Assembly: GCA_012517475.1 (NCBI GenBank)
Contig: JAAYUV010000007.1
Location: 1-40,210 of the forward strand
Direction: 5' to 3'
Length of the DNA stretch: 40,210 bases
Origin: Peptococcaceae bacterium
GTDB taxonomy: Bacteria; Bacillota; Desulfitobacteriia; Desulfitobacteriales; Syntrophobotulaceae
Numbering within the stretch: the first letter of the stretch is position 1; the number at the start of each line of letters is the position of its first letter. This document shows positions 1 through 40,210 of this stretch, in pieces. A program made the position numbers and the translations under genes. The notes under the pieces are model-generated. The model had not been told where the DNA came from and did not search any database. It saw nothing but the letters and a program-made list of their open reading frames with translations.

Positions 1-88
1 CTGCAAAAAGCAATGAAAGAAGGTGATGACACGCACGGATAATTTTGCTATATTCATGTCAGCACTGAGGTGACTGAATCACTCCGGA

Positions 89-412
89 TTAGCCTGTCGG
101 TTTTGCGGCAGTTTCACTGCCGGAATTGACCGGACTATGCACTAATGTTGCTTTTGTTTTATTTACCGCGCTTACTTCATAAACATCTTCTTCAGATGGT
201 TTAAATTCAGGATTAGCTTTTTTCAAGATTTCCCGAATTTTACCTGTGTTTCCCTTACGTAAGTAGATAATCATAGATTCGGGTAAAACTGCATAGGCAA
301 GTGCAACAACAATAATTGGTAAAAATGCAATCCAATAGATGGCCCTCCAGCCAACGTTTTGAATTAGCACGACCCCGCTCAAAGTTGCAATTAATTGTCC
401 AACTTGGATGCT
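89..412 (-). pseudogene. MFS transporter remnant (aromatic-acid/H+ symporter-like)
   Basis: The frame reads GQLIATLSGVVL, then WRAIYWIAFLP and LPESMIIYLRKGN, followed by a polar stretch. This is the sixth membrane helix and start of the central loop of an AAHS-type major facilitator, which would normally have about 400-450 residues. Only about 105 codons remain; both the five preceding helices and the whole C-terminal half are absent. The piece begins directly after the TAG stop of the upstream crp gene and in the same reading frame, so it lies at a deletion junction rather than being a short gene with its own start (only an internal TTG is available, with no ribosome site). Substrate cannot be inferred. 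The last 15 or so residues look unrelated to the family and may be out-of-frame sequence. No function is expected. Confidence 0.7.
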
Positions 413-1036
413 CTAATTTTTAATACGGAAATAGCCTCTTCCTTTTTCAATTAACCCAAGTCTGGAGAATTCATTTAAATGTTCCGTTATCTTTGGTCTG
501 GTTGTTCCTAAAAAACCCGCCAGCTCATCATGGGTCACAATGATACGAATATCATCTTTTTTACTATATTTTTTAATCTCATCGTAATTATTTATTAGTA
601 AACGAGCAATCCTTTGCGGTAGTTTAAATGAGGCATTCTCTACTTGAAGCTGCATAGTCCTAATTTTTTTAGCCAGGCTGTTCATCATCATATTCATAAG
701 AATAGAATTAGACGGTAGAATTGCCAGAACTTTCTCCCTGGGAATAAACAAAACTTTGGTTTTGGCTAGTGCTATTGCAGTGCAAAGGTTGGTCCCGCCG
801 TCAATTAACGATGTTTCTCCCAATATGCAAGGTGTCCTAATTATCTCAATGGTTCTTCCCATTCCGTCAGGAAAAATTGTACATAATCTTATTTTTCCCT
901 GTTTAAAATAGTAAAGTCCTTTTGAATGTTCATATTTTTTATAAATAGTGTCGCCATAATCAAATTCCAGGGGCTCTCCGCTCTCAAATAAATCATTCAA
1001 AAGGTTTTCTTCTGATAATTCATCCACTTTTATCAT
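413..1036 (-). CDS. Crp/Fnr-family transcriptional regulator 1
   Basis: A 207-residue protein with an N-terminal cyclic-nucleotide-binding-like beta barrel (about 20-120), a dimerisation helix (about 120-150, rich in Met and Lys) and a C-terminal winged helix-turn-helix (LAGFLGTTRPKITEHLNEF, about 170-190). It lacks the N-terminal cysteine cluster of true FNR and the Arg-Ser cAMP contact of Crp, so the ligand is probably not O2-labile iron-sulfur or cAMP. It resembles the CprK-type regulators of organohalide- and sulfur-respiring clostridia. A second family member lies immediately upstream in the same orientation. The C terminus ends early (GYFRIKN) exactly where the MFS remnant begins, so a few native residues may be missing. 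Start is ATG, with a G-rich stretch (seven Gs) a few bases upstream instead of a normal ribosome site. Target genes are unknown; the adjacent oxidoreductase is a candidate. Confidence 0.88.
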   Translation of the reverse strand: MIKVDELSEENLLNDLFESGEPLEFDYGDTIYKKYEHSKGLYYFKQGKIRLCTIFPDGMGRTIEIIRTPCILGETSLIDGGTNLCTAIALAKTKVLFIPREKVLAILPSNSILMNMMMNSLAKKIRTMQLQVENASFKLPQRIARLLINNYDEIKKYSKKDDIRIIVTHDELAGFLGTTRPKITEHLNEFSRLGLIEKGRGYFRIKN

Positions 1037-1093
1037 AGCAAGACCCCCCCAAGTTTGCTAAACCAATAATTATAATCCGCTTACATTCTTATG

Positions 1094-1123
1094 TTTATAA
1101 TATAATCTTTTAGGGAAAATCAA
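1094..1123 (-). promoter_or_regulatory. Candidate sigma-A promoter for crp regulator 1
   Basis: On the minus strand TTGATT (1118-1123) and TATAAA (1094-1099) are separated by 18 bases, about 60 bases upstream of the start codon at 1036. Both boxes match the consensus at most positions. The region lies between two same-strand crp genes, so regulator 1 can be transcribed independently. This is pattern matching only. Confidence 0.5.
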
Positions 1124-1158
1124 TGTAATTTTGGGTACATTTCTTTCAAGCAGGTTCC

Positions 1159-1824
1159 TTATCTTGAGGTATCTGCATTACTCAGCTTTTTTAGTCCTTC
1201 GTAATCCTTGATAAGGATAAATCCTTTACTCTTTTCAATTAATCCGGACTTACAAAATTCATTAAGATATTTAGTTATGAGTGGTCTTGTCGTTCCAAGT
1301 AAATTCGCCAGATCATCATGCTTAATCACTAGTTTTTGGCTCATTTCTTTATTAGGAAATACTCCATAGTCATTATAATTAAACAGAAAATAAGCCAGTC
1401 TTTGTTTCATAGGAAATAACATATCGTTAACCTGCATATGCATCCATCTCATTTTTGTTGCCATAATCCTCAATATAATCATATAAAGACCTTGATTCTC
1501 AGATAAGAATTTCAAGGCGTCTTCTCTTGAAATAAATACGATTTCCGTTGGATCAATCGCTATGGCGGAACAAGTATTCATCCCACCGTCGATTACAGGT
1601 GTTTCTCCTAAAAAACAAGGCGCATCCAGAAAAGTAAATATTTTTTCTTTACCGTTGGGAAAAAACATACATGTTTTAATTTTTCCCTTCTTTATGCAGA
1701 CTAACCCGGAAGATGGCTGATCCTGAAAAAAAATAATTTCATTTGGATCAAATTTCCTTGCAGTACCTAATTTAAGCAGATTTTCCCAGGTACCCTGATC
1801 AATAGAAAGTTCTTTTTTAATCAT
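1159..1824 (-). CDS. Crp/Fnr-family transcriptional regulator 2
   Basis: A 221-residue paralogue of the neighbouring regulator, with the same layout: effector barrel (about 20-125; FLGETPVIDGGMNTCSAIAI near 75-95), dimer helix, and a winged helix-turn-helix (LANLLGTTRPLITKYLNEF). It has several cysteines in the barrel and none arranged as an FNR cluster, so thiol redox sensing as in CprK is possible but unproven. Compared with regulator 1 it has about 14 extra C-terminal residues, which suggests that regulator 1 has lost its tail. Start ATG is preceded by AAGGAAGGGTGTT, a reasonable ribosome site. The two regulators face away from the oxidoreductase gene at 2131 and share its 306-base upstream region. 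Confidence 0.9.
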   Translation of the reverse strand: MIKKELSIDQGTWENLLKLGTARKFDPNEIIFFQDQPSSGLVCIKKGKIKTCMFFPNGKEKIFTFLDAPCFLGETPVIDGGMNTCSAIAIDPTEIVFISREDALKFLSENQGLYMIILRIMATKMRWMHMQVNDMLFPMKQRLAYFLFNYNDYGVFPNKEMSQKLVIKHDDLANLLGTTRPLITKYLNEFCKSGLIEKSKGFILIKDYEGLKKLSNADTSR

Positions 1825-2130
1825 AACACCCTTCCTTTACGGGTTAGAGTCTAAACATACTTTATAATTACTTTAAATTATATGGAGTAACCGGATAAAA
1901 TCAATATCCGAATATCTCTTTATATACTATTATATAACTTTTAATATTTATTACCTGACAAGTCCCCTATAGGAAAAAACCATTATCTTATTCTTTCTTA
2001 AAAGAATCTTCTTACCTATGGGAAATATTTCTTTATTAAAGAATCCTATTGACGATTATGAGATTAATGGTATTTTATAATATAAAAATAACATAAAATG
2101 TTTATTGTTATATAATAGGAGAGATGTTAC
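1825..2130. other. AT-rich divergent intergenic region
   Basis: No gene is visible. The region separates crp regulator 2 (leftward) from the oxidoreductase (rightward) and should hold both promoters. A TTGACG at 2049-2054 and a TATAAT at 2076-2081 are visible on the plus strand, but the 21-base spacing is too long for a standard promoter. Several imperfect A/T-rich palindromes occur; none is a clean FNR or CprK box. The AGGAGAG ribosome site of the downstream gene is at 2117-2123. Confidence 0.4.
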
Positions 2131-3369
2131 ATGAAAAAACATATTGTTGAAGAAGCAAAGCGATGCCTTCAGTGTAAGAAACCAAGCTGTGTCAAGGGCT
2201 GCCCCGTGAGCACGCCAATCAACCAAATCATCGAAAAATTTCTTAACGGACAAATCATGGAAGCGGGTGAACTCCTATTTCAAAATAATCCTCTTTCCGT
2301 TATCTGTTCACTGGTATGTCCTCATGAAAAGCAATGTGAGGGACATTGTATCTTACACAAAAAAGGTGTTCCGATTCATTTCGGAGATATTGAATATTAT
2401 ATTTCAAGCTATTATTTAAATATGGTTAAGCCGGATTCTCCCGCTATCAAAGGCAAAAAAATAGCAATCATTGGTTCCGGGCCTGCGGGAATAACCATCG
2501 CGATTATTTTGGCTTCCAGGGGTTATGATATTGCCCTCTTTGAAGCCCATGATCAGATCGGTGGGGTTCTCCGTTACGGAATCCCTGAATTCAGACTTCC
2601 AAAAAACATACTTGAAAAATATAAAGAGAAACTTATGGTCATGGGTATTAAAATCAGGCCCAATACCTTTATCGGGCAAGTCCTTACCGTCGATGATTTG
2701 TTTAGAGACGGTTACGAGGCCGTATTTGTGGGGACAGGGGTATGGAAGCCAAAGCCCTTGGGTATTAAAGGGGAAAGCTTGGGACATGTTCATTATGCCA
2801 TAGACTATTTAAAAAATCCTTCCGTCTATGAGTTAGGTCATAGGGTCTGTATTATCGGGGCCGGAAATGTCGCGATGGATGTCGCCCGCACCGCAATCAG
2901 AAACGGTGTCAGAGAAGTTTACATTATGTACAGGTCCGGATATGAAGACATTACCGCGGATAAACATGAAGTTGATTATGCCATGATTGACGGCGTAAAA
3001 TTCGAATATAACAAATCGCCGGTAGAATTTGTGGATGAAGGCGTTATTTATCAGGAGACTGAGACGGTTAAGGATCAGGAAGGAGATTCGATCATTCACG
3101 TGCAGGAGGGTCCCGCAACTCTCTTCAAGGCCGATTCCGTTATCATTGCAATCAGCCAGGGGCCGAGGGATACTATTGTATCCAGCACCAGGGGAATCGC
3201 GGTCGATGAAAAGGGACTGATCATGACGAATCAAACCGGAATGACAACCAGAGAAGGTGTATTTGCTTCCGGTGACGTCGTCACCGGGGCCAGAACCGTA
3301 GCAGAAGCGGTAAGAGTCTCCAAGATAGTCGCAGATGCCATGGACCGGTATGTTAAGTCCGTAAGATAG
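2131..3369 (+). CDS. GltD-family NAD(P)H-dependent flavin/iron-sulfur oxidoreductase
   Basis: A 412-residue protein of the glutamate synthase small subunit/NfnB family. The N terminus carries a cysteine-rich ferredoxin-like domain (CLQCKKPSC..GCP at about 13-26; CSLVCPHEKQCEGHC at about 60-75). An FAD-binding Rossmann motif (GSGPAG, about residue 113) and a second nucleotide-binding motif for NAD(P)H (GAGNVAMDVAR, about 240) follow, and the usual C-terminal FAD contact (FASGDVVTGARTV) is intact. Proteins of this type move electrons between NAD(P)H and ferredoxin or a partner subunit. No large glutamate synthase subunit is nearby, so it is not a standard GOGAT and the partner is unknown. It is a little shorter than the 450-490 residues of GltD but looks complete. 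AGGAGAGATGTTAC precedes the ATG. A 19-bp hairpin follows at 3431-3475. Confidence 0.88.
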   Translation: MKKHIVEEAKRCLQCKKPSCVKGCPVSTPINQIIEKFLNGQIMEAGELLFQNNPLSVICSLVCPHEKQCEGHCILHKKGVPIHFGDIEYYISSYYLNMVKPDSPAIKGKKIAIIGSGPAGITIAIILASRGYDIALFEAHDQIGGVLRYGIPEFRLPKNILEKYKEKLMVMGIKIRPNTFIGQVLTVDDLFRDGYEAVFVGTGVWKPKPLGIKGESLGHVHYAIDYLKNPSVYELGHRVCIIGAGNVAMDVARTAIRNGVREVYIMYRSGYEDITADKHEVDYAMIDGVKFEYNKSPVEFVDEGVIYQETETVKDQEGDSIIHVQEGPATLFKADSVIIAISQGPRDTIVSSTRGIAVDEKGLIMTNQTGMTTREGVFASGDVVTGARTVAEAVRVSKIVADAMDRYVKSVR

Positions 3370-3430
3370 GGATAAAGCAACAAGGCCAATATTTATTAAA
3401 ATGTTTTTATTGACAAAATAAGTATAAATA

Positions 3431-3475
3431 AATAAACTTGGCATATACCCCTTATTGGTATATGCCAAGTTTATT
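3431..3475 (+). terminator. Perfect 19-bp hairpin, likely terminator
   Basis: AATAAACTTGGCATATACC (3431-3449) and its exact reverse complement (3457-3475) enclose a 7-base loop, 61 bases after the oxidoreductase stop. The trailing sequence is AT-rich (TTACTAACTTC) rather than a clean T tract, so it may terminate by the stem strength alone or work in both directions. Confidence 0.6.
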
Positions 3476-3542
3476 TACTAACTTCAAATGAACAAACTTA
3501 TTTGAGGTTTTATTTAAAAACAGATCGTCATCTATAAATAGT

Positions 3543-3572
3543 TTGTACTAATTATGCTTTTTTGGGTATTAT
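3543..3572 (+). promoter_or_regulatory. Weak candidate promoter for rfbA
   Basis: TTGTAC (3543-3548) and TATTAT (3567-3572) with an 18-base spacer lie about 45 bases before the rfbA start codon. Each box has one or two mismatches. The hairpin upstream suggests that rfbA starts its own transcript. Confidence 0.35.
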
Positions 3573-3614
3573 TAATTGTAAAGTAACTTTTAATCTTCTA
3601 ACGAAGGGGTCATT

Positions 3615-4487
3615 ATGAAAGGAATAATTCTTGCGGGAGGAAGTGGCACTCGATTATATCCACTTACCAAAAGCGTTTCCAAACAAATGCTTCCGATTTA
3701 TGATAAACCCATGATCTATTACCCACTTTCTGTCCTGATGCTGGCTGGAATAAAGGATATTTTAATTATTTCAACTCCAACGGATACGCCAGGATTTGAA
3801 CAGTTATTGGGCGACGGCAAGGATCTTGGTATATCCTTAACCTATGCCATTCAACCAGAGCCCCGGGGAATAGCGGAAGCATTTACTATTGGTGAAAAGT
3901 TTATCCAACAGGATCGGGTAGCTCTGATCCTTGGCGATAATATTTTTTACGGACAGGGCTTTACCCCTTTACTCCATAACGCAGTTGACAGGAAATCCGG
4001 AGCTACTGTATTTGCCTATCGGGTTAAAAATCCTGAACAATTCGGTGTTATCGAATTTGATGCAAGTCATAATGCTATTTCAATAGAAGAAAAACCTGAA
4101 AAGCCGAAATCAAACTTTGCCGTTACAGGTTTATACTTTTATGATAATGATGTTGTTACGATAGCGAAAAACCTGAAACCTTCCAGTCGGGGAGAATTAG
4201 AAATAACTGATATCAATAAAGTCTACCTGGAAAAAGGAAAGCTTAATGTGCAATTATTAGGGCGAGGATTTGCCTGGTTAGATACAGGAACACCTGAATC
4301 CTTACTTGATGCTTCTCATTTTATCCAAACAATTGAAAAAAGACAGGGATTTAAAGTAGCCTGTCTTGAGGAAATTGCATTTTATATGGGTTATATATCA
4401 CGGGATCAATTGGTACTTCTCGCCAGCAGATTGTTAAAAAACGAATACGGCAAATATCTTATGGGTATTGCCGAAGGTACCAATTAA
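3615..4487 (+). CDS. rfbA: Glucose-1-phosphate thymidylyltransferase
   Basis: A 290-residue nucleotidyltransferase that makes dTDP-glucose from dTTP and glucose 1-phosphate, the first step of dTDP-deoxysugar synthesis for surface polysaccharides or glycans. The nucleotide-binding signature [13 protein letters not shown] (residues 6-18), the sugar-binding [10 protein letters not shown] (about 82-92) and the metal-site GDNIFYG (about 112) are all present. Full length is normal for the family. The start ATG has GAAGGGG eight bases upstream. Its 3' end overlaps that of rfbB, which runs on the opposite strand, by 29 bases. rfbA and rfbB are usually co-directional, so this order suggests a local inversion. 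No rfbC or rfbD is present, so the product is not necessarily rhamnose; the wecE homologue at 21-22 kb offers an alternative fate for the intermediate. Confidence 0.95.
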
Positions 4488-5448
4488 TCGTTTCCGTTAT
4501 GCCCTCTTTAAATGTGTATCTTGGGTTCCATCCTAATTCAGTTTGGATTCTGGAGTAATCAATGGCATATCTTCTGTCGTGACCGGGTCGATCCTTGACA
4601 TAACTGATTAAATCTTCACTTTTATTAAGGTAATCTAATATTGTCTTAACAATTTCAAGGTTGGTTTTTTCATTATTTCCGCCGACATTATAGATTCTGC
4701 CAATTACTCCTTGATGGATAACTTTATCTATGGCGTCACAATGATCTTTCACATGAATCCAGTCTCTTACCTGCATTCCGTCTCCATAGATTGGAATGCA
4801 TTTATTTTTCATGCTATTTCTAATGGCAAGAGGAATTAACTTGTCGGGAAATTGGAATGGACCATAATTATTTGAACACCGTGTAATATTGACAGGCATT
4901 CCATAAGTCTGATAATAAGCCATAACCAACAAATCCGCACTTGCTTTGGAGGCAGAGTAAGGACTGTTTGGTGAAAGAGGCGATTTCTCGGTAAACTTTC
5001 CCTTCTCACCGAGAGACCCATAAACTTCGTCAGTGGAAACCTGGAGGAATCTGACACCCTCATTAAATGTACGACTGTATTGATCTTCTGAGTTTTCCTT
5101 CCAGGCATTTTTTGCCGCATGTAAAAGTGTTTGTGTTCCTAATACGTTCGTCTCAAGGAAAATATCCGGGTCTTCTATACTTCTGTCAACGTGGGTTTCC
5201 GCTGCAAAATTAATAACCGTATCGATCGCGTATTTATCAAATAGGTTTTCTACTAAGTTTCTGTTACATATATCCCCTTTGACAAAAGTATAATTTTTGT
5301 TCTTTTCTATGTCGCTTAAATTAGTAAGGTTACCTGCATACGTCAATAAGTCCAGGTTAATGATGTTATAACTATATGAAGAAAGCATATGCCTGATAAA
5401 ATTAGAACCAATGAAACCGGCGCCACCTGTAACGAGAATATTCTTCAT
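4459..5448 (-). CDS. rfbB: dTDP-glucose 4,6-dehydratase
   Basis: A 329-residue short-chain dehydrogenase of the RmlB family, converting dTDP-glucose to dTDP-4-keto-6-deoxyglucose with bound NAD+. Seen are the glycine motif [10 protein letters not shown] (8-17), the dehydratase signature STDEVYG (about 139) and the catalytic YSASK (about 165), plus the conserved [14 protein letters not shown] and RDWIHVKDH segments. Length is normal. It lies 18 bases downstream of the cytochrome b gene on the same strand and may be co-transcribed with the respiratory operon. The ribosome site GAGGAAGAATT precedes ATG. It supplies the substrate for the WecE-type aminotransferase encoded 16 kb away. Confidence 0.95.
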
Positions 5449-5466
5449 AATTCTTCCTCTGCTGCT

Positions 5467-6168
5467 TCAACCTTCGATAACACTTCGGGCAGCACTCGGA
5501 GCCGTCTTGTCCGTATCTCCGGACTCGACTTCTTCCACCCATAAGGCGTGATGATGCCAGGCCCAATCCCTGGATACTCTGCCTCCAATCATTCCTTTAA
5601 TACTTTCCTTCGATCCCGGATGGAGTAAAGCAAGGAAGGCATGAGCCATAATCACGCTGCCCAAGCCCAACGCCGCAAAGGAATGGATAATGCGGGCCCA
5701 AGCGATAACTTCAGCGGAGGCGTTGCCAACCAGCATGATCCAACCGGTAATAATGATCACGGTGCAGCCTACGATTTGCAGCAGAGAATTAATTTTCTCA
5801 CCGCCGTTAAATCTGCCTTGTTTCGGGGTTTCCACTTTAAAGCCAAAAAAAGTTTTGGGAAAAGCCTTAACGAATTCCACATCATTCTTACTCCAATGAG
5901 TAACGTCATAAAGCCAGCGTTTTGTATTTTTCCAGGAAAAGAACACAAGAATGATCACCGGCACGAAAGTAAAGATGATGCCGAATAGGTGATGAATATT
6001 TGAAAAAAGCCTTAACCCCCCGGGCCCGATTAATGCCCCGAAGCCGCGAAAAACAAGAGCGCAGCCCGTCAGCAGCAGGATTACGAAAGATACGGCGTGA
6101 ACCCCGTGACCCAGCCGGGAAGGGAGACTGAAACGTACGATCGTATCACTGTTTTTTTCTTTACTCAT
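5467..6168 (-). CDS. Membrane cytochrome b subunit of the molybdoenzyme (PhsC/FdnI-like)
   Basis: A protein of about 233 residues with four predicted membrane helices and histidines placed for b-haem ligation (LGHGVHAVSF, NIHHLFG, IIHSFAAL, MAHAFLALLHPG). It should anchor the reductase at the membrane and pass electrons from menaquinol to the ferredoxin subunit. The ATG at 6168 is chosen because it overlaps the ferredoxin stop by 8 bases and has an AGGAGG-type site about 8 bases upstream; an extension to 6213 would run through the ferredoxin coding sequence. A haem-b anchor points to a Phs- or formate dehydrogenase-like complex rather than the NrfD-type anchor of classical polysulfide reductase. 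A nearly identical copy, altered at its C terminus, is at 22300-23019. Confidence 0.85.
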   Translation of the reverse strand: MSKEKNSDTIVRFSLPSRLGHGVHAVSFVILLLTGCALVFRGFGALIGPGGLRLFSNIHHLFGIIFTFVPVIILVFFSWKNTKRWLYDVTHWSKNDVEFVKAFPKTFFGFKVETPKQGRFNGGEKINSLLQIVGCTVIIITGWIMLVGNASAEVIAWARIIHSFAALGLGSVIMAHAFLALLHPGSKESIKGMIGGRVSRDWAWHHHALWVEEVESGDTDKTAPSAARSVIEG

Positions 6169-6856
6169 GATTTTTGTCTCCTCCTTTCGCATTGTTGAGG
6201 ACAACTCCCCCAACGACTGCCGCAGCCGCCAGTCCCAATATGCCTTTGCTTACAGGCTGAGCGACATCTTTCAGAACGTTTACATGGATCGGGGTAACAC
6301 AGGCCGGCGGCAAAACGGAAGAATCCATTTTGACCGGCGGTACATAATACATGCTGGTCCCCTGGATACGGACAGTCTGATGACTCGCCAGATACTCCGA
6401 TATTTCACTGCCTGGATCGTCGATATCGCCGAAGATCCGTACTTTGCACATGCAGGTGGAAACACAGGCAGGTATTCCTCCCTTAGCTACATAATCAGCG
6501 CAAAAACTGCATTTTTGCGGCAGGCCATCCTCATTGAGAACTCTGGCATTGTAGGGGCAGGCGGCCATACAGTACTTGCACTTGATACACTTATCCGAAT
6601 CGATTAATACGACCCCGTCTTCTCTCTTGTAAGTAGCCTTCGTCGGGCAAACTTTCTCACAGGGAGGTTGGTCACAGTGCTGGCATTGAACCGGGACAAT
6701 GACCCTGCTGAGCTTTGGGTACTCGCCTTCAACATGTTCTTCCAGTCTGTTGAAATACACGGCAGGAGAGAGTGACCACTGCATTTGACAGGCAATCCGG
6801 CAAGCGTTGCAGCCGATGCATTTATTGGGATCGATACACATTGCATATTTGGTCAT
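6161..6856 (-). CDS. Four-cluster ferredoxin subunit of the molybdoenzyme (PhsB/NrfC-like)
   Basis: A 231-residue electron-transfer subunit with four cysteine groups: CIGCNACRIAC (13-23), CQHCDQPPCEKVCP (about 60-73), CIKCKYCMAACP (about 92-103) and a distal CSFCADY..CVSTC (about 117-136), as in DmsB, PhsB and NrfC, so up to four [4Fe-4S] clusters. Near the C terminus a hydrophobic stretch (GILGLAAAAVVGGVV) could be a membrane anchor, which is less usual for this subunit. It lies between the TorD gene and the cytochrome b gene and overlaps the latter by 8 bases. It would wire the membrane cytochrome to the periplasmic-side catalytic subunit. Start ATG is followed by the TKYAMCIDPNKC segment typical of the family. 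Confidence 0.9.
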   Translation of the reverse strand: MTKYAMCIDPNKCIGCNACRIACQMQWSLSPAVYFNRLEEHVEGEYPKLSRVIVPVQCQHCDQPPCEKVCPTKATYKREDGVVLIDSDKCIKCKYCMAACPYNARVLNEDGLPQKCSFCADYVAKGGIPACVSTCMCKVRIFGDIDDPGSEISEYLASHQTVRIQGTSMYYVPPVKMDSSVLPPACVTPIHVNVLKDVAQPVSKGILGLAAAAVVGGVVLNNAKGGDKNHE

Positions 6857-6874
6857 GATTTATTACCCCCAGCG

Positions 6875-7447
6875 TTATACTGACAATGGATACCTTGAGT
6901 TGAATTGCCATATTTCCAGAATTTTAGCGGCACTGGCATACACAGGCCGTTTACTTTTGATAATTAAGGGCAGAATTTTACGGAGGAATGGTCTTACATG
7001 TTTTTCTTCAAATTCCTGCAGCTTTATCGTTTCTCCATTCAGCGCCAACAGTGCCAGGAACTCCAATTCCACAGCCAGATGGTCGGGCATTTCCCGTCTT
7101 TCATCACTGATTTCGAAACCACAGGCGTGATAGAAGGCTTGAATCTCTTCAGCTTCTTTTCCCAATACCCGGCCATGATCATTCAAGTGAACCGAGGCGT
7201 AAGGGATCGCCTCGATGTCCCAAGCTTCAAACAAGGGGATGTAATGCTCCCATAAGCTATTCAAGCGATTCTCACCTAACGGGTGCTCCCGACAAAACTC
7301 TTCGACTTCCTTGACATAGGCGCCGGATTCAGGGATTTCTTCCCGCCATAAATCCGCAAACTCTTCGAGATGATCCGAGATTTCGGGGTGAGGCCGATGA
7401 AATATCCCGGCAAAAGATAAATACAATTCTGCTGTCTTGATATTCAT
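6875..7447 (-). CDS. TorD/DmsD-family molybdoenzyme maturation chaperone
   Basis: A 190-residue all-helical protein. Its N-terminal YLSFAGIFHRPHPE, central LWEHYIPLFEAWDIEAIPYASVHL and PDHLAVELEFLALLAL segments match the TorD family, where the E-x-D/H-L-x-x-E-L-E-F motif is the hallmark. Such chaperones bind the Tat signal peptide and help insert the molybdenum cofactor before export. Its ATG overlaps the catalytic subunit's TGA (ATGA), showing translational coupling, and the ferredoxin gene follows 18 bases later. Its partner is almost surely the adjacent Tat-signal molybdoenzyme. Confidence 0.88.
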   Translation of the reverse strand: MNIKTAELYLSFAGIFHRPHPEISDHLEEFADLWREEIPESGAYVKEVEEFCREHPLGENRLNSLWEHYIPLFEAWDIEAIPYASVHLNDHGRVLGKEAEEIQAFYHACGFEISDERREMPDHLAVELEFLALLALNGETIKLQEFEEKHVRPFLRKILPLIIKSKRPVYASAAKILEIWQFNSRYPLSV

Positions 7448-9690
7448 GCCTTTTTAACGGTTACAAAAGTCATGGAAGTGCATACGTTGCCTACTTCACC
7501 AATCTCGTTCGGGATCAGTTTATTATCATTAATTCCTTTGCCGTAGGCTCTTTTCAGTTCGGGAGAAATACGGCCGAATCCATGATAACAAAATACCGTA
7601 TCAGGTCGAATACCTTGGGTGACTTTGGCTGTCCCTTTATGTTCATATTTACCGGCGGAAATGATGATGGCGTCGCCGTCACGTATTCCAAGCTTATCGG
7701 CGCTTATTTTATGGATCCAAAGCGGATTTTGGGACATTACTTCGTTCAGTACCGGAACATTTATCGTACCGGCATTGGTATGGACCGCTACTTTCCCCTG
7801 AACAAACCGGAATTTTCCTTCCTCCGGTTGAGGGTATTGTTTATACTGGGGAATTCCTTGTTTGGTTGCTTCCTGGACTTCCTCGGAATAAAACTCGATT
7901 TTCTTACTCGGCTTACTCACGACATTATCCAGAGAAGCTGTCGGATCATTTTCACGAATATAAAACGGCTTCATTCCCACCGGTATCCAAACGCCTTTTT
8001 CTTTCATCTGGTTTAAGGTTAAACCTGCCGGCGTTAACTGCTGGTTGATAAAATCCACAATGTCCGCATACGGGAAATACTGACCCAGGCCCATTTTTTC
8101 GCCTAGTTCTTTGTAAATCCGCCATGCCGGTTTGGTGTCCGGATATACTAAGGGGACTGCCGGTTGGCGCAGTACATATTTTGGCATTAACCCGGACATA
8201 TCATAGACCTGTTCATACCTTTCCAAATAGGTGCACTCAGGAAGGATCACATCGGCAAACATCGCTGTATCCGTCATGTAAAGATCACAAACAACCAGTA
8301 AGTCCAGTTTCTTTAAAGCCTCGATTACTCTGTCACTTTCCGGCAAGCTGATAACAGGATTAAAACGATGCACCATCCAGGCTTTGATCTGATAGGGCTG
8401 TCCTGTCAGGATGCTCTCTGTAATTTGTCCAACAGCACCATCGCCTTCAGGGATCAACTGACTTGGTATTCCTTTTATTCCCGTTCCATCAATCCTGCTT
8501 GTCACCGGTTTTGGAAAAGCCGGTTGACTGACCGCACCCAGGGCTTTGGCTAAGCCTGTCATTTCAGGGAAGCGATTCACAACAGAGGCATTTTTGACTC
8601 GATAATAGCCCCCGGGGGTTTCGAAATTGCCCACCATCATGTTCACGATCATAATCGCCCTGCGCAATTGATAATCATTGGGGGCAAGCCCTGTCCGCCA
8701 CCCAAAGTCCAAGATGGCTTTCGGGCGGGATTCGGCAAACTCCCGGGCAATTCTGAGGATGGTTTCTTGCGGAATTCCAGTTTCCTTTTCCGCCCATTCC
8801 GGCGTCTTATCTTTAACAGCCACTTTCCATTGATCAAAACCTGAGGTATAACGTTCTACAAAATCTTTATCATATTTTTCCTCGGCAATCATCACATTGG
8901 CCATAGCCATGACAAAAGCCAGATCGGTAGCACCTTTAATCGGAACCCATTCCCCCATGGATGCTGTTACACTAAACCGGGGATCAAGCACAACAAGCTT
9001 AGCCCCATTGCCAACCGCTTTCATAATCCCCCTGGTCTGTGCTACATGAATGCCTTCCAGCCAGTTGCGTCCAATGGAAACAATATATTTTGCATTTCCG
9101 TAGTCCGCGGCAATACCTTCAACGCCAAACATACTGTCCAAAGCGACCGAACGAGTCAGCGGACAGGTGGCCTCATGGGAAAACATATTCGGGCTGCCGA
9201 TCCCTTGGGCAATGGTGCGGAAAAACCAGTCATGAGGTCCTTTACGGCTGGCAAAAGCGACTGCTTCTCCACCATCGTTCTGCTGGATAACTTTTAACTT
9301 CTCAGCAATATATGTATAGGCTTCGTCCCAGCTGACCTCTTTATATTTGCCGGTTCCCCGTTCGCCTGTTCTCAGCATGGGTTTTTTCAACCGTTGCGGG
9401 TCATACAACAGAGAGGGTCCTGCATTCCCTCTGGCACACAGAACGCCTCCGAAATCTGCATCATGGGGATTTCCTTCAATTTTTGAGACTTTTCCGTTAA
9501 CGACCTTTACGGCAATAGGACATTGATTGCGGCACATTTCACAAGCTGAGAAAACAGTCGTTTCCTGATTATTTTCGGCTGCTATAGAAGATGGGGGTGC
9601 AGCTTTCGTCAGAGTGCCGAAACCACTAATAGCAATGGCTGTACCCCCTGCTCCAAGAAGTGCACTTTTAAGGAATTGTCTCCTATTCAC
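7444..9690 (-). CDS. Tat-exported molybdopterin oxidoreductase, thiosulfate/polysulfide reductase-like (PhsA/PsrA)
   Basis: A 748-residue catalytic subunit of the DMSO reductase superfamily. It has a twin-arginine signal (RRQFLK at 3-8, then a hydrophobic segment), a [4Fe-4S] motif C50-x2-C53-x3-C57-x27-C85, and a cysteine at about 176 (SHEATCPLTR) at the position that ligates molybdenum in Phs, Psr and Nap-type enzymes. The C-terminal cofactor-binding beta-barrel (about 620-745) is complete. The likely reaction is reduction of thiosulfate, polysulfide or a related sulfur oxyanion, inferred from the flanking YeeE, TusA and rhodanese genes; arsenate or tetrathionate cannot be excluded from sequence alone. 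Translation starts at GTG with GGAGGG upstream. It heads a four-gene operon with torD, the ferredoxin and the cytochrome b, diverging from a LysR regulator. Confidence 0.88.
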   Translation of the reverse strand: MNRRQFLKSALLGAGGTAIAISGFGTLTKAAPPSSIAAENNQETTVFSACEMCRNQCPIAVKVVNGKVSKIEGNPHDADFGGVLCARGNAGPSLLYDPQRLKKPMLRTGERGTGKYKEVSWDEAYTYIAEKLKVIQQNDGGEAVAFASRKGPHDWFFRTIAQGIGSPNMFSHEATCPLTRSVALDSMFGVEGIAADYGNAKYIVSIGRNWLEGIHVAQTRGIMKAVGNGAKLVVLDPRFSVTASMGEWVPIKGATDLAFVMAMANVMIAEEKYDKDFVERYTSGFDQWKVAVKDKTPEWAEKETGIPQETILRIAREFAESRPKAILDFGWRTGLAPNDYQLRRAIMIVNMMVGNFETPGGYYRVKNASVVNRFPEMTGLAKALGAVSQPAFPKPVTSRIDGTGIKGIPSQLIPEGDGAVGQITESILTGQPYQIKAWMVHRFNPVISLPESDRVIEALKKLDLLVVCDLYMTDTAMFADVILPECTYLERYEQVYDMSGLMPKYVLRQPAVPLVYPDTKPAWRIYKELGEKMGLGQYFPYADIVDFINQQLTPAGLTLNQMKEKGVWIPVGMKPFYIRENDPTASLDNVVSKPSKKIEFYSEEVQEATKQGIPQYKQYPQPEEGKFRFVQGKVAVHTNAGTINVPVLNEVMSQNPLWIHKISADKLGIRDGDAIIISAGKYEHKGTAKVTQGIRPDTVFCYHGFGRISPELKRAYGKGINDNKLIPNEIGEVGNVCTSMTFVTVKKA

Positions 9691-9781
9691 ACCTTACCCT
9701 CCAAATCAAGTAGTATCGATCTTTTTATTAATCTTCACATAATCCTTAGGTAATTACCACAGGTCTAAGCATTGTATCTCT

Positions 9782-9795
9782 TTATATCGATATAA
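9782..9795. promoter_or_regulatory. Perfect 14-bp palindrome, candidate regulator operator
   Basis: TTATATCGATATAA is perfectly symmetric and lies about midway between the divergent reductase operon and the LysR gene. It fits the T-N11-A spacing of LysR-family sites. Binding by the adjacent regulator is inferred from position only. Confidence 0.45.
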
Positions 9796-9852
9796 GGAAC
9801 TTTTATACTTCTGCTTAACTATTGGACGTAGTCTGGTTTGACGCGATTTAAT

Positions 9853-9882
9853 TTGACTATATTGTCACAAACCTGATAACAT
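9853..9882 (+). promoter_or_regulatory. Candidate promoter for the LysR gene
   Basis: TTGACT and TAACAT boxes with about 18 bases between them lie shortly upstream of the LysR start on the plus strand. The match is moderate, and the palindrome at 9782-9795 lies about 60 bases further upstream. Confidence 0.4.
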
Positions 9883-9915
9883 GAAACTGTACTTTAAAGA
9901 GAGCAGGTGGATATT

Positions 9916-10818
9916 TTGGACAGTAATCAATTAAAAATTTTCATTTCCGTTGCCAAATTCCAGAGTATTTCCAAAGCTGCAAAAGTTATGCATTTGAGTC
10001 AGCCTGCAGTAAGCACACATATTAAGAATTTAGAAGAGTATTACAGGGGCCAACTTTTTGAACGTACTCAGCAGGGGGTTTCACTGACGAAGGCGGGACA
10101 AGTTTTTTTCTCCTATGCTCAGCGCCTCTTGGCACTGCAGGATGAAATGGAACAACAACTGGAAAAAACCTTGCTGCAGGAAAACAATCAGATTATCGTC
10201 GGCGCCAGTACAACCATCGGCAATGTCTCACTTCCCTGCTCGATATATTTATTTAAAGAAGAATCCCCGGAAGTCAATATACGCCTTGTAATTGCGAATG
10301 CGGAGGAAATACTCCGCAAGGTGAAAGATAAAGAAGTTGACTTTGGCGTTGTCGAGATCTATCCTGAATTGCCAGGATTTACTATGCATCCCATCGCTTA
10401 TGATGAGCTGGTACTGATTGTGCCTCCTTCTCATCCCACCCTAACCAATACAATCAGTTTGAAAGAATTTCTCAACCAGCCTTTAATCATGCGTGAATCC
10501 GGATCAGGCACACGTAAAGTATTGGCCGAAAACTTGCAAGCTCATGGTCATTCCATCAATCATCTCAACATCATTACCGAAATGACAACAATAGACGCCA
10601 TTAAGTCAGCAGTACAGGCAGGAATGGGAGGGGCTGTCGTCCCACGTTTAGCCGTGAAAAAGGAAGTGTATCAGGGGACGCTTAAAGCCCTTACCATCAC
10701 CAATTTGGAGATGCCTTTACGGTATAATATCATTCGACCCGACCATCACTTTTTATCGTCGAAAACCAGAAGATTAATAAAATTTCTGACAGATCCGGAA
10801 GAAAACTTTTTATGTTAA
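9916..10818 (+). CDS. LysR-family transcriptional regulator
   Basis: A regulator of about 300 residues with an N-terminal winged helix-turn-helix (SISKAAKVMHLSQPAVSTHI, about 17-36) and a two-lobe periplasmic-binding-like effector domain (about 88-295). It belongs to the CysL/YwfK-like branch that often controls sulfur, selenium or nitrogen assimilation. It is divergent from the reductase operon, the classic arrangement for a LysR activator of its neighbour. I place the start at the TTG at 9916, because AGGTGG (9905-9910) sits 5 bases before it; the GTG at 9907 would overlap that ribosome site and add three residues. The effector is probably a sulfur intermediate, by context only. Confidence 0.85.
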   Translation: MDSNQLKIFISVAKFQSISKAAKVMHLSQPAVSTHIKNLEEYYRGQLFERTQQGVSLTKAGQVFFSYAQRLLALQDEMEQQLEKTLLQENNQIIVGASTTIGNVSLPCSIYLFKEESPEVNIRLVIANAEEILRKVKDKEVDFGVVEIYPELPGFTMHPIAYDELVLIVPPSHPTLTNTISLKEFLNQPLIMRESGSGTRKVLAENLQAHGHSINHLNIITEMTTIDAIKSAVQAGMGGAVVPRLAVKKEVYQGTLKALTITNLEMPLRYNIIRPDHHFLSSKTRRLIKFLTDPEENFLC

Positions 10819-10835
10819 TAAATATGACATAACCT

Positions 10836-11327
10836 CTATAAAAGAAAGCGCAATAAAATCTTCGATCCCAGCCAAACTCCAATAAAAACCGCAACCGTGA
10901 AGATCCACCCTGACAAGGAACTGGAAGCAATACCGTTTAGGACTAATCCAATGTTACATCCTTTAGCTATTCGTGCTCCATAGCCCATCAGCAGACCACC
11001 TGCAATAGCTGATAAAACAAACTTTTTATCTTTAACTGGACGAAAACGGGCTTGAGAAGCTGCTAATGTGGCCCAAAAGGCGCCCAGAATCACACCCAAA
11101 TTCAAGTAAGTACCGCTTGATAACATAAGCTGTTCAAATGTAATATCCTCGTTCTGAATGAGGCCGAGAACCTTCGCCAGCCACGCTGACCAAGCTTCAA
11201 TATTGGTTGTAATTCCCCAAGGAACCTGCCTGATTACAAGCACAAGAATATTCAATATGGCTAAAATCACTGCGCCAACCCAGTATGACCAAGGCCCCTT
11301 GTAGATTGTTTTCAGTCCATCTTTCAT
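10836..11327 (-). CDS. YeeE/YedE-family half-transporter B
   Basis: A 163-residue membrane protein with about four helices and the family motif GARIAKGCNIGLVLNGIA, including the cysteine used for sulfur relay in YeeE/TsuA thiosulfate transporters. Full-length YeeE has about 350 residues; here the two halves are separate genes (this one and 11628-12251) with a TusA gene between. The pair probably forms a heterodimeric channel for thiosulfate or another sulfane sulfur species. Its 3' end lies 17 bases from that of the LysR gene. Ribosome site is weak (AGAAG), so expression may depend on coupling with the upstream genes. Confidence 0.85.
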   Translation of the reverse strand: MKDGLKTIYKGPWSYWVGAVILAILNILVLVIRQVPWGITTNIEAWSAWLAKVLGLIQNEDITFEQLMLSSGTYLNLGVILGAFWATLAASQARFRPVKDKKFVLSAIAGGLLMGYGARIAKGCNIGLVLNGIASSSLSGWIFTVAVFIGVWLGSKILLRFLL

Positions 11328-11392
11328 CTTCTAACCCATTCCTTTCGCTTTGCTCAAGGCACAAAACGCATGGTTTCAGACTTCTCCTTTTA

Positions 11393-11623
11393 CTAATTAT
11401 TTCTTTTGGTCAGCTCAAGCCGCCATATTCCGTTCGCCACTTCTTTTTCATTGATTTCATGACCATGTTGCCGGGCCCAAAGTACGATACCCCTACTGGT
11501 ACAACTATGATCGGTTTCTAAGACCAATACATCGCCGCAAGACATTTTCTTTAACTGTCGTTCTGTTTTTATTAAAGGAATAGGGCACATCTCGCCCCAT
11601 ATATCTATTTGAAACGTTGCCAT
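11393..11623 (-). CDS. TusA/SirA-family sulfur carrier protein
   Basis: A small protein of about 76 residues of the TusA fold with the defining Cys-Pro-x-Pro motif (MCPIPLIK, Cys13 from the ATG at 11623). Members carry sulfane sulfur as a persulfide on that cysteine. The start at 11623 (MATFQID) fits the family; an ATG at 11641 would add six residues and overlap the upstream transporter gene by 14 bases. Position between the two YeeE halves matches the YeeE-YeeD (TsuA-TsuB) pairing, where the TusA-like partner accepts sulfur from the transporter. It probably hands sulfur to the reductase or to assimilation. Confidence 0.9.
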   Translation of the reverse strand: MATFQIDIWGEMCPIPLIKTERQLKKMSCGDVLVLETDHSCTSRGIVLWARQHGHEINEKEVANGIWRLELTKRNN

Positions 11624-11627
11624 TTTC

Positions 11628-12251
11628 TCACCCGACTCCATTTTGCTTTTTCTGCCACCAACGAGTTACTTTCCATAAAACAAGTAATATAAACAGCTGG
11701 ACAGCCACAGCGGGTAACCAGCCAATTTTATCCGGGAGAAATATACCCGGTACTTCTCCGAAACTTGTTTGCCAAAATGGCAAAGAATATTTACCTAAAA
11801 AGGCTCCAATTAAAAGACCGACGAAAGCGATCATTTGCATGGCAAAGCCTTCGCCGATCCGCATCAGAACACCGGATGAACAGCCACCGGCTAAGACCAT
11901 ACCGATTCCAAATAAAATACCTCCGATAACGGTATGAACACCAAAAGGAGATACATATAAACTTAAAGGATAATTCGCCATGTCAGCAATAGCAGCTGCT
12001 ATAGCAAAACCGGGAACACTAATCACTAAGAGCAAAATTACTGCCTGGGTTAGGTTTGTTACACCTACAAGCAAGGGGTCACGAAAAGCTGATGTAAAGC
12101 AAAATCTCGATTTTTGCAATGTAAAACCAATAGCCAGGCTGACAGCGAAAACGAGCGTTAACTGCAGACTAACCTGTATTAATAATAAGATGAGAAATAA
12201 TATAAAAAAGGAAAAGCCCAGGTTCAATTTCCATTGAGATTTTTTTAACAT
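11628..12251 (-). CDS. YeeE/YedE-family half-transporter A
   Basis: A 207-residue membrane protein with five or six helices. KSRFCFTSAFRD (about 45-57) and AGGCSSGVLMRIGEG (about 120-135) are family signatures, and both contain the cysteines that line the thiosulfate path in TsuA. It is the first gene of a three-gene unit with TusA and half-transporter B, and its coding end is 4 bases from the TusA start. It has its own promoter (12284-12312). The split into two half-size genes is not unusual in anaerobes. Confidence 0.87.
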   Translation of the reverse strand: MLKKSQWKLNLGFSFFILFLILLLIQVSLQLTLVFAVSLAIGFTLQKSRFCFTSAFRDPLLVGVTNLTQAVILLLVISVPGFAIAAAIADMANYPLSLYVSPFGVHTVIGGILFGIGMVLAGGCSSGVLMRIGEGFAMQMIAFVGLLIGAFLGKYSLPFWQTSFGEVPGIFLPDKIGWLPAVAVQLFILLVLWKVTRWWQKKQNGVG

Positions 12252-12283
12252 ATATCCCTCAAATAGAAATAGATTTATTTATA

Positions 12284-12312
12284 AGTTTAGATTTTTTTTT
12301 ATTTTTCGTCAA
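12284..12312 (-). promoter_or_regulatory. Promoter of the YeeE-TusA-YeeE unit
   Basis: On the minus strand TTGACG (12307-12312) and TAAACT (12284-12289) are spaced by 17 bases in a very A-rich stretch, ending about 33 bases before the start codon. The good -35 box and ideal spacing make this a credible sigma-A promoter. Confidence 0.5.
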
Positions 12313-12350
12313 TGAATTAGATTCTATTTTGACTTCCTATTAATAACAAA

Positions 12351-12392
12351 ATGAGCTGGGGAGATGTTGATATCACTTCTCGCCCAGCTCAT
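12351..12392 (-). terminator. Rho-independent terminator after rhodanese gene 1
   Basis: A long inverted repeat (ATGAGCTGGG... pairing with ...CCCAGCTCAT) is followed on the minus strand by TTTTGTTATT. It lies 22 bases past the rhodanese stop and separates that gene from the YeeE unit. Confidence 0.75.
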
Positions 12393-12413
12393 AGATTTTG
12401 GTGTTAGATAAAT

Positions 12414-13355
12414 TTATTTAACGACTGGGAATCCTTTATTGGCCCAGCCGGCACCCGGTGTCGTCGGCATACCCATACCGGAATTCAAAGATACAGCGTC
12501 ATAACCTAACAATCTGAGAATTGCAACTGTCTGACCCGCTGTTTGACCTGTGTAGCAGTAAACAATAATCTTTTTGTCTTTAGGAAGTTGACCAAAGGAA
12601 TCCTGCATTCCCTTAGCAAACGGGATGTTGATAGCCCCTTCAATATGACCCTTGGCATAGTCTTCAGCTTTTCTGACGGACAAGAACATTACGTTTTTAT
12701 CTTTGGCATCCAATGCTTTTTTAGCGTCATCTTCGCTGATTTTGTAGTTGGCATAAGTTGTGCCCTTCAGTTCAGCCATTTTAGCGAAGTAGTCAGTGAT
12801 TGCTTTCTGGATTGCCGGATCTACCTGGGTTTTCGCTTCCGGAACAGCATTGGCCTTTGTTTCAGTTACATCAGCAACGCCTTCCACTTTGGATATACCG
12901 AGATTCCAGCCAAGGTTTACAGATTTTGCATTAAAACCTGCAACATTTAAGAGCGCAACAGCTTGGCCCGCTGTTTGGCCGGTATAGCAATAGACCATGA
13001 TCGCTTTATCCTTGGGTAAGTTTGCAAGTTTTTGGGCAATGGCGTCGCCAAAAGGAATATTGACTGCACCCTTAATATGACCTTTATCATAATCTGCAGC
13101 TTGTCTGATATCGACTATTAACATGGATTCATTCGCTTTCACTTTAGCTACAAAGTCTTTTTCCGCAATTTTGTAACTATCTGCAGGCATGTTGGCAAAG
13201 TAGGCTTTGGCAGCATCGGCTACGACATCAGCTTTAGGTGCTGGGGCCGGGGCTGGTGCCGGCGCCGGAGCAGGAGCACTGGCCGGTGCGGAACAACCTG
13301 CAAGGATCAAAGAGAAAGCAAGAATAAGTACGAGTAACATGTTGGTTCTTTTCAT
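12414..13355 (-). CDS. Tandem-rhodanese lipoprotein 1
   Basis: A 313-residue exported protein. A lipoprotein signal (hydrophobic core, then LILAGC lipobox, Cys about 21) is followed by an Ala-Pro repeat linker and two rhodanese domains (about 45-160 and 185-310). Each domain has the same six-residue active-site loop starting with the catalytic cysteine, CYTGQT, inside VYCYTGQTAGQ. Both cysteines are intact, so both domains could carry persulfide. Acting outside the membrane, it may deliver or take up sulfane sulfur for the extracytoplasmic reductase, comparable to the Sud-type carrier in polysulfide respiration (inference). I prefer the ATG at 13355 with GGGAGGG upstream over the TTG one codon earlier. 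A paralogue lies upstream. Confidence 0.9.
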   Translation of the reverse strand: MKRTNMLLVLILAFSLILAGCSAPASAPAPAPAPAPAPAPKADVVADAAKAYFANMPADSYKIAEKDFVAKVKANESMLIVDIRQAADYDKGHIKGAVNIPFGDAIAQKLANLPKDKAIMVYCYTGQTAGQAVALLNVAGFNAKSVNLGWNLGISKVEGVADVTETKANAVPEAKTQVDPAIQKAITDYFAKMAELKGTTYANYKISEDDAKKALDAKDKNVMFLSVRKAEDYAKGHIEGAINIPFAKGMQDSFGQLPKDKKIIVYCYTGQTAGQTVAILRLLGYDAVSLNSGMGMPTTPGAGWANKGFPVVK

Positions 13356-13447
13356 CAAAATTCCCTCCCTAAATTTTGTTGAAGATTTTTTAAGTCCGAT
13401 TATTTTAGAATCAAGATCTATATAAATATCTTTACAGATAATTATTA

Positions 13448-14479
13448 TTAAGAATGATCACCTGCGCTCGGTTGAGGTTGGTTCGTAGGCGTGCTTTGAG
13501 ATGGCGTTGAAGTTCCTTGAGCCGGTCCGGAAGCACCTGCGTCTCCAACTACCGGGAACCCTTTATTCACCCAACCCGTACCGGGGGTGGCTTCAGTACC
13601 CATACCGGAGTTCAGAGAAACGGCGTCATACCCTAATAATCTGAGAATTGCCACTGTCTGACCCGCTGTTTGGCCGGTATAGCAGTAGACTATAATTTTT
13701 TTATCTGTAGGAAGCAGTGGCCCAAAGTAGGCTTGCATTCCCTTCGCAAACGGAAGGTTAATGGCTCCGGGGATATGACCTTTGTCAAAATCCTCGGCTT
13801 TTCTGACGGATAAGAACATGACGCTTGGATCTTTTGTATCCAGCACTGCCTTCGCATTGTCTTCACTTATTTTATAGTTGGCATAGGTTGTTCCATTCAG
13901 CGCAGTCATTTTATCAAAGTAATCTGTGATTGCTTTTTGGATTTCCGGAGCTACCTGGGTTTTTCCTTCCGGAACAGGGTTGGCTTTCGTTTCAGTTACA
14001 CCGGCAACACCTTCTACTTTGGAAATCCCAAGATTCCAGCCAAGGTTAACAGATTTTGCCTTGAAGCCGGCGACATTTAAAAGCGCAACAGTTTGACCTG
14101 CTGTTTGGCCGGTATAGCAATAGACCATGATCGCTTTATCTTTCGGCAAGTTTGAAAGTTTTTGGGCAATCGCTTCTCCCCAAGGAATGTTGACGGCACC
14201 CATAATATGACCTTGATCATAATCGGCGGCCTGTCTGATATCTATAATAAACATGGCTTCATTTGCTTTGACCTTATCAACAAAGTCTTTTTCGGCAATT
14301 TTATAGATATCCGCCGGCATATTGGCAAAGTAAGCTTTGGCGGCATCAGCTACGATACTCGTTCCAGGGGTCTGGGTTGTCGATGATTGAGCGGGCTTAG
14401 AGGAGGCAGACGAACAACCGGTAAGTATTATAGTAAGGACGAGAATATGTACAAATAGCAAAAGTTTGATCCTTTTCAT
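13448..14479 (-). CDS. Tandem-rhodanese lipoprotein 2
   Basis: A 343-residue paralogue of the neighbouring lipoprotein, very similar across both rhodanese domains, including both CYTGQTAGQ loops. The lipobox is LTGCSS (Cys about 22). The linker is Ser/Thr-rich rather than Ala-Pro, and a Pro/Ser/Thr-rich tail of about 35 residues follows domain 2, absent from the other copy. The two genes are clearly a tandem duplication, and each protein is itself an internal duplication, so four rhodanese units are present. GGGAGGTT precedes the ATG. Function is presumed extracytoplasmic sulfane-sulfur handling, by context with the reductase. Confidence 0.9.
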   Translation of the reverse strand: MKRIKLLLFVHILVLTIILTGCSSASSKPAQSSTTQTPGTSIVADAAKAYFANMPADIYKIAEKDFVDKVKANEAMFIIDIRQAADYDQGHIMGAVNIPWGEAIAQKLSNLPKDKAIMVYCYTGQTAGQTVALLNVAGFKAKSVNLGWNLGISKVEGVAGVTETKANPVPEGKTQVAPEIQKAITDYFDKMTALNGTTYANYKISEDNAKAVLDTKDPSVMFLSVRKAEDFDKGHIPGAINLPFAKGMQAYFGPLLPTDKKIIVYCYTGQTAGQTVAILRLLGYDAVSLNSGMGTEATPGTGWVNKGFPVVGDAGASGPAQGTSTPSQSTPTNQPQPSAGDHS

Positions 14480-14842
14480 TAAAGTTAATTAACCTCCCTT
14501 AATATCATTATCCTATTGATTTTTATTTAGGCGGCTTTTTTTCTGATACAACGTTATTTGAAGAACTACTTAGAGATAATTTCTTTGTAATAAGGTACTT
14601 TGTTCTCTTTGTGATTTTTTTTACAAAGAAAGTCGATGCTTTTTAATTATAGTTTAAGATAATATTTCTGTGTTATAAGACTTTCTGATAGACCTATTAC
14701 ATAATTTGATATTTCAAAAAACTCTTTTGGTTTGAAATTTGCTAGAATAAAAAACGAAGGGACTGTTGCAAAACAACCTGGATTGTCGTTTTGCAACAGC
14801 CCCACTAAATATTAACAATTAACACTACGGCGGTGGGGAAAG
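14480..14842. other. Divergent intergenic region without genes
   Basis: AT-rich region between rhodanese gene 2 (leftward) and the glycosyltransferase (rightward). It should hold both promoters, but none stands out. It contains a small CTTTGT/ACAAAG hairpin near 14610-14630 and the strong IS-like inverted repeat at 14759-14803. No coding potential was recognised. Confidence 0.4.
14759..14803. repeat. IS-end-like inverted repeat (possible MITE or IS remnant)
   Basis: CTGTTGCAAAAC (14763-14774) and GTTTTGCAACAG (14788-14799) form a perfect 12-bp stem, extended outward by GGGA/CCCC with one mismatch. A GGG..CTGTTGCAAAA end is common among Firmicute insertion sequences. It lies between divergent genes, with no gene ending into it, so it is unlikely to be a normal terminator. 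No transposase is nearby. Confidence 0.45.
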
Positions 14843-16381
14843 TTGTCCAAATTACTTTCAATACTCCTGTATATAACCGGTAATATGATCATCCTTACCC
14901 GGTTTCCTTTTGTGCATTCAGATGAAACCTGGCTCAGCGGTCTATCCAGAAATATTTTAGAAACAGGGAATTATGCGGTGACAGAGACCTTTTTCGATCT
15001 TTATCCGCGTCATCCGCATGCGATTAAGAGTCTCTTCCACTCCATTCAAATCATTTTTATTTCATGCTTTGGCTATGACATCTTCACCGTCCGGATGGTG
15101 TCATTTTTGTTCGGCTTACTCACCCTCTTATGGTTTTATAAACTTTGCCGGCACATTTTTGATTCGAAAAACTTGGCCTTCAGCGCTACGCTTTTCCTCG
15201 CTTTGGATATACAATTTATTTACGCTTCACATTTTGCGCGGCAGGAAATTATTTTGCTCTTCGTTTTGATTTTTTCGTTACATTATTTTCTTACTCACCT
15301 GGTGAAGATAAAAGTTGTCCATCACTTCATTTTGGGTATCATCATCGGACTCAGTATCGGTTTGCATCCGAATAGTTTTATCATATCTCTTCCCTCCGTC
15401 TGTCTTTACCTGTTTCATATTATCTTTACGAAAAAGCTCAAAGTCTCCGGCCTTCTTATCTATACGGCCACGGCAGCCTGTTTTGCCTGCGGTTATTTCG
15501 CTCTTAGTCTTTCGTTTGATGCCAATTTTATTGAAAACTACATCCATTACGGGAGTCAATTTGGTGTTACGAACCCGTTATCCTCAAAATTTCCAGAGGT
15601 TCTGAACTTCTATTTGAAACTTTATTATGGGATAAGCGGTACGTATTATACGCCTGATATTCGATTGGAATTCTATCTATTTGGTGTGGCTTTTTTGGCG
15701 TCGCTGGCGACGCTATTTTCATTATTCAAAGAAAAAGAGAGCCCTGTCAGGGAAGGATTAATCAGCATTATGCTCGCTATCCTTGCTGTGAATGCCGGCA
15801 TTATTTTTATTGGCCGCTTTAGCCAAACAAGTATCATCTTCTTGGTACCCTTGTTCTATATTCTGGTAACCTATGTCCTGAGGTCAATGAAGAAGAGGCT
15901 GAAGTTTTATGTAACACCCATTCTGGTTGTCATCATCGCTTTGAATAGCGCTCTTAATATTCTTCCCTACCTGAATCACTCATATGACCGTTATCTTGAA
16001 GAGATCGGCAAGGTTGTTAATAAGGAGGAAACCGTCCTGGCTAATCTCAATGCAGAGATGGCTTTTGATAACAGAAAGCTTTATGATTATAGGAATCTGG
16101 CTTTCCTTACGGAAAACAACTTAACCTTTGAGCAATATATTCTTCGCAATCATATATCCTATATTATTTATCCGGATGAAATGGATTTTATTTTTGCGTA
16201 TCGACCCGCCTGGAACCAATTATACGGAAACATTTCCTTATATTATGCCGACATGCAGAAGTTCCTTCAGACAAAATGTCAGTTGGTTTACGAGTTTTCT
16301 GAACCGACTTATGGGATGCGGATCGCGCAGTATATTAACAAAAAGGATTGGAGAATACGAATATATAAAATAAACCAGTAA
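14843..16381 (+). CDS. GT39/ArnT-like polytopic membrane glycosyltransferase
   Basis: A 512-residue protein with about ten membrane helices and the GT-C family features: an acidic motif in the first extracytoplasmic loop (HSDETW, about 27-32), the following LSRNILETGNY segment, and hydrophobic repeats up to about residue 375, then a soluble C-terminal part (about 380-512). GT-C enzymes transfer a sugar from a polyprenyl-phosphate donor to protein, lipid or glycan on the outer face. The acceptor is unknown. The start is TTG, supported by GGTGGGG a few bases upstream. Its stop codon forms part of the terminator stem that follows. A nearby GT2 enzyme (20.3-21.0 kb) could make its lipid-linked donor. 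Confidence 0.82.
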   Translation: MSKLLSILLYITGNMIILTRFPFVHSDETWLSGLSRNILETGNYAVTETFFDLYPRHPHAIKSLFHSIQIIFISCFGYDIFTVRMVSFLFGLLTLLWFYKLCRHIFDSKNLAFSATLFLALDIQFIYASHFARQEIILLFVLIFSLHYFLTHLVKIKVVHHFILGIIIGLSIGLHPNSFIISLPSVCLYLFHIIFTKKLKVSGLLIYTATAACFACGYFALSLSFDANFIENYIHYGSQFGVTNPLSSKFPEVLNFYLKLYYGISGTYYTPDIRLEFYLFGVAFLASLATLFSLFKEKESPVREGLISIMLAILAVNAGIIFIGRFSQTSIIFLVPLFYILVTYVLRSMKKRLKFYVTPILVVIIALNSALNILPYLNHSYDRYLEEIGKVVNKEETVLANLNAEMAFDNRKLYDYRNLAFLTENNLTFEQYILRNHISYIIYPDEMDFIFAYRPAWNQLYGNISLYYADMQKFLQTKCQLVYEFSEPTYGMRIAQYINKKDWRIRIYKINQ

Positions 16382-16410
16382 GCCGGAGCTTTCCCCAGCG
16401 CTCCGGCTTA
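16379..16410. terminator. Bidirectional terminator between convergent genes
   Basis: TAAGCCGGAGC (16379-16389) pairs perfectly with GCTCCGGCTTA (16400-16410) across a 10-base loop. It includes the stop codon of the glycosyltransferase gene and faces the end of the ABC ATPase gene at 16434, so it can serve both strands. Confidence 0.75.
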
Positions 16411-16433
16411 CTGATTGATCATTTTCTGTTTAT

Positions 16434-17249
16434 TTATTCGTTTTCGTTACGAAAATCCATCAGAGAATAAACTTGTGCATAGATTTCTGAATAACCGCCC
16501 CCCCCAACCACTCTGGGTCTATCGAGCAAATTCGGTATGATTTCTTTGAACCCGGCGACACCCCTCCTGCCCATCACCGCGATACGATCAGAGAGGTTAA
16601 TCGCTTCTTGAATATCATGCGTGACTAAGGCAATGGTGACCCCTGTTTCCTGCCAAATTTTCAGAAGAAGGTCCTGGAGCGATAAACGTGTTAAGGCATC
16701 CAGGCTGCCAAAAGGTTCATCCATCAATAATACTTTCGGTTGAAGCGCCAAGGCTCTCGCCATTGCTGCTTTCTGCTTCATTCCTCCGGATAGCTGATGC
16801 GGATAACTGTCTTCAAATCCGCTCAGTTCCACCAACTGCAGATACTGCAGTGCTATCTCCCGGTTGGCAGCATCACTCTCTCCAATACGGTTGACTTGTA
16901 AGGGAAAGAGTACGTTTTGAAGGACGGTTTTCCAGGGAAAGAGCTGGTTAAAATCCTGGAAAATCATCATTCGTTTTACTTCAGGTTTAACAACCTCTTG
17001 CCCATCCATGCGTACACTGCCTGAGTCCTGTTTATCAAAACCGGCGATCTGCCTCAAAAGTGTCGTTTTGCCACAGCCTGAAGGCCCTAAAACGGCTAAT
17101 ATCTCGCCCTGATAGATATCCAGGCTGATATGATTCAGGACGGGAAGGGTTTCCTGAGACCTTGGGAAAGATTTACTTACAGACTGCAGACTTATCATCA
17201 CAGTTTTATCTCTAAAGTTGTCTGCTTTATTTCTCAGATCATTCCCCAC
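16434..17249 (-). CDS. ABC transporter ATPase (SsuB/TauB type)
   Basis: A 271-residue ATPase with Walker A GPSGCGKTT (about 55), signature LSGGMKQKAAMARAL (about 155), Walker B VLLMDEPFGSLD (about 175) and the H-loop THD (about 210). It groups with nitrate/sulfonate/taurine import ATPases. The GTG at 17249 overlaps the permease gene by 16 bases; an internal ATG at 17198 (MISLQSVSKSF) is an alternative that fits the family start better, but has only a weak ribosome site. It is the last gene of the operon, ending at the bidirectional terminator. Confidence 0.9.
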   Translation of the reverse strand: MGNDLRNKADNFRDKTVMISLQSVSKSFPRSQETLPVLNHISLDIYQGEILAVLGPSGCGKTTLLRQIAGFDKQDSGSVRMDGQEVVKPEVKRMMIFQDFNQLFPWKTVLQNVLFPLQVNRIGESDAANREIALQYLQLVELSGFEDSYPHQLSGGMKQKAAMARALALQPKVLLMDEPFGSLDALTRLSLQDLLLKIWQETGVTIALVTHDIQEAINLSDRIAVMGRRGVAGFKEIIPNLLDRPRVVGGGGYSEIYAQVYSLMDFRNENE

Positions 17250-18019
17250 TTCTTCACCGTCCTTTCTTCAAAGGCAGCAAAGACACAATCCTCTACGACA
17301 ATCCCGATCAGGACAATCACAAAAAGTCCTGCAAAAATGCCCGGCGTGTCCATAAATACTCTCTGTTTAAAGATATACCAACCCAAACCACCTTTTAAGC
17401 CTACGGCACCGAAGATCATTTCCGCACTAATCAAGGCTCGCCACGCTCTCGCCCATCCGATACGGATTCCTGATAAGACATAGGGCAGGGAAGCCGGAAT
17501 CATGATATCCTTAATAATCCTTACCTGATTTAACCCCAAGTTAAGCCCTGTCTCTTTATAGATTGGCGGGATAGCCCTAAATCCCGTGGTGATATTCAAG
17601 ATCATCGGCCAAATCACTGAATGTACGATGATCACAAGAATCGCAAGGGTCCCGGTACCAAACCAAATAATAATCAAAGGCAGAAGAGCGATTCCCGGCA
17701 AAGGATGGGCAATAGCGGTCAGCGTATCCACAAGTCCATCGAATATCCTGCTGCGAACAGCCAGAGAACTTAAGAGAACGGCTGCCGCCAGGCCCACCAG
17801 AAGCCCCTGAAGAATTAAAGCCAAAGACCAACCCGTCTGCAGAAGGATCTCCCCGCTGACGACGGAATCTCCCAAGGCCTTGGCAATGACCGGCAGGGAA
17901 GGAAAAATAGCCTCAGGGAAAGTTCTGCTTTGAGCTATAGTCTCCCAGATTACAAGGAAAACAATAATCCAAAGTAATCGGGTCTTGGTTTTTTTGCCGT
18001 AAGAATCTTTATTTTTCAT
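17234..18019 (-). CDS. ABC transporter permease (SsuC/TauC type)
   Basis: A protein of about 261 residues with six predicted helices and the binding-protein-dependent permease motif near GWARAWRALISAEMIFG (about 190-206). The start is set at the ATG at 18019, one base after the stop of the binding-protein gene; the longer frame to 18094 would run through that gene. It forms the channel of the importer encoded by its two neighbours. Substrate is an organic sulfur compound by family likeness, but this branch also includes nitrate, pyrimidine and other importers. Confidence 0.88.
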   Translation of the reverse strand: MKNKDSYGKKTKTRLLWIIVFLVIWETIAQSRTFPEAIFPSLPVIAKALGDSVVSGEILLQTGWSLALILQGLLVGLAAAVLLSSLAVRSRIFDGLVDTLTAIAHPLPGIALLPLIIIWFGTGTLAILVIIVHSVIWPMILNITTGFRAIPPIYKETGLNLGLNQVRIIKDIMIPASLPYVLSGIRIGWARAWRALISAEMIFGAVGLKGGLGWYIFKQRVFMDTPGIFAGLFVIVLIGIVVEDCVFAAFEERTVKKWGMI

Positions 18020-18020
18020 T

Positions 18021-18980
18021 TCATTTCCACAATACTTCCTCCAGATTGGCCGGTTTGCGGTTGATATACCGGTTTTTTTGCATAAAGTCGGCAAACTTCA
18101 TAACACCCTTGACTTCCATGCTATAATCCGTATCCGGATGGTCCAGGTATTTTTGTAATTCATTTTCATCGATTTGATAAGCGTCTGCCAGGATCCGGCG
18201 TGTTTCCGCCGGATTTTTCTCCATAAAGCTGAGGGCTTCTTCTATGGCTTTGAGCAAAGCGTGATAGACTTCAGGCTGATCCTGATAAAACTTGGCCGTG
18301 GCAACACCAACGACAAAAGTAAAATCTTCGCCCATAGCCTCCCTGCCATCTAAAATCTGATGCATCCCCGGATTTTCTAATTCTTTAAAGAGGTAAGGCG
18401 GCGTCGTAAAATGGGCGCTGACTTCCCTCCGGGCGAGAAGCGCATTCATTCCATCGGGGTGATCCAGGGTGACCAGCAGATTATCCAGTCTCTTCGGGTC
18501 GCCCCAGAGTTTTTCACAAGCCATGGATAATAAGATATGCTGAACGCTTCCCGGCTGGGGCAGAGCTATTTTATCCTTAGGCGTAAAATCTTTGATGGAC
18601 TGAATATCGTCTTTATTGGCTACGAGCCCGACTGGAGTAGAGGAAAGCCCGCAGGCAATCTTCCAGTCCATACCTTTATCCCAACCAATAAGAAAAGGCG
18701 GAATCGCCATAAAACCAACATCCAATTCACCGGCCAGCATGGCTTCCCGAATAGCCGTGGTATTGCCAAGCTGCCGCCAGGTTACTTCGATTTGAGGCAA
18801 ATTCTTTTCTATGAGCTTTTTCTCCTTGATAATTTGCAAAGGCGCATAGGCCAGACCATATTGTTCGGCAATTCTTATTTCAGGCTTTTTAGCCTGGGCT
18901 TTTCCTTCAGTCTGACAACCTGCTAAGGTCAAGCCGAAAAATGCTGCCAGAAGAATGCCCGCTATAATTTTTAATCTCAT
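18021..18980 (-). CDS. ABC transporter substrate-binding lipoprotein (SsuA/NMT1-like)
   Basis: A 319-residue lipoprotein with signal and lipobox (TLAGC, Cys 22), followed by the NMT1/SsuA fold: GLAYAPLQIIKEKKLIEK near 42-59 and GELDVGFMAIPPFLIGWDKG near 84-103. It would capture the ligand for the adjacent permease and ATPase. It begins 18 bases after the ATP-grasp gene with GGGGG as ribosome site, so the importer appears to be the tail of the wecE operon. Ligand is not predictable; sulfonates are suggested by family, while the sugar-biosynthesis neighbours give no support for that. Confidence 0.85.
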   Translation of the reverse strand: MRLKIIAGILLAAFFGLTLAGCQTEGKAQAKKPEIRIAEQYGLAYAPLQIIKEKKLIEKNLPQIEVTWRQLGNTTAIREAMLAGELDVGFMAIPPFLIGWDKGMDWKIACGLSSTPVGLVANKDDIQSIKDFTPKDKIALPQPGSVQHILLSMACEKLWGDPKRLDNLLVTLDHPDGMNALLARREVSAHFTTPPYLFKELENPGMHQILDGREAMGEDFTFVVGVATAKFYQDQPEVYHALLKAIEEALSFMEKNPAETRRILADAYQIDENELQKYLDHPDTDYSMEVKGVMKFADFMQKNRYINRKPANLEEVLWK

Positions 18981-18998
18981 TGATTTGCCCCCACTGAC

Positions 18999-20258
18999 TC
19001 ATTGCAGATTAACTCTTTGCTTGTTAAGCAGATCTATTAACATATTGTTTCCATCAATATCCCCAATTTCCAATCTACTATAAGCCTGTTTTAACTTATT
19101 ACTTAAATCCGCCAAGGAATCGCCTTGAAAAATCATATAACCCACCCGCTGGGTCGCATTTTGAATTTCTTCAACCTTACTTCCTTCGTGATAGTTAAAC
19201 CTGCCTGCAATCGCACCCGGCAAGGCCATGATTTCATCCATTGAAGTCATCCTGCCGATGATACCCGGCTTGGTAAAGATCATCTGGACAGCGGCATAAC
19301 TTTTATTCTTTGTTAGATCGTAGTTTTCAAGTAAAGAATAATCTATGCTTTGTCCTGCAGCATGATTTATCAGCATATCGAGCATATCAACCCCGGTGAT
19401 CACCGGTATTAATTCATCCTCGTAAGCCCCTCCGATCCTGCAGGCTATCTCATTAACCTTAATCCCCTGCGAGCTAATCAGCATTTGAAAATAAATTGGT
19501 CCTTCCTTGATCCTAAAGGCCTTGACAATTTTTTGAGTAAGTTCTTTTATCTCTGTGAAGGACTTGGTCAAGTACTTTGAAGGAAAATGATGGGCAATAC
19601 AAATACCGATATGCGGATAATTGGAAATCGTTTGTCGGTCGGTAACCGTCAAGATATGGACTGTATTATCCCGAACCCAGCCGCTTAAGGTGATCTCCTC
19701 ACTCTCATAAAATTCTTCTGCCAGAATTTCATTTTCTCGGGAATAACTTAAAACACTTGGCAAGAAACTTTTAAGCTGTTCAAGAGAGCAGACTTTGTAA
19801 ACACCACGTTGTCCCTGGCTGTCAAGAGGCTTGATGACTAAAGGGAACCTTAAGCCGTTTAACTCATCTTCCTTAAAATCTTCTTTTAAAAGTCTGTATT
19901 CTGCACTGGGGATACTGTTTTCTTTAAATATTCTTTTCATTATTTTCTTATGGGTAACAGCTTTAGCCGTCTCAACATCCAGAAAAAATGGAAGCCCTAA
20001 TTCATCCGCTACCTTGGCGCAAGTCAGGACAGGTTGATCTGTTCCAACAGTCAAAATTCCGTCTATTTTATATTTACGGGCAACAGCCAGACAGCCTTCG
20101 GCATCAAAGGTACTGGTCAACTCACCGTAATCAGAGAATTTTTTGCCGGGCGCATCCTCAAAATAGTCTGCAACAATCACAGTATGTCCCTTTTCTTTTG
20201 CCCTGATTATGGCATTTAACTGGGAGTTACTTGCTCCTAGAATCAACAGCGTGGCCAG
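18999..20258 (-). CDS. ATP-grasp enzyme of unknown specificity
   Basis: About 419 residues. An N-terminal Rossmann-like pre-ATP-grasp domain (LLILGASNSQ..AKEKGHTVIVADYF) precedes an ATP-grasp core with FPLVIKPLDSQGQRGV (about 135-150), AEEFYESEEITLSGW (about 180) and the metal-site EIACRIGGAYEDE (about 272-285). These enzymes join a carboxylate to an amine or similar nucleophile using ATP. Between a WecE aminotransferase/GT2 pair and an ABC importer, it might acylate an amino sugar or build a small peptide-like group (inference). The start is proposed as CTG at 20258, with GAGGAG six bases upstream and giving an intact first strand; the TTG at 20246 is 18 bases from that site and would cut into the strand. 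Confidence 0.8.
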   Translation of the reverse strand: MATLLILGASNSQLNAIIRAKEKGHTVIVADYFEDAPGKKFSDYGELTSTFDAEGCLAVARKYKIDGILTVGTDQPVLTCAKVADELGLPFFLDVETAKAVTHKKIMKRIFKENSIPSAEYRLLKEDFKEDELNGLRFPLVIKPLDSQGQRGVYKVCSLEQLKSFLPSVLSYSRENEILAEEFYESEEITLSGWVRDNTVHILTVTDRQTISNYPHIGICIAHHFPSKYLTKSFTEIKELTQKIVKAFRIKEGPIYFQMLISSQGIKVNEIACRIGGAYEDELIPVITGVDMLDMLINHAAGQSIDYSLLENYDLTKNKSYAAVQMIFTKPGIIGRMTSMDEIMALPGAIAGRFNYHEGSKVEEIQNATQRVGYMIFQGDSLADLSNKLKQAYSRLEIGDIDGNNMLIDLLNKQRVNLQ

Positions 20259-20307
20259 TGATGTCTCCTCCTAACACCAAACTGAATTATCTCTGTCAAT
20301 TTTATGG

Positions 20308-21045
20308 TTACAACTTGATTTTAGCTATCTCATACTGTGGCCGGGAAGACCCTGCTAATCGAGAAAAGCCAGGACCGTAATTAAGCAAAATCTTCAGATA
20401 GAGCCATGCCAATTTTATCATACTATAGTTGGAATGCCCATATTCCCTTTGATGATGTTCAACTTCTATATTAGCTGCTTTAACTTTGTGCTTAAAGGTC
20501 ATTGCTGAGATATATACAAACGAAGTTCGATCCTTAATAATTTCTTCTACTAACTCTCGCTTCAAAATACGAAAGCTGCTAACCTTAATTCCCGGAGGCT
20601 TATTTATCATAAGATCAAAAAGAAAATCCCTTAAGCGCCCACCCCAATACCTATACCCTTGAACTTTTTTTATAGCCGGTGCTGGTAAACCATAAACAAC
20701 ATCATAACCCTGGCTAATTTTAAACCATAGCTTTGCTATCTCCTCCGGCGGATTCTGCAAATCATCATCCATGATCACTGTATATTCCCCGGTGACATAG
20801 CGCAGTCCGCACATCAGTGCGTTTTGCTGACCGTAATTTCTCTTTAATTGAATAATCTTGACCTTGAGGTCCTTCGCATGGAGCTCTATCATTTTGCTGA
20901 AACTGTCGTCCACACTACCATCATCAACCAGAACAATTTCATAATCCAGGATGAGTTCCGCAAAGGTTTCTCGCAGCCGCTGACAGAGTATCTCCAAAGT
21001 ATCCCGGCTGTTAAATACAGGTACAACCACACTGATCATTACCAT
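20308..21045 (-). CDS. GT2-family glycosyltransferase (polyprenyl-phosphate sugar transferase-like)
   Basis: A soluble GT-A enzyme of about 245 residues: SVVVPVFNSRDTL at the N terminus, DYEIVLVDDGSVDDS (about 37-51), RNYGQQNALMCGL (about 75-87) and the metal-binding MDDDLQNPPEE (about 98-108). This resembles DPM1/ArnC-like transferases that load a sugar on undecaprenyl phosphate, but the C-terminal membrane helices of ArnC are missing. ATG at 21045 overlaps the aminotransferase stop (TAATG), so translation is coupled; a longer frame to 21138 lies inside that gene. The aminotransferase makes the likely donor, dTDP-4-amino-4,6-dideoxygalactose. Product could feed the GT39-like enzyme at 14.8 kb (inference). 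Confidence 0.87.
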   Translation of the reverse strand: MVMISVVVPVFNSRDTLEILCQRLRETFAELILDYEIVLVDDGSVDDSFSKMIELHAKDLKVKIIQLKRNYGQQNALMCGLRYVTGEYTVIMDDDLQNPPEEIAKLWFKISQGYDVVYGLPAPAIKKVQGYRYWGGRLRDFLFDLMINKPPGIKVSSFRILKRELVEEIIKDRTSFVYISAMTFKHKVKAANIEVEHHQREYGHSNYSMIKLAWLYLKILLNYGPGFSRLAGSSRPQYEIAKIKL

Positions 21046-22187
21046 TATAACGCTCCGATCACTGTTTCCACACATTGCACTGTATAGTCGATCTCCGTTT
21101 CCGTCATTCCCCCGAAAAGCGGAAGACGAAGCAAGCACTTCGCTGATTTCTCCGTAACCGGTAAATCATGAGGCTGATAACCCATTTTCTTTCCCATGGG
21201 TGAACTATGTAAAGGCAGATAATGAAAAGAAGCTGCCACTCCTCTTTGGTTTAAGGCTGCTAACACACAATCTCTCATCTCTTCATTATCAAATAAAACC
21301 CAAAACAGATGATAATTCGGATCACATTCCTCGGGAATGCGCATGCTTCTTAGAATTCCCCGTTTCTCATACGGCTTAAAAACACTTTGGTAAACCCGGT
21401 AAACTGCTTTCCTCTTTTTCTTAATTTCCTGCATATCCTCAAACTGCGCCAATAAGACGGCCATTAACAGATCTGAAGGGGAATAGCTTGACCCCGTATC
21501 AACCCAGTTATATTGATTAATATCACCCCGCAAAAACCGGGAGCGGTTTGTGCCCTTCTGTCTGATAGCCTCCGCTTGATCGATAGTTACAGGTTTATCC
21601 TGATTGATCAGCAAAGCGCCGCCCTCACCACAGGTATAATTTTTTGTACCATGAAAGCTATAACAGCCAAAATCAGCGAATGTTCCGAGATACTGTCCTT
21701 TATACTTGGCATTAACTCCTTGGGCGGCATCTTCAATCACCTTTAAATGAAAACGCTGTGCAATGGCTATGATTTTATCCATTTCACAGGCTACCCCGGC
21801 ATAATGAACCGGTATTATGACTTTCGTTTTCTTCGTAAGCTTTCTCTCAATATCATCCGGGTCAATATTTAAATCGTCTGCTTTCACTTCAGCGAAAACC
21901 GGCTTTGCTCCTCTGAGTATGACCGCATTGGCAGTTGAAGAAAAGGCAAAGGAAGGCATGATGACTTCGTCTCCAGACTCAAGACCTGAAAGAATTGCAG
22001 CCATCTCCAGCGCATGGGTTCCTGAGGTGGTCATAAGTACCTTTCGGACTCCAAAAAAGTTCTCAATAAAGGCTGAGACCTGTTCCGTGTAATAACCGTC
22101 TCCGCTTATTGAACCTCTTTCCAAAGCATCAAGAACATACGCCTTCTCTTTTCCGGAAAAATACGGTTTATGACCAGGAATATTCAT
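21045..22187 (-). CDS. wecE: dTDP-4-amino-4,6-dideoxygalactose transaminase (WecE/RffA-like)
   Basis: A 380-residue PLP aminotransferase of the DegT/DnrJ/EryC1 family. Segments EVIMPSFAFSSTANA, IPVHYAGVACEMD, IEDAAQGV and SFHGTKNYTCGEGGA closely follow enterobacterial WecE, with the PLP lysine at about 182. Other family-typical runs are QKGTNRSRFLRG and GSSYSPSDL. It transfers an amino group from glutamate to dTDP-4-keto-6-deoxyglucose, giving dTDP-Fuc4N. The precursor enzymes rfbA and rfbB are 16 kb away in this window. It is the first gene of a six-gene unit and has a good promoter at 22236-22263. Start ATG is preceded by GAGGAAAC. Confidence 0.9.
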   Translation of the reverse strand: MNIPGHKPYFSGKEKAYVLDALERGSISGDGYYTEQVSAFIENFFGVRKVLMTTSGTHALEMAAILSGLESGDEVIMPSFAFSSTANAVILRGAKPVFAEVKADDLNIDPDDIERKLTKKTKVIIPVHYAGVACEMDKIIAIAQRFHLKVIEDAAQGVNAKYKGQYLGTFADFGCYSFHGTKNYTCGEGGALLINQDKPVTIDQAEAIRQKGTNRSRFLRGDINQYNWVDTGSSYSPSDLLMAVLLAQFEDMQEIKKKRKAVYRVYQSVFKPYEKRGILRSMRIPEECDPNYHLFWVLFDNEEMRDCVLAALNQRGVAASFHYLPLHSSPMGKKMGYQPHDLPVTEKSAKCLLRLPLFGGMTETEIDYTVQCVETVIGAL

Positions 22188-22235
22188 AAAGTTTCCTCTT
22201 CGTATCAGTAATCAAAAACCCCTTATACCTCAAAC

Positions 22236-22263
22236 AGTATAGCCAATTCAGCTTCATAGTCAA
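22236..22263 (-). promoter_or_regulatory. Promoter of the wecE operon
   Basis: On the minus strand TTGACT (22258-22263) and TATACT (22236-22241) are 16 bases apart, followed about 48 bases later by the wecE ATG. Each box differs from consensus at one position, making it one of the best promoters in the window. Confidence 0.6.
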
Positions 22264-22299
22264 CCCCTGGATTACGGGAACATTAAGCACACTGCAATA

Positions 22300-23019
22300 T
22301 TATCTTAAAATTGCCCGAAACAGCTTGAAATCAGTTTTCAATGAAAATAAACAGTTCCTCTTCCGGAAATTTAAAGAGATCGGCAAATATTTGAAATAAA
22401 CTTGCGTAAGCATCCAATCCCTGGATACTCTGCCTCCCAGCATTCCTTTAATACTTTCCTTTGATCCCGGATGCAGTAAAGCAAGGAAAGCGTGGGCTAA
22501 TATCACTCCCCCTAAGGACAAAGCAGTAAAGGAATGGATAATCCGCGCCCAGCCGACAACTGTCTGTGATGGGCTTCCAATAAGCATGATCCACCCGGTA
22601 ATAATCAATACGGTACAGCCTATGATTTGCAGGAGAGAGTTAATTTTCTCCCCCCCGTTAAATCTGCCCTGTTCCGGAGTCTCCACTTTAAAGCCAAAAA
22701 AAGTTTTAGGAAAAGCCTTAACGAATTCCACATCATGATTGTTCCAATGCGTAATGTCATAAATCCAGCGTTTCGTATTTTTCCAGGAAAAGAACACGAG
22801 AATGATCACTGGCACGAAAGTAAAGATTACGCCGAAAAGATGATGAATATTAGAAAAAAGCCTTAACCCTCCGGGCCCGATTAATGCCCCGAAGCCACGA
22901 AAGACAAGGGCACAGCCCGTTAGCAGCAGGAGAACGAAAGATACGGCGTGAACCCCGTGACCCAGCCGGGAAGGAAGACTGAAACGTACGATCGTATCAC
23001 TGTTTTTTTCTTTACTCAT
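22300..23019 (-). CDS. Second cytochrome b subunit, C terminus replaced (decaying copy)
   Basis: From the ATG at 23019 this matches the cytochrome b at 5467-6168 almost residue for residue as far as GGRVSRDW, with all four helices and haem histidines kept. After that tryptophan the native tail (AWHHHALW..) is replaced by about 37 unrelated residues. Those bases, read one frame over, encode the start of a TorD-like chaperone, so the tail is a deletion artefact. The ribosome site and its overlap with the preceding ferredoxin frame are conserved. The protein might still fold, but its partners (ferredoxin and catalytic subunit) are only fragments, so it is probably non-functional or could at best serve the intact complex. 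Confidence 0.75.
   Translation of the reverse strand: MSKEKNSDTIVRFSLPSRLGHGVHAVSFVLLLLTGCALVFRGFGALIGPGGLRLFSNIHHLFGVIFTFVPVIILVFFSWKNTKRWIYDITHWNNHDVEFVKAFPKTFFGFKVETPEQGRFNGGEKINSLLQIIGCTVLIITGWIMLIGSPSQTVVGWARIIHSFTALSLGGVILAHAFLALLHPGSKESIKGMLGGRVSRDWMLTQVYFKYLPISLNFRKRNCLFSLKTDFKLFRAILR
22331..22414 (-). pseudogene. TorD-family chaperone fragment
   Basis: In the frame next to that of cytochrome b copy 2, the bases directly after its conserved end read AYASLFQIFADLFKF then PEEELFIFIEN and a stop. This looks like the first helix pair of a TorD chaperone (compare YLSFAGIFHRPHPE in the intact gene, but a clearly different sequence). About 26 codons remain of roughly 190. Confidence 0.5.
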
Positions 23020-23255
23020 TATTTTTGTCTCCTCCTTTCGCAGCGTTGAGGACAACTCCCCCGACTACTGCCGCCGCCGCCAGTCCCAATATGCCTTTGC
23101 TTACAGGCTGAACGACATCTTTCAGAACGTTTACATGGATCGGACTAATACAGTCCGGTGGCAAAACGGAAGAATCCATTTTGACCGGCAGGACATAATA
23201 CATGCTGATTCCCTGGATACGGACAGTCTTATGACTTGCCAGATATTTAATTATA
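23012..23255 (-). pseudogene. C-terminal remnant of a second ferredoxin subunit
   Basis: The last 80 or so residues, from YLASHKTVRIQG to the end, match the C terminus of the ferredoxin subunit at 6161-6856 with few changes, including the hydrophobic anchor. All four cysteine clusters are gone: the frame runs upstream into sequence belonging to a molybdopterin enzyme. It overlaps the start of cytochrome b copy 2 by 8 bases exactly as in the intact operon. No electron transfer function is possible. Confidence 0.8.
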
Positions 23256-23745
23256 CATCCCTCCGCACATTTTATCCCAGAGGTTGGTTTTCGCTGTAAA
23301 GCAGGTTGCATAATGCGTTAGATAATTGTCTGATCCAATGACATCGAGGAATTTTTGGGCATACTCTTCTTTTCCCCCGTAAACAGGCCCAGAGAACTTT
23401 ATCCCCGCCATGCTTGTCGACAATTTCTCGCATTTTGGTTCCTATCTCCTGGAAAGCCTCTTTCCAGGTGATTGGTTTAAAGTCGTTGCCACCGATTCGT
23501 TTCATAGGCTGGGGAACCCTTCCCGGGTTATATACATTTATAGCAACACCATGTCCCCGGGCGCATATTTTTCCTAAGGACTTCATATGTATTTCGTTGC
23601 CTTCTATTTTCCACAACCTGCCGTTTTTGACATAGGCCCACACCCCGCAATAGCTGGAACAGCCGTTACACATGAATGGGATTCTTTTCACTTCTCCAGT
23701 CTTGGCCTCCTCGGCAAAGACTTTAAAGTTCATCGTAGGTTCCAT
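23247..23745 (-). pseudogene. N-terminal remnant of a second molybdopterin oxidoreductase
   Basis: The frame starts with an iron-sulfur motif CNGCSSYCG..ICARGHG and continues through ITWKEAFQEIGTKM, the N-terminal part of a DMSO reductase-family enzyme. Near 23395 the reading frame shifts: the next frame continues correctly as SGPVYGGKEEYAQKFLDVIG, then HYATCFTAKTNLWDKMCGG, which includes the molybdenum-ligand region, and then stops at the ferredoxin junction. No Tat signal is seen upstream; instead the sequence joins a permease gene. Only about 165 of some 750 codons survive. It differs from the intact enzyme at 7444-9690 and so came from a paralogous operon. Confidence 0.8.
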
Positions 23746-23983
23746 AAGACAGACAAATACCAGATTTCTCTCCCATTAACTTGATCATTGTTTCCTTTTC
23801 CACCCACACGTCCAAAAGCCCAAGAAGCAGAAAAATAGGGGGAATTACCGATAACATTTCCAGCGTATTACTCCAGGTTATGGCCAGAGATTTTTGTCCG
23901 ATGGATGGGTTCATGACTAATAATATTAGGTTGACCAAGGCAAGTATAATAAAAAGCTTATAGCGTTTCATCATTTTCGTCAT
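23723..23983 (-). pseudogene. 3'-truncated permease (ArsP/DUF318-like), second subunit
   Basis: The first 75 residues (about two membrane helices, ending at IKLMGEKSG) match small two-gene permeases of the ArsP_1/DUF318 type, where the half-protein is normally 150-160 residues. After MGEKSG the frame enters the reductase remnant and stops within 12 codons. The ATG overlaps the upstream permease stop (ATGA), so the pair was once a normal operon. Loss of the last half of the protein probably inactivates the transporter. Confidence 0.6.
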
Positions 23984-24426
23984 CCCAGCACTACCCCCAT
24001 GGTAACAGCAACAATAAAGGAAAATATAAAGGCTAGTCCATTACGTAGAATTGTCGCTTTTTTTTCAAAATATTTTATTTCTAATGGGGCTGTCACAATG
24101 CCCACCATCATGAGTGTAGATACAAATACTGCAATCTGCATAAGACCTGCCCCATTTTTAAGCAGTGCCGAGGCTAAAGGGAACGCAATAAATGCAGGGA
24201 TCAATGTGATCGACCCAACCAAGGAAGCGATAAGCATCCCTATCCAGCCCGACTGCTGACCAATTAAACGAGATATTACTTCAGGGCTTAGTACTGCAAG
24301 CATAATTCCAATTATTATGAGAATAGACAAGAACTGAGGTAAGATATTTTCGAATGACTTCCAGGCTTTTTTCAAAGCCATTTTTGTCTTCTTCTTATCT
24401 TTCAATAATGAAAATAATAGAAGCAT
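23980..24426 (-). CDS. Permease subunit (ArsP/DUF318-like half-protein)
   Basis: A 148-residue membrane protein with four or so helices and the family pattern IGQQSGWIGMLIASLVGSIT..PAFIAFPLASALLKNGA. Proteins of this family are putative exporters, some linked to organoarsenicals, others of unknown substrate, and in clostridia they often occur as two half-size genes. Its partner (23723-23983) is truncated. No good ribosome site is seen at the ATG at 24426, and the open frame continues upstream with hydrophobic residues (NNSIYILAV), so the native start may be further upstream. Confidence 0.65.
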   Translation of the reverse strand: MLLLFSLLKDKKKTKMALKKAWKSFENILPQFLSILIIIGIMLAVLSPEVISRLIGQQSGWIGMLIASLVGSITLIPAFIAFPLASALLKNGAGLMQIAVFVSTLMMVGIVTAPLEIKYFEKKATILRNGLAFIFSFIVAVTMGVVLG

Positions 24427-24534
24427 TACTGCTAATATATATATAGAATTATTGTAAACAAACTTGAACCCACCTTTATTCTGTAAGATTTCTTCAGGGT
24501 GTGATTTATAAATTTTTTAGGGTTATTCATTAAT

Positions 24535-24568
24535 TGTAAAAAACAAAGCAGTCATTATGCACTGCTTT
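24535..24568 (-). terminator. Terminator after the small ferredoxin gene
   Basis: AAAGCAGT (24545-24552) and ACTGCTTT (24561-24568) form an 8-bp stem, followed on the minus strand by GTTTTTTAC. It lies about 45 bases beyond the ferredoxin stop, so the permease pair beyond it would need its own promoter. Confidence 0.7.
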
Positions 24569-24614
24569 AAATCGTATAGAATCTTTTATCTTCTTTTAAA
24601 TAAAAGCTACTATT

Positions 24615-24806
24615 TTATTTTCCTTTTATCGATTGTATTGCTCCCATAGGGCAGAATTTTACACATTTTTGACATTCAGTACATTTTGTAGTATCTACTT
24701 TTGGTGCTTTATAACCTTGTTGAATCAAAGCGCCTACAGGACAAACCTTTACTGAAGGACACGGGTGGTTTTGTGGACATCTTCTTACATCAACAAAAAT
24801 ACTCAT
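24615..24806 (-). CDS. Small two-centre ferredoxin-like protein
   Basis: A 63-residue protein with a C-terminal [4Fe-4S] motif CTECQKCVKFCP (about 42-53) and an N-terminal set CPQNHPC..KVCPVGAL (about 10-26) with wider spacing than a classical ferredoxin. A cluster could form from each set with partner cysteines as in 2[4Fe-4S] ferredoxins. It is probably a cytoplasmic electron carrier. A CsoR-type operator overlaps its promoter region, and a terminator follows, so it appears to be a one-gene, metal- or sulfide-responsive unit. GAGGAATTAC precedes the ATG. Confidence 0.85.
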   Translation of the reverse strand: MSIFVDVRRCPQNHPCPSVKVCPVGALIQQGYKAPKVDTTKCTECQKCVKFCPMGAIQSIKGK

Positions 24807-24828
24807 TGTAATTCCTCCTATACTTCAC

Positions 24829-24845
24829 ATACCCTATGGGGGTAT
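24829..24845. promoter_or_regulatory. CsoR/CstR-type operator
   Basis: ATACCCTATGGGGGTAT is an inverted repeat with the run-of-G core that CsoR-family repressors bind (TACCC-N3-5-GGGGTA type). It lies 22 bases upstream of the ferredoxin ATG. CsoR members sense copper, CstR members sense persulfide; the sulfur genes in this window make the latter attractive. No CsoR gene is in the window. Confidence 0.6.
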
Positions 24846-24960
24846 TTTAACAGTATTTGAGTTTAATTACAATCGCTTAAATAAAAATGTTTTGTATAGA
24901 ATTTAAACGGAAAACTTATTGTTTAATCTCCTTGCGATTAGCTTCAACGTTGTTGAATTA

Positions 24961-25320
24961 TTAATGTCTTCCGCATTCACCGTGATGTTGATGCTCATGG
25001 CAAACAAAGCCTGCTGATTGAAGCTGACCTTGCAAATATTGTTCAACCGCTATTTTGGCATCTCCTTTTACGCCTGTAAAAATTTTAATGTTTTTTTCAG
25101 TAAATATCTCAATTGCCCCGGCTCCCATCCCGCCGGCTATAATAACCTTTATACCTAGGTCATTTAAGAAGTTGGGTAAAAATCCCGGACGATGACCGGG
25201 GTTTGGTATTACCTCACTTCTAAGGATCTGCTTACTGTCTGTATCAAAAATTAAGAAACTGTCACAATGTCCAAAGTGTTCCGAAACCATTGGACCTTCA
25301 CTTGCTACTGCAATTTTCAT
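24961..25320 (-). CDS. NifX/NifB-family cofactor-binding protein 1 (His-rich tail)
   Basis: A 119-residue protein of the dinitrogenase FeMo-cofactor family (PF02579 fold): MKIAVASEGPMVSEHFGHCDSF at the N terminus (typical start with conserved HFG) and a central IIAGGMGAGAIEIF. The C terminus has a metal-binding-looking tail, HEHQHHGECGRH. Relatives include NifX, the Mo-Cu 'orange protein' and many stand-alone anaerobe proteins. ATG overlaps the Mrp stop (ATGA), so the pair is co-translated, fitting the fused Mrp-ORP architecture known from Desulfovibrio. The bound cofactor is not known. Confidence 0.88.
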   Translation of the reverse strand: MKIAVASEGPMVSEHFGHCDSFLIFDTDSKQILRSEVIPNPGHRPGFLPNFLNDLGIKVIIAGGMGAGAIEIFTEKNIKIFTGVKGDAKIAVEQYLQGQLQSAGFVCHEHQHHGECGRH

Positions 25321-26159
25321 TTTTCATTTCCCCCTAATTTTTCTAATACTTCCGCTGCGTTATCAAGCAAACTACCTTCATAAAGTTCAATCAATCCTTT
25401 ATCACAGGCTCCTGCAATTTTAGGATCTATAGGCAGCTTGGCCAATACCTGAAGATTTTCTTGGGCAGCAACTTGATCAATAGCGCTTTCGCCGAATATC
25501 TGGTAGGTACTGCCGCAATCAGGACATTTGAAATATGACATATTTTCTACCAGACCAATGATTGGAATATTCATGGTTTTGGCCATATTTACGGCTTTCG
25601 TTACGATCATGGCAACCAATTCCTGGGGTGAGGCTACAACAATGATTCCGTCGAGTCGAATGGATTGAAATACAGTCAGCGGTACATCACCTGTCCCGGG
25701 AGGCATATCGATGAACATGAAATCAATATCATTCCAGATGACATCCGACCAAAACTGCTTAACAACTCCGCCCAGTATAGGCCCGCGCCAGATTACAGCA
25801 TCCGATTCTTTCGGCAATAATAAATTGATGGACATGATCTCAATTCCGGTCTTACTTATGGCCGGAAACAGACCAAACTCGTTTCCTGTAACTTTCTCCG
25901 TAATACCAAAAGCTTTCGGTATGGACGGACCGGTAATATCCGCATCGAGAATAGCGATATGATACCCTTTCCGGTTCATTGTCACTGCCAGTAAGGAAGT
26001 TACTAAAGACTTACCCACACCTCCTTTGCCGCTAACAATACCGATGACTTTCTTAACACTGCTCATCTCATGTAATTTTTGACTAAAATCTGTCTTCTCT
26101 TTTCTTTCACTGCACTGTTCGCTGCAAGAATTACAATTTTGGCTGCAATTTTCACTCAT
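25317..26159 (-). CDS. mrp: Mrp/Nbp35-family iron-sulfur carrier ATPase
   Basis: A 280-residue P-loop ATPase. The N terminus is cysteine-rich (CSQNCNSCSEQC, 4-15), as in Nbp35; the deviant Walker A GKGGVGKS is at about 44-51, followed by MinD-like DADITGPSIP (about 73) and FIDMPPGTGD (about 150). A C-terminal CPDCGS (about 218) provides the CxxC that binds a bridging [4Fe-4S] cluster in the dimer. It is thought to assemble or carry clusters to target proteins. It is translationally coupled to the NifX-family gene downstream, and the MBL and two MinD-ferredoxin genes lie upstream on the same strand. Confidence 0.9.
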   Translation of the reverse strand: MSENCSQNCNSCSEQCSERKEKTDFSQKLHEMSSVKKVIGIVSGKGGVGKSLVTSLLAVTMNRKGYHIAILDADITGPSIPKAFGITEKVTGNEFGLFPAISKTGIEIMSINLLLPKESDAVIWRGPILGGVVKQFWSDVIWNDIDFMFIDMPPGTGDVPLTVFQSIRLDGIIVVASPQELVAMIVTKAVNMAKTMNIPIIGLVENMSYFKCPDCGSTYQIFGESAIDQVAAQENLQVLAKLPIDPKIAGACDKGLIELYEGSLLDNAAEVLEKLGGNEK

Positions 26160-26180
26160 AATTTTGTCCTCACTTTTTAT

Positions 26181-27005
26181 TTATATTGTTAATTGACTTC
26201 CTGCTGCTAAATAGTGAATTTGCTCTCCCATGATTTCCTTAAGTTTTCGGTAAGATTCGGTTCCTGTACAATGACAGGTGTAACAAGTAAGTCCGGTAGT
26301 TTTAAGATACTCGCCTATTTGCCTGCCTAAGACAGGATCTTCCGATTGACCGGATGACCTGCTGTACAAATGAAACCCGCCGATAACATGGCTTAAGGCC
26401 AAGTTCTTATGATCACGAAGGTGTTCTAAGATGTTTACAATTCCTTTATGGGCACATCCTGCAACAAGCAGTGTTTTCCCTTCTTCTTTGATTATCAGAT
26501 TCTGTTCGTGGGCAAAGTCATCTTTAACCAAACCCGTGCTCAACTCCATCATCAAGTTATTATTGCCCTTCGATATAAGCTCTTCTCCCTTAACATTGGA
26601 GAATAGCTCAAGCTCTTTATCAATAACCACGTCGTCTTCAACGAATACCAAGCGGTTGTTAGTCATTACATCTTGATCCAGACCTATATTAGCTTTTTGA
26701 CCATTGTTATGAACGGCATAATGTTTTTGAAAAGCTCTTTTATTCAGGAGTACTTTGGCCTTGGTATTATGATTTAGAAAAGCCTTAAGTCCGCCTCCGT
26801 GATCATAGTGTCCATGCGAAATCACAACGAGATCAATATCCGAAAGATCGACACCCATCCTTTCTGCATTGCGAATGAACAGCGTGCTTGCACCCAGATC
26901 AAATAACATTTTATGCATCTTTGTTTGAATATACAGGCTTAATCCGTGCTCGACTTCAAAATCGTCCGAAATCGCAGTATTTTCGACTAGTGTTTTAATA
27001 ATCAT
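26181..27005 (-). CDS. Metallo-beta-lactamase-fold hydrolase
   Basis: A 274-residue MBL-fold protein with the metal motif SHGHYDHGGG (HxHxDH, about 64-73), a conserved GCAHKGIVN (about 182) and a C-terminal CHCTGTESYRKL. The pattern resembles the family annotated as dihydropterin ribofuranosyl-aminobenzene phosphate synthase-like, common in archaea and anaerobes, where real substrates are mostly unknown. It is part of the Mrp/NifX cluster with short spacing on both sides (16-21 bases), so a role in the same cofactor process is likely. GGAGCAAGTGAA precedes the ATG. Confidence 0.85.
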   Translation of the reverse strand: MIIKTLVENTAISDDFEVEHGLSLYIQTKMHKMLFDLGASTLFIRNAERMGVDLSDIDLVVISHGHYDHGGGLKAFLNHNTKAKVLLNKRAFQKHYAVHNNGQKANIGLDQDVMTNNRLVFVEDDVVIDKELELFSNVKGEELISKGNNNLMMELSTGLVKDDFAHEQNLIIKEEGKTLLVAGCAHKGIVNILEHLRDHKNLALSHVIGGFHLYSRSSGQSEDPVLGRQIGEYLKTTGLTCYTCHCTGTESYRKLKEIMGEQIHYLAAGSQLTI

Positions 27006-27021
27006 TTCACTTGCTCCTTAA

Positions 27022-27906
27022 CTATTCTGATATCGACGTTTCTAAACCAATAAGAAACAGGATTGTCTTGTGAAAAACTTCGGTAACGGCACGACCAGCA
27101 AGACAGTCTAAATCAACTATACTCAGCCTATTATTGATCGCCTTAACTGCAGCATTATCAAAAGGAATCTTGCCCATGACAGGAAGATTTCGTTCCCGGC
27201 ACACAGCTTCAATCTGATTAGTAAGGGCCTCATTGGTATTGAACTTGTTAATACAGACACCTATCTTAGGTCTAAAACTTTGTGCAGTTTTAACTACCCT
27301 TTGCATATCACTTAGCCCTGAAAGTGAAGGTTCTGTAACAATGAGTACCATGTCCGCGCCACTAAGCGAAGCAATGACCGGACAGCCTATTCCAGGAGAT
27401 CCATCTATGATTGCCAAATCAACGTTATCAGCATTCTGGGCCAATTGTTTCTTGACTTCAGTCACGAGCTTTCCAGAGGTGCCGCTGCCCATTTTCAAAC
27501 TGGCTGTAGAGAAAACAGCATCACTCTTATAAAGTTTTAACTCTCCGGCTTTATTGGGTTGAAGAGAAATGGCCTTGACCGGACAAAAGGTTTCACAGAC
27601 ACCACAACCTTCACATTCATAGCAACTAACTTCATATTGATTGTTGTTCTTTTTTATAGCATTAAAGCGACAGTTTTTAAAGCAAAGCCCACAAGATATG
27701 CATTTTTCAAAATCTACCACAGCCTTTGACATGCCAAAATAATCGCTTTGTTTAGTCAGTATATAGTTTTCAGTTACGAGATGAAGATTGGGTGCATCCA
27801 CATCACAGTCGGCATAAGCTTTTGCCTTAGCCAGTTTAATAAAAGCACTGGTAATAGTTGTTTTCCCGGTACCCCCTTTGCCGCTAAGTATTAATAACTG
27901 TTTCAC
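27022..27906 (-). CDS. MinD-like ATPase with inserted ferredoxin domain, copy 1
   Basis: A 294-residue P-loop protein of the MinD/ParA superfamily: GKGGTGKTT (9-17), DCDVDAPNLHL (about 33), then an inserted 2[4Fe-4S] ferredoxin domain (CISCGLCFKNC at about 71-81; CYECEGCGVCETFCP at about 95-109) and the Walker B-like IIDGSPGIGCP (about 165). It corresponds to one of the two such ATPases in the orange-protein gene clusters of sulfate reducers. ATP-driven transfer or reduction of a metal cluster is likely. It overlaps its paralogue by 23 bases. Confidence 0.9.
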   Translation of the reverse strand: MKQLLILSGKGGTGKTTITSAFIKLAKAKAYADCDVDAPNLHLVTENYILTKQSDYFGMSKAVVDFEKCISCGLCFKNCRFNAIKKNNNQYEVSCYECEGCGVCETFCPVKAISLQPNKAGELKLYKSDAVFSTASLKMGSGTSGKLVTEVKKQLAQNADNVDLAIIDGSPGIGCPVIASLSGADMVLIVTEPSLSGLSDMQRVVKTAQSFRPKIGVCINKFNTNEALTNQIEAVCRERNLPVMGKIPFDNAAVKAINNRLSIVDLDCLAGRAVTEVFHKTILFLIGLETSISE

Positions 27907-28741
27907 TGCCTACCTCCCGAGTCACAGCAGCTAATAAATTGCTGAATATTTCGTGGTACTTTTGTTTTTCTCTCACTGCAATGAGCCCATTGGAATTTAG
28001 GGCTCCTAATTCAGTATTGAAAGGAATTTTCCCTAATATTTTAATCTGATTTTTTAGGCAAAAATCTTCGGCGGGATTGGCTTCATCCAGGCATTTATTG
28101 AGTATAACACCATGTGGTTTATAAAAGAGCTTAACTAAATTCTGAACCATGTTTAAGTTATGAACCCCGAATAGCGTTGGTTCTGCTACCAGAATACAAT
28201 AATCAGCATCTTTAATGCTTTCCATAACAATACAGGCACTCCCCGGGGGGCAATCTATCAAAGTTAATTCATTATCACCGGAAATAGTTTGCAAGAGTTT
28301 TCGAATTATAGGAACTCCCGAAGGCTCCCCGGTATTTAATATTCCGGTTAAAACCTGAACATTCTCGGAAATCCCTCTTTGAACTAGACCGATATTTTGG
28401 TCTTTTTCTGTAATCGCTTTATTGGGACATAGAAGTACACAACCGCCGCAAGAATGGCATACTTCATCAAAAACAATTACATTGTTTTTGATGTAAGCAA
28501 GTGCGTTAAATTTGCAAAAATCTACACAAGCCCTGCATCCATTGCACTGATTCTGGTTAACTTCCGGAATCTTAACCGATATAGCCTCCTTTTTTAATTT
28601 TTGTGGTTTAAAAAATAGATGGCCATTTGGTTCTTCCACATCGCAATCTACATAGATAGAGGTTGTTGCCACCGACGCTAAATTGACGGACACAAGGGTT
28701 TTGCCTGTACCTCCCTTGCCACTTAAGACAGCGATTTTCAT
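27884..28741 (-). CDS. MinD-like ATPase with inserted ferredoxin domain, copy 2
   Basis: About 285 residues with the same architecture as its neighbour: MKIAVLSGKGGTGKT at the N terminus, DCDVEEPNGHL, ferredoxin insert CNGCRACVDFC and CHSCGGCVLLCP (about 65-110), and LIDCPPGSAC (about 155). The ATG at 28741 is chosen because the P-loop must lie at the N terminus and GGAGGAAATTAG precedes it; a longer frame to 28807 would run inside the NifX-like gene. The two ATPases probably form a heterodimer. Confidence 0.9.
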   Translation of the reverse strand: MKIAVLSGKGGTGKTLVSVNLASVATTSIYVDCDVEEPNGHLFFKPQKLKKEAISVKIPEVNQNQCNGCRACVDFCKFNALAYIKNNVIVFDEVCHSCGGCVLLCPNKAITEKDQNIGLVQRGISENVQVLTGILNTGEPSGVPIIRKLLQTISGDNELTLIDCPPGSACIVMESIKDADYCILVAEPTLFGVHNLNMVQNLVKLFYKPHGVILNKCLDEANPAEDFCLKNQIKILGKIPFNTELGALNSNGLIAVREKQKYHEIFSNLLAAVTREVGSETVINT

Positions 28742-28742
28742 T

Positions 28743-29111
28743 CTAATTTCCTCCGTGTTGGTGGAAACCGGGATGAATATCTCCCAACAATTGAAGTTTT
28801 CCTTCAATAAATGCTTTAAGATTGTCTTCCACTGAACTATTAATGGTTTTATATAGCTTTATCTCTGCATTTTTAAAAACTTCTGCGGCATTCTCTCCAC
28901 AACGCGGAGTAAGGAGTACTTCTACCCCTGTATCAGCAATTTTCTGTGCAGCCTTGATTCCAGCCCCACCCTGACTGGCAATCGCGCTATTGTCTAAAAA
29001 TCTATTTTCATTTTTTTCTGTATCATATATTAGAAAGTATGGCGCTCTTCCGAAGGAAAAGCATACACTCGCATCCATCGAATTGTTTTCTACGGGTATT
29101 GCGATCTTCAT
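28743..29111 (-). CDS. NifX/NifB-family cofactor-binding protein 2
   Basis: A 122-residue paralogue of the protein at 24961-25320, with MKIAIPVENNSMDASV and CFSFGRAPYFLI at the N terminus, ASQGGAGIKAAQKI in the centre and a short histidine-bearing end (HPGFHQHGGN). Having two NifX-type proteins, one at each end of the ATPase set, suggests separate scaffold and carrier roles. I choose the ATG at 29111, with GGAGGG nine bases upstream, over the TTG one codon before. Its stop directly precedes the ATPase start. Confidence 0.87.
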   Translation of the reverse strand: MKIAIPVENNSMDASVCFSFGRAPYFLIYDTEKNENRFLDNSAIASQGGAGIKAAQKIADTGVEVLLTPRCGENAAEVFKNAEIKLYKTINSSVEDNLKAFIEGKLQLLGDIHPGFHQHGGN

Positions 29112-29131
29112 CAATCATCCCTCCATTAGTA

Positions 29132-29515
29132 CTATTCGCCTTCACCACCGTAATCATTTTCAAAATTACCGCCACACCGGTGTTTACGGCAGCCTCCACA
29201 GGCGCATGTTTTTTCCAGCCCGTTACAGAGCTCGTAATCACCGCCCTCAATTCTAAGCAGTTTTCCGTTAACTAATGATTCTGCAAGTTTTTTTCGAGCA
29301 TCATTATAGATACGCTGGACTGTTGTTCGAGCAATGTGCATTTGATCAGCGCATTCTTCTTGGGTAAATTCCTGTAAGTCGATTAGCCGTATAGTTTCAT
29401 ACTCATCCACCGACATAGTGACAAAATCTAGTTGATTAAACGTAGCGTTAAGCGGTCCAAAAAGATTACTTCCAGGCAAACAGCATACTTTTCTGCCTTT
29501 TCTCGGTCTTGGCAT
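29132..29515 (-). CDS. DUF134-family putative DNA-binding regulator
   Basis: A 127-residue protein starting [21 protein letters not shown], the DUF134 hallmark, followed by a sigma-70 region 4-like helix-turn-helix ([19 protein letters not shown], then [21 protein letters not shown]) and a C-terminal cysteine/histidine set [13 protein letters not shown] that could bind metal or an iron-sulfur cluster. DUF134 genes habitually neighbour Mrp/NifX clusters, so this is the likely local regulator. AAAGGAG precedes the ATG. Confidence 0.88.
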
Positions 29516-29535
29516 ATTTTTACTCCTTTTTGCAA

Positions 29536-29566
29536 GAAATTCACAGGAGCGTCCTCCTGTAATTTC
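29536..29566 (-). other. Hairpin between DUF5320 and DUF134 genes
   Basis: GAAATTCACAGGAG (29536-29549) and CTCCTGTAATTTC (29554-29566) form an imperfect stem with a 4-base loop. No T tract follows on either strand, so it may be an RNA processing or attenuation element that lowers or uncouples expression of the second gene. Confidence 0.4.
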
Positions 29567-29568
29567 TA

Positions 29569-29817
29569 TTATAGACTTTCAATTTGTCTGTTGATCGAAT
29601 TAAGTCTCTTTTCAAGGAGTTCTTTTTGGTCTAAAAGCAATTCTTTTCTCGATGCAGAATGAATCATATCGTCCGCAAAATCCCTGTCATAGCCCCTTCT
29701 TTTACCAAAACCAGATCCGATACCATTTCTGGCAGCGTTCATTCTGTTACATAACCCAAGACCTCTACCACTTATAGCTCCGCGGCCTAAAGGACCCGTT
29801 CCGTCTCTCCTTGGCAT
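29569..29817 (-). CDS. DUF5320-family small Gly/Arg-rich protein
   Basis: An 82-residue protein starting [21 protein letters not shown], rich in Gly and Arg, followed by a C-terminal coiled-coil-like helix ([20 protein letters not shown]). This layout is that of DUF5320 proteins, which accompany NifX/Mrp clusters in anaerobes. Function is unknown; the helix suggests oligomerisation. It is the first gene of the cluster's upstream part, with AGGAGGG before ATG and a promoter inside an inverted repeat. Confidence 0.8.
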
Positions 29818-29841
29818 GAGAAGACCCTCCTTTGTTTGGTT

Positions 29842-29895
29842 ATTGACATATGCCCTTTATAATCTCATTATATATAGTTTTGAACATATGTCAAT
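29842..29895 (-). promoter_or_regulatory. Promoter framed by perfect 11-bp inverted repeats
   Basis: ATTGACATATG (29842-29852) and its exact complement CATATGTCAAT (29885-29895) flank 32 bases. On the minus strand the distal arm supplies a TTGACA -35 box, followed 16 bases later by TATAAT, and the other arm lies just past the expected start of transcription. A regulator binding both arms would block the promoter; the DUF134 protein is a candidate. Confidence 0.6.
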
Positions 29896-30011
29896 AATTC
29901 CAAAAATAAAAACCGATGAAAATAAAAATCCTCGGCTCTTAAATATGTTGCTTCTTCAATGCAGATACTCAAAACAACGTATCAAATTAGATCAAATATA
30001 TCATATACCTT

Positions 30012-30593
30012 TTAAAAAGCCATAATAAAAATTCGTATACCTACAAGTCCCAGTGCAATAGCTAAGCTCCTGATAATCCATACCCCATGAAAGCGTTTGG
30101 ATAGTCTGGCTCCTAATTGAGCTCCGAACAAAACGCCAATTTCAAGGGCTAATGTCTGAGATATGCCCTTTGCTAGTACTCCTGTAACGAGATGCATGAT
30201 AGAACCAGACAAGGACATTACTGCTAGAATAAAATGAGAAGTCGCCGTGGCGATATGAACCGGAAAATTCAAAAGATGAACAAGAGCCGGAACGTGAATA
30301 ATACCCCCGCCTATACCTAACAGGCTTGATATATAACCTACTATAAGACTTAAGATAATACCAAGGGTTGGATTATATGAAAAGGAATATTCTTTGCCTT
30401 CCGCGTCGATAATGGTACGTAGGATATGGCCTTTCGGTACTTCGTTATTCAGTTCCTGCTCCTTTTTGGGGCGAAGCAGCAAAAAAAAGGCGGCTATGAG
30501 AAGGAGTAGACCAAATATTCCATTAAATATATTTCGAGGTATATACGAAGTTGTAAAAGCTCCCAAAAGGGAACGAGGTATTGTGGCAACGTG
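30012..30593 (-). pseudogene. 5'-truncated TauE/SafE-family sulfite exporter
   Basis: The frame gives the second half of a TauE/SafE permease: IPRSLLGAFTTSYIPRN, a membrane helix, and the repeated signature SLLGIGGGIIHVPALVHLL (about residue 100) followed by three helices. The first half of the protein, including the first GIGGG repeat, is missing; the open frame starts immediately after a TAA at 30594 with no ATG. About 190 of some 260-300 residues remain. The only start is an internal TTG. It might have exported a sulfur oxyanion. Confidence 0.75.
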
Positions 30594-30655
30594 TTAATGC
30601 TACCGTATAAAGTCCAGAAATAGCTGGTGTTAATTGTCCATAGTCTGACGAATAA

Positions 30656-30683
30656 ACTGACCGAAATAAGAAATCCGGTCAGT
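30656..30683 (-). terminator. Hairpin after the unknown fragment
   Basis: ACTGACCG (30656-30663) and CGGTCAGT (30676-30683) form an 8-bp stem; on the minus strand it is followed by TTATTCG. It is about 25 bases past the stop of the 63-residue fragment, fitting a weak terminator for its lost parent gene. Confidence 0.45.
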
Positions 30684-30708
30684 CTGTCCGTCAGATTGCA
30701 GGGGAATT

Positions 30709-30900
30709 TTATCTTCCCATCGCCCTAAACGCTAAAATATCACCTCTGGCTTCATAGAGCTTTTCCTTAAAGACCATTTTGAACCAAGCTGTCCTGTTCC
30801 GGGTGGGTGGATACTGATTAAATTTATCGTAAACCTTGCAGACCGCCACAATCATTTCATTTTTCTCATAACCGTGTTCTTCAGCCAGCTGGGTGGCATG
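30709..30900 (-). pseudogene. C-terminal fragment of an unrecognised protein
   Basis: An open frame of 63 codons, starting right after an in-frame TAA at 30901 and ending at TAA 30709. It reads HATQLAEEHGYEKNEMIVAV, then CKVYDKFNQYPPTRNRTAW, FKMVFKEKLYEARGD and ILAFRAMGR. The balanced, non-repetitive composition and a terminator-like hairpin beyond suggest real coding sequence rather than chance. It has no start with a ribosome site, and at its 5' edge it abuts the dynamin remnant on the opposite strand. I do not recognise the family; a basic, helical C terminus is all that can be said. Confidence 0.4.
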
Positions 30901-32222
30901 TTATCATTCGTCATCCTGCTGCTTTTCTAGGAAAGGGAATCATCATCGTAGACACTCCGGGAACAAACTCTCTTCAGACCCTCAATACCGAAGAAACATT
31001 GGCTTTTCTGCCGAAAGTTGATTCCGCGATTTTTCTTTTATCCGCCGACCAGCCTATAAACCAGGAAGAGCTGAGTCTTCTGGAGATGCTCAAGACTACA
31101 ACCGCCAAAATATTTGTTGTTTTAAACAAAATTGACCTCCTTTCTCCGGAGGATTTAGCTGAGTCGGTTGAATATTGTACAAACATCCTACGAAATGTAA
31201 TGGCCGATGCTCAAATCCTACCCGTATCTTCACGCTGGTATTTGGAAGGAAGAAAAAAAGAATCCGGTATTGTTTCCCTGAAAGAAACCCTGGAATCCTT
31301 TTTTAAAGACGCTCAGCATGAAATTGAATTAAAGAGCAGCATCATCCGTTGTCAAAAGATATTGACCCTCAAGCGGGAACAGGTTGCCCTAGAAAGAAAA
31401 GCGGTCGAATTATCCTCGCTGGAACTGGCTGAAAGTATCAAACAATTCCAGACTTTCAAGGATGAAATTAAAGAAACGAAGCAAGATTTCAGGCATATTA
31501 TCAACGGACAGACGAAATTAGTCCAGGAGCAAATGACAAAACAAATTGAAGACTTTCGCCAAGAAAAAAGCTTTAAACTGACAAGAGAAATAAAACAACG
31601 ATTCAATAATCACGGTACGCTCAAGGAAGTTCAGTCCTATTCTTTTGCCCGTATTTATGAAGAGCTTGAAAGCCTTAGACCTATCGTTTCGGAGGAATAT
31701 CATGAACGCACCAGGCTGCTCTTGAAAAGGCTCAGTCAGGAAGCGGAAGAACTTTCTTCGCATATCACCGCCGTTGGCGGAAAAGTACTCAAGACTAAAG
31801 TTACGGTAGAATTGCCTGAACCGGTCTTTACCAATAACAATACGCTGGAGTATTTCATCGAAAAAGCTGTCGGCTTGGTTCCTTTTAATTTGGAAGATGC
31901 AGTATCAATTCTTCCCTGGTCCTTAAGCAAAAACATTATCGTAAACCGGATCAGTGAAAAAGCCATTCAACTAATGGACAAAAATTGCGGGAGGATCAGG
32001 GCCGATATCGCGGAACGGCTGGCTGTAGCTACCCGCAATTATATGGAACTATGGGAAAGTGAGCTGGATAGAATAGTCCGGTTGATCGAGTCGGCGATAG
32101 AAAAGGGAATTCAAATGCAAGAAGATACTCTCAAAAGGGATGAATGGCAAACGGATTTAAATAATAGAGAAGAAAAATTAAATTCCATCGCTGACAAAAT
32201 ACAATTCCTTCTTGAAACTTAA
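30900..32222 (+). pseudogene. Dynamin-like GTPase lacking its P-loop (5'-truncated)
   Basis: The frame begins abruptly with VIIRHPAAFLGKG, then IVDTPGTNSL (G3 motif) and NKIDLL (G4 motif), followed by about 300 residues of helical stalk with coiled-coil character, including a hydrophobic segment near the middle typical of bacterial dynamin-like membrane-remodelling proteins. The GKSS/T P-loop (G1) and switch I (G2) are missing, so nucleotide binding is lost or crippled. No ATG exists upstream in frame; the first possible start is TTG at 30999, after the G3 motif. Length of about 440 residues compares with 550-600 in intact homologues. The MFS gene follows 27 bases later. Confidence 0.75.
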
Positions 32223-32249
32223 ATTCTTCATTAGAAAGGGTGTAACGTT

Positions 32250-33470
32250 GTGAAAATCGAAGACAAACAAAACATCATTGTATTTAATATTAAAAAATCA
32301 GCCGTTAAGTTTATCCTCCTTTTTGGAATTGTCAGCGCCTTTGGGGACATCACCTATGAAGGAGCCCGAAGCGTCTATGGACCTTTCCTCGGATATTTGG
32401 GAGCTAGTGCAATGATTGTCGGCCTTATATCCGGGATTGGAGAATTCTTGGGATACATATTAAGATTAGCATCGGGATATTTCGTCGACCGTACCCAAAA
32501 ATACTGGCTGGTTACAATCCTTGGATACGGATTGCTTATCTCCGTACCCCTTTTAGCGATAGCAGGCAGGTGGGAAGTTGCCGCTTTGTTTATTATCCTG
32601 GAACGCACCGGGAAAGCAATCCGAAGTCCAGGCAAAGACGCCATGCTCTCGCACGCCACAAAACAGGTAGGTACAGGCTTGGGATTCGGAATTCATGAAG
32701 CACTGGATCAATTAGGCGCTGTTCTTGGTCCTTTAATCTTTACGGCGGCTCTAACAGCCACAGGGGGTTACAGTCTGGGCTTTAGTGTTATGTGGCTCCC
32801 GGCCTTGATAACAATAATCGTCATTTTAATAGTCCGGATGAAGTTTCCCGAACCCAGAAAAATGTTTGAGGATACTTCCGTTCAGATTCAATCTGCAACT
32901 ATATCTGCAAAACCATTTTCCCAGACATTTTGGTATTATTCGCTATTTACTTTTATCAGTGTTCTAGGTTTCGCCAACTTTCCGATTATTGCTTATCACC
33001 TGAAAGTTCAGGGAGTGATACCGGAAGCACAAATTCCTACTCTTTATGCTTTGGCCATGGCGATTGATGCAGTAGTGGCCTTGGTTATTGGCAAAACTTA
33101 TGACAAAATCGGTTTGCTTTCCCTCATTAGCATACCAATACTAACACTTCCGATCGCCTTTTTGGGTTTCTCCTCTAACGCTCCTTCTGTTATCGTTGGC
33201 GTGATTCTTTGGGGAGCAGTGATGGGAATACATGAAACCATCATGCGCGCCGCCATAGCGGATATCACCGACAGCAGTCAAAGAGGAAAAGCCTACGGTA
33301 TTTTTAACACCCTTTATGGTTTTGCTTTACTGATTGGAAGTTCAGCCATGGGTTTCTTATACGATATTTCCATTGCCAGTGTCTATCTATTTATTTTGGC
33401 TGCGGAATTATTAGCCTTTTTTGCCTATTTCTATTTGAGAAAAACGCCAGGAAAAAGTCAAAGTAAATAG
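32250..33470 (+). CDS. MFS transporter
   Basis: A 406-residue major facilitator with 11-12 membrane helices. Seen are GDITYEGARSVYGPFLGYLG in the first helix, a basic motif-A-like loop after helix 2 (GYFVDRTQKY), RTGKAIRSPGKDAMLSHAT in loop 4-5 and a central loop near residue 210. The GKAIRSP region resembles a subgroup of putative drug/solute exporters in anaerobes. The start is GTG at 32250, with AAAGGGTG upstream. It follows the dynamin remnant and may share its transcript. Substrate is unknown. Confidence 0.87.
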   Translation: MKIEDKQNIIVFNIKKSAVKFILLFGIVSAFGDITYEGARSVYGPFLGYLGASAMIVGLISGIGEFLGYILRLASGYFVDRTQKYWLVTILGYGLLISVPLLAIAGRWEVAALFIILERTGKAIRSPGKDAMLSHATKQVGTGLGFGIHEALDQLGAVLGPLIFTAALTATGGYSLGFSVMWLPALITIIVILIVRMKFPEPRKMFEDTSVQIQSATISAKPFSQTFWYYSLFTFISVLGFANFPIIAYHLKVQGVIPEAQIPTLYALAMAIDAVVALVIGKTYDKIGLLSLISIPILTLPIAFLGFSSNAPSVIVGVILWGAVMGIHETIMRAAIADITDSSQRGKAYGIFNTLYGFALLIGSSAMGFLYDISIASVYLFILAAELLAFFAYFYLRKTPGKSQSK

Positions 33471-33487
33471 CGTAGCTCCCGGCAAGA

Positions 33488-35008
33488 TCAATTCATTGCG
33501 AAATTTTCCGTTTCAAATACCCTGTTATACAAATCCCCGCCGAAACTCGTTTGTAACGGTTCCCCTTCTTTTAATTTGAAAGTCCTTGCTCCGTCCGGCT
33601 CCCTTTCGGCACGCAGAAAGAGAGCGTTTTCCTTTCCCTGCAGGTATAAACCGTGGGCGAACTCATACAAATGGGTCACGGAGTAGACCTTGATTGCCCT
33701 TTCCACTAAAGCGCAGGTTATCTGCCTGGCGATTTCCGCTCCTTCCCTTTCATTGGTCGCGGCAAATGATTCGTTAAACAGCAACAGGCTGTTTGCTGTT
33801 ATCTTGTCAGCGATAGCATTCATTCTGCTGAGTTCTTCATCAAGTTTCCCGCTGTTCATGGCAGTATCTTCCTCCCGTTTATAATGCGTAAAAATGCCCT
33901 CGCAAACATTGGCGGAAAACATTTCAGCTGGCACAAACATCCCGCATTGCATCATCAATTGAGCGAGACCAATGCTTCGTAAAAAAGTAGACTTGCCGCC
34001 CTGGTTCGCTCCGGTGATGATGACAAGGTCAATGTTTTCGGCATCCAGAGTATTTCCCACCGTTTTTCGGTCCAGTGTCAACGCCAGGCACACATCATAC
34101 AATCCCTGAAAAACATGGCAGCGCTGGTCGGCGCTTACGGGAACGGGGAAACAAACCGGTTCTCCCTTCTGCGCAAGTTGTTCCTGCAAATTCAGACAGC
34201 CGATGTAAAAAGCCAGTTCGGTTTGCAGCATGGTAAAAAAACTAAGAATATGGTCGGCGGACTGGGCGAGTGCATTGGCAACCAGGTTGAGCCCCCTGTC
34301 TTTTAAATCCGACAAGGCCCTGAGCCCGCTCTCATCCCGGTCGTATATAAAATACGTGTAGCCTGCCAATTTGTTGGCAAAGATCCGCTCCAGCCACTCT
34401 ACAAAACTTTGTCTTTTCCCTTGCCCTTTACGCAGGATATAATTGGTTCCTTTATTGCCTTGACCCAATTCGGCGCTGATCAAAATTCCGTCACGAAATT
34501 CCATTTCCTTAAGATGGTCCTCAACGGCCGTAAAATATTCCTCGGTCAGTTCTTGCTTGAGCATGGAAAAAAACGTTTGAAAGCCCTCAGCCTCAAATTC
34601 GTCCGCATGTTCATCGGCAATACGTCTTAACTTTTTTAGCATATTCATGAACATCCCTAAAACGTCTAACGACCTATGCACAATGGCAGTGCTGTATCTG
34701 CTGAATATGCTTAAATAGTTCTTTTTCTCGTTTTTTATCGCTTCGCCTACCAAGGCATAGATATCCCTGATAACCTCGGGATTTTTCAGACAGTCCTTCA
34801 GAATATCCTGGCGGTAAAAGATTTCACTAAGATCAGTTAAGCTCGACAGAACCGCTTTTGAAACGACTTCCAATATTAACTTGTCTCCCAACCCCATGGC
34901 TTGAAACAGAGTGTTTAATTCCAGGTCTTGGGTCAGAGCTTGTTCGTTCCAGGGCAATTGCCGTCCCAGGTCAAAGTCCCGGTCTTTATACATGAGAAAA
35001 GCCTTCAT
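33488..35008 (-). CDS. MutS-related ATPase, second of a pair
   Basis: A 506-residue protein containing the helical core (about 30-300) and ABC-type ATPase domain of MutS without the mismatch-binding domain. The P-loop GANQGGKST is at about 330, then MFVPAEMFSAN, the signature-like SGKLDEELSRM (about 385), Walker B LLLFNESFAATNEREG (about 410) and SVTHLYEFA (about 445). Such MutS-like pairs occur in anaerobes and have been listed among fluoride-riboswitch-controlled genes; their job is not established. ATGA overlap with the upstream mutS-like gene shows co-translation. It appears complete and is the end of the leftward fluoride-type array. Confidence 0.88.
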   Translation of the reverse strand: MKAFLMYKDRDFDLGRQLPWNEQALTQDLELNTLFQAMGLGDKLILEVVSKAVLSSLTDLSEIFYRQDILKDCLKNPEVIRDIYALVGEAIKNEKKNYLSIFSRYSTAIVHRSLDVLGMFMNMLKKLRRIADEHADEFEAEGFQTFFSMLKQELTEEYFTAVEDHLKEMEFRDGILISAELGQGNKGTNYILRKGQGKRQSFVEWLERIFANKLAGYTYFIYDRDESGLRALSDLKDRGLNLVANALAQSADHILSFFTMLQTELAFYIGCLNLQEQLAQKGEPVCFPVPVSADQRCHVFQGLYDVCLALTLDRKTVGNTLDAENIDLVIITGANQGGKSTFLRSIGLAQLMMQCGMFVPAEMFSANVCEGIFTHYKREEDTAMNSGKLDEELSRMNAIADKITANSLLLFNESFAATNEREGAEIARQITCALVERAIKVYSVTHLYEFAHGLYLQGKENALFLRAEREPDGARTFKLKEGEPLQTSFGGDLYNRVFETENFAMN

Positions 35009-36183
35009 GATTTTATCCGCTCCTTTAAACAGTTGTAAGTTAGCCCGTACTTTTCGGCAACTGACAAGGCGTAGGAAAGTCCGTCAGCCTGCCTTCTGAT
35101 AATTTTATAAGTCCTTAAGGCCGGATTTTCTAGAACGACCGTGCTCACCAGGCTTACCGTTTTCTCGTTGAGAGAAGCCAATTCATCCAGGAACGTCACA
35201 CAAACACACAGCAAATCCAATTCGGTTATTTTTCCGATGATCTGTTTGCTCAGAAAAACGGCATCCTGTAACGTTGTGGAAGTAAAGATCTCATTCATGA
35301 TGACCAGGCTGTTGGGCGTAGCGTTGTTTAATATGGCGCGAATCCTCAGCAAATCATCTTGAAGTTTGCCGTTCAGGTTTTGAATTTTTTCTTCCCGTTC
35401 AAAATGAGTAAAGAGCCTATCTGCCAGAAAAAGCTTGGCTTCACGGCCAGGCACGGGACAGCCGATAGCGGACAGATAATGCAGCTGCCCGAAGGTGCGG
35501 GCGAAAGTTGTTTTCCCACCTTGGTTGGGACCGGATACTACAAAAATCCGCTCCTGGCCTTTCAGGTAAAAATCGTTGCAGACAACAGAGGAGTCTTCTG
35601 TAAGGAGTTTATAGGCCAGGGCCATATCGAATCCATCATGACTGTAAATTTCCTTGCAGGCAGCGGAAACCTGGGGATAACAGAACTTTAATCCAGCCTT
35701 TCGGAATAAGGATATGTGTTCCAGATAGGCAAGATAAAATTGTATTTCCCGGTCAAAAAGACCGATGGTCTCATTGAGGTAATTACTGTTGATTGTGCAA
35801 TAATGATCGAGAGATACGAAAATATCTGGATACAGTTTGGCCACCAAATCCAATATTCCGGCTTCAACATGGTTCATTTCCACCCCGGTTGAGAATTTAA
35901 TTTTATAATCTTTTACCGCACCCTGCCGGAATTTCGCAAAGGTTTCCTCCACTTCCGCGCTGTAGTCTTTTTCCGATTCATATTTACGCACATGAATGCC
36001 AATGGCGTTTTTACGCAGGGTCCTTCGGCCTTCGATTAACAAGCAATATTGCACAGTGGACAGAGCCGCCTTCAGCTTCTCCGTTTCCGTCAGAAGCGAA
36101 ATAAAGCGCTCCGATTTCACGTAATCTCTAAGATATTCCCGGAAAGCCAAAAGGCCACGGGCCTTTAAATCCACGGCTGCCAA
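35005..36183 (-). CDS. MutS-related ATPase, first of a pair, 5'-truncated
   Basis: A 392-residue frame with P-loop GPNQGGKTTFA (about 223), NLNGKLQDDLLRI (about 275), Walker B LVIMNEIFTSTT (about 299) and a C-terminal LSYALSVAEKYGL. The first residues, DLAAVDLKARGLLAFREYL, correspond to an internal part of full-length family members (about 550-580 residues), so roughly 160 N-terminal residues are missing. The frame opens right after a TAA, and the only start is a TTG at 36183. Just upstream a ribosome-site/start pair (GGAG, GTGTCTGAGAG) runs out of frame into the gene, as expected for an out-of-frame deletion. A fluoride-type riboswitch precedes it. Confidence 0.8.
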   Translation of the reverse strand: MAAVDLKARGLLAFREYLRDYVKSERFISLLTETEKLKAALSTVQYCLLIEGRRTLRKNAIGIHVRKYESEKDYSAEVEETFAKFRQGAVKDYKIKFSTGVEMNHVEAGILDLVAKLYPDIFVSLDHYCTINSNYLNETIGLFDREIQFYLAYLEHISLFRKAGLKFCYPQVSAACKEIYSHDGFDMALAYKLLTEDSSVVCNDFYLKGQERIFVVSGPNQGGKTTFARTFGQLHYLSAIGCPVPGREAKLFLADRLFTHFEREEKIQNLNGKLQDDLLRIRAILNNATPNSLVIMNEIFTSTTLQDAVFLSKQIIGKITELDLLCVCVTFLDELASLNEKTVSLVSTVVLENPALRTYKIIRRQADGLSYALSVAEKYGLTYNCLKERIKS

Positions 36184-36264
36184 ATCATCCTGTTACTCTC
36201 AGACACCTCCAGTTCCCCGTCACGCTAAAGGCATAATTTCTTTAAATAATCGTTAAAAACATAG

Positions 36265-36348
36265 AAAAAGACCGATGATCTCTACTTTTCCCGTAGAAGC
36301 CATCAGCCGTTTCAGCGGTTCGGATTATCCCAGGGAGCTTCATCCCTT
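36265..36348 (-). ncRNA. Fluoride (crcB-motif) riboswitch 2 with terminator
   Basis: On the minus strand the RNA begins with stem GGGA(TGAAGC)TCCC (36333-36346), then AACCGCTGAAACGGCTGATGG (given here as P3 and the conserved CTGATGG) and CTTCTAC. The P1 loop GAAGC can pair with GCTTC (36297-36301), the pseudoknot that defines this class. The same GATGGCTTCTAC arm then forms a terminator with GTAGAGATCATC, ending in CTTTTT at 36265-36270, so ligand-bound and terminated folds exclude one another. Odd: the P1-P3 linker is about 12 bases with a small GGGATAATCC repeat, longer than the usual few bases. It controls the mutS pair. Confidence 0.78.
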
Positions 36349-36423
36349 TTTACTAACCTTTTATTAACCTTTTACCAATTACCAAGAATATAGCACTTTC
36401 TGTTTTCGCCCACAAGAAAATTA

Positions 36424-36894
36424 TCAGCGCCTCAAGGTGGCGATTAAACGTTTGGGGTTAAATAACAACTCAAAAGCGTCTTCTATCTTTTTTACAGCAA
36501 TATCCGCCCTTAGTAACGTTTCGGGGCTGCATCCTTCGGGACCAATAATAGCGATTGAAAGGTCCGCTGTTTCAAACATGAGCTTATCGTTGGCGCCATT
36601 TCCGACAGCTACAATTTTTCCGGTGCCGAGATGCTTTAAATACTCCGCTTTTTCCTGGGTATGTTTTTCACTCTCCAGTTTTTTTATGGTAACCGGCAAA
36701 TCGGCGCACTCTTGGGCGACGGAGCCGAAAGTGTCGGACGTAAGGATATGGATGGTGAATTTTTTTGCCAAAGCGCGGATATATTCCCTGGTTGAAACGG
36801 AGATCCTGCCATCCAAGGCCAGCGTCCCGTTATAATCAAAAACAAGCGTGCTTAAGTTCAACACTTTCCAGCCCGGAATGTCTATAGTCAGCAT
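36424..36894 (-). CDS. HAD-family small phosphatase (P-type ATPase P-domain-like)
   Basis: About 156 residues from the ATG at 36894 (GGAGG seven to eight bases upstream). Motif I is FDYNGTLALDG with nucleophile Asp20, and an Asn where most phosphatases have the second Asp, as in the soluble 'P-type ATPase-like' HAD group. Motif II is LTSDTFG (about 50) and motif III/IV is GNGANDKLMFETADLSIA (about 98-115). It probably hydrolyses a phosphate monoester or regulates something; substrate unknown. It lies between the enolase remnant and riboswitch 2 in the fluoride-type array. Confidence 0.85.
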   Translation of the reverse strand: MLTIDIPGWKVLNLSTLVFDYNGTLALDGRISVSTREYIRALAKKFTIHILTSDTFGSVAQECADLPVTIKKLESEKHTQEKAEYLKHLGTGKIVAVGNGANDKLMFETADLSIAIIGPEGCSPETLLRADIAVKKIEDAFELLFNPKRLIATLRR

Positions 36895-36932
36895 GACAAT
36901 CCTCCAATTACAAAGGCTTTCCACCTAAGCGA

Positions 36933-37647
<715 letters not shown>

Positions 37648-37797
37648 GGTTTTACCCTCCTCTAAAACAATATGAGGGAAGAAGTGCTGAAATAGTCAGA
37701 TGCTGATCTATGGTTTTATATCTTATGAAAAATATTGGTGGAAAGCCTCTGCCTACACCATAAATCTCTTAAGCAGCAATAACAAGTCTGCAAAATG

Positions 37798-38139
37798 TCA
37801 CTTCTTGGATGCAGAGTATTTGATGATCTCTATATCCTCAATGGTAATCAGTCCTTCATTCACCGCTTCATCCAGGAATGGCATAATCTTCTCGATGTAC
37901 TCCAGACTATCGACAATATCAATTACAATGGGAAGATCACCGGAAAGTTCAAGTATTCTTGCCGTCTTTATCCTGGAATTGGCTCCGAAGCCTTCTATCC
38001 CTCTCAATACCGTAACCCCTGCCAAGCCAAGCTCTTTAGCTTTCAGAACTATGGCATGGTACAATAATGTCCCTTTATATTTGGTTGCTTCACCAATATA
38101 AATACGGATTCTACGGGCTTGACCAGAAATTTTAGTCAT
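37798..38139 (-). CDS. DUF190-family protein (CrcB-associated)
   Basis: A protein of about 113 residues with a ferredoxin-like/PII-like alpha-beta fold: RRIRIYIGEATKYKGTLLYH, KELGLAGVTVLRGIEGFGAN and DLPIVIDIVDSLEYIEKIMP match DUF190. Family genes are habitually next to, or fused with, crcB fluoride channels, and the protein may regulate or sense for them. No crcB is present here. The ATG at 38139 is chosen as it has GAGGAG seven bases upstream; the ATG at 38145 is too close to that site. Confidence 0.9.
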   Translation of the reverse strand: MTKISGQARRIRIYIGEATKYKGTLLYHAIVLKAKELGLAGVTVLRGIEGFGANSRIKTARILELSGDLPIVIDIVDSLEYIEKIMPFLDEAVNEGLITIEDIEIIKYSASKK

Positions 38140-38218
38140 ATCCATACTCCTCTTCTTAACAAGTATAGTACAGACCTGTCCAAAAAATGTCCGACAATCA
38201 AAACTAAGACCCAAAATT

Positions 38219-38644
38219 TTACTCTTTTACAACCATAACCGGTACCTTGGAATAGCTCACTACTTTTTGAGCGACACTACCGATGACAAGCTTTTTAAAA
38301 CCACCCACACCTCTCGTTCCTATCACAATGAGATCAAATCCGTTTTCCTGGGCGTAATCAATAATTTTCTCCACCGGATGACCATGGATAATTAATGTTT
38401 GGAGTTTAATGCCTTCTTTTTGGGCTGATTCGGCAATCTCTTTGTGCATGGGCACAATCCGTTTTTCCGCCTCGTCCATGACTTCGCTTACCTCATCCAT
38501 ACTTGAACTAAAATCCGGCAAGCGTACAACCGTTAAAACGGTAACCGAGGAATTGAGTTTAGCGCTTAAACTTTTCGCGTGCTCCAACGCCTTTTTACTG
38601 CTGGGGGAACCGTCGAAACCCACAAGAATCTTATTCATTTCCAT
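38219..38644 (-). CDS. UspA-family universal stress protein
   Basis: A complete 141-residue UspA protein: KILVGFDGSPSSKKALEHA at the N terminus, the ATP-binding motif GTRGVGGFKKLVIGS (about 110-124) and the terminal strand SKVPVMVVKE. It is very similar to residues 1-137 of the chimeric copy at 37099-37647, so the two came from one duplication. ATG at 38644 has AAGGAGGG about nine bases upstream and overlaps the antiporter end by 14 bases; a longer start at 38683 lies inside that gene. Confidence 0.92.
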   Translation of the reverse strand: MEMNKILVGFDGSPSSKKALEHAKSLSAKLNSSVTVLTVVRLPDFSSSMDEVSEVMDEAEKRIVPMHKEIAESAQKEGIKLQTLIIHGHPVEKIIDYAQENGFDLIVIGTRGVGGFKKLVIGSVAQKVVSYSKVPVMVVKE

Positions 38645-39794
38645 CGTTAGACCCTCCTTGTAAAACTTGTTCTTGGAAAACATTTTTCGGGAAGAAGAAT
38701 TTCTGAGCGATCAGGGTCGGTATAACAGCACTGAGAATGACGACTGTTACAATGACACTGTATTGTGAATTGCTGATATACTTATTTGTTAGCCCATATA
38801 AAGCTGAAATCGTTCCGAAGGTCAGTCCTGTGCTCATGAGAAGGGTGGTATAGATCCCATCCTTTCCTTTGTATTGAAAGAACCTGGTTGCAGGAAGCAC
38901 CCCGATAAATTTTGCGGCAACTTTGACCAGTAACAAAATTAAAATTAAGGAAAGCGTTGTGGCAATGGCCTTAACAGAGACAAGGGAACCCGCTTTAATA
39001 AAATAGAACGGCGTAAACGCTACAAAGGCTATCGCCCGCATCTTATAAAGCGTTTCTTTATATTGCAGGAAAAAACCTGCCATAGCCAAGCCGATAATGT
39101 AAGCGGGAAGCACCGCCTCGCTGCCGGAATATTCCGCAAGGAACCCTAAAAACAGAAGGATCAGCAGGACAAATTTAATTTCCGGTTCACTGACTTTCCC
39201 GCTGTATCTTGCAAAGATCCATTTTGCCAGTGGAATTCCAGCAAAACACACCACAATGACTGCTCCGACAAAAATAAGCAATTTGTAAGAAAATCCTGTA
39301 AAGAGGAATCCCAAAGCCAAGACCGTACCTAAATCCGTAACGAAACAGGCTGCCAGGATCGACTGTCCAAAAGAAGTAGAGCTTAATTTGCTTTCAACCA
39401 TTACTGCATAAACAACAGCGACTGAAGTGGTAGATAAAGCAATTCCGGCAATTTTTGCGGCATTTACATCCCAACCAAGAAAATAAAAGGCTACAAGCAT
39501 ACCTAACGCAAAAGGTAGCAGGAAGGAAAGCAAGCCAATAACCACACTTTGTTTGAGGTTCTTTTTCAGGCTGGCGGGATCAATCTCCGCGCCCGCTAAA
39601 AAGGTCAGTATGACGGAACCCAGGCTGGCTAAAAAATTGACCCAGTCTGTTATCTGGAGATGAATAATGTTACCTGCCACCACGCCGACCAGGATTTCAA
39701 TTAATGCAAGAGAAATCCCTAAACGAATTGAAATAAGACTGGCTATAAAGGCTAAAAGTATCCAGATTGTTGCAATCAAGAAAGTGTTGTCCAT
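38631..39794 (-). CDS. CPA2-family cation/proton antiporter
   Basis: A 387-residue protein with 12-13 predicted helices of the Kef/NapA type, ending in a short soluble tail; there is no TrkA/RCK domain, unlike full KefB/C. The transport core motif is AACFVTDLGTVLALG (about 150), followed by EIKFVLLILLFLGFLAEYSG and GLAMAGFFLQYKETL. It probably exchanges Na+ or K+ for H+. Sodium/proton antiporters are among the genes reported under fluoride riboswitches, and a typical one lies directly upstream of this gene (39815-39890). AGGAGGA is 12 bases from the ATG, a slightly long spacing. Confidence 0.9.
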   Translation of the reverse strand: MDNTFLIATIWILLAFIASLISIRLGISLALIEILVGVVAGNIIHLQITDWVNFLASLGSVILTFLAGAEIDPASLKKNLKQSVVIGLLSFLLPFALGMLVAFYFLGWDVNAAKIAGIALSTTSVAVVYAVMVESKLSSTSFGQSILAACFVTDLGTVLALGFLFTGFSYKLLIFVGAVIVVCFAGIPLAKWIFARYSGKVSEPEIKFVLLILLFLGFLAEYSGSEAVLPAYIIGLAMAGFFLQYKETLYKMRAIAFVAFTPFYFIKAGSLVSVKAIATTLSLILILLLVKVAAKFIGVLPATRFFQYKGKDGIYTTLLMSTGLTFGTISALYGLTNKYISNSQYSVIVTVVILSAVIPTLIAQKFFFPKNVFQEQVLQGGSNDGNE

Positions 39795-39814
39795 TACAAG
39801 TTACATCCTCCTCT

Positions 39815-39890
39815 TGAATAAAAATAAAAACTCCTACCTGAAAGGTAGGAGCCATTAGCCTGATGCATTTGCGAGCCCCATCGCAAGGAT
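39815..39890 (-). ncRNA. Fluoride (crcB-motif) riboswitch 1 with terminator
   Basis: Minus-strand RNA: P1 stem TTGCGA(TGGGGC)TCGCAA (39869-39886), a short AAATGC linker and P3, then GCTAATGGCTCCTACC. This follows the fluoride riboswitch consensus GGCGATGGxxTTCGCC..AAACGC..GCTAATGACTCCTAC closely. P1-loop GGGGC pairs with GCTCC (pseudoknot, one G-U). The CTCCTACC arm alternatively forms the hairpin at 39831-39851, which is followed by TTTTTATTTTTATT on the minus strand: an intrinsic terminator. So fluoride binding would free the terminator arm and switch on the antiporter gene. Confidence 0.92.
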
Positions 39891-39894
39891 TTTT

Positions 39895-40210
39895 TTGTAG
39901 TAAATATATGTTTATACTATATGAAAAAGAGAACTATTTCAATACTAAATACAAAATTTTCTATTTCATAAGAATTTTTAATGTTAAATACCTATGCCTA
40001 TAGTTTGGTCATTACCCTTGCTAAGAGAAACAAGAAATTAAGGATTCCTTATGGCCCGACTTTATTAACTAATTAGTTTCCCCTGATAAAGTCCAGTCAA
40101 ACAAAAACTAATCTCCGGATTCCTTCCCAGTTATACTCAGATTTATCCCGTTATTTCTTTTCTTTGTCTTAGTTTGTCTTCACCTTGAGCATTTTGGCAG
40201 CTCTTAGAAG
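39895..40210. other. AT-rich right edge without a recognisable gene
   Basis: Apart from the riboswitch promoter no gene is seen. On the minus strand a 13-codon open frame (reads RAAKMLKVKTN) runs in from the window's right edge and stops at 40169; it may be the tail of a neighbouring gene but is too short to judge. Confidence 0.3.
39914..39942 (-). promoter_or_regulatory. Candidate promoter for riboswitch 1
   Basis: TTGAAA (39937-39942) and TAGTAT (39914-39919) with a 17-base spacer on the minus strand, about 30 bases ahead of the P1 stem. An overlapping TATAAA at 20 bases and TATAGT at 15 bases are alternatives. Position is right for a short leader. Confidence 0.4.

Follow-up and report, generated by a model that had tools for sequence, protein, structure and literature searches.

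A probably eroding fluoride-stress island with two fluoride-type riboswitches and a paired MutS-like ATPase in a Peptococcaceae genome

Introduction

How does a gene array that stands behind two fluoride-type riboswitches serve a cell if it holds no fluoride exporter, and what are two MutS-like ATPases doing in it? The question is raised by a 40,210-nucleotide stretch of DNA from a Peptococcaceae bacterium (here called the window), in which a first-pass annotation had described positions 33488-39890 as a 'fluoride-stress operon without a fluoride exporter'. A gene list for the fluoride riboswitch was reportedly drawn up by Baker in 2012. The annotation had placed enolase, UspA, MutS and Na+/H+ antiporters on the published list, and the gene content of the array does agree with the literature: one paper has the crcB RNA preceding genes for formate hydrogen lyase, for K+ or Cl- transport and mutS (PMC2864571), and a review names antiporters, HAD proteins, enolase and pyrophosphatase (PMC11139923). 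Fluoride RNA in front of MutS, HAD, enolase and antiporter genes is thus already known, and the island is ordinary in kind.

Fluoride-type riboswitches and their terminators

Two aptamers, each with an intrinsic terminator hairpin that overlaps its 3' strand, lie in the array:

39839..39894 (-): fluoride riboswitch aptamer rs2, ahead of the antiporter gene; 28.8 bits with RF01734, 49.3 bits with lineage model R2
39829..39853 (-): terminator hairpin overlapping rs2, fold of -15.9 kcal/mol (z -3.85), with a T run behind it
36287..36356 (-): fluoride riboswitch aptamer rs1, ahead of the MutS-like pair; 43.4 bits with RF01734
36270..36308 (-): terminator hairpin overlapping rs1, fold of -20 kcal/mol (z -3.57)

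The RF01734 gathering cut-off is 34 bits, which rs1 exceeds and rs2 does not reach. In a 14-sequence alignment that includes rs1 and leaves out rs2, all first-hairpin and pseudoknot pairs of rs1 are standard, including a compensatory A-U pseudoknot pair; 126/126 cells of these two elements are paired and 5/9 pairs have changed on both sides, and none of 500 shuffles was equally well paired, with slid controls at 44-58%. Two models were used, R1, the RNAalifold structure with a doubtful second hairpin, and R2, which was restricted to the first hairpin because of that doubt; R2, being lineage-specific, may overlook some fluoride switches. Since R2, built without rs2, recovers rs2 at 49.3 bits (E 5.5e-13), rs2 is taken as fluoride-type on sequence grounds despite its 28.8 bits with RF01734. 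Its core is the same as that of the other three fluoride switches among the four fluoride RNAs of the source genome. The two fluoride-type riboswitches claimed earlier therefore stand, rs1 by its score and rs2, although below the cut-off, by the R2 score, the shared core and the terminator hairpin. A mir-873 match in the RNA family search was taken for chance.

Mg-bound fluoride at rs2 would keep the overlapping terminator from forming and allow transcription into the antiporter, UspA, DUF190 and following genes, and at rs1 it would likewise open transcription into the MutS-like pair; the array thus looks like a fluoride-responsive gene set.

Gene content of the array

The genes concerned, including two on the opposite strand, are:

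38631..39794 (-): CPA2-type cation/proton antiporter, full length (PF00999, 3.7e-43)
38219..38683 (-): UspA 1, directly after the antiporter (PF00582, 2.6e-35)
37798..38214 (-): DUF190 protein (PF02641, 9.2e-36)
37099..37647 (-): UspA 2, which runs in frame into an enolase remnant (residues ~154-194) within a single ORF (PF00582, 5.6e-32; PF00113, 5.6e-11)
36933..37145 (-): enolase C-terminal remnant (residues ~363-425 by residue mapping) in another frame (PF00113, 3.4e-28)
36424..36924 (-): small HAD-like protein with motifs DYNGT and GNGAND (PF08282, 20.5 bits, narrowly short of its cut-off of 20.9)
35005..36183 (-): MutS-like ATPase a (MutS-a), lacking ~125 N-terminal residues (PF00488, 2e-20)
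33488..35008 (-): MutS-like ATPase b (MutS-b), full length, with a 4-base overlap with gene a (PF00488, 8e-21)
32250..33470 (+): MFS transporter, convergent with MutS-b (PF07690)
30900..32222 (+): dynamin-like GTPase remnant, lacking ~140 N-terminal residues

Pfam confirms the leftward array of antiporter, two UspA proteins, DUF190, HAD-like protein and two MutS-like proteins, the HAD assignment being marginal. The antiporter, which on the reviewed literature would counter the acid load entering with HF, shares 74-75% identity with antiporters of the genomes G039 (locus L045) and G040 (locus L056), and UspA 2 is 85% identical to UspA 1 in amino acids and 81% in DNA. The enolase listed for the array proved to be broken: the window has two remnants in different frames, one of them fused to UspA 2, and no complete two-domain enolase ORF, and the intact enolase of the source genome lies on another contig. 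The suggestion that the array replaces inhibited enzymes consequently fails for enolase.

Exporter genes at other loci

The window indeed holds no crcB, as the first-pass annotation had stated, but the genome search that it had called for finds two crcB genes, on contigs C4 and C71, both matching CrcB over the cut-off and both ~80-105 bases behind a fluoride-type switch of their own, each switch scoring below the cut-off. On C4, crcB is followed by a DUF190 gene whose product is a paralogue of the window protein (85% identity over 113 aa). Voltage-gated ClC has no match in the source genome. Fluoride is presumably exported by these two crcB (Fluc) genes, under their own switches at two other loci.

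Of the alternatives offered at the outset, an exporter elsewhere is thus borne out, whereas an array working free of an exporter is not, and the description as an operon without an exporter has to be given up. An intact exporter-free operon that protects the cell by another route appears very improbable: it would fit a window without crcB or ClC and two switches that look functional, but the same genome carries the two switch-associated crcB genes, and enolase and MutS-a are truncated.

Probable erosion of the island

The conserved gene set extends past 33488-39890 to the MFS transporter and the truncated dynamin-like GTPase. The former shares 64% identity with an MFS protein likewise convergent with MutS-b in G017 (contig C10). 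The latter matches a 597-aa ORF of G039 (L046 2473-4266) at 42% identity from residue 147 on; this ORF immediately follows a fluoride switch, and another homologue, in L045, matches PF00350 (Dynamin_N). Just upstream of MutS-a stands an in-frame TAA, and TTG is the first usable start. The alignment of two close homologues to MutS-a begins at residue 142-143 of the longest ORF of each (~126-127 from the likely ATG), while MutS-b is 70 and 67% identical over its full length to homologues in G039 and G017.

As in other RF01734 (crcB) regulons, the window combines aptamer core, pseudoknot and overlapping terminator with antiporter, UspA, DUF190, enolase, HAD and mutS-like genes downstream; unlike them, it has its exporter genes at other loci, and its enolase, MutS-a and dynamin-like GTPase are eroded. 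Two relatives share the order switch, MutS-a, MutS-b together with DUF190 and MFS genes: G039 (Desulfosporosinus MAG, JAIMKP010000038, locus L084), which also has antiporter-UspA and the dynamin-like GTPase, and G017 (Desulfosporosinus sp. PR, NZ_JAVHUW010000076, locus L093), in which enolase adjoins a DUF190 gene. In contrast to the window, MutS-a is full length in both, as is the GTPase in G039, both have crcB-like ORFs (identified by eye), and they carry 8 (G039) and 12 (G017) fluoride RNAs against 4. Most array genes recur beside fluoride switches elsewhere.

Because crcB lies elsewhere, enolase is reduced to two remnants, and MutS-a and the dynamin-like GTPase are truncated, we consider it likely that the window holds a fluoride-stress island that is eroding, with two fluoride switches, with its exporters elsewhere in the genome, and with a MutS-like pair that in intact relatives is a non-repair clamp. 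Deletions would have removed enolase and the 5' parts of MutS-a and of the GTPase, as read from one draft assembly of 115 contigs with 3.78% contamination. Such a draft, and the clustering of three truncated genes in a single stretch, could also mean that the deletions are assembly artefacts and that the cell itself carries an intact island. This appears quite unlikely, given that the joins are clean by eye, that switch and ribosome-binding site are kept upstream of the MutS-a join, that neighbouring genes are full length and that the MFS/MutS-b order is conserved.

A paired MutS-core family

Both window MutS-like proteins match MutS_V (PF00488) as their only Pfam domain; Pfam finds no mismatch-recognition or connector domain in either (MutS-a being truncated) and no C-terminal Smr domain. 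With the truncation of a again to be borne in mind, the MutS1 model TIGR01070, whose cut-off is 641.7 bits, scores b at 74.6 and a at 69.1 bits, and the MutS2 model TIGR01069 gives the two proteins 70.7 and 72.7 bits against 400. The KamC reactivase ATPase was likewise rejected (NF052383, 70.8 and 42.5 bits, cut-off 300), and none of the 73 genomes of the order reaches that KamC cut-off. Most KamC matches below the cut-off in the order were taken for MutS2 or MutS1 from ORF size alone (about 790-880 aa). A PADLOC defence search returned only a marginal NsnB match for MutS-b (E 9.1e-4). The predicted structures of both have the MutS core fold; the alignment to E. coli MutS starts near residue 260 for model b and, depending on the entry, at residue 156-270 for model a. 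MutS1, MutS2 and KamC share with the pair the MutS core and a domain V ATPase with Walker A; the pair differs from them in having MutS_V as its sole Pfam domain, in falling below every curated-family cut-off and in an Asn-Glu Walker B, and its family differs in being a tandem of two different subunits.

Eighty MutS-pair loci were fetched, and all counts cover the stretch obtained for each. Genes a and b stand in this order and in tandem in 78/80, with the 4-base overlap in 56 of the 78. Asn replaces Asp in Walker B in 95/97 aligned rows (48/48 a, 47/49 b), whereas the separate MutS1-like and MutS2-like genes of the source genome both have Asp-Glu. The 80 stretches include enolase (26), MFS (23), dynamin-like (17), CPA2 (14), CrcB (11), UspA (10), DUF190 (8) and HAD (4) genes. 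R2, which may miss some switches, places one in 50/80 stretches; in 30/70 loci with enough sequence the switch stands immediately before gene a. The link between pair and fluoride switch is therefore strong but not universal, and among the first 40 genomes with such loci three are without any RF01734 match.

In a 398-genome phylum sample, whose related genomes are not independent, RF01734 occurs in 18/18 genomes with full-length MutS-b (from 11 families) against 138/380 others; counting the four genomes with partial MutS-b matches, all lacking RF01734, gives 18/22 against 138/376 (p 4.6e-5). The pair is thus nearly tied to fluoride sensing in this sample. At E 1e-30, MutS-a is found in 3/73 genomes of the order, all four copies behind a fluoride switch, and by record titles the pair occurs in many phyla. 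Its carriers include Thermoanaerobacterium strains.

Possible function of the pair

When the ligand of the crcB RNA had yet to be identified, it was suggested in print for the mutS genes behind this RNA that they serve as a DNA-repair device, induced since stress damages DNA (PMC2864571). The MutS core fold of the predicted models agrees with this reading of the pair, but we consider it unlikely: the window proteins have MutS_V without a mismatch-recognition or connector domain, their models match E. coli MutS only from residue 156-270 onward, MutS1-like and MutS2-like genes are present separately in the genome, and the near-invariant Asn alters a Walker B motif, substitution of which reportedly abolishes MutS ATPase and repair (PMC3848065). 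MutS-a/b probably have no mismatch repair role.

In intact relatives, MutS-a/b would most likely form a putative ATP-driven heterodimeric clamp, a MutS core without mismatch recognition, which may free or remodel a target blocked during fluoride stress. Asn-Glu in Walker B hints at a weaker coordination of Mg and, for that reason, at slow or switch-like nucleotide use. A fuller version, which we offer as a long shot, would make MutS-a/b a distinct fluoride-associated heterodimeric, non-repair MutS-core ATPase, with Asn-Glu in both partners as an adaptation by which the clamp cycles while Mg-fluoride-ADP traps ordinary P-loop enzymes, and releases a fluoride-blocked client, like a reactivase (KamC as annotated) or ribosome-associated MutS2.

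The first-pass annotation had seen no established role for the pair in fluoride resistance. This holds for mechanism, on which no paper was found among the matches listed, but the association of mutS with the fluoride RNA has been in print since 2010; PMC2864571 alone among the matches listed names 'crcB motif' and 'MutS' together. In this lineage and its relatives, the 'DNA repair (mutS)' genes recorded behind fluoride RNA since then make up a family of paired MutS-core proteins in which no mismatch-recognition domain can be recognised and a change in Walker B is conserved, which turns a long-standing loose end, the service of a MutS-like clamp to the cell under fluoride, into a directly testable question.

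The HAD-like protein

A first impression that the Asn motifs of the HAD-like protein (DxNGT, GNGxND) are a fluoride adaptation paralleling the MutS Walker B was dropped. They were taken for a family trait, since all 24 HAD proteins with readable motifs carry them (30 loci including the window's own, six unread by the pattern) and 42/106 genomes with HAD have no RF01734. Homologues occur in 106/398 genomes, the source genome included, and are enriched with RF01734, which is present in 64/106 genomes with HAD and 92/292 without. One relative, at locus L143, reads DFTGT in place of DxNGT.

Features of the array and its surroundings; protein-coding genes on the minus strand are from ORF and family calls
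39839-39894, minus strand: fluoride aptamer rs2, below the Rfam cut-off
38631-39794, minus strand: antiporter
38219-38683, minus strand: UspA (UspA1)
37798-38214, minus strand: DUF190
37099-37647, minus strand: second UspA (UspA2)
36424-36924, minus strand: small HAD-like protein
36287-36356, minus strand: fluoride aptamer rs1, above the Rfam cut-off
35005-36183, minus strand: MutS-a
33488-35008, minus strand: MutS-b, full length
30900-32222, plus strand: dynamin-like GTPase lacking about 140 residues

A probably eroded member of a known gene set

The source genome is a draft of 3.68 Mb in 115 contigs, of which the window is contig C73, and ORF and family calls agree with the leftward array of the first-pass annotation. 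Fluoride-associated genes are also listed in print: PMC2864571 places mutS, formate hydrogen lyase and K+ or Cl- transport genes downstream of crcB RNAs, and PMC11139923 names exporters, antiporters, pyrophosphatase, HAD proteins and enolase. By these lists, the array is thus an eroded instance of an already known fluoride-regulon gene set. The analysis refines that picture for ‘mutS’: in this lineage and its relatives, the genes so named in fluoride regulons belong to a paired family that has a conserved change in Walker B and lacks recognisable mismatch-recognition domains.

Enolase sequence is present as claimed, but not as an intact gene: one piece (residues ~154-194) forms a fusion with the UspA2 end, a second (residues ~363-425) lies in another frame, and a complete enolase is on contig C103. 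UspA1 and UspA2 share 81% DNA identity, suggestive of a duplication. In two close homologues, the alignment to MutS-a does not begin until residue 142-143 of the longest ORF, or about residue 126-127 if numbering starts at the conserved ATG; among 80 fetched loci, gene a passes 490 aligned residues and set length bounds in 66, several of the remaining copies being cut by contig ends. Upstream of MutS-a the window keeps both the switch and a GGAGG site, an in-frame TAA directly precedes the shortened frame, and the first usable start, read from the sequence, is a TTG ~21 bases from the GGAGG site. In a Desulfosporosinus MAG (G039), a full-length homologue of the GTPase is the first gene after a fluoride switch. 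From the enolase pieces and the shortened MutS-a and GTPase, we read the window as carrying a decaying fluoride island; less probably, misassembly of the draft genome may account for the shortened genes.

The HAD-like protein carries Asn at two usual Asp positions (motifs DYNGT and GNGAND), as do 24/24 readable proteins from 30 loci, and these motifs are therefore probably a family trait. RF01734, the Rfam fluoride riboswitch, occurs in 64/106 genomes with this HAD family versus 92/292 others.

Fluoride switches and exporters

Of the two riboswitches annotated, rs1 passes the Rfam cut-off; rs2 does not, but scores 49.3 bits (E 5.5e-13) with a lineage model of 14 aptamers that includes rs1 and both crcB switches and excludes rs2. 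In the 14-aptamer alignment, the first hairpin and pseudoknot are paired in 126/126 cells and 5/9 pairs are changed on both sides; 0/500 shuffles equal it, and slid controls reach 44-58%. The rs1 pseudoknot has its own compensatory A-U pair. Both rs1 and rs2 have a stable hairpin using the aptamer 3' strand, followed by a T run, which is the usual layout of a transcription-ON switch; both are putative fluoride switches.

The array had been titled as lacking an exporter, with a genome-wide search for crcB and ClC-F proposed. That search found two CrcB genes (PF02537), on contigs C4 and C71, and no ClC match in the genome by profile; the title therefore holds for the window but not for the genome. 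Both crcB genes lie ~80-105 bases 3' of a fluoride-type aptamer (28.9 and 31 bits, both below the Rfam cut-off), and the gene after crcB on C4 encodes a DUF190 protein with 85% identity to the window's DUF190. Tyrosine-recombinase-like and transposase-like ORFs, labelled by eye, lie near crcB at the C71 contig end (L064, 5210-7008).

The MutS-like pair

Predicted structures of MutS-b and MutS-a (mean pLDDT 81.1 and 85.5; MutS-b residues 173-223 of low confidence) match MutS1, MSH and MutS2 structures with Z 22-30 and rmsd 3.7-9.5 over 290-453 residues, mainly in the lever core and ATPase domain. Pfam finds no mismatch-recognition, connector or Smr domain in either window protein, and neither reaches a curated family cut-off. 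Walker B is Asn-Glu in 48/48 a rows and 47/49 b rows, in contrast to Asp-Glu in the genome's own MutS1 and MutS2. According to a review (PMC3848065), the E. coli 693-696 motif stabilises Mg-bound water, and substitutions abolish ATPase activity and inactivate repair; the structural matches include 3k0s, a solved structure of E. coli D693N. With structural matches mainly in the core and ATPase domain, no recognition domain found by Pfam and this Walker B, the pair is therefore unlikely, from sequence and models, to be a mismatch-repair protein.

Occurrence with fluoride switches

Full-length MutS-b occurs in 18/398 genomes of the phylum, spanning 11 families, and RF01734 in 18/18 of these versus 138/380 others (p 2.5e-8; 6.5e-8 without the source genome). 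Four more genomes have partial matches, all lacking RF01734; counting them gives 18/22 versus 138/376 (p 4.6e-5). In at least 11/18 genomes a switch shares the MutS-b contig: among the matches listed, a same-strand switch lies 1.3-1.9 kb before MutS-b, at the start of gene a, in seven and 2.9-5.0 kb before it in two, with no same-strand switch upstream in the other two.

Recurrence of the gene set beside RF01734, checked across the order, held for MutS-a (E 1e-30): it occurs in 3/73 genomes, all four copies behind a fluoride switch. These three genomes carry 12, 8 and 4 fluoride RNAs; RF01734 is present in 30/73. In Desulfosporosinus sp. PR (G017), an MFS gene is convergent with the pair, as in the window. 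Among named genomes, at least 541 relatives of MutS-b were confirmed, and the best 80, whose record titles name many phyla, were kept as loci. Of these, 78 have the pair (4-base overlap in 56/78), and neighbours within the fetched stretches include enolase (26), MFS (23), dynamin-like GTPase (17), antiporter (14), CrcB (11), UspA (10), DUF190 (8) and HAD (4), clustered by BLAST at 50% coverage, the enolase and CrcB clusters being labelled by eye. The lineage model, which covers the first hairpin only, finds a switch (E 0.01) within the fetched stretch at 50/80 loci, and ≤310 bases upstream of gene a at 30/70 loci with ≥300 bases of upstream sequence; RF01734 is present in 37/40 genomes of the first 40 loci.

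In G039, a membrane H+-pyrophosphatase (PF03030; L044, 9086-11098) follows a sub-cut-off fluoride switch and is itself followed by MoxR-like and DUF58-like ORFs (labelled by eye) of a kind also seen near some MutS pairs. In the same MAG, genes for a GGGtGRT protein (PF14057) and an unassigned partner follow a fluoride switch and run divergently from the MutS pair (L045, 2596-4307, minus strand); the two are again preceded by a fluoride switch in G017 (L048, 9458-11199).

Follow-up and report, generated by a model that had tools for sequence, protein, structure and literature searches.

The mechanism of the fluoride riboswitch class (crcB motif, RF01734) has been treated in two papers (PMC8752731, PMC11077080), the first of which discusses the A-U linchpin and the roles of the conserved letters (PMC8752731), while the exchange of strands between pseudoknot and terminator is found in the second (PMC11077080). 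Natural variants with terminators that extend into P3 have been described as well (PMC13273304). That crcB RNAs occur before mutS, and that their terminators overlap them, was stated in 2010 (PMC2864571), so the association of the motif with mutS has been known since then and is not new; this was the only paper found in a literature search on the link between the riboswitch and mutS. A second point of comparison is the fluoride resistance operon of Enterobacter cloacae FRM (PMC5533749), which is riboswitch-controlled and includes a universal stress protein and an enolase, like the locus considered here. It differs in that its six genes include no MutS-like pair and in that the enolase of the present locus is only a fragment.

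I will refer to the whole stretch of DNA under analysis, 40,210 nucleotides from a contig of a Peptococcaceae bacterium, as the window, and to the two MutS-like proteins encoded behind the riboswitch as subunits A and B. The riboswitch, its terminator and the two genes all lie on the minus strand. The Rfam covariance model for RF01734 finds the fluoride riboswitch aptamer at 36356..36287 (-), with a score of 43.4 bits against a gathering score of 34 and an E-value of 6.7e-9 (1.5e-10 when set against the whole genome), and this is the sole match above threshold in the window. The original prediction, made from the letters of the DNA, had called a second fluoride riboswitch before MutS-like genes and had named the lack of a match to the model as something that would speak against it; the match exists, and it is followed by two genes whose products carry the MutS_V domain. 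The span given at that time, 36265..36348, comprises the aptamer from P1 onwards plus the terminator with its U-run. The other switch of the window, riboswitch 1 (39839..39894, minus strand), lies upstream of a CPA2 antiporter gene at 39794..38631 and is a weaker match, its 28.8 bits falling short of the gathering score of 34 (E-value 4e-4); its pseudoknot reads GGGGC/GCUCC. The genome also contains two crcB genes, each just downstream of an RF01734 match. Matches in the window to the sR7 and Histone3 models were below their own thresholds and were judged to be due to chance. No consensus promoter was found adjoining the switch, a TG-n-TATATT stretch at about 36395 being a candidate and nothing firmer.

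The architecture of RF01734 can be recognized in the element by parsing and by covariation: P1, P3, and a long-range pseudoknot between the P1 loop and a 3' segment. The P1 stem-loop (36332..36347) pairs AGGG (36347..36344) with CCCU (36335..36332), as placed by the Rfam alignment, the parse and the covariation, and P3 (36306..36316) was parsed as GCUG-AAA-CGGC. At GAUG, at UGAUG and at the linchpin U, the window carries the letters that an alignment with 50 relatives shows to be invariant or conserved in 90% or more. The exact contacts with the ligand are known from the published crystal structure. It might be asked whether the match arose by chance, or whether a plain terminator without any aptamer would suffice, the region holding a terminator-like hairpin when folded. 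A structural scan, in the stricter form of the scanner, found such elements in the loci and none at all in shuffled sequence, which excludes a chance origin of the element; this result, the E-value of 6.7e-9, the covariation and the conserved position (both considered below) effectively refute that reading, and I allow it practically no probability. The element at 36356..36287 (-) is very probably a genuine fluoride riboswitch of the crcB motif, a transcriptional ON switch with an optional linker hairpin. Judging by its sequence, the aptamer would bind fluoride.

The pseudoknot joins GAAGC(U) in the P1 loop (36341..36336; Rfam alignment, parse and covariation) to the downstream arm (G)GCUUC (36296..36301; parse and covariation). 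GAAGC (36341..36337) pairs with GCUUC (36300..36296), with a U.G wobble on top as the sixth pair. It had been noted that these arms differ from those of riboswitch 1 yet still pair, as expected of covariation, and the comparison with relatives bears this out. Over 50 riboswitch matches, 97.8% of the cells of P1 and the pseudoknot are paired (98.4% for the 3' arm of the pseudoknot in the 50 relatives), with changes on both sides at eight of the nine pairs; in a control where one strand was slid by one to three bases, pairing was 49-63%. Since the second pair of the pseudoknot is G-C in 44 of the sequences and A-U in six, GAAGC represents a natural covariant of the class, and the GAAGC/GCUUC pseudoknot is within the range of fluoride riboswitches. 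An exact-pattern search of 398 genomes gave seven matches of the GAAGC type, four of them before subunit A, so that it stands mostly but not exclusively before the MutS-like pair. One such switch, with its terminator, has no MutS gene behind it (L060, 1440-1560, minus strand), and the next gene resembles a PolX/PHP DNA polymerase. Another (L057, 1498-2250, plus strand) is found ahead of an unrecognized protein with a CxxC motif (CPICKIIKDEEKAYCW).

The linker between P1 and P3 (36317..36331) had been described as about 12 bases with a small repeat, unlike the few bases usual in the class. It is indeed long and does contain a repeat, an inverted one, but its length is 15 nt (GGGAUAAUCCGAACC) and it is not unusual. 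The parse gives a mini-hairpin of just 3 bp, GGA (36330..36328)-UAA-UCC (36324..36322). To place this within the class, P3 and the linkers were parsed by a script (the structural scanner), because a MAFFT alignment of all matches placed the 5' strand of P3 wrongly; of 86 matches, six were judged by eye to be artefacts and dropped, leaving 80 switches, a sample biased toward mutS loci. The linkers have a median length of 7 nt, with 16 of the 80 reaching 13 nt or more. A hairpin is present in 12 of those 16, as compared to a mean of 2.5 and a maximum of 8 in 500 shuffles. The hairpins lie immediately 3' of P1, and the usual A-rich junction before P3 is mostly retained. Their sequences vary, as in UUCGGA-AAAA-UCCGAA (L052), UCGAG-GAU-CUCGA (L010) and a 7-bp hairpin (L056), and those in L052, L058 and L022 are longer than the one in the window. 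Long linkers occur also outside the mutS group, and 7 of the 66 switches whose pseudoknot is of another type have one. In a class-wide survey, my own count, 15 of 59 Rfam matches span at least 70 nt, a figure that concerns the span only and leaves the extra bases unplaced. With long linkers, most of them holding an optional hairpin, in about a fifth of the sampled switches, a long linker is ordinary for the class: it is a small hairpin inserted before the conserved junction, occurring in other members as well, even though the consensus structure of RF01734 lacks it.

These comparisons bear on the suggestion that the element is a structural variant, the long linker and the different pseudoknot altering its affinity for fluoride. 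Linker hairpin and GAAGC pseudoknot do co-occur in several mutS-linked switches, and in published constructs the sequence of the pseudoknot alters the range of switching (PMC11077080). Neither feature is rare, however; the U.G wobble at the top and the 50% G+C of the pseudoknot resemble the Bacillus cereus switch described in the same paper, where a comparison of one pair of variants gave similar values for half-maximal fluoride (PMC11077080). I consider a changed affinity improbable, and it is not needed to account for the element.

Folding of the region predicts a terminator at 36265..36308, a hairpin of 15 bp followed by five U, whose 5' arm consists of the 3' strand of P3 together with the pseudoknot arm. 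Aptamer and terminator are thus mutually exclusive, which is why the element is read as an ON switch. When fluoride is lacking, the P3 3' strand and the pseudoknot arm, which make up the aptamer's 3' half, would pair with the downstream bases to form the 15-bp terminator, and transcription would halt ahead of the MutS-like genes. With fluoride, the Mg-bound ion would lock the pseudoknot, the terminator would be blocked, and the genes for A and B would be transcribed; fluoride should, on this reading of the sequence, turn transcription on. Of 21 switches that precede these MutS-like genes, 18 are predicted to have a terminator that consumes the pseudoknot arm; the control is loose, 6 of 21 passing after a single shuffle of the downstream sequence. 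The window switch has in common with the described class the aptamer, the pseudoknot, the conserved letters, the overlapping terminator and the mutS target, and its terminator extends into P3 like those of some natural variants (PMC13273304).

The arrangement is conserved. Of the 39 homologous loci with upstream sequence, 23 have a fluoride riboswitch no more than 450 nt from subunit A, and these 23 include (by the titles of the records) Bacillota, Thermotogae, Spirochaetota, Bacteroidetes and Proteobacteria. A further set of 249 genomes of the phylum, drawn separately, contains 10 with subunit A, the window genome among them, and a switch lies within 420 nt in 7 of the 10 subunit A loci outside the window. 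The lack of such conservation upstream of mutS pairs was the other observation that had been named as speaking against the original prediction, and the counts go the opposite way. Bacteria of many phyla appear to have put this pair of MutS-like ATPases under fluoride control.

What the pair does is another matter. Subunit A (35005..36183, identified by Pfam MutS_V and full-length relatives) is truncated at its 5' end, with 392 of about 511 aa, and subunit B (33488..35008, identified by Pfam MutS_V, alignment, and matches of model and fold), full length at 506 aa, overlaps the end of A. The two genes overlap or abut in each of the 30 loci for which both reading frames could be placed. Pfam recognizes MutS_V in both proteins, but both fall short of the equivalog cut-offs: 74.6 and 69.1 bits against 641.7 for MutS1, 70.7 and 72.7 against 400 for MutS2, and 70.8 and 42.5 against 300 for the reactivase KamC. 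The structure predicted for subunit B has a mean pLDDT of 80 and aligns with residues 261-775 of E. coli MutS (Z 27, rmsd 4.6 over 372 residues), so that the model of B covers the MutS core and ATPase part and has neither the mismatch-binding domain nor the connector. The model of subunit A is weak in the ATPase half (pLDDT 71), for which reason statements on domains are based on subunit B and sequence profiles. The Walker B motif is Asn-Glu in all aligned A and B sequences, in contrast to the Asp-Glu of MutS (and of KamC, in the two sequences where it is readable). By the alignment range, the Asn corresponds to Asp693 of E. coli MutS, the residue altered in the D693N mutant of entry 3k0s. The pair shares with MutS and MutS2 the fold of core and ATPase, Walker A and sequence similarity in domain V. 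It differs from them in the absence from B of the mismatch-binding and connector part, in the Asn of Walker B, in that no Smr domain was found in it, and in that A and B are always two different adjacent genes. The proteins are neither canonical MutS nor MutS2, and they are conserved as a unit.

The guess voiced in 2010 for the crcB motif (PMC2864571) was that such proteins repair DNA damaged in fluoride stress. The MutS_V domains of both proteins favor it, but the alignment of the B model with residues 261-775 only, the failure of either protein to reach the MutS1 or MutS2 cut-off, the Walker B Asn in both subunits and the presence in the genome of a MutS1 of its own all weigh against it, and I regard it as possible but unlikely. 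An ATPase with a role outside repair is no less plausible. Because the mismatch-recognition part is absent and the Walker B Asp is replaced by Asn in both subunits, I suggest, tentatively and as a minority chance, a heterodimeric MutS-core ATPase specific to fluoride that serves not mismatch repair but perhaps the remodeling or rescue of some other target in fluoride stress, possibly together with fluoride-switched dynamin-like GTPases. The comparison here is with KamC, which is annotated as reactivating an enzyme. Genes for dynamin-like GTPases are found directly behind fluoride riboswitches in several loci (L064, L070, L074, L010, L008 and L047), and in L047 the genes for A, B and dynamin stand in a row. 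A literature search found no paper joining the fluoride riboswitch and dynamin, nor one joining it to mismatch repair.

The state of the locus itself calls for caution. Subunit A of the window starts about 120 residues later than its relatives (about 511 aa), and a well-spaced start is missing; what the switch regulates may thus be a defective product. The missing N-terminal part was not found anywhere in the assembly, although full-length copies of subunit A exist elsewhere. A gene at 37099-37647 (-) joins a universal stress protein (Pfam Usp 4-137) in frame to a short piece of enolase (Enolase_C 136-174); in L015, L019 and L048, enolase-like matches that are complete occur close to the MutS pair. 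A dynamin-like GTPase gene at 30912-32222 (+) is missing its 5' part. At 22300-23745 (-) the cytochrome b, FeS and molybdopterin-type genes of 5467-9690 recur as shorter second copies, which is a further sign of partial duplication or deletion, or of trouble in the assembly.

One may thus read the switch as the intact remnant before a dying operon, whose RNA may respond to fluoride but whose product is useless, gene A having lost its N-terminal 120 residues. The truncation of A, whose missing part the assembly lacks altogether, agrees with such a reading, as do the Usp-enolase fusion, the truncated dynamin-like gene, and the example of L060, where such a switch and terminator stand without a MutS gene. 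On the other side, subunit B is full length and by alignment similar to its relatives, the aptamer retains all of its conserved letters, and an assembly error is possible in a genome of 115 contigs. I judge the decay of the operon to be a substantial possibility, somewhat short of an even chance, and one that concerns present function, not the identity of the RNA. The window switch may now serve a broken operon; the alternatives are decay of the fluoride island and errors in the assembly. The element, to return to the preferred account of it as a fluoride riboswitch, is intact, but it is doubtful that the organism gains anything from it at present.

As a riboswitch, the element adds one well-supported new member to a known class, with a target gene already reported, and it documents an optional linker hairpin that is absent from the Rfam consensus structure. 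The MutS-like pair is more interesting than the switch. With A and B conserved together, distinct from canonical MutS and from MutS2, and unusual in their Walker B motif, the guess of 2010 that fluoride is linked to DNA repair can now be put to the test.
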